33,451 nt of DNA from Planctomycetia bacterium (lineage in GTDB: Bacteria; Planctomycetota; Planctomycetia; Pirellulales; UBA1268), in contig RFVE01000007.1 in NCBI GenBank assembly GCA_009922585.1, positions 1-33,451 of the forward strand, written 5' to 3'. Made by a program: the position numbers and the translations under genes. How positions within the stretch are numbered: position 1 is the first letter of the stretch; each line of letters starts with the position of its first letter. This document shows, piece after piece, positions 1 through 33,451 of this stretch. Below the pieces are notes generated by a model. That model saw only the letters and a program-made list of their open reading frames with translations, did not search any database and was not told the DNA's origin.

Positions 1-72
1 CAACTCCAGAATTGCTCCAGCCGGTTGCTATCGTTTCGGCCAAGGACTCCCAGTAACAGCAAAGGGATCTTT

Positions 73-111
73 TTTAAGCAACTGGTTTAAGCAACCGGTT
101 TAAGCAACTGG
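73..111. repeat. 13-nt tandem repeat, 3 units: tttaagcaactgg / tttaagcaaccgg / tttaagcaactgg
   Basis: Read directly; units at 73-85, 86-98 and 99-111 with one substitution in the middle copy. An inverted copy of the core (ccggttgct = revcomp agcaaccgg) lies at 21-29. Confidence 0.9.
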
Positions 112-271
112 GACGAGAAGAATTTCAAAATCAGCACGGGGGTAGGACAACTACCGTTGCTCATCGGGCAGGAAAACACTTGTGCGACAGACCGTGGATA
201 TCAATGACCCCCGGTGAAGATGGTCTTGGGCCGCCGACGCGTCGTGTTACGTCGGTATTCAATCACATTTT

Positions 272-1015
272 TCAGGCCATAGGCCGTGCCGCCTTCGTCA
301 CCGTGGCAATGTAGGCGTACCGTCGGTGGATCGACTCGAACTGCACCTCGGCATCACCTGTGTCTCCGAGAGCTGCGATCGCCGCGTGTAGTTCGGGCCG
401 GTAATGAACGTGGAACAGTGAAAGCCACTTTTTCAGCCCGGCAGCGAAAACACCGGGCAGGTCGGCCTGGTCCCAAAAGTCAACGATCAGCAGTTGCCCT
501 CCCGGCTTGAGGTTTGCAAAGGCTGCCTCGAGGGCGCCTGGCCAGGTCGGCACCATGGAGAGGCAGTACGAGAAAAAAATGGTGTCGAAGGGCTCGTCGC
601 GGCCGAACATGCGTCCAGCGTCAAGTTGCTCGGCCAGTCCCTGCCGCAGGACGATCGGTCGATTTTCCCCGCGAGGAAGCCCAGCCCGGGCAACACTGCG
701 AGACGCTGTTTCAAGCATTTCGTGGGATGCGTCGAGCCCATAAAGCTCTCCGCAGAACGGACGACCGCCCAGTTTGATTAGATTGCGGGCGGTTCCGCAG
801 CCGACCTCCAGAGTGGCGGTTTCAGGACCAGTTACCACCCGTTCCAGCAATCGGTCTCGGCCCAGCAGGTAATAACGACGCGTGAAATCGTAGATGTGCC
901 GGGTGAACCGGTACATGCTGTCCATTGCCGCGGCCTGGTCAGGGGTACCAGTCGGACGATTGTTCGACGATGACACCGGCGGCCGGGATGTTTTACCGGC
1001 AGCAGGATCGGTCAT
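272..1015 (-). CDS. btaB: SAM-dependent methyltransferase, BtaB-like (diacylglyceryl-homoserine N-methyltransferase)
   Basis: 247 aa; class I MTase motif LEVGCGTARNL; RHIYDFTRRYYLLGRDRL and SYCLSMVPTW resemble BtaB; ATGA overlap with the upstream btaA reading frame. Confidence 0.82.
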   Translation of the reverse strand: MTDPAAGKTSRPPVSSSNNRPTGTPDQAAAMDSMYRFTRHIYDFTRRYYLLGRDRLLERVVTGPETATLEVGCGTARNLIKLGGRPFCGELYGLDASHEMLETASRSVARAGLPRGENRPIVLRQGLAEQLDAGRMFGRDEPFDTIFFSYCLSMVPTWPGALEAAFANLKPGGQLLIVDFWDQADLPGVFAAGLKKWLSLFHVHYRPELHAAIAALGDTGDAEVQFESIHRRYAYIATVTKAARPMA

Positions 1016-2173
1016 GATGCCTCCGTCGAGCCCGTCTTTTCGTAGAGGTGAAACATCCCGTAGATCGCAGAGCGATCCTTGAGGTGCAGCTTTTGCGAGC
1101 GTTCGACCTGGTAGGAGAACTTGGCCCGTGTTTCCGGCGCGAGGGCCTCTTCGACCGGTGATTTCTCGCCCGCGGTTCTGAAGATCACCTTGGCGTCTTC
1201 ACTGCCCACCTGAGCGATGAGGCTCCAGAGTTCCTCAATCACGGCCGGGGGCATCCAGTCCTGACTGTCGAGCAGGATGAATCCGTTGAGCGAGCCAGGG
1301 GCAGCCGTCTTCAGATAGTCGCCCAGCGAGGCAACATGGGTCTCCACCCGGTCTACGGTTCGGGCCGCAGGCCAGCCGTCGAATCCGTTCGCGGTAGGTG
1401 TCGAACAGTTTCTGGCCGTTTCCTCCTGATTCCTCGAGCATGGCTGCGTGTTGGCTGGGCGGGATCCCGAGGCTGTAGACTGCCACGGGCTGGCGGCCCA
1501 TCCAGCGGACCAGCCGGTTGTTGAACAGTGGACCGTAGAACTCGTCGAACAGCTGTTTCTGTTCTTCGAGCGAACGAGCGGCAAGCAGGCGGGCGGGATC
1601 TCGTTTCATCCGTCGAGCCAGGCCATGCACAACCCTGAAAAACTGGCCCAACTTCGCCTGGTCGTAGAGGCCGCTCTTGAAGTAGCCGATTCGCTTGGGG
1701 CCAAATTTTCGGCCCGGCCAGTCGCTCGATTCCCAGAACGATCGGGTCAGCGGGTCAAGCTGGTCGCGTAGGTATTTGCGGTAGAGGGCGAGGTTGTCCT
1801 TGTGCTGGCCGTAGCCAAAGAAATTGTAGAACGACTCATAATCGGGCAGGTATTTGACAGCGGCCAGTTTAAGCCGCGTTAGCGACATATGATTTGAGTT
1901 GAGATCGACCGCGACAATTCGCTTTGGTTCGTGAACCAGATAGTTCAGCACGTTGCAGCCACCGCTGGAGATGGTCAGCAGGCTAGACTCGGGCCCAAGT
2001 TCAAGAGCCTCGGCATCAACCCGAGGATCCTCCCAGATCTGGTTGTAGACAAAGCCTCGGAACCAGAGGGTGAACATCCGCTCGAGAAGGCCCCGACGGC
2101 TGGCCAGACGGTGGTGGTGAACGGCTTTTTTGAGATTCGTGTCGGTATCGAGCCCGGCGGTGACGGTCGTCAT
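1012..2173 (-). CDS. btaA: BtaA-like S-adenosylmethionine:diacylglycerol 3-amino-3-carboxypropyltransferase (DUF3419), apparently disrupted: N-terminal part in ORF 1235..2173, C-terminal part in ORF 1012..1584
   Basis: N-part has FVYNQIWEDPRVD, LLTISSGGCNVLNYL, VAVDLNSNHMSLTRLK; C-part has VDRVETHVASLGDYL, LLDSQDWMPPAVIEELW, VIFRTA, LKDRSAIYGMFHLY. Frame changes at ~1356-1364 and the segment expected between RRLACG and VDRVETH is absent. Confidence 0.8.
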
Positions 2174-2314
2174 TGGTGGCGAGAATCCAAGCGGGAAATG
2201 GCTCAGAGGGAAACGGAACTGAGAAGTCGGAGTCTACCCGAGGGCCCCGAGGGAATCGATCAGCCGCGTTTTTTGGCGAAAATGCGGTGATGGCAAGCAT
2301 CAACAGGGCGATTC

Positions 2315-3623
2315 CTACGGCAACGCCGCACGACGAGCAGCAGGTCCCCCGGTGGCCGATCGCTCTCTTGGCAGGCTGCTTTTGGCCATGATCTGGGCTG
2401 TCAGCTCTCGCAGTTCGATCCGCTTCTGGGCAACTTCTCGCCGGGCATCTGCAAGATCGGCACCCGTCTTCTCGACCCGCTCTTCAAGCTTGTCCAACGC
2501 TCGGCTGGCAAATGCAATGTCCTCTTCCCAGGCCTTTTTGTCATTTCCCAGCGCGGCGAGGGTCTGCTTTTTGGTCTCATTCTCACGGGTGGTTGCCTGC
2601 ATCGCGGTATCGATCCGGTTCGTCATCAGCGAAAGGGAATTCAGCTCCGCAGACAGTTTTCCGCGGATTCCCTCGATGCCTGCAGTAGGGACATCAACCT
2701 CCGCAAATCTCGTGCCCCGCAAAGCGGTTAGCGGATCGAGGAGCAGCCGGCGGCGGACCACCCGATCGATATTCACCGCACCATCTTGTTGAAGTTGTTG
2801 TGCCGTCTGGAGATCAAGGTCGAGCGAAGTTCCCTCGCTCACGTTTTCAAAGGCCGCGGCATTTTCCACCGTGACCGTGGCCCAGTACTCTCCGGGAAGA
2901 CTCTGGCCGCCAGCAATTGCAGCCAACGCCTGTTCAAGCGGGACTTCCTCTTCAGCTGGCTTGCCATCATTGGGCTTGATCGTGGCGGCCCAGCGGTCAG
3001 TTGGGAGATCTTCAAAGACAAGAAACTCGGATTCATTTTTTGCGAGTCTCCATGCGTCACGGTCTCTTTTGTCTGGGGTTGTGAGTGGCTTGATTGCGAG
3101 TTGAAGCGTCTTATCTTCAACCGGCTTCACATTTTCGACTGCAAATACACCTAAAAAGCCAAATTGATCACCCAGTTCGAACGCAAAAATAGCAAGCTCG
3201 GCTCCAGCGTTTAGCGGTTGTTCCGTGTCACCACTCACGTCAAGTTCGATAATTGCGTCATCACTCGTTTCTGACGGTGGCTTGAATAACGACGATGTCC
3301 AGTAACGATTCCGCCAAGTCTCGATCTCGTCCAGTTTTCGCCGCAAGTCCCTCTGCTCCGCACCGAGAGCATTTAGCGAGCCGCTTTCATTAGCGCCGTC
3401 GGTTACGCCTTTGACCTCTGTTTCGAGTTGCCGGATTTTTTCCCGCCAGGCTCGTTCCCGCTCAGCGACTCGCCCAGCGAGATAAATGAAGCCGAGGGAT
3501 GACAACAAGACCAGCCAGGCCCCGATGAGAGTCTTGGTGTTGATGCCCTTCCGGCCGAGGACAAGGCCGACCGCCCCCGTCACGAAGAGCAGCAGAATCA
3601 GGACGAGGATCAAAACATTCATG
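2315..3623 (-). CDS. Hypothetical membrane-anchored protein with C-terminal coiled coil
   Basis: Longest ORF begins upstream, but MNVLILVLILLLFVTGAVGLVLG at 3623 looks like the true start with a signal anchor/TM; a second TM (LIGAWLVLLSSLGFIYLAG) and long charged helices follow. Confidence 0.7.
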
Positions 3624-3731
3624 TGATGGCATCCGCCGAAGGAGTCGTGTCGGAGTATAGCCCCGCTGGGCCCATTGCCGGCGAGGCCAGTTTTCGGGCC
3701 GATGGTGTCGCCGGACGGCAACGCCGATGCC

Positions 3732-3761
3732 GCCCCGTGTTGCCCGGTGGCAACACGGGGC
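3732..3761. promoter_or_regulatory. Perfect inverted repeat (13-bp arms, 4-nt loop): gccccgtgttgcc-cggt-ggcaacacggggc
   Basis: Read directly in the divergent intergenic region between the 3623(-) and 3933(+) genes; no T-run follows either arm. Confidence 0.75.
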
Positions 3762-3932
3762 AACTGGCCAAGGCAGCCGGGCGGCACCGGCGAGCATTGC
3801 ATAAAACCTGTTTTCAACGTGTTTTCATGGGGAAATTGGCGGGGGTGGCGACTGGCGTGAAACGGCGGCCGAGGCTTCGGCACCGGGCCTGCACGGGAGG
3901 AAACCGCAAGTTTTTCACTCCTGGAGGTTTTC

Positions 3933-5465
3933 ATGCCAAGTTCTGCCCCAGCCGCCCCAGTCTGCCCGCCTCGCCGAAAGGCTGGTCGCAACGAGACAGC
4001 CGCGATCGATGACCCCGTCCGTCTTTACCTATTGCAGATGGGCGGCATTCCCCTGCTCGATCGTGACGCCGAGGTGGCCAGCTCGCGACGAATCGAGCAC
4101 TGGCGGTGGCGATTCCGCCGGGAATTGCTCAGCAACGACTTGGTATTACAGACAGCCGTCAGGCTGCTCGAACGGGTGCAGGCCGGGACTATCCGACTGG
4201 ACCGCACGCTTGAGGTGGCCGTTACCAACACCGATGAGAAGCGGCAACTGCTCAAAAGGCTGGAGCCGAACCTGAAGACACTGCACCGGCTGATTGCCGA
4301 GAACCGGCAGCTTTTTCGAGAGGCGACCTCAAAGTCGACGCCGGTGGCAGTCCGCCGTCGAACCTGGCGGCGGCTCGTGAGGCAGCGGAACAAGGCGGTG
4401 CGGCTGGTTGAGGAGATGCGACTTCGAATCCAGCGGCTCGATCCCTTGCTCAAGCAGTTGCGGGGGCTGGCCGGCCGGCTCAAGCAGGTTGATCGGCAGT
4501 CGCAGCGACGGCTGCTCATCGGAATGGGGGAAAGCCGACGGACCCTGGCCCGGAGGCTTGAACGGCTGGCAACCTACGAGCGGCAGTACGATGCTGCCAA
4601 ACGTGAGCTGGCCGCCGGTAATCTGCGACTGGTGATCTCAATTGCCAAGCGGTACCGAAACCGTGGCCTGACGTTTCTCGACCTGATCCAGGAGGGAAAT
4701 GCGGGCCTGATGCGAGCGGTCGACAAGTTTGAACATGCCCGCGGCTTCAAGTTCTCGACCTACGCCACCTGGTGGATCCGACAGGCGATCACTCGGGCGA
4801 TTGCTGATCAGGGCCGCACCATCCGGATGCCGGTCCACATGGTTGATGCCATGGGAAAACTGCGGAACCTGACCCGAGACTTCCTGCAAGAGAACGGTCG
4901 TGAGCCAACGGTCGAGGAGTTGGCGTCACGGTCCGGTATGCCGCTTGAGGAAGTGTGTTGCATCGAGCGGATGACCCACCGCATGGTCTCGCTCGATCAG
5001 CCGCTCGGTGACAGTGAGGAAAATGCTCCCGGCGAATTCGTCCGCGATACGCGGGTCGACGATCCGTTGCGGGGCATTAACCAGACCGCATTGAAGGCCT
5101 CGATCGGCAAAGTACTCTCCGCCCTCTCAAGCCGTGAGCGGGAGATCTTGCAACTCCGCTTCGGCTTGACTGATGGCTACTGTTACACCCTCGAGGAGGT
5201 TGGCAGCATCTTCAGTGTCACCCGGGAACGGGTCAGGCAGATTGAGGCAAAGGCAGTCGAGAAGCTCCGCCAGCCGGGCTTTCACACCGATCTGGCGGGC
5301 TTCGTCGATGAAGGACTATTGGAAAAGGTCGGATCGCTCGGTCCACACCGCAGCCGGGGCACAATTGATACCCGGTCCCGGCCGTCACGGCCTCCCGCAG
5401 CTACTACGCCGACTTCGCCTCGTCGAGCGCCTGCTGCAGTTTCTCCTTCGGCTGGACGCCCATAA
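3933..5465 (+). CDS. RNA polymerase sigma-70 family factor (primary/group 2 type)
   Basis: [17 protein letters not shown] (region 1.2); [75 protein letters not shown] (region 2); [15 protein letters not shown]...[28 protein letters not shown] (region 4); SD-like ggagg before ATG. Confidence 0.95.
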
Positions 5466-5736
5466 ACTGCTGCACAAGTTGTCCGCCCTTGAAGATCATG
5501 ATCGCAGGGATACTTGAAACGTTGTAGTTCATCGCCAGGCTGCCGTTCTCATCGACATTCACCTTGCCGACACGAGAAGTCTCGGCGTTCTCGGCGGCCA
5601 GTTCCTCAATCACCGGCCCGATCATTCGGCAGGGACCGCACCAGGGAGCCCAGAAGTCGACCAGCACCGGCACAGGTGAGTCGAGTACTTCCTGCTGGAA
5701 GTTGGCATCAGTGAACTCCATTGCATTTCCCATCAT
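5404..5736 (-). CDS. trxA: Thioredoxin
   Basis: [21 protein letters not shown] active site, [26 protein letters not shown] aaggag upstream of ATGATG. Confidence 0.95.
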
Positions 5737-5913
5737 GATCTCCTTCGGGGGCACGTGATCAGTGCGGTATTCCGACCGTGCAGTATTTCGGGCTGGCAGC
5801 CCACTAGCCGCCAGCGTCCACCGTGACGACTAGACGTTGTCGGCGACGTCCGCGATTATAGCAGGGTCGGGCCCAACGATGACAAACCGCCTTTCAGGAG
5901 TCGACCGACTCGA

Positions 5914-6948
5914 ATGATGTCCCCCGCGCTTCCAAGCGGTCACTGCTGGCTGGTGAGCCGTGATGACGCCGGCGCCGTCTTCGGTCGGTTGGTTCCCCAG
6001 GCCCGGCCCATCTCCAACGCTGGCCGTGTTCTGGTCAAGGTCGAGGCCGCCGGCTTCAACTACAAAGACGCACTTGCCTGCTCGGGGCATCCTGGCGTTG
6101 CCCGCCAGTTGCCCCACGTGCCGGGCATCGATGCTGCTGGCGTGTTGCAGGAGCCGGCCGACACGCTACCGGCTGGGACGCCCGTGGTTGTCACCGGTAA
6201 CGGGCTGGGTGAATCGCTGCCCGGCGGCTTTGCCAGCTGGCTTCTGGCGCCAGTCGACGCCGTCATCCGCCGGCCACCGACACTCTCGGCCATCTCCGCA
6301 ATGGCTCTTGGCACTGCCGGGCTCACGGCGGTGGTCGCCGTCGAGCGGCTTGCTGGCCTGATCGACTGGGGGTATCAGCGGCAAACAGGCGGTGGTCGAA
6401 CCTCTGACTGGCTGGTCACCGGGGCGAGTGGTGGCGTCGGCATGCTGGCGGTGGCAGCTGCGGCTGCCGCCGGGCATCGGGTGCTTGCCTGCACCCGCAA
6501 GTCTCCGGTGGCCGAGGTCCTGCGGTCGCTCGGCGCGGCCGAGGTGTTGACGCCGGAGGACGCAATAGCCCCAGGCGGCAAGCCGCTTGCCAGTGGAAGG
6601 TACACGGCCGTGATTGACACTGTTGGCGGCCCTCTGCTGGCTGAGCTGCTGCGGTCGGTGCGTCACGGCGGAGCTGTTGCCAGTATTGGCAATGCAGGTG
6701 GCCTGGAACTGCATGCCACGGTTCTCCCGTTCATCTTGCGAGGGGTAACCCTGGCTGGAATCGATGCAGCCGGCCTGCTAACGAATGACCAGCGGCGGCA
6801 GCTTTGGCCGCGGCTGGCAACGCTTTGGTCGTTGGTCGAGCCTCATTTTCCGGTCCGGCTGCTGGAGCTTGACGGTGTTGGTGAGTGGGCCGGGCGGATG
6901 CTTGCTGGGGAGACCCGCGGGCGAGCGGTGGTGATTCCCTCCGCGTAG
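5914..6948 (+). CDS. MDR-family quinone oxidoreductase (YhdH/AcuI-like)
   Basis: VLVKVEAAGFNYKDALACSGHPGVARQLPHVPGIDAAGVL; WLVTGASGGVGMLAVAAAAAAGHRV; AVIDTVGG. Confidence 0.85.
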   Translation: MMSPALPSGHCWLVSRDDAGAVFGRLVPQARPISNAGRVLVKVEAAGFNYKDALACSGHPGVARQLPHVPGIDAAGVLQEPADTLPAGTPVVVTGNGLGESLPGGFASWLLAPVDAVIRRPPTLSAISAMALGTAGLTAVVAVERLAGLIDWGYQRQTGGGRTSDWLVTGASGGVGMLAVAAAAAAGHRVLACTRKSPVAEVLRSLGAAEVLTPEDAIAPGGKPLASGRYTAVIDTVGGPLLAELLRSVRHGGAVASIGNAGGLELHATVLPFILRGVTLAGIDAAGLLTNDQRRQLWPRLATLWSLVEPHFPVRLLELDGVGEWAGRMLAGETRGRAVVIPSA

Positions 6949-6962
6949 GTGAAGGGCGGTTG

Positions 6963-7358
6963 ATGCATACGATTAATCTCACGACCGCCTGGGACTGCAT
7001 CGAGCTGCCCGGCAGCGAGACTGTCTGGGGGCGACAGTTCGGACGGCCGACTGGTATCGAGCCACCGCTTCAGGTGTGGCTGGTCGCTCAGCCGGACGTG
7101 CTCAGCCGCTGCTGGCTCAACGGCAACAGGCTGACTGATGCCGCCGAGCAGGGGTGCGGCCTGCGGATTACTGATCGTCTGACGGTTCGCAACCTCCTGC
7201 TGCTGCCGCCGCTGACGATGGCTGCGGAATCAATTTCGGCAATCATCACAGGTCTCATGGACGGCCGGCTCGTCCGTAGCCGATCGCCCTTGCCGGCAGA
7301 CCTAGGGAGGGTCATGCTTACGATCACGACGGACGAACTCGATTTTCGGCTGTCGTGA
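6963..7358 (+). CDS. Hypothetical protein, possible beta-sandwich fold
   Basis: ATG at 6963 in the 6885..7358 ORF, 14 nt after the previous stop; CWLNGNRL...ITDRLTVRNLLLL resembles galactose-binding-like strands (weak). Confidence 0.6.
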   Translation: MHTINLTTAWDCIELPGSETVWGRQFGRPTGIEPPLQVWLVAQPDVLSRCWLNGNRLTDAAEQGCGLRITDRLTVRNLLLLPPLTMAAESISAIITGLMDGRLVRSRSPLPADLGRVMLTITTDELDFRLS

Positions 7359-7439
7359 GTCGATAGAACTTCGTTACAGCGAATGCATCGGCCGGCTGCC
7401 GATGCCACAGATCATTGCTTCTTGGAAAGGGCAACGCAG

Positions 7440-7646
7440 ATGTCGGTCATTCGGGTAGGTTCGACAGAAAAGTATGCTGCTGGCTGGGATACCATCTTCG
7501 GAGGGCGAAAGGCAGCCAAGAAGGCGAAGAAGGCCAGTTCCAAAAAGGCTGCCAAGAACGCGGTCAAGCAGTCGAAGAAGCCAGCCGCGAAAAAGTCGGG
7601 GGCGAAAAAGTCGGTGACCAAAAAGCCGGCCCGACGCAGCCGCTGA
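7440..7646 (+). CDS. Small basic Lys/Ala-rich protein with histone-H1-like tail
   Basis: MSVIRVGSTEKYAAGWDTIFGG followed by KKAKKASSKKAAKNAVKQSKKPAAKKSGAKKSVTKKPARRSR. Confidence 0.65.
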   Translation: MSVIRVGSTEKYAAGWDTIFGGRKAAKKAKKASSKKAAKNAVKQSKKPAAKKSGAKKSVTKKPARRSR

Positions 7647-7743
7647 GCGACTGGACGGCGTGGCCTGTTGGCACTCCTCGGCGGCTCTCGTCTGGTCCGC
7701 CGGCGCAGGTGGCCGAAGCTCTGCCCAGTGGTCGCCCTTCCGG

Positions 7744-8577
7744 TCAGCCTTGACGGGCAAGCTCGGCAGCACGGGCGGTGGCGGCGGTGACGGCGTCGCT
7801 GATTGCGGCGCGGACGCCCGCCTGCTCAAGTACCGCCAGACCGGCGATGGTCGTACCACCAGGACTGCTAACGCGGTCGCGGATGACTGCAGGATGTTCT
7901 CCGGTTGCCGCCAGCAGGGTTGCCGTGCCGCCGAAGGTCTCGACGGCCAGTGCCTGGGCCAGTGGCCGTGGCAGGCCGGCGCGGACACCGCCATCGGCAA
8001 GGGCTTCGACCAGCAACGCGACATAGCCCGGCCCCGACCCAGAGACAGCTGTTACGGCGTTCAGCAGCGATTCGGCCACTTCGTGGACGCTGCCGACCGA
8101 GGCGAGCAGCGCGAGCACCCTGTCGCGGTCAACGCGACCGACTGCCTCGGCAGACGCGACAGCAGAGACGCCCTGGCCAACGAGGCAGGGGGTGTTGGGC
8201 ATCACGCGGATGACACGGCCGGTACCGGTGGCCTCCGCAATCGTCGCGATCGGCAGGCCGGCCACGATCGAAACCACGACGCTCTGGTCGGTGATCGATG
8301 GCTGGAGGCTGGCACAGGCTGCAGCCGCCTGCTGCGGCTTGATCGCCAGGATGACCAGTCTCGCAAGGCTCGCCGCCTCGGCCGCGGTGGTCACGATTCG
8401 GATGCCGGGAAGGGATTCGGCGATGAGACTTCGGGCGGCTTCGATCGGGTCATAGACCACCAGGTCGGCTGCAGTGATGCCGCCGTCCCGGCAGAAACCA
8501 GCCGCCAGGGCTCGTCCCATCTGGCCGGCTCCAATCAATGCGATGGACTGGTCGAATGCCGGAACTGCTGCAGTCAT
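7744..8577 (-). CDS. proC: Pyrroline-5-carboxylate reductase
   Basis: IALIGAGQMGRALAAGF; VILAIKPQ; VVSIVAGLP; RVIRVMPNTPCLVGQG; NAVTAVSGSGPGYVALLVEALADGGVRAGLPR; VSSPGGTTIAGL. Confidence 0.96.
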   Translation of the reverse strand: MTAAVPAFDQSIALIGAGQMGRALAAGFCRDGGITAADLVVYDPIEAARSLIAESLPGIRIVTTAAEAASLARLVILAIKPQQAAAACASLQPSITDQSVVVSIVAGLPIATIAEATGTGRVIRVMPNTPCLVGQGVSAVASAEAVGRVDRDRVLALLASVGSVHEVAESLLNAVTAVSGSGPGYVALLVEALADGGVRAGLPRPLAQALAVETFGGTATLLAATGEHPAVIRDRVSSPGGTTIAGLAVLEQAGVRAAISDAVTAATARAAELARQG

Positions 8578-9728
8578 TGCCCCTCCTCAGGTCGCGGTTG
8601 CCGGCTCTCCTTTGCGGCCAACGCCGCGTCGATCATCTCCAAATTGAGCCGGCTGACATAGAGTTGGCTGGATGGCCTGCGTCCCCCTTCTCCGTCGCGG
8701 CTGGCCGTCCACATCAGCAGGCTGCCGTCGGGAGAGAAAACAGGCAGTACGTCGGCCCCGGGGTGGTCGGTCAGCCGGAGCGGCTCGCTGGTGTGAAAGC
8801 CATTCGCGTCGGTCTCGTAGCGGACCAGCCAGAGGTCATAGTTGGGCCGTTTAGTCGGATCGGAATGATCAGCGCCCGTCCAGATCAGCCAAGGCCTGGT
8901 CGGATGCCAGTAAGGGGCCCAGTGGACGCCAGCGCCCGCCGTGATTGGTGCGTCACCGCTGCCGTCGGCTCGCATAACGTGAATCTGCAACTGGTGCTCA
9001 GCCAGGCGGTCGGTTCGGTAGGCAATCCAGTGGCCATCCGGTGAGAAAAAGGGGCCACCGTCATATCCCGGCTGATCGGTCAACTGCCTGACATTCCTGC
9101 CGTCAGCCTCGGCGACGTAGATATCGGGGTCGCCATCCCGGTCACTCACGAACAGCAACTGACTGCCATCTGGCGAAAATGAACACTCGGCATCATAGCC
9201 GGGCGTCTTGGTCAGCTGTGAGAGGGGGCCAGGGCGTTCGAGGTCGGCCACGAACAGGTCCATGTGTGGGTCGAAGTCCCACTGATACCGCCGCCTTCGG
9301 CCGGTCCTGGCATCTTCTTCCGCCTGCTTGATCGCAGTGGTTTCTGTCTCACTGAGTTGCGGGTCGAGATGGCTGGAGGCGAACAGCAGTCGGCGGCCAT
9401 CGGGAGCAAACCAGGCGCAGGTGGTTCGGCCCCGTCCTGTGCTCACCCTGGTCGGCTCCACGATCCGCGGCGCGGTGGCGTCAAAGGGCTGGATGTAGAT
9501 TTGATAGAAGGGGTAGTCAGACGGCACCCCCTGATAGCAGATGCGGGTCATGTCGGGCGAAAAATAGCCCTCGCCGGCCTTGGTCAGTCCGTCTGTGACC
9601 TGCACAGGAGTGGAGAAAAAACGCTGTTCACGTTCCGAACCCGGGACGGCTGGCGGGCTGATCGCTGCGGCCAGCAGGCAGGCCATGAGTCCGCCGCTGG
9701 CACGACTCGCGGGATGAATAATACTCAC
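8574..9728 (-). CDS. TolB/PD40 beta-propeller repeat protein, probably exported
   Basis: Repeated FSPDG motifs (YFSPDMTRI, FAPDGRRLLFASS, FSPDGSQLLFVSDRDGDPDIYV, FSPDGHWIAYRTDR, FSPDGSLLMWTASRDGEGG). True start is uncertain (GTG near 9728/9743 or ATG 9686); ATGA overlap with proC. Confidence 0.75.
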   Translation of the reverse strand: MSIIHPASRASGGLMACLLAAAISPPAVPGSEREQRFFSTPVQVTDGLTKAGEGYFSPDMTRICYQGVPSDYPFYQIYIQPFDATAPRIVEPTRVSTGRGRTTCAWFAPDGRRLLFASSHLDPQLSETETTAIKQAEEDARTGRRRRYQWDFDPHMDLFVADLERPGPLSQLTKTPGYDAECSFSPDGSQLLFVSDRDGDPDIYVAEADGRNVRQLTDQPGYDGGPFFSPDGHWIAYRTDRLAEHQLQIHVMRADGSGDAPITAGAGVHWAPYWHPTRPWLIWTGADHSDPTKRPNYDLWLVRYETDANGFHTSEPLRLTDHPGADVLPVFSPDGSLLMWTASRDGEGGRRPSSQLYVSRLNLEMIDAALAAKESRQPRPEEGQ

Positions 9729-9839
9729 GGTGACGTGCCTCACACTGCTCAGGTTGAAGGATTCCTCGAATCGACCCAGTATAGGTGCCGCGTTGGTGGC
9801 ACCACAGTCGTGGAAACGAAGGGCTTTGAGGTAGCACAA

Positions 9840-10379
9840 ATGAAGATCTATACGAAGACTGGTGACGCAGGCCAGACAGGGCTGTTCGGTGGGCCGCGGG
9901 TCACCAAGGACCACGCCCGGATCGAAGCCTTCGGCACAGTCGATGAGCTCAACAGCCTGCTGGGCATGGCCCGGACCGATCCTGCAGCTGGCGTGTTTGA
10001 TGGGCTGCTGCGACAGATTCAGTGCGATCTCTTCGACCTCGGTGCACAACTGGCGACTCCGGGTGACCATGATGAGCGGATCACCCTCGGCCAGGTGGAG
10101 ACGCTCGAGACGGCGATCGACGACTATGACGCAGCCCTTGAACCACTGGCTAATTTCATCCTGCCGACGGGTACTCCGTTGGCGGCGTCGTTGCACATGG
10201 CCCGGACTGTCTGCCGTCGCGCTGAACGACGGGTGGTGACCCTTTCGAGCCGACTCGAGACCACTTCGCCCGCCAATGCGATTGAATATCTCAACCGGCT
10301 TGGCGATCTCCTTTTCGTGTTGGCCCGCACCGTTAACAAGCAGGCGGGGGTCGCTGATGATCCCTGGCATCCGTCATGA
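9840..10379 (+). CDS. Cob(I)alamin adenosyltransferase, PduO type
   Basis: MKIYTKTGDAGQTGLFGGPRVTKDHARIEAFGTVDELNS; LPTGTPLAASLHMARTVCRRAERRV; YLNRLGDLLFVLAR. Confidence 0.95.
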   Translation: MKIYTKTGDAGQTGLFGGPRVTKDHARIEAFGTVDELNSLLGMARTDPAAGVFDGLLRQIQCDLFDLGAQLATPGDHDERITLGQVETLETAIDDYDAALEPLANFILPTGTPLAASLHMARTVCRRAERRVVTLSSRLETTSPANAIEYLNRLGDLLFVLARTVNKQAGVADDPWHPS

Positions 10380-13060
10380 CCACCAGCTTCGAACAGGTTG
10401 TCGCCAGGCCAGCGGTCGCTGCTGCGTCGGACCGGCTCAGGGATGCCAAAGCAGCGGTGAAGAGCCGGCATGCCGACGGCGCCAACGGTCTGGAACTCTG
10501 CCGGATCAGGGCAGAGGCGGTCGATGCCGCCATTGAAGGTATCTGGCAGGCGATTCTGGCTGAATTGACACCGGAGGATCGGCAACAAATTGAGGAGCGG
10601 GTGACCCTGGTGGCCCATGGCGGCTCGGCTCGCGGTGAGATGACGCCGGGCTCGGATGTCGATTTGATGCTGTTGCACGACCTCGCCACGCTGCCAGCAT
10701 CAGCGGGCCGTCCGGGTGAACCGGCTGTCGGTCCGTCGAGCGGGCAACTGCTTGGCAACCTTGCCCGAAGGCTGTTGCAGGACCTCTTTGATGCGGGGCT
10801 GGAGGTCGGGCAGAGTGTTCGCACGGTAGCCGAGGCGGCCCAACTGGCTGCTGGGGATGCCAGTATCTTTAGCACGCTGTTTGAGATGCGGGTGTTGGCC
10901 GGTCATGAGGAGCGCTGCCGACGGTTGGCGGCGAAGTTGCGGACATTGGCGCACCGGTCGCGGCGGCGGCTGGCCAGGATGCTGGTGGCGGCGCGGCAGA
11001 CGGAGGCTGGGAAGTACGGCGAGACCGTCTATCTGCTGCAGCCCAACGTGAAGCGTTCAGCCGGTGGACAACGAGACATTCAGTTTGCCCGCTGGCTTGC
11101 CTACCTTGAGTCAGATCGGTTGATTTCACTCGGCCCGCTGCCGCTTCCGGCAGGCACCGCGATCGTGGCGATCGATCCGGAGCCGGCGGGATCGGAGGGC
11201 ATTCCCGGCCTTTCGTTAGCCGATATCGAACGTCTGACGGCCGCTCAGGAATTTCTTCGTGACCTCCGGGTGGAGCTTCATCTTTCACACGGTAAGGGGG
11301 TCGATGAGCTGACCCGCGATGAGCAGGTGCGGATCGCCGAGAAACGCGGCTATGTTGCTGACGGTGGCATGCTGGCGGTCGAGCAGTTCATGCAGGACTA
11401 TTTCGGGCATACCCGAGAGGTGGCCCAGATTACCCGGGGGCTGATCCAGCAGGCGGAAGGGGGGCGTCGGCTGCGCAGCTGGACTACTGGCCTGCTGGGC
11501 AACCGGGTCGACGGCCAGTATGTTGTCGGCCCACTGGCGGTGGCAGTGTTGCCCGAGGCAATTGCCACTGTTGCCGCCGATGCTGAGCGGCTCGTCCGTC
11601 TGGTAGAACTCTCGATGCTCTACGAGGTGCCGATCGAGCCCTCTAACTGGACGCTGTTGCGGCAGACGATCGGGCATGAACCGCCGCCGGTCACGGCATT
11701 AGCTCGGCAGCGGCTCTGGGGAATGTTCTCGTCGGTTGGCCCGCTGGGGCTCGCCCTCCGCCGGCTGCACGAATTGCGGCTGCTGGAACGGCTGCTGCCG
11801 GCATTCGCCCACGCTCGTTGCCTGCTGCAGTTCAACAACTTCCACAAATACACGGTTGACGAACACTGTCTCCTATCGGTCGCGAAGGCGACCGATCTGG
11901 ATGCCGACGGCGGCTGGCTGGGGGACGTTTGGCGGCAGATTCGCCGTCGTCGTCGGCTGGTGCTCTTGGCCCTGCTGATCCACGATCTGGGCAAGGGCTA
12001 TGAGGGGGATCACAGCGAGATTGGCGCGGAGATCGCCAGGGAAGTAGCCACCAGTTTCGGGTTGCCCGAGGATGAGATTGAGATTGTCGAGTTTCTTGTC
12101 CTGCGGCACCTGCTGATGGCGGAACTGGCGTTTCGCCGCAACGTCGACGATGACTCGCTGGTGCTTCAGTTTGCCCGTGAGGTCGGCTCGCCCGAAGTGC
12201 TCCGGATGCTGACGGTGCTGACGATGGCTGATATCGCTGCGGTGGGCCCCGGGGTCTGGAACCGTTGGAAGGCCGACCTGCTCAGTGAACTCTATCAGCG
12301 GACGCTGAGGTTTCTCGATCCCGACGCGAACGCCACTGGTGCCGACCGGCGACGGGCTGAACTCAATCAGCTGCTGACTGGCCGTGACAAGCAGGATCCG
12401 GTTATCCGACTCGCAGCCGGCCTGCCGCGGGCTTACCTGCGGTCGCAGCAGCCGCGACAGGTGGTCGAAGAACTCACCAGGCTCGCCAAGTTGTCTGCCG
12501 GCAATCAGTTTGTGACGGCCCGCTGGCAGGCCGAAACTGCCACTGTGTCGGTGACTGTAGGCCTGCGGGCACCCACAGTGACCGGGGTCTTCCACCGCAT
12601 CGCTGCCGGTCTGGCCAGTCAGCGGCTGGAGGTGCTGTCGGCCGACATCTCGACGCTCGATAATGAGTTCTTGATCGATCATTTCCGAGTGATCGACCGC
12701 GACTACGCCGGCCAGACGCCCGCCGAGCGGTTGGCTGAAATTGCCACCGCCGTCAAATCGAGTCTGGCCACTGAGCCACCGACGATTGGCCGCCGCTGGA
12801 ATCCTTTCGCACCGCAACTGCAGGCGGCTACGGTCTTGCCACCGCGAGTCCAGATCGACAACGACTCCTCGGCTGACGCCACCATCATCGAGGTCTTCGC
12901 CGAGGACTCGGACGGTCTCGACCAGATCGTTGACGCATTTCACGTCATCGACTTTGGTGGCGGCAAGGTCGAGGATGCTGAGCGGCTGGCAGCTGTTCGC
13001 CGCAGTCTTAAAGCAGCCGTCGCCCCGCTGCTTGGCCCCGGTCGGGGGCCCGTCAGCTGA
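10376..13060 (+). CDS. glnD: PII uridylyltransferase/uridylyl-removing enzyme
   Basis: VAHGGSARGEMTPGSDVDLMLLHD (NTase); VDEHCLLSV...LLALLIHDLGKGYEGDHSEIGAEIA (HD domain); C-terminal ACT-like repeats; ATGA overlap with the upstream gene. Confidence 0.93.
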   Translation: MTTSFEQVVARPAVAAASDRLRDAKAAVKSRHADGANGLELCRIRAEAVDAAIEGIWQAILAELTPEDRQQIEERVTLVAHGGSARGEMTPGSDVDLMLLHDLATLPASAGRPGEPAVGPSSGQLLGNLARRLLQDLFDAGLEVGQSVRTVAEAAQLAAGDASIFSTLFEMRVLAGHEERCRRLAAKLRTLAHRSRRRLARMLVAARQTEAGKYGETVYLLQPNVKRSAGGQRDIQFARWLAYLESDRLISLGPLPLPAGTAIVAIDPEPAGSEGIPGLSLADIERLTAAQEFLRDLRVELHLSHGKGVDELTRDEQVRIAEKRGYVADGGMLAVEQFMQDYFGHTREVAQITRGLIQQAEGGRRLRSWTTGLLGNRVDGQYVVGPLAVAVLPEAIATVAADAERLVRLVELSMLYEVPIEPSNWTLLRQTIGHEPPPVTALARQRLWGMFSSVGPLGLALRRLHELRLLERLLPAFAHARCLLQFNNFHKYTVDEHCLLSVAKATDLDADGGWLGDVWRQIRRRRRLVLLALLIHDLGKGYEGDHSEIGAEIAREVATSFGLPEDEIEIVEFLVLRHLLMAELAFRRNVDDDSLVLQFAREVGSPEVLRMLTVLTMADIAAVGPGVWNRWKADLLSELYQRTLRFLDPDANATGADRRRAELNQLLTGRDKQDPVIRLAAGLPRAYLRSQQPRQVVEELTRLAKLSAGNQFVTARWQAETATVSVTVGLRAPTVTGVFHRIAAGLASQRLEVLSADISTLDNEFLIDHFRVIDRDYAGQTPAERLAEIATAVKSSLATEPPTIGRRWNPFAPQLQAATVLPPRVQIDNDSSADATIIEVFAEDSDGLDQIVDAFHVIDFGGGKVEDAERLAAVRRSLKAAVAPLLGPGRGPVS

Positions 13061-14147
13061 TTGGCTGGACGAGCTGTTCAATTGCCTGCTGACGCTCGCG
13101 GTCGTACGTCATCGCGAAGGCGGCTCGCTGGCCAACGCCAGCGATCTCGCGGCACTGTCGCGGGTGTCGGCGGCACCAGTCGAGCCGCTCGGCAAAATCG
13201 GACAAGTCGGCCGCAACCGGAACGTAGTGGACCCATGGTACGAGCCGGTCGTAGTACCATTGGCGGAAGCCGCGTGGGCTCGCCACTTTCAGAACGCAGC
13301 ACCCGTAGAGCAACCGCAGGAAAAAGTTACTGAAGGCGTTGGCGTAGCCGTCGATGTCGATCGCGAACTGTCGCTGCAGCCAGCTGCGGGCAGGGATGGG
13401 GTTCCCGATGATTCCGCTCGCCCTCAGGCGGGCGGCTGCTTGAGGATCGTGCTGCGGCACTGAAACCAGGCGCAGGTCGATGGGGGCATCTGCGAATCGG
13501 GAAGCATCTGCGAGTGACTTTCCCAGCAGGCAAAGCCGTACTCGCTGCCGCAGTTGCTGGTCCCGCCAATCCATTGTGTCGGAAGCATAGAGTCCGTGGC
13601 CGTTCGGGCCACCTCGCCAGACGAAGGTGGGGCGGCGTTCTGACCATCGCGGGGCCCGGGAGGCGATTTGCCGGGCGGCCGCGTAGCCTGACGAGCGAAT
13701 GAAGCCGCGGTCCGGAACCAGCCTCGATCCGCGGTGGGGTGAACAGAAGCCGGCGACTGGTCCGGTCGGTCTGACCCAGTCGCCCAGATCGGCTTGCCAG
13801 CAGCCGGAAGGCACCTGCGGATCAGCCAGCAAATTGACGAAGACCCCAACCCGCCGCCAGGTTGTTGAAAAGCCATTTCGGCTTCGCAGCCAGTCCAGGC
13901 TGGCGGCAATCTCCAAGCGACCGCACGAGTTTTTAGTGAGGTGAATGACCGACTCGGTGGCGGCAGTCGGAAGCTGGCTGATCGGAATCCGCCTCACCCT
14001 ACTGCCTGCATGACGGGCCGCCCGCACCTCAAGCAGGCGACGCTTGAGCGGCTGGAGAGTCGCATGGAGCCAGCGGGATGTCTCGGGAGAGAGCCGCACG
14101 TGGACGCTAGGGGTTGGAGAACTGTTACAGAACAGCGCACGCCTCAC
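13053..14147 (-). CDS. Glycosyltransferase family 90-like (CAP10/LpsA domain) protein
   Basis: FVWRGGPNG, KSLADASRFADAPIDLRL, FAIDIDGYANAFSNFFLRLLYGCCVLKV, QWYYDRLVPWVHYVPVAADLSDFAERLDWCRRHP. Confidence 0.75.
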   Translation of the reverse strand: MRRALFCNSSPTPSVHVRLSPETSRWLHATLQPLKRRLLEVRAARHAGSRVRRIPISQLPTAATESVIHLTKNSCGRLEIAASLDWLRSRNGFSTTWRRVGVFVNLLADPQVPSGCWQADLGDWVRPTGPVAGFCSPHRGSRLVPDRGFIRSSGYAAARQIASRAPRWSERRPTFVWRGGPNGHGLYASDTMDWRDQQLRQRVRLCLLGKSLADASRFADAPIDLRLVSVPQHDPQAAARLRASGIIGNPIPARSWLQRQFAIDIDGYANAFSNFFLRLLYGCCVLKVASPRGFRQWYYDRLVPWVHYVPVAADLSDFAERLDWCRRHPRQCREIAGVGQRAAFAMTYDRERQQAIEQLVQPIS

Positions 14148-14183
14148 CCGTTATGATCGGCCGTTTGGCACTCAAAAATCCGC

Positions 14184-15101
14184 TCAATCTTCACGGGCCG
14201 CCGCCTTGGCGGTGAATCTGGCCAGCAGCTGCCGCCCCCAGGCGGGAAACCACTCGATCAGTCCGGCCAGTAGCGAGGCCTTCCACGGACGGGTCAGTTC
14301 GAGTCGCCCCTCTCGGCAGGCGTCGAGTACTTCGGTGGCGAGGCCCTCTGGATCAAGGAGTTTAATCGTTGCGCCGCCTCCCGGGGCCGCCACCTCGGCG
14401 GAGAGACCATGTCGAGCGACCTCGTCGTCGTAGCGATGAAAGCCCCTGTCAGCCTCGGCAGTTGGCTCGGGATGCCGGTGGATTGGGCCGGGGCTCACCA
14501 GCAGCACCCGGCCACCCCGCGGGGCAACCTCCAGTCGGACGGCATCGGCGAAGGCAGCGAGGGCTGACTTGCCGACGGCATAAGCCCCCATGGCCGGGGT
14601 GACCAGTTTGCCGGCCAGGCTGCCGATGTAGACGAGTTCGCCGCCGGCCCGGCAGATTGGGTCTGCCGCGGCCTGGCTGATTTCGATGGCGGTTATCAGG
14701 TTCACCTCAATCGCCGCGCGGAACTCGTCGGCGGGCAGTTTCAACACGGCTGTTCGGCCAGATCTGCCGATGCAAAAGAAGAGGCTGTCGAGCCCGCCGA
14801 GTTTTTCCAGGCAGACTGCGACGGCCCGGTCACCCTCGCCGGGTTGGGCCAGATCGGCCGCAAGTCCATGGAGGCCCTCAACGGGCCAACCAGCTGCAGC
14901 GGCGGCCGATTCGCAGGCGGCAATCGCAGCCCTCACGCCGGCAGGCGACCGGCCCACCAGGAGCAGTTGGGCTCCACGGCCAGCAAGCTGCCGGGCCAGC
15001 ACGAGGCCGAAGCCATGGGTGCCGCCGGCAACTAGCACCCGGCGGCCCGGCCAGAAACGGTTGGCAACGGCGCGGCTGGTAGATGGCTGGGTGGTCGGCA
15101 A
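14184..15101 (-). CDS. Short-chain dehydrogenase/reductase
   Basis: RVLVAGGTHGFGLVLARQLAGRGAQLLLVGRS Rossmann motif; YIGSLAGKLVTPAMGAYAVGKSALAAFADAVRLEVAPRGGRVLLVSPGPI. Confidence 0.92.
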   Translation of the reverse strand: MPTTQPSTSRAVANRFWPGRRVLVAGGTHGFGLVLARQLAGRGAQLLLVGRSPAGVRAAIAACESAAAAAGWPVEGLHGLAADLAQPGEGDRAVAVCLEKLGGLDSLFFCIGRSGRTAVLKLPADEFRAAIEVNLITAIEISQAAADPICRAGGELVYIGSLAGKLVTPAMGAYAVGKSALAAFADAVRLEVAPRGGRVLLVSPGPIHRHPEPTAEADRGFHRYDDEVARHGLSAEVAAPGGGATIKLLDPEGLATEVLDACREGRLELTRPWKASLLAGLIEWFPAWGRQLLARFTAKAAARED

Positions 15102-15231
15102 GGGTAATCACTGGCAAGGGAATGGGGGCGTATTCGATGTCCGTGGACGGCCTGTTCGGGTAGAGTACGGATCCTTCTGGCTTCGGTTCCTGCACCATCG
15201 TACCCTCACCCTTCGGCAAATGGAGTCAGTC

Positions 15232-16761
15232 ATGGAGGTTCCCAGCCCCCGCCTGGTCCCCGCTGGCAGTGCAGCTCTCGCTGCCGCCATCGTACGGACA
15301 AAAATTGTGGCCACTATCGGTCCTGCCAGTCGCGAAGAGCCCGCGATCCGTGGGCTTGTCGATGGGGGTGTTGATGTCTTTCGCCTGAACATGGCCCACG
15401 GTTCGATCGATGAGCATCAGGAGACGCTCGACCGCATCCGGCGGGTGTCGGACGAGGTTGGCCGACCGATCGGCGTGCTGGTTGATTTGGCCGGCCCAAA
15501 GATCAGACTCGGCGCACTGCCGGGCGGTGCCGTGGACTGTGTCGAGGGGAGCGAACTTTCTTTTATTCGAGGTACTGAGAGCGACCAGCCTGATCAGTTC
15601 GTCACCAGCTATCCACCGCTGGTCGACGAGTTGGCCGTCGGTGATTCGGTGATGCTGGCTGATGGCACGATCAGCCTGACGGTGACTGAAAAAAAGGCCG
15701 ATGCGGTTCGCTGCCGGGTGATTCAGGGGGGTGTGGTTCGCAGCCGGCAAGGAGTCAATTTGCCCGGCGTGAAGCTCTCGGTGGCGGCAATGAGTGCCGC
15801 CGACTGGCAGCATGCTGAATGGGCGGTAGCCTCCGGGGCTGATTTTGTCAGCCTCTCATTCGTGCGTTCTCCGGTTGAGGTGACGCTGCTGAAGGAGTTG
15901 CTGCGGACCCGGGGTTCAGCGGCCCGGGTGGTCGCCAAGATTGAGAAGCGGGAGGCAATCGAGAACCTCGAGCAGATTATCGAAGCCGCGGACGCCGTGA
16001 TGGTGGCCCGGGGCGACCTGGGGGTTGAGATTGACGTCGCCAGCATGCCGATGGTGCAAAAGCGGATCATCCGGGTATGCCAGCAGTTCCAAAAACCGGT
16101 CATTGTCGCCACGCAGATGCTCGACAGCATGCAGCATTCGCGGCGGCCGACCAGGGCTGAGACAACTGACGTGGCCAATGCCATCCTTGATGGGGCCGAC
16201 GCCTGCATGCTTTCCGGCGAGACCGCCATCGGCGAGCATCCTCGGCAGGTTGTTGAGATGATGCGGCGAATCGCCCTGGCAACCGAGCAGCAGTACCTGG
16301 AGTCACGGAAACAATACCTTGACGAACTGCTCGGCAAGGGGCGGTCAGGGCTGTCGTCCGGTGAGTTTCTGCCGCAGCCCGAGCGACTGGTCGATGGCCT
16401 GCATCCGATCACTCAGGCCGTGGTGGATGGGGCCAGCCGGATTGCTGCCGAGCTTGATGCTCGGCTTTTTGTCGTAGCCAGTAAGAGCGGGGTGACGGCG
16501 ATCTCCCGGTCGAAGAGGCGGGGGGCGGTGCCGACGGTTGGTCTTAGCGATGACGTACATACACTGCGGCAGATGTCGCTCTACTGGGGGGTCACGCCGC
16601 TGGCCGCGCCGGCCGGTGCTGACGTGAATCAGCTACTGGCCCACGTCTGCGACTGGGGGCTCAAGCAGGGGCGGTTGGAAAGGGGCAACCGCATCCTGCT
16701 GGTGGCGGGCATCGGCTTTGGCACCGGTGGCCACAACATGGCCATGGTGCACGAGGTCTGA
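15232..16761 (+). CDS. pyk: Pyruvate kinase
   Basis: RTKIVATIGPASREEPAIRGLVDGGVDVFRLNMAHG; VAKIEKREAIENLEQIIEAADAVMVARGDLGVEI; PVIVATQMLDSM; DVANAILDGADACMLSGETAIGEHP. The upstream 182 codons of the ORF are antisense to the SDR. Start may be 15220 or 15232. Confidence 0.96.
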   Translation: MEVPSPRLVPAGSAALAAAIVRTKIVATIGPASREEPAIRGLVDGGVDVFRLNMAHGSIDEHQETLDRIRRVSDEVGRPIGVLVDLAGPKIRLGALPGGAVDCVEGSELSFIRGTESDQPDQFVTSYPPLVDELAVGDSVMLADGTISLTVTEKKADAVRCRVIQGGVVRSRQGVNLPGVKLSVAAMSAADWQHAEWAVASGADFVSLSFVRSPVEVTLLKELLRTRGSAARVVAKIEKREAIENLEQIIEAADAVMVARGDLGVEIDVASMPMVQKRIIRVCQQFQKPVIVATQMLDSMQHSRRPTRAETTDVANAILDGADACMLSGETAIGEHPRQVVEMMRRIALATEQQYLESRKQYLDELLGKGRSGLSSGEFLPQPERLVDGLHPITQAVVDGASRIAAELDARLFVVASKSGVTAISRSKRRGAVPTVGLSDDVHTLRQMSLYWGVTPLAAPAGADVNQLLAHVCDWGLKQGRLERGNRILLVAGIGFGTGGHNMAMVHEV

Positions 16762-16999
16762 CTTTCGATGGCTCTTGCTCGCAGCTGCGAGCGAAGGATG
16801 GTCCACGCTTGCATTGCTCAAAAACGCCGAGGGTTTTGAGGGTTGCCGGTCGCCGCGTGTGGGCGGCGGCAGACTATTTCCACAGTCTGCTCAGGCAATC
16901 GCCCGGGAGGATTGGCCAGCGGCCGTTTTTCTGGCACATTTGCCAACACCAAAGGCAAATCGACCAGTTCTCCACCATCGGAAAGAAGTCAGTAGCCCA

Positions 17000-18211
17000 A
17001 TGAAAAAATGCGTCCTCGCGTACTCCGGCGGCCTCGATACCTCGGTCATCCTCGGCTGGCTCATCGAACAGGGGTATGAAGTTGTTGCCGTCTATGTCGA
17101 TCTGGGACAGCCGTGCGAGGATCGGGAGGCGACCTTGCAGAAGGCCCGAGACTGCGGCGCGGTCAAGGCATTGCTGGTTGATGCCCGTGAGGAGCTCTGC
17201 CGCGACTTTGCCTTCCCGACGCTGCAGTGGCAGGCCCGGTATGAGGGCACCTATTTGTTGGGTACCTCGATTGCCCGCCCCCTGATCAGCAAGGTTTGTG
17301 TTGAGATCTGTCATGCCGAAGGGGCCACTGTTTTCGCGCACGGGGCCACCGGCAAGGGAAATGACCAGTGCCGTTTCCAGTTGGCGGCCGAGGCACTTGA
17401 CCCGGCGATTGAACTGCTTGCCCCGTGGCGAATTGCCGCCTTCCGCGATCGGTTCCCGGGCCGCAAAGAACTGATTGAGTTCTGTGCCGAGAAGTCGATT
17501 CCCGTCAAGGCTTCGAAGGAAAAGCCCTATAGTTCGGACGAGAACTGCCTGCACACTAGCTATGAGGCGGGGCTGCTGGAAGAGCTCGACACCGACGGCT
17601 ATGCCCTGGTCGACTTTGGCATGTCGGTGTCACCTCAGGAGGCCCCTGACACGCCAGAGACGATTCGGCTGGAGTTTGAGGCAGGGGTGCCGGTTCGGCT
17701 CGATGGCAAGGCTCTGCCACCGCACGAAATGGTGCTTGCGCTCAATGAGATTGGTGGCCGCAACGGCATCGGTCGGATCGACATCCTGGAGAATCGCCTC
17801 GTTGGCATGAAGAGCCGCGGTGTCTACGAGGCTCCCGGCATGACGCTGCTCTACGAGGCCCACCGGCTCATCGAGCAACTGACGCTTGACCGCGATCTGG
17901 TGCACCTACGAGATCGGCTCTCCCCCGAGGTGGCCGAATCGGTCTACTATGGTTTCTGGTATTGCGCAAAGATGGATGCTCTGCTCGCCTTCATTCGCGA
18001 GGCCCAGCAACCTGTGACCGGGGCGGTCGAACTCGCTCTTTACAAGGGCAACATGCTGGTTAGGAGCAGGGAAAGCACCACGAGCCTTTATGATGCGGCG
18101 ATTGCCTCGATGGAAGGGGGCGGCTCGTACGACCAGACCGATGCCGAGGGCTTCCTCCGGATTCTGGGGCTGCCGCTGCGTGTGCAGGGAACCGTCCGGC
18201 CCCGTCGCTGA
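17000..18211 (+). CDS. argG: Argininosuccinate synthase
   Basis: KKCVLAYSGGLDTSVILGWL; ATVFAHGATGKGNDQCRFQ; YSSDENCLHTSYE; NEIGGRNGIGRIDILENRLVGMKSRGVYEAPG. Confidence 0.97.
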   Translation: MKKCVLAYSGGLDTSVILGWLIEQGYEVVAVYVDLGQPCEDREATLQKARDCGAVKALLVDAREELCRDFAFPTLQWQARYEGTYLLGTSIARPLISKVCVEICHAEGATVFAHGATGKGNDQCRFQLAAEALDPAIELLAPWRIAAFRDRFPGRKELIEFCAEKSIPVKASKEKPYSSDENCLHTSYEAGLLEELDTDGYALVDFGMSVSPQEAPDTPETIRLEFEAGVPVRLDGKALPPHEMVLALNEIGGRNGIGRIDILENRLVGMKSRGVYEAPGMTLLYEAHRLIEQLTLDRDLVHLRDRLSPEVAESVYYGFWYCAKMDALLAFIREAQQPVTGAVELALYKGNMLVRSRESTTSLYDAAIASMEGGGSYDQTDAEGFLRILGLPLRVQGTVRPRR

Positions 18212-18221
18212 GGAAAGGCTC

Positions 18222-19508
18222 ATGCTGTGGACGTTCCTCAATCGATGGAGCGTGGATCAGGCCGGCTGGTCCGTGGCGGCCATTCGATTGCGGCATGACG
18301 TCCGTCGTCCAGCGACGTGGCTGTCTGTTGCAGTGGCTGCCACTGTCGTCGGCTTTGTCGGTGTCGGGCTTGAGGCCAGCGTCTCCAGCTTTGCGGTGGT
18401 GACAGCGGCGGTAGTCATTGCGATTGGTGACGTGCCAGCAGCATTTCCGGTCTGGGATGCGAGCCTCATGTTGCAACCAGCAGGCTGGCACCGCTTTAGC
18501 CGGCGACCGTTGGCCTTGCCTGCGGCGGGCGGCTGGCTGACCTGCCGACTCCTCTGGCCACTGCTTGGACTCGGGAGTGCCGGAGTGGCAGCTGCCGCTC
18601 GGGGCGAGACGGCAGAGGTGACGACGCTTATGGTAGCCACGGGCTCGCTGGCCGGCGGTCTGTCGGCATTGACGACAGCCGGCCTTCGGCTTGTCGGTTT
18701 ATCGGCCGCTGATGCTGCGACGGCAACTTTGCTGGCTGGCTGGCTGGCTGCGGCTGGCATGGCCTTTACGGGTGGGGCTTTGCCTGTCGGCAGCGCGTGG
18801 CCGCTGCTGCTCGTCGGTTTCGGCTGCTGGCTGGTCGCGGCGGGAGGTCTTCTCGGGCTTGCCCAGTGGCTTCAGTTGGCTGGAGAGGGACCGATCGCCG
18901 GACTCCTTCCTCGACAGTTCCCCCTGGCTGGTAGCCGAGGGCCTCGCGGGCCAGATCGGCTGGCAGCAATTGGTCTGCTCGGCGTCCTGCCCGCCTGCAG
19001 CCCATGGCGGCGGGCGTTGCGCAATGCTTCGATGCTGCTGGCCCTCAGCGCGATGATTGGCTGGCTCCTGCTTGATCCATCGTCGGCCGGGCGTTATGGC
19101 TGGCTCGGGACAGCCATCTTTGGGGGCTTGGCGATTCCTGCGGCCACATTGCTCGACGGCGATGAGGTGTCCCGCGGTTGGCGTTCACTCGTCAGGACCG
19201 TCAGTGGCATCGGGCCTCAGGGGCGAAAGTTGCTGACGCTTCCCTCTCCCGGCCTGCATGCTGCATTCGTGTTTGTCGGAACTGGCTGCCTGATGCTCTG
19301 GCCCCCCCTCGTCGTGGCGGTGGTGGCCGTCGGTAGTTCAGCGGCTCTGCCGGCTCTCCTCGTGGCGGCTTGCCTTGCTGCCGGGGCCACGCTGGTAGGT
19401 GGTGGCTGCGTGGCAGCCCACTTAAGCGGCTGCCGGGGTGATACGGCACTTGCCATCGGTTTGAGCCTTGTGGTCTTTTCGGTCTGGCTCTGGCAGGCGT
19501 CTGCTTGA
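18222..19508 (+). CDS. Hypothetical multi-pass membrane protein
   Basis: SD aggaaagg ~10 nt after the argG stop, ATG at 18222; repeated hydrophobic segments rich in Ala/Gly/Leu/Trp. Confidence 0.7.
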   Translation: MLWTFLNRWSVDQAGWSVAAIRLRHDVRRPATWLSVAVAATVVGFVGVGLEASVSSFAVVTAAVVIAIGDVPAAFPVWDASLMLQPAGWHRFSRRPLALPAAGGWLTCRLLWPLLGLGSAGVAAAARGETAEVTTLMVATGSLAGGLSALTTAGLRLVGLSAADAATATLLAGWLAAAGMAFTGGALPVGSAWPLLLVGFGCWLVAAGGLLGLAQWLQLAGEGPIAGLLPRQFPLAGSRGPRGPDRLAAIGLLGVLPACSPWRRALRNASMLLALSAMIGWLLLDPSSAGRYGWLGTAIFGGLAIPAATLLDGDEVSRGWRSLVRTVSGIGPQGRKLLTLPSPGLHAAFVFVGTGCLMLWPPLVVAVVAVGSSAALPALLVAACLAAGATLVGGGCVAAHLSGCRGDTALAIGLSLVVFSVWLWQASA

Positions 19509-19739
19509 GGGGATTCACCCAAGCGAGAAATGGCGTGAATCACGTAAAAGTTGATGTTGAGAAAAATGGGGAAGCCTGAGACACTCCTCGACGATAGGAA
19601 TTGCGGCCAGTTGGTTGAGTGTGAGTTTTCTCGACAGTGACCGATAACCGCACCGGTGGTTCACGTGCAATGCAATGGCGGAAAACGTGTGAATTGGCCA
19701 CTGGTTCATGGAATCCGAAGGAGTGCATCTGTGGACGGA

Positions 19740-21791
19740 ATGACGAGCCCTCGTGCGACCCAATGGGCCCTCACCACTCGTAGCTGGTGGCTGATGTGTC
19801 CTGCCTTGCTGGTGTCTGTCTTGGCAGGGAGTTTGGCTGTGGCCGAACCGGCTTTCAAACCAAGCCAGACGGTCTTCCCCTCCACGACGGCAGCCTGGTT
19901 GAGCATTGCCGATCCCGCTGCGTTTCAGAAAAGCTTTGACCAAACCCAGTACGGGAAACTGTTGCAAGATCCCAGCATGGAGGCTTTCGTCAAGAGTTTT
20001 CGCGAGCAGCTTTCCAAGGCCGGCAAGCAGCGGTTGGGCAAGCTAGGATTGACGCTTGAGGATTTGGGTGAAGTTCCTGGCGGTGAGATTGCTCTTGCAG
20101 CGATCGTGCCAGAGCCAGACCGCTTAGCAACGGTTTTACTGGTCGACACCACCGGCCACGAGGCAGAGACCCGAACGCTTCTTGATCAGATCGATGCCCG
20201 CCTGCTCGAACAGCAGGCACAGCGACTCGCTGACTATCAAGAGGTCATCAAGGTCTACCGGCTGCCACCAGAAGAACCGCGGGCGGATGATGAGGAAACG
20301 GAAACACCCCCTGCGGACCGCCTGGTGGCCGTTGTGCACCAAGGGGCGGCACTTGTTGTCGGGGATGACCCAGTGCAGGTGCATCACGTGTTGACCGTGC
20401 TGAAGACCGGTCGACAGGATTCGCTCGCCTCAAAGCCAGAGTTCCAGAGCGTTGCCGACCGCTCACTCGAAGGTATGCCAAAGCAGGCGGCGAAATTGCG
20501 TTGGTACGTTGACCCGTTCACCTTTGCTGTTTCGTACAAGGCGGCCTATCCACCGCAGGATCGTCGCAAGGGGCCCGACTATGTCGAGATTCTCGGCCGC
20601 CAGGGGTTTGACGCGGTCAAGTCGATTGGTGGAACAGTTATCTTCGCCGATGGCCCCCGCGACATGCGGCATCAGACGATTGTCTATGCTCCGCCCCTGC
20701 CCGGTCGCGACCCCGCCTCGCCCGACCGCTACGATCTTGCGGCCCGAATGCTGCGTTTCCCTGACACCGATGCAATTGAGCCGCCCGCTTGGGTGCCAGC
20801 CGACGCCTCAAGTTGGTCGGCACTCCAGTGGGATCTCGAAACGGCCTTTCATTCCGCTGAGACATTGGTGGATGACATCGTTGGTGAAGAGGGCGTGTTC
20901 GACGACGTAATTGCTTCGCTCAAAGAAGACCCCGATGGTCCTCAGATCGATGTCGAGACTGACCTTATTGCTGGTCTCGGAACGCGGGTTGCCATGCTGG
21001 GTGACTATGTTGAGCCGATCGGCCTCGATAGTGAGCGTCTGGTGATCGCGATTGAGGCGACCGATCCTGAAAAGGTTGCAGAAACGGTTTCCAAGAGCAT
21101 GGCGACCGATCCGGATATGCGTCGAATTGAGGCCCATGGTGTGGTCATCTGGGAACTGATCGATCGCTCAATGGAAATACCCAAACTTGAGATTGAGACA
21201 CCGGGTGGTGGGATCGCCCACGCCGATGACGACGACGACCGTAATGATCGGCGTCGGCGACTTCGTGAAAAGGAGGAGAAACTGCTGCCACATTCAGCGG
21301 TGACTGTGTCACATGGACATCTGCTGATCGCATCCCATCGGGACATTCTGGAGCGGGTGCTGACCACCGTTGAAAGCGGTGACTCGTTGGTGTCGAGGTC
21401 GGACTACACGCTGGTTGTTCGGGAGTTGAAAGAACTTTTTCCGGGCAAAATCGCCCTGCAAGGCTTTGGCCGTTCGGATGAGTCGATTCGCCCAACGTAC
21501 GCAATGCTCAAGCGGGGCTCGATGCCGAAGTCAAAAAGTGTCATGGGGCAGATCCTTAACAATCTTCTCGGTGATGGAAAGCCAGGTACGGTCCGCGACC
21601 AGAAAATCGATGGCAGCACGTTGCCTGATTTTGAGCAGATTCGTCATTACTTTGGCACCGCAGGCTTCATGATGCAGACGCTTCAGGACGGCTGGCTCAT
21701 TGGCGGAATTGCCCTCCCTCGAGAAGACTTGAGCAGCAAGCAGGCGGATGAAGAAGTCGCCAGCCGCCCGCAGGAGCCGCAGGCTAACTAA
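19740..21791 (+). CDS. Hypothetical secreted protein (DUF3352-like)
   Basis: N-terminal signal-like WWLMCPALLVSVLAGSLAVAEPAFKPSQTVFPSTTAAWLSIADPAAFQKSFDQTQYGKLLQDP; long colinear ORF; acidic/basic run DDDDDRNDRRRRLREKEEK. Start codon approximate. Confidence 0.72.
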   Translation: MTSPRATQWALTTRSWWLMCPALLVSVLAGSLAVAEPAFKPSQTVFPSTTAAWLSIADPAAFQKSFDQTQYGKLLQDPSMEAFVKSFREQLSKAGKQRLGKLGLTLEDLGEVPGGEIALAAIVPEPDRLATVLLVDTTGHEAETRTLLDQIDARLLEQQAQRLADYQEVIKVYRLPPEEPRADDEETETPPADRLVAVVHQGAALVVGDDPVQVHHVLTVLKTGRQDSLASKPEFQSVADRSLEGMPKQAAKLRWYVDPFTFAVSYKAAYPPQDRRKGPDYVEILGRQGFDAVKSIGGTVIFADGPRDMRHQTIVYAPPLPGRDPASPDRYDLAARMLRFPDTDAIEPPAWVPADASSWSALQWDLETAFHSAETLVDDIVGEEGVFDDVIASLKEDPDGPQIDVETDLIAGLGTRVAMLGDYVEPIGLDSERLVIAIEATDPEKVAETVSKSMATDPDMRRIEAHGVVIWELIDRSMEIPKLEIETPGGGIAHADDDDDRNDRRRRLREKEEKLLPHSAVTVSHGHLLIASHRDILERVLTTVESGDSLVSRSDYTLVVRELKELFPGKIALQGFGRSDESIRPTYAMLKRGSMPKSKSVMGQILNNLLGDGKPGTVRDQKIDGSTLPDFEQIRHYFGTAGFMMQTLQDGWLIGGIALPREDLSSKQADEEVASRPQEPQAN

Positions 21792-24190
21792 CGAACGCCA
21801 GTTCGCGCAGAGTCGATCACCGCCCAAAACGGATGTTGGTAGTCGGAACGGGTTCGGAGATCTTCCAGCATTACATCAATGTCAGGCGTTAGTTCGCCAC
21901 GATGCAACTGGCGGCCTCCGAGCGTGACTGTGACTGGTTGTTTGAAGTCAACCAGTTCGGGAGTGAACCAAATTCGCACCCGTTTGGCACCGCAGCGAAT
22001 AGTGACGCGGTTTCTGTTGGTCACTTTTCCAGAGAGTGTGAATGGTCTGATGGCGGCCCCGGCAGGCCAGTCGCTCGGCAGGATCATCGTTCTTGGTGGT
22101 GGCGACTCCGGCTCAATCCACCAGAAGAAACGGTCTCCAGGCCGCAGGGCCACTGCCTCGATCGATCGGGGGCAGGCATTGCGTTTTCGCCTGCTATCGA
22201 TGTCCATTTCGTTAGCGGTGAAACTGGCTTGATCGAGTTCACCGCTGACAAGGTAGAGGGGGAGCAGTTCGGCGTTTGGGTGATAGTGATTGATGTACCG
22301 GTCGGCTTTCCCGGCAATCACCACAACGCCGGCCCAGAGATCGGGATGAGCCAGCCCAATATCCCAAGCGGCATCACCGCCGAGGGAATGCCCAGACAGG
22401 AAGACTCTGTCAGAATCGATTGAAAAGCGGCGGGAGGCCTCGCGCAGGGCCGCAAGGACCGCCGCGTGCTCCTTCGCGGTGAAGCCGTATGCCTGCTGGT
22501 TGGCGTCGGCCCAAGCGGGTGCGATGACGATCGTGCCGTTCCGGGCAGCCTGGCCGCTTCGCCGGCCCTGCTTGTCAGGCATTCCTGCCCACCACTCGAT
22601 CTGATTCAGCGGTGTGCTCCAAGCGGCATGCAGGCTGATGATGGCGGGGTAGCGGCGGCGGGCATCGTACTCAGGGGGCAGTTGCACCAGACAGGGGAAG
22701 GTCTTGGCGGAACTCTCGGCGGAAGCCGGCTGCGGGATGTTGAGGGTGAACAGCCCTTCGCCGTCTGGTTCGGGAGCCGGCAGTGGCGGCAGCATCTGGG
22801 CTGCTACCGCAGCAACAGTCGGTGGATCGAAAGCCTCTTCGTCGGCGAGTTGTCGGCGAAGGTCAACCCGCTGGTCGCCGGAGGCTGTTAGATAGTCGCG
22901 GAGAAGTCTTCTGACCTGGGCCATCGACAAAGCCAGCTTGAGGTTGATCTGTGAGCGGTCGGCTCCAGCCAGCCAGCCACTCAGGCCCAGGGCGAGGCTC
23001 TGCTCTGCCGTCAACTGGCCATCGCCGGCCACTCGTTCGAACACTGCCAGTCGGTTCAGGCTGGTGAATGTCAACTGGGCTGCGATCTCGTCGGTGAGGT
23101 CCGCCACGAGCTGTCGGTCACGCGCATCCTCAATGCGTCCGGCCTGCTCACGCAGCAGAGCCACAAGCCGTCCAGCCCGATCAAGTCGTTCACGGTATTC
23201 GTCGCGAATTTCTGCCACTGCCTGCAGAAGCTCACCAGTGCCATCACCTGCCGGAAACGATTCCAGTAATTGGATGACGAGGCGGTCCTGTCCAGCCCGT
23301 TGCCGGAGGCGAATCTCGTCAAGCAGTTGTCCTGCTGCAAGCCCGGCTAGGCTCTGCTGTTGGTCGCGGAGGTCGGTGGCGTTGGGAAAGTCCTTTGTCA
23401 GTTGTTCAAGTTCGACTGCTGCCTCGCGGTACCGGGTAGCCTGCAGCAGCAGCCGCACAAATTGCAGGCGCTGGTCGATGTCATGCTGGTCAATCTGCTG
23501 TTCAATCACTCGCCGTAACGTTTCGCGTGGAATCGAAGATGTCGCCAGCCGCATGTCAATCCGGTACGTCTGGTCTGTCACCAGCCCCTCCACTGCGGTC
23601 CACTGAGGAGTGATCGTAGTGATACCCTGAACGACATCGAGTCGGCCGGCGGCCGTGGCCAAGGAAAGAATCCGGCGGCCGTATTCATCGAATGGGGTGG
23701 CGGCGAGGATACCGCCGATACCGCCGACACGGCGGCCGCCTTCCGGCACCCGCTGCGGAATCTCAATCCGTTCCAGACCAGCGTTTACTGGACTCTTTTC
23801 AACTGCGACGACCCGACGGCGAGGCACGAAGGTGCGGGTCAAGCCGTCATCGCACATGACCGCTGTCGCTGCCTGGCCCTCTCGTTCCTCCGGATCGACG
23901 TTGATGCCAGGGAGGAGTGCAAATCTCCCGAGCAGGCTGCGACCATCGTCGAGGTCGACCCGATCGGCGGCTACTGGAGGGGTGAACGTGAGGGCAAGCA
24001 GCAATGGCCACCAGCGGTGCCGCCCGGTCTGTAGCAGTTTCCGGCGGCCCGCTGGTAACGGGCCCGCAGCCCTCGGTGCCGGTGGCAGTGAGCGGAAAAA
24101 CCGCCGAATTTTTCTCGGACCTCCCACCACCGGCCTCCTCCCGCTGTTTCGTGCCATTCGGCAGCGTACACTAGGAATCGATTCGGTCAC
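21788..24190 (-). CDS. Secreted alpha/beta-hydrolase (PHB-depolymerase/S9-like) with large N-terminal region; appears to lack the segment carrying the catalytic His
   Basis: PCLVQLPPEYDARRRYPAIISLHAAWSTP; RFSIDSDRVFLSGHSLGGDAAWDIGLAHPDLWAGVVVIAGKADRY; LPLYLVSGELD; then ANEMDIDSRRKRNACPRSIEAVALRPGDRFFWWIE with no GHEHF-type motif. Start uncertain. Confidence 0.78.
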   Translation of the reverse strand: MTESIPSVRCRMARNSGRRPVVGGPRKIRRFFRSLPPAPRAAGPLPAGRRKLLQTGRHRWWPLLLALTFTPPVAADRVDLDDGRSLLGRFALLPGINVDPEEREGQAATAVMCDDGLTRTFVPRRRVVAVEKSPVNAGLERIEIPQRVPEGGRRVGGIGGILAATPFDEYGRRILSLATAAGRLDVVQGITTITPQWTAVEGLVTDQTYRIDMRLATSSIPRETLRRVIEQQIDQHDIDQRLQFVRLLLQATRYREAAVELEQLTKDFPNATDLRDQQQSLAGLAAGQLLDEIRLRQRAGQDRLVIQLLESFPAGDGTGELLQAVAEIRDEYRERLDRAGRLVALLREQAGRIEDARDRQLVADLTDEIAAQLTFTSLNRLAVFERVAGDGQLTAEQSLALGLSGWLAGADRSQINLKLALSMAQVRRLLRDYLTASGDQRVDLRRQLADEEAFDPPTVAAVAAQMLPPLPAPEPDGEGLFTLNIPQPASAESSAKTFPCLVQLPPEYDARRRYPAIISLHAAWSTPLNQIEWWAGMPDKQGRRSGQAARNGTIVIAPAWADANQQAYGFTAKEHAAVLAALREASRRFSIDSDRVFLSGHSLGGDAAWDIGLAHPDLWAGVVVIAGKADRYINHYHPNAELLPLYLVSGELDQASFTANEMDIDSRRKRNACPRSIEAVALRPGDRFFWWIEPESPPPRTMILPSDWPAGAAIRPFTLSGKVTNRNRVTIRCGAKRVRIWFTPELVDFKQPVTVTLGGRQLHRGELTPDIDVMLEDLRTRSDYQHPFWAVIDSARTGVR

Positions 24191-24264
24191 CGAACGACTT
24201 CACCTCCACTTGCCGGGCGTAAAGCCTCCGCATTCCCCCTAGCCTTCCAGAGGGCCTTTTCCGG

Positions 24265-24558
24265 ATGATTCTGATTGTCCGCCGTTTGTTGGCATGGGGA
24301 GTAGCACTTTCCCTCCTGCTACCGTTGGTGCTGATCCTGGTGCTGTCCCTCGGCGGTCTGCTCACCGGCGTGGGCGATAACGTTGGGGGAAGCATCTGCC
24401 TCCGTGCTTCGCTTTGCATCGGCGTTATCTGGGCAACGGCTGTCGTAGTGACAGCGGTGACCGGTGGCCTACTGGCCCTGGAGACTGGCACAGATCCGTC
24501 CTGGAGCAAATCAAAACGTGCCGACATGCCACAAGACCAGGCGGAAGGGCTCAGTTGA
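24265..24558 (+). CDS. Hypothetical small membrane protein
   Basis: 97 aa with two strong hydrophobic segments (LLAWGVALSLLLPLVLILVLSLGGLL; LCIGVIWATAVVVTAVTGGLLAL). Confidence 0.5.
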   Translation: MILIVRRLLAWGVALSLLLPLVLILVLSLGGLLTGVGDNVGGSICLRASLCIGVIWATAVVVTAVTGGLLALETGTDPSWSKSKRADMPQDQAEGLS

Positions 24559-24994
24559 GGCCGTGGGGCGATAAGTTATCCACCGTAATGCCGTGGTGCC
24601 GTGGAATGCGGAGAGCTCGCCAATCCAAAAGGAGGGTGCCTCAATTCCAGGGCCTGCAACCGAATCCAAAGCTGTTTCGTAGAGGAACAGCAGGTCGGCG
24701 TAGCACGCGGCTGGAACCATGGTTGGCACCCGACGAGCCTCGTTAAGAGCTCACCGGCATAGGTTCGACACAGCACGGACATAGCAGAAAACTTACCGCC
24801 CCGCAGCCTCCATAGAACTGTTCGGCGGTGCTTCCATGATAGCCTAGGCCATCCACCAAAAACAGATTTCTGTTCGGGGGAAAGGTTGCCCGCCTTTGTC
24901 AGACTGCAGAAATGGTTTCCCAACGCCTGGATAAAGCGATCGGCAATACCGAAAGGCCCACGAGTTTTTGGGTGTTCCCAACTGGGCTCGCTTA

Positions 24995-25012
24995 CGCCCG
25001 CATTCGCGGGCG
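24995..25012. terminator. Stem-loop cgcccgc-attc-gcgggcg downstream of the DUF4912 gene
   Basis: Perfect 7-bp stem with 4-nt loop ~30 nt beyond the minus-strand stop at 25042; no U-tract, so terminator role is tentative. Confidence 0.35.
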
Positions 25013-25041
25013 AGGGGCATGGAGAACTTTTTCACGGACGG

Positions 25042-26319
25042 CTAGAGTTCATCAGCCTCGCAGAGGTGAGGCTCCATGGCCTTTGTGTTCCGCTCGATAG
25101 CCAGCACTACGGTCTGACGCTCAAGGCCAGACGCCGATTGGGCTCTGATAGGAATAACCTGGCGTTTGTTTGGCATCTCCACTCGCACTCGAAAGCCACC
25201 GTCGGCCTCGACATCGACCGGTTCGCCCTGAATCGTCAGGTAGGCACCCTTTTCGGTGATGCCATAGACGATCATTTCTGCCTCTACTTCAAGCGGGAAA
25301 CCAAGCGCTTCACCCTGCTCAAGTCCCTCACTGAGACCTGATTGATTTTTTGAGTCGGGCGGGCCGAGCGGTCGTTGGAGCCGCTCCTCGAACAACTCCT
25401 GAAGTTCTTGGGGGTGATCCTCCGGTGAGAATCCACCGCTCATTGCGTAAATCTTGTCACAGTTTGTGGCAATATCGCCCCAGTGGGCATCGAGAGTATC
25501 TGCCTGTGATCCCATTCCGACATTGACGACGTTGCTTCGGCAAATGCTGTGAAAATCGCCGTGTCGGGAGCGGTAGCCCAGTTCAACCCGGCAACGCAGT
25601 GGATTTCGAACGTCGATGTACCAGTTTTTCACTCCGCCGTGAATCTCGATGTCCCGGACTACCCGCTCTGACGGAGAACCCGCCGCGCCACTGACAACTT
25701 CCAGCAGCCGCAGCACCGGCTTTGCCGCGTGCCATTCCTGCCCCATCGCAGCCTCGACCCGCCGGACGCTTGGTTGGGTCACTTCCCAAAAGGCGTGCAG
25801 CCAGTGTGGACCGCGGACCATCAAGACGGCTCGATCGCGGAGTTTGGCCCGCCTACGGCTTGGCTCGGGGCGGCTGACCAGACTCTTTTCCCGGGCAAGA
25901 CGGTCCTGGGCAGCGCGAATACGTTCGCTGATGACGGCCCGGCGGCGAGTGATCGCGGCTTGGCGAGAAGACTCGTTTCGGCTTCTGCTGCCGGTCGAGC
26001 GGCGGCCTGGAAGGGCCTTCGCGCCGCCTGTTGGTAAGACCGGCCTGCTTCGCTTTGGTGCGTGCCCTGCCTTTAGAGCGGTCGATGACCGACTCTTGCT
26101 CGTGACACGGGTCTGACCTTTTTTTGCGCCAGCGGCAGCCCGAGCGGCGACGATTCCACTGCTGGTGGCCGCAGCGGACGGTCTGCCAGCCTTCGCCTTT
26201 CGCACAAGTGCTTGAATGAGTTGATCTTTTCGCATCGCATGCCAGCCAGGCACGCCCTGCTGCTTGGCCAGCTTTGCCAAATCGCGAACCGGCTTCTCCC
26301 GGAGAGTCGCGGTCGTCAT
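25042..26319 (-). CDS. DUF4912 domain protein with N-terminal Rho_N/SAP-like domain and basic linker
   Basis: KPVRDLAKLAKQQGVPGWHAMRKDQLIQALVRKAK (Rho_N/SAP-like); RDRAVLMVRGPHWLHAFWEVTQPSVRR and NWYIDVRNPLRCRVELGYRSRHGDFHSICRSNVV (DUF4912-like). Confidence 0.8.
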   Translation of the reverse strand: MTTATLREKPVRDLAKLAKQQGVPGWHAMRKDQLIQALVRKAKAGRPSAAATSSGIVAARAAAGAKKGQTRVTSKSRSSTALKAGHAPKRSRPVLPTGGAKALPGRRSTGSRSRNESSRQAAITRRRAVISERIRAAQDRLAREKSLVSRPEPSRRRAKLRDRAVLMVRGPHWLHAFWEVTQPSVRRVEAAMGQEWHAAKPVLRLLEVVSGAAGSPSERVVRDIEIHGGVKNWYIDVRNPLRCRVELGYRSRHGDFHSICRSNVVNVGMGSQADTLDAHWGDIATNCDKIYAMSGGFSPEDHPQELQELFEERLQRPLGPPDSKNQSGLSEGLEQGEALGFPLEVEAEMIVYGITEKGAYLTIQGEPVDVEADGGFRVRVEMPNKRQVIPIRAQSASGLERQTVVLAIERNTKAMEPHLCEADEL

Positions 26320-26655
26320 CGGGCTCACTCCCTTCCCTGACCCCACGAGGGGGTACCTCTACGCAAAATGTCGACCGATGCTTCAGCATCAGCGATCAAA
26401 TCACGCTAACGAAAAAGGGTTGTGAAAGCAAATTGCCGCACGCAATGAGTGGATTCTTTCATTCATTCGCCTATTACTGGGAAAAAGATTGGCGCAAATG
26501 AACGAATTCAATCATTCAGCCGCATGGCAGGCGCAGCTGGGTCGTTTCTCTTGCTTTTCACGAGCAGCCGCCGATGGGCCCAACCTCTGCCCGAAATGCC
26601 ACGCTGCAGCCGATTTTCCGATGGAACGCGGCATTGTCTCACCGCTGCCTGCAGC

Positions 26656-28020
26656 TCATTCGCCTCGGAGTTTGAGGCCTCGCTCGGCGAGGCGTTCCCG
26701 CACCTCGTTCAGGCTGGTGACACCGAAGTTTTTGCATTCCATCAGGTCTTCGCCGGTTCGCCGCACCAGTTCACCGATTGTGGTGATCCCAAGTTTGGTG
26801 GTGCACTTGCGAGCTCGTACGGAAAGATTGAGTTCTGTGACTGGGAGGCCGTGAATCTCGGTCTCTTCTTCGATTGGTTCAGCAAAAGCCTGCTGTGGTT
26901 CGATTGCGGTTGTTGGTTCCGCGAATTGGCCAAGGCTCAACCCCTTGCTCGCAAGCATCTCCTTGATCTCAACAAGGCTCGTCTCGCCAAAGTTCTTGCT
27001 GGCAAGCACTTCTGCTTCGCTGGTTCGAGCGAGATCGCCGAGCGTCTGGATGCCCATTTTGGCCAGACAGTTGCGACTGCGGACAGAGAGCTCGAAGTCA
27101 CTGACCGGCAGTACCATGATCTGTTCCAGCCGATCCCGCTGACGCTGCTCCTGTTCGTCAAGCAGCCTGTCGCCGGAGGCGGTCGAGTCTTTCATGAAGA
27201 GCCGAGCTCGGGCGACAGCCTCATCACGGCCCGGGGCATCAAGGGGCAGGCCGTCGAGAATCCTTCGGTAACAATCTTGAGCCTTCGAAAACTCGTCACG
27301 ATCCTCGTAAAGAAGCCCAAGATTGATCAATGCTCCGACCGTTGCAGGATACCTTTGCAATGACCGCTGGTAGCATTCGATCGCCTCGTCGTCGTTCCCC
27401 ATTCTGTCGTGGAGCACGCCGAGGCAGAAAAGCGCCAGTGGTTCTCCCGGATCGACTGCAACAGCTTTTTCAAGCACTGCGAACACCGTTTCGACTGGGC
27501 TGCCCGATTCGACCCCAACGGCTCCACGGGCAGCAAGCAGTTCTGCTGAATCAGTTTCTTCACTGCCTGCGGCGTCAAGCACTTCGGCTGCCGCCTCCAA
27601 TTGGCCGGCCGCACGCAGCGTGTTGGCAATCGCGGCCGTGCAGGCTGCCGCCGGATAGCCAGCAGAACGGGCCGCCTCAAAGGATGCCCGGGCCTCAGCG
27701 CTGCTGCCCAGCGCAGCCTGCGCGAGGCCGAGAGCAAACAGCGACAGCGCCGAGCCGTCGCCCGACTTCAGGGCAGCCGCTGCCTCGCTGCTTCGGCCGA
27801 GCAGATAGAGACCGACACCCAGCCTGACCGACGCAGCTGGGCTGCGTTCAGCCGACGACTGAAGATCTTGGACCGTCAGCCTCAGTTCCCGATGGGTTGT
27901 CGGGCTTGTCCCGAGCGAGTCAGCGATAGCCCGAACGTCATCGGGTCCGAATGGCCCACTGGCGGCGAGCAGTTCGCGTACATCAATGGTGGCTGGAGGG
28001 GAGGAGGCTGAAGCTTGCAT
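26656..28020 (-). CDS. TPR-repeat protein with two tandem RNA polymerase alpha-subunit C-terminal-like domains
   Basis: TPR: FCLGVLHDRMGNDDEAIECYQRSLQRYPATVGALINLGLLYEDRDEFSKAQDCYRRIL; alpha-CTD 1: VSDFELSVRSRNCLAKMGIQTLGDLARTSEAEVLASKNFGETSLVEIKEMLASKGLSL; alpha-CTD 2: VTELNLSVRARKCTTKLGITTIGELVRRTGEDLMECKNFGVTSLNEVRERLAERGLKL. Confidence 0.9.
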   Translation of the reverse strand: MQASASSPPATIDVRELLAASGPFGPDDVRAIADSLGTSPTTHRELRLTVQDLQSSAERSPAASVRLGVGLYLLGRSSEAAAALKSGDGSALSLFALGLAQAALGSSAEARASFEAARSAGYPAAACTAAIANTLRAAGQLEAAAEVLDAAGSEETDSAELLAARGAVGVESGSPVETVFAVLEKAVAVDPGEPLALFCLGVLHDRMGNDDEAIECYQRSLQRYPATVGALINLGLLYEDRDEFSKAQDCYRRILDGLPLDAPGRDEAVARARLFMKDSTASGDRLLDEQEQRQRDRLEQIMVLPVSDFELSVRSRNCLAKMGIQTLGDLARTSEAEVLASKNFGETSLVEIKEMLASKGLSLGQFAEPTTAIEPQQAFAEPIEEETEIHGLPVTELNLSVRARKCTTKLGITTIGELVRRTGEDLMECKNFGVTSLNEVRERLAERGLKLRGE

Positions 28021-28116
28021 CTGGATTGGTTACCTTTCGACGGTGGGGCACCACTATTCGCAGCAGAAAACAGAGGCCGATCACGGAGGACGACCGCAGC
28101 CCGGGGATCGGGCGGA

Positions 28117-28190
28117 AGCCAGCGGTGGGAATCGAACCCACAACCCCCGCATTACGAATGCGGTGCTCTGCCAATTGAAGCTACGCTGGC
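28117..28190 (-). tRNA. tRNA-Thr (anticodon CGT)
   Basis: Revcomp reads gccagcg tagcttcaattggcagagca ccgca ttCGTaa tgcgg gggtt gtgggttcgattcccac cgctggc; 7-bp acceptor stem, T-arm gttcgattc, anticodon loop TTCGTAA; no encoded CCA. Confidence 0.93.
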
Positions 28191-28305
28191 GGTCGGACAC
28201 GAGGGGAGAGTCCGCCGCGGCCGGACTCCGCAGAGTAGCGCAGAGCCGCTGGGCTAGTCAAGGGGCTGCCTTCCGAAATGTCCCTGTTGCGAGGGGTGGG
28301 GCCAA

Positions 28306-28419
28306 CACGAAAAAAAGTGGGGTCTCGACTCGGCAGGAGCGTCCTGCCATGGTCAAGCGGATCAGGGGCAAGGCGACCGCTCGACCGAAAGAAGTCGAAG
28401 ACCCCACTTTTTCATGGTG
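28306..28419. repeat. Large branched inverted-repeat element (outer arms aaaaagtggggtc-tcgact / agtcgaagaccccacttttt)
   Basis: Outer stem ~19 bp with one bulge, flanked by A-run/T-run; inner hairpin ggcagga-gcg-tcctgcc (28332-28348). Could be a bidirectional terminator, structured RNA or REP/MITE-like element. Confidence 0.7.
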
Positions 28420-28726
28420 TGGGTGACAGGAACCGGAAATCCCTGTCAGCTCAACACGAGTTGCACTCGCCGTGCCAAACCGCCAGCCTGCAAAAAAAGA
28501 AGCTGTCGAATTGGAAAAACGGCGATAATGTCCCTTGAAACGGCGAGGTTCATGGATTGGCCGCTGAGGCGATGGCCATGGGCATCTGTCGCAAAGTGAA
28601 AATCTGTATTGGCACGCAGCGATTTAGCCGCATCAAAATGCCCCGATCGCAGCAAAATGCTGCGGTGGCCTTCTGGGGGCCGCCAACATCGCTGTCGCCC
28701 GCAACCTGCTCTGGAGACGCCCTTCG

Positions 28727-29554
28727 ATGAACCCGCAACTGCCCGCTCAGATTGGGAACTATCGCTGTGGTCCGGGGCAGCCACTTCTTCTGATTGCCGG
28801 GCCCTGTGTCATCGAGTCCGCCGATCTTTGCCTGCGGATAGCCCAACAGCTTGCCGAGATTGGCCGTGACCTGGGAATTCAGGTTGTCTTCAAGGCATCG
28901 TTCGACAAGGCGAACCGGACTGCCGCGGCATCGTTTCGCGGAGTGGGAATCGAGGAGGGGCTGGCCATTCTTGACCGTGTCCGTGGGGCCACTGGTCTGC
29001 CGGTCACCACCGACATTCACCTGCCTGAGCAGGCGGCCCCAGTAGGCGGCGTTTGCGAGCTGCTGCAGATCCCGGCCTTTCTTTGCCGGCAGACCGACCT
29101 GTTGCTGGCGGCAGCCGAAACCGGGCGGGCCGTCAACGTCAAGAAAGGCCAGTTTATGGCCCCCGGCGACATGCGGCACGCCGTCGCCAAACTGCTTGCC
29201 GGAGGCTGCCAGAACATAATGCTTTGCGAACGTGGCACCTTTTTCGGATACGGCCGGCTGGTCAACGATTTTGCTGGGCTGATCACCATGCGTTCATTGG
29301 GGGTGCCGGTGATTTTCGACGCCACGCACTCCGTCCAGCGGCCAGCCAGCCAGGGAGATGCAACGGGAGGTGACCGGTCGCTGGTCGAGCCGCTGGCCCG
29401 AGCAGCCGCCGCTGTCGGGATTGACGGTATCTTTTTCGAGACCCACCCAGACCCCAGCAGCAGCCCGAGTGACGGACCAAATATGGTACCGTTGGCCGAG
29501 TTGCGGGGAGTTGTTGAGCGTGTGCTGCAGATTCACCAGCTTCATGGTGCGTGA
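28727..29554 (+). CDS. kdsA: 3-deoxy-8-phosphooctulonate synthase (KDO8P synthase)
   Basis: [107 protein letters not shown]...SDGPNMVPL. Confidence 0.97.
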
Positions 29555-31212
29555 TGGGTGAAATCGGAATGATTATGCGAAAAGCCTTGAAACAGCGGTT
29601 GTTTGCGGCCTTCGCTTCTTGCCTGCTGCTGGCGGCTGGCTGCCAAGAGCAGCCTCCAGCGCCGCCTGCCCAAGTCAGAATTGTGCCGCAGATATCCCGT
29701 GAGGTTCGCGGCAAACTGCTCGACGGCGCGATGGCTGTGCTTGGCCGGCTGGAACAGTACGAAGAAGCCTCCGCCTCGGCGCAGGTTTTTGATCGTCTCA
29801 ATCAGTGGATTCATGCCGATCCGGTCGGGGATGAGGCGGCCAGCGTTGGCTGGCAGATCGACCCGCTGGTCGAGACCCTGCCCGCTGAACTGCAAGAGCT
29901 CTGTCCCGCTGAGCAGCTTGGCAGTGCGGTTTTTGACGTTGCGCACGATGTCACTGCCCTGCGGGACTGCCGCTGGTTGGCCGACATTGCCAAGACCGCC
30001 CGCGGTGAGGCGCTTGATGATCTTGATATCGCAGTGGCGTTGTTTCGCTGGACAGTGCGATCGCTCGCTATCGAAAGTGACCCTCCGCTTGCCGCGGGCC
30101 CATCCAGTAGCGGGCAGCGGTGGTTTCAACGCGGTGAAATTCTGCTCGCTGGCCGCGGAAGTCCTGCGCAGCGGAGTTGGATATTTCTTGAACTGGTGCG
30201 TCAGGCGGGCTTGAAGGGTGTGATGCTGGCCACAGCAGATTCTGCCGGTGGATTGCGGCCCTGGATTCCTGCGGTCATCTCGGGCGGCGAGGCCTATCTC
30301 TTCGAGCCGACCTACGGGATGCCGATTCCTCGTGCTGATGGCAGTGGGGTGGCCACTGCCCGGGAGGCAGCAGCCAATCCTGCGGTACTCGACCAGCTTG
30401 ACGTTGATGGCCGCGACTATCCGCTATCAGCCAGTGACATGCTCGATCTTGCTGTTCTCGTCTGTGCCGATCCTGAATCGCTCTCCCGGCGGATGGCTTT
30501 GGTCGAGCGGAGTCTGCTCGGCGGTTCCTCAGTTCGTCTGGCCGTTGACGCAACTGCGGTGGCGGAGGCTGCGGTTAATGCCCTGCCCCGGCAGACTGAT
30601 CAAACACCGCAGCGGGCCATTTGGTCTTTTCCGTTTGAAGTTCGCCGCCGCCGCTCGGCTGCCAACCCCGAGACTGCCAGGGCGATCGCCCGGGAACTGG
30701 GTGTGATGACCGTCGCCCTCGAGCAGGCTGCCACTGGGCCTGACCGGCGGTCGGGTGGCCGGATCATCCGTCCCCTCTACGCTGGCAGACTGCGGGAGTT
30801 TCGGGGAGAGTTCACCGGTCCCGAAGGGGCGAAGAAGGCCTACCTGATGGCCCGGCCGACTACGAAAATGATTGGCGAAATGGTGCAGCGGGTTCCCGAA
30901 CCGCAGCGGGAGCCGGTTCGTCGGCTCTATGAACAAATGAAGGAAGACGCCACGTACTGGCTGGGACTGGTCACGCTGGCCGAGCAGGATTACGCGACCG
31001 CCAGCGACTACCTGGGCCGGATGACCCTTGAGGCCTCCCCCGATGGTCGCTGGGCTGCGGCCGCTCGGCTTACCCTGGCAGAAGCGAAATTGGCCCTCGG
31101 AGAGACTGAGGAAGCGATTGCACTGTTGCGGCAAGACCGGTCCCCACAGCGGTTTGGTAGCCGGATTCGGGCCGATGAGTTGGAAGCTACCGTGATTGCC
31201 CCAACTGAATGA
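29554..31212 (+). CDS. Hypothetical lipoprotein, transglutaminase-like and tetratricopeptide-like C-terminus
   Basis: Lipobox FAAFASCLLLAAGC; ATG overlaps the kdsA stop (TGATG); RSWIFLELVRQAGLKGVML...AYLFEPTYGMPIP resembles transglutaminase-like folds; YWLGLVTLAEQDYATASDYLGRM near the C-terminus. Confidence 0.75.
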   Translation: MGEIGMIMRKALKQRLFAAFASCLLLAAGCQEQPPAPPAQVRIVPQISREVRGKLLDGAMAVLGRLEQYEEASASAQVFDRLNQWIHADPVGDEAASVGWQIDPLVETLPAELQELCPAEQLGSAVFDVAHDVTALRDCRWLADIAKTARGEALDDLDIAVALFRWTVRSLAIESDPPLAAGPSSSGQRWFQRGEILLAGRGSPAQRSWIFLELVRQAGLKGVMLATADSAGGLRPWIPAVISGGEAYLFEPTYGMPIPRADGSGVATAREAAANPAVLDQLDVDGRDYPLSASDMLDLAVLVCADPESLSRRMALVERSLLGGSSVRLAVDATAVAEAAVNALPRQTDQTPQRAIWSFPFEVRRRRSAANPETARAIARELGVMTVALEQAATGPDRRSGGRIIRPLYAGRLREFRGEFTGPEGAKKAYLMARPTTKMIGEMVQRVPEPQREPVRRLYEQMKEDATYWLGLVTLAEQDYATASDYLGRMTLEASPDGRWAAAARLTLAEAKLALGETEEAIALLRQDRSPQRFGSRIRADELEATVIAPTE

Positions 31213-31365
31213 TCCTGTGATGCCAATTGCCGGCGGGGGCGGCGGTCTGTACGATACTGGGTGTGCCGAGAAGGGATCTACGAACGTCCGCCATGGCGAT
31301 GTGCCGCTTCGGCTGATTCCCCAATTACCACCGACCATTAAAAATCAGGCAGGGCAAGCAGGACG

Positions 31366-31626
31366 ATGAAAGAAGGCATTCACCCGAAGTACATCGAAGC
31401 CGTTGTGAAATGTGGCTGTGGCAACAGCTTCACCACCCGGAGTACGGTGCCGGAGATCAAGCTCGACATCTGTAACATGTGTCATCCATTCTTCACCGGG
31501 AAGCTGAAGTTTGTTGACACGGCTGGCCGGATCGAGAAGTTCAAGTCCAAGTTTGGATCGAGTGGCTATGCCAGCCTTAAGAAGGGCAAGAAGGCAGCTA
31601 AGCCAGCTGAGGCTCCTGCGGGCTGA
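31366..31626 (+). CDS. rpmE: 50S ribosomal protein L31 (zinc-binding type)
   Basis: [27 protein letters not shown]...[30 protein letters not shown]. Confidence 0.97.
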
Positions 31627-31778
31627 TTCGGGTTGTCTGTCGGCTGAGACAACCGCTTGTCGGATCGTCAGCGGACGGCCCTCCCCGCCCGGTGGTGCAG
31701 CCGGACAGAGCAGATGTGACTGCCCGGGAGACCGACTACGAGACCGCGGCGAAGGATCGCGCTGCCGCCGGAGAGGTG

Positions 31779-32799
31779 ATGCGAGAAGAACTCGATAGCA
31801 AGCTCGCACGGTTCGAGGAACTTGAGCAGCAACTTGCTGATCCGGCTGTGCAGGCCGATTCGCAGCGGATGTCGGCGGTGGCCCGCGAGCATGGCAGCCT
31901 TGCTCGAATGGCTCGTCGCTACCGTGACTTTCTGACAGTCGAACGGGAAATTGCCGAGCACGCAGAGATGGCTGCTGGCGACGATGCCGACCTACGGGAG
32001 TTGGCTGAGGCGGAACTGCCGGAACTTCGCAGCCGTCGGGATTCGGAGTGGGACGCTCTGCTTGATGCCTGTCTTGAGGACCCGGATGCCGACCGCTCGC
32101 GGTGCATCATGGAACTCCGTGCTGGCACCGGTGGTGACGAGGCGGCCCTGTTCGTCCGTGATCTGTTCGAGATGTATCGCCGCTATGCCGCAGAGATCGG
32201 CTGGGATATTGAGGTGATGGACGCCAATCCGACTGAACTTGGTGGTTTCAAAGAGTTGGTGATTGCGGTTTCAGGGGGAGACGTTTTTCGGCGGCTACAA
32301 TATGAAAGTGGTGGGCATCGCGTGCAGCGGGTGCCTGACACCGAGGCCAAGGGGAGGGTACACACTTCGGCAGCCACCGTGGCGGTACTGCCGGAGCCGG
32401 AGGATGTTGAGGTCACCATCTCACCGGATGAATACCGGAAGGATCTGTTCTGTGCCAGCGGCCCCGGGGGGCAGCACGTGAACAAGACCACCTCGGCTGT
32501 TCGGCTCACCCATCTCGAGACCGGCATCGTGGTGCAGTGCCAGGATGAGAAAAGTCAACACACGGCAGCGACAGATTGAACATGACAAGCGGGCCAGCGA
32601 ACGTCGTGGGCTGGTTGGCTCGGGGGACCGCAGCCAGCGGATTCGAACCTATAACTTCCCCCAAAATCGGCTCAGCGACCATCGGCTGAACCAGAACTTC
32701 AACCTCGATCAGATTCTCGCTGGTCGGCTTGGAATGGTGCTCGACGCCATGGAGGAACGGGTGCGGCAGGAGCGGCGGGGCGGGCTCGTCGCAGGCTGA
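31779..32799 (+). CDS. prfA: Peptide chain release factor 1, apparently frameshifted with an internal deletion near 32559-32563
   Basis: Frame 1 to 32579: [90 protein letters not shown]. Frame 2 to 32799: [33 protein letters not shown]...[10 protein letters not shown]. The KNKAKAMxVL-type block between them is missing. Confidence 0.93.
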
Positions 32800-32849
32800 A
32801 CCTGCCACCCACTGGCCCGTCGTGGGGCTGTTACGGAGGTCTCGCACCA

Positions 32850-33451
32850 ATGGCAGAAGTCCCCTCCCCTGCTTCACAGGCTGCAGACCAGCCTGACGTC
32901 TGGACGGTTGGCCGACTGCTGACCTGGACCACCGAGTGGCTGGCTGGCCGTGGCAGTGAGTCACCCAGGCTCGACGCCGAGGTGCTGCTGGCGGCAGTGC
33001 GTGGCTGCCCCCGAATCCTGCTCTACACCGCCTTCGACGAGCCAGTGAGTGACGAGCACCGGAGCCGCTTTCGCGATCTGGTGCGGCGTCGCGGTGGTGG
33101 CGAGCCGGTCGCCTATCTCGTCGGGAACCGTGAGTTTTTCTCACTGTCCTTTGAGGTCACGCCAGCGACGCTGATCCCCAGGCCTGAGACCGAGGGGCTG
33201 GTCATTCGCGTGCTTGACCTTTGGAAGCAGCGGGCACGGGTGGCTGAAACTGGCCCCCGGATTCTTGATGTGGGCACCGGTTCCGGGGCGATTGGTGTCA
33301 CCTTGGCAACGCGGCTGGCGGAAGCCACGGTTCTGGCGACCGACCAGTCGGAGGCAGCGGTGGCTGTGGCGGCCGCCAATGCCAAGCGACACGGAGTGGC
33401 CGACCGAGTCACACTGGCCGTGAGCGATCTGCTCGACCATCCGGCGACGGC
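32850..33451 (+). CDS. prmC: Peptide chain release factor N5-glutamine methyltransferase (5' part; runs off window)
   Basis: Manual translation from ATG 32850: MAEVPSPASQAADQPDVWTVGRLLTWTTEWLAGRGSESPRLDAEVLLAAV...GEPVAYLVGNREFFSLSFEVTPATLIPRPETEGLV...ILDVGTGSGAIGVTLA; no stop before the window end. Confidence 0.95.
   Translation, partial: MAEVPSPASQAADQPDVWTVGRLLTWTTEWLAGRGSESPRLDAEVLLAAVRGCPRILLYTAFDEPVSDEHRSRFRDLVRRRGGGEPVAYLVGNREFFSLSFEVTPATLIPRPETEGLVIRVLDLWKQRARVAETGPRILDVGTGSGAIGVTLATRLAEATVLATDQSEAAVAVAAANAKRHGVADRVTLAVSDLLDHPAT

Follow-up and report, generated by a model that had tools for sequence, protein, structure and literature searches.

The btaA gene of the planctomycete draft genome investigated here lacks, as assembled, an internal stretch of its coding sequence together with its reading frame; this lesion very likely represents a deletion produced by misassembly, real loss of the gene being the less likely reading. 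The block of residues that is absent was conserved in every relative examined, and the same assembly carries lesions of like type in further genes, presumably indispensable ones among them. The window (the whole stretch of 33,451 nucleotides that was analysed) is contig C557 of a 3.38-Mb genome in 616 contigs (89.9% complete, 2.2% contamination); the related records used for comparison are planctomycete MAGs, several of which are labelled Pirellulales or Planctomycetaceae.

Table 1. Features of the btaA-btaB locus and frame-broken genes of the same assembly (positions refer to the window unless another locus is named)
Feature	Position	Strand	Supporting observation
btaA, intact 5' part, 270 codons, ATG to RRLACG	1364..2173	-	83-86% identity to congeners; PF11899, 214 bits
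btaA, junction, 7 bases (CCGAACC) replacing 120 nt / 40 residues	1357..1363	-	40 residues in 79/79 one-ORF relatives; DNA comparison
btaA, 3' part, +1 frame, VDRVETH... to TGA	1012..1356	-	73% identity to congeners; PF11899, 72 bits
Methyltransferase gene in btaB position, open, ATGA overlap with btaA	272..1015	-	Methyltransferase Pfam matches; 71-75% identity to congeners, same position
prfA (release factor 1)	31761..32799	+	Frame-breaking deletion, net -47 nt at ~32551-32561, RF-1 domain
guaA	L216 1364-2238 (G000:C580)		Broken, -64 nt
MMPL-family transporter gene	L220 6597-9181 (G000:C600)		Broken, -217 nt
S1-domain protein gene	L262 7966-9665 (G000:C601)		Broken, -64 nt

Structure of the btaA-btaB locus

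As assembled, btaA spans positions 2173 to 1012 of the minus strand and is split over two frames. The 5' frame runs from the ATG at 2173 to ...YRERIRRLACG, with GGC (1366-1364) as its last intact codon, and continues as nonsense up to the stop at 1237-1235; its 270 intact codons are collinear with those of the relatives. The 3' part, VDRVETHVASLGDYL...SAIYGMFHLYEKTGSTEAS, has an open +1 frame that extends from GTA (1356-1354), where it starts with VDRVETH, to the TGA at 1014-1012. Seven unmatched bases, CCGAACC (1363-1357), stand between the two parts. The initial annotation had proposed that btaA lost an internal segment plus the frame at a boundary of 1356-1364; the junction found coincides with this boundary, and the loss was borne out to the base. 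The C-terminal frame had also been regarded as the genuine end of btaA, in agreement with the overlap of its TGA with the btaB start codon at 1015 (ATGA).

Both pieces match the PF11899/DUF3419 profile in the correct order and above its curated cut-off of 28.2 bits (5' piece: 214 bits over profile positions 4-255; 3' piece: 71.8 bits over positions 271-385), so that this comparison of the two ORFs upheld the earlier identification of the gene as btaA; given the identities of both pieces to the congeners (Table 1), the resemblance is not due to chance. BtaA (S-adenosylmethionine:diacylglycerol 3-amino-3-carboxypropyltransferase) has been described for bacteria together with BtaB (Riekhof et al. 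2005, cited in PMC10685587). As in the known bacterial BtaA-BtaB, the pieces match the family in order and btaB follows directly with the ATGA overlap (methyltransferase gene at 1015-272), a gene order that is the same in the congeners. Unlike known BtaA, the window gene is without 40 conserved residues and extends over two frames: the single uninterrupted frame with a DNYFxWQxFGRxYD...LPxYL block that characterizes PF11899 members is broken at 1364/1356, whereas all examined relatives have the block.

Between RRLACG and VDRVETH, exactly 40 residues (120 nt) were present in 79 of 79 distinct relatives with a one-ORF BtaA, a set that extends from the congeners out to records with the labels Verrucomicrobia, Acidobacteria and proteobacteria; with 7 bases in place of the 120 nt, the net loss amounts to 113 nt. 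The block was also present in those relatives that were left out of this count (contig end or a different lesion), and homologues naturally without it were sought among the fetched relatives and none was found. The earlier statement that the family-conserved block is encoded in no frame was confirmed for the window and for every contig of the assembly, which likewise contained no second PF11899 copy; searches of the assembly for another btaA copy, or for a small contig with the absent block, gave no match. In a planctomycete MAG from Lac Pavin (L055 2680-4191, same genome as L018), btaA contains a different internal frame-breaking deletion located further downstream, between VIDELW and ARELH, and retains the block that is missing from the window; this deletion, too, may stem from faulty assembly.

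Within the block, 11 positions were invariant across an alignment of 51 sequences (F271, N276, Y277, F278, W280, Q281, Y287, D288, P296, Y298, L299). A search by sequence found no solved structure of a BtaA relative; the AlphaFold model of the BtaA of one congener was confident (mean pLDDT 88.7), and fold comparison of BtaA revealed weak similarity to SAM-dependent methyltransferases (best E 1.5e-3). In the congener model, the block covers helix 277-284 and most of helix 301-313, both inside the confident core. In its assembled form, the protein would very probably have no activity.

The join probably does not correspond to a single clean excision, since it fits either a 110-nt loss with a further codon gone or an excess of 7 bases. 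In the DNA comparison (ATC CGT TCC GTC GTT GAC in the congener G009 versus C CGA ACC GTA GAC in the window), the seven junction bases would be matched best by the last part of the absent block with one codon dropped. Apart from the junction, btaA contains no other stop or frame break, and both of its parts as well as btaB are open. The differences from the closest congener fall mostly on third codon positions in both parts (34/22/117 at first, second and third positions over 270 codons of the 5' part; 25/12/56 over 114 codons of the 3' part). The further decay or relaxed selection expected of a pseudogene was thus not found in btaA, although a very recent loss would look alike; in consequence, the lesion is either recent or artificial.

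Frame breaks elsewhere in the assembly

The occurrence of frame breaks was surveyed by tblastn in 670 kb of this genome and 603 kb of three congeners, a scope of about one fifth of the genome with correspondingly small counts. Internal frame-breaking deletions of 47-217 nt between conserved flanks were present in 5 of the 74 genes that could be compared in this assembly, namely btaA (-113), prfA (-47), guaA (-64), an S1-domain protein gene (-64) and an MMPL transporter gene (-217), as opposed to none of 97 comparable genes of the congeners (scans of 71 and 26 genes); one G009 row listed in the survey lies beyond the conserved part of argG, on the upstream side. Frame-breaking indels were in excess relative to the related assemblies, as expected of breaks caused by assembly, with p = 0.014 in Fisher's exact test (0.032 against G009 alone). 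These values serve as a guide and not as a strict test, since the comparison sets share members: genes used as query in one scan are the subject in its reciprocal. Small frame shifts of -8, -11 and +1 nt (L152, L216, L259) were not counted, being small and in some cases near contig ends, and a possible ABC-transporter break (L156, -89) was dropped at a stricter identity threshold. The genes were assigned to families by profile and the lesion sites were aligned at the DNA level: the five deletion junctions share little or no sequence, so that the usual collapse of repeats is not supported as the cause.

The genes prfA (RF1) and guaA (GMP synthase) should, by general knowledge, be indispensable to the cell, and prfA can serve as an internal control. 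The broken genes are the sole copies in the assembly; the other release-factor match, on C224, scores like the second match of the congeners, which is taken to be RF2. The prfA gene, directly followed by prmC in the window, has its full length in a single frame in 7 of 9 congeners; guaA is uninterrupted in every case where a whole copy was found. RF1 is required for reading TAG, and in this genome TAG is the stop codon of 21 of 76 supported genes. RF1 is therefore needed by this organism, and the idea that prfA is truly broken because RF1 was lost along with the use of TAG was rejected, TAG being a common stop here. Programmed frameshifting is a known feature of prfB, where it occurs close to the start of the gene; as an explanation of the prfA lesion it was dismissed, since residues are missing and the congeners' prfA is encoded in one frame. 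Lesions in single-copy genes that a cell should not lose, the pattern that breaks caused by assembly would leave, are thus found in both prfA and guaA, and it is not credible that a free-living bacterium really had RF1 and GMP synthase disrupted simultaneously.

Origin of the btaA lesion

A single cause, the omission of 50-200 bases at some of the joins made in assembly, would account for all five lesions, and the recurrence of the same lesion type in prfA, guaA, the S1-domain protein gene and the MMPL transporter gene favours misassembly for btaA as well; we infer that the lesions originated in the assembly rather than in the cell. False frameshifts and pseudogenes in draft assemblies are a known class of error. 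The breaks resemble such cases in that they are scattered over unrelated genes, including presumably indispensable ones, that are otherwise undecayed; they differ from most familiar draft errors, i.e. single-base homopolymer errors, in being deletions of 47-217 nt. On this reading, the locus would be a btaA-btaB operon of the ordinary kind in a Pirellulales-type planctomycete, with damage to btaA introduced when the fragmented draft was assembled, the 113-nt stretch having presumably been omitted where sequence pieces were joined. In the organism itself, btaA is most likely of full length; its product is predicted to move the 3-amino-3-carboxypropyl group of S-adenosylmethionine to diacylglycerol, and the resulting diacylglyceryl-homoserine would be methylated by BtaB to DGTS. 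The earlier suggestion that betaine-lipid synthesis is disrupted is therefore probably wrong, considering the like deletions in the four other genes.

Alternatively, a 113-nt deletion that is fixed or common in the lineage might have turned btaA into a real, recent pseudogene, with BtaA abolished, diacylglyceryl-homoserine no longer formed and BtaB left without substrate. The lesion does take out the 11 invariant residues along with the frame in the only btaA copy of the assembly, the gene was not found in three incomplete congeners and may hence be dispensable, and the MAG from Lac Pavin also carries a frame-breaking btaA deletion; against this stand the same lesion type in prfA and guaA and the lack of secondary decay in btaA or btaB, which make such a pseudogene unlikely. 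One real lesion could nevertheless lie among artefacts, and there is a slight chance that a single planctomycete lineage has very recently lost BtaA while keeping btaB, betaine lipids having been given up and a remnant of the operon persisting; if true, this would amount to a modest, lineage-specific change in lipids. That a minority variant or chimeric molecule entered the consensus, most cells having an intact btaA, would be in accordance with a draft of 616 contigs with some contamination and with the unclean junction, but would require at least five independent occurrences and is very improbable. Least probable by far is a working, shortened BtaA made by ribosomal frameshifting: the two open frames overlap and one +1 shift would join them, yet every one of the 79 homologues has the 40 residues, the block contributes invariant positions and two helices to the modeled core, and no recognised shift-prone motif was seen by eye. 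Under the preferred reading of a misassembly, the locus is mainly a warning that claims of gene loss drawn from this assembly (of betaine-lipid synthesis and, nominally, of RF1 and GMP synthase) need support from reads.

Other genes in the window

The predicted protein encoded at 26656-28020 (minus strand) carries TPR-like repeats and, after these, two stretches matching RNA polymerase alpha profiles in their C-terminal part; it has counterparts of 76-79% identity in congeners and is no plain rpoA product. An RpoD-like sigma-70 factor of 510 aa is encoded at 3933-5465 (plus strand). Regions on the further contigs C57, C84 and C213 resemble this factor, which points to several RpoD-like factors in the genome.
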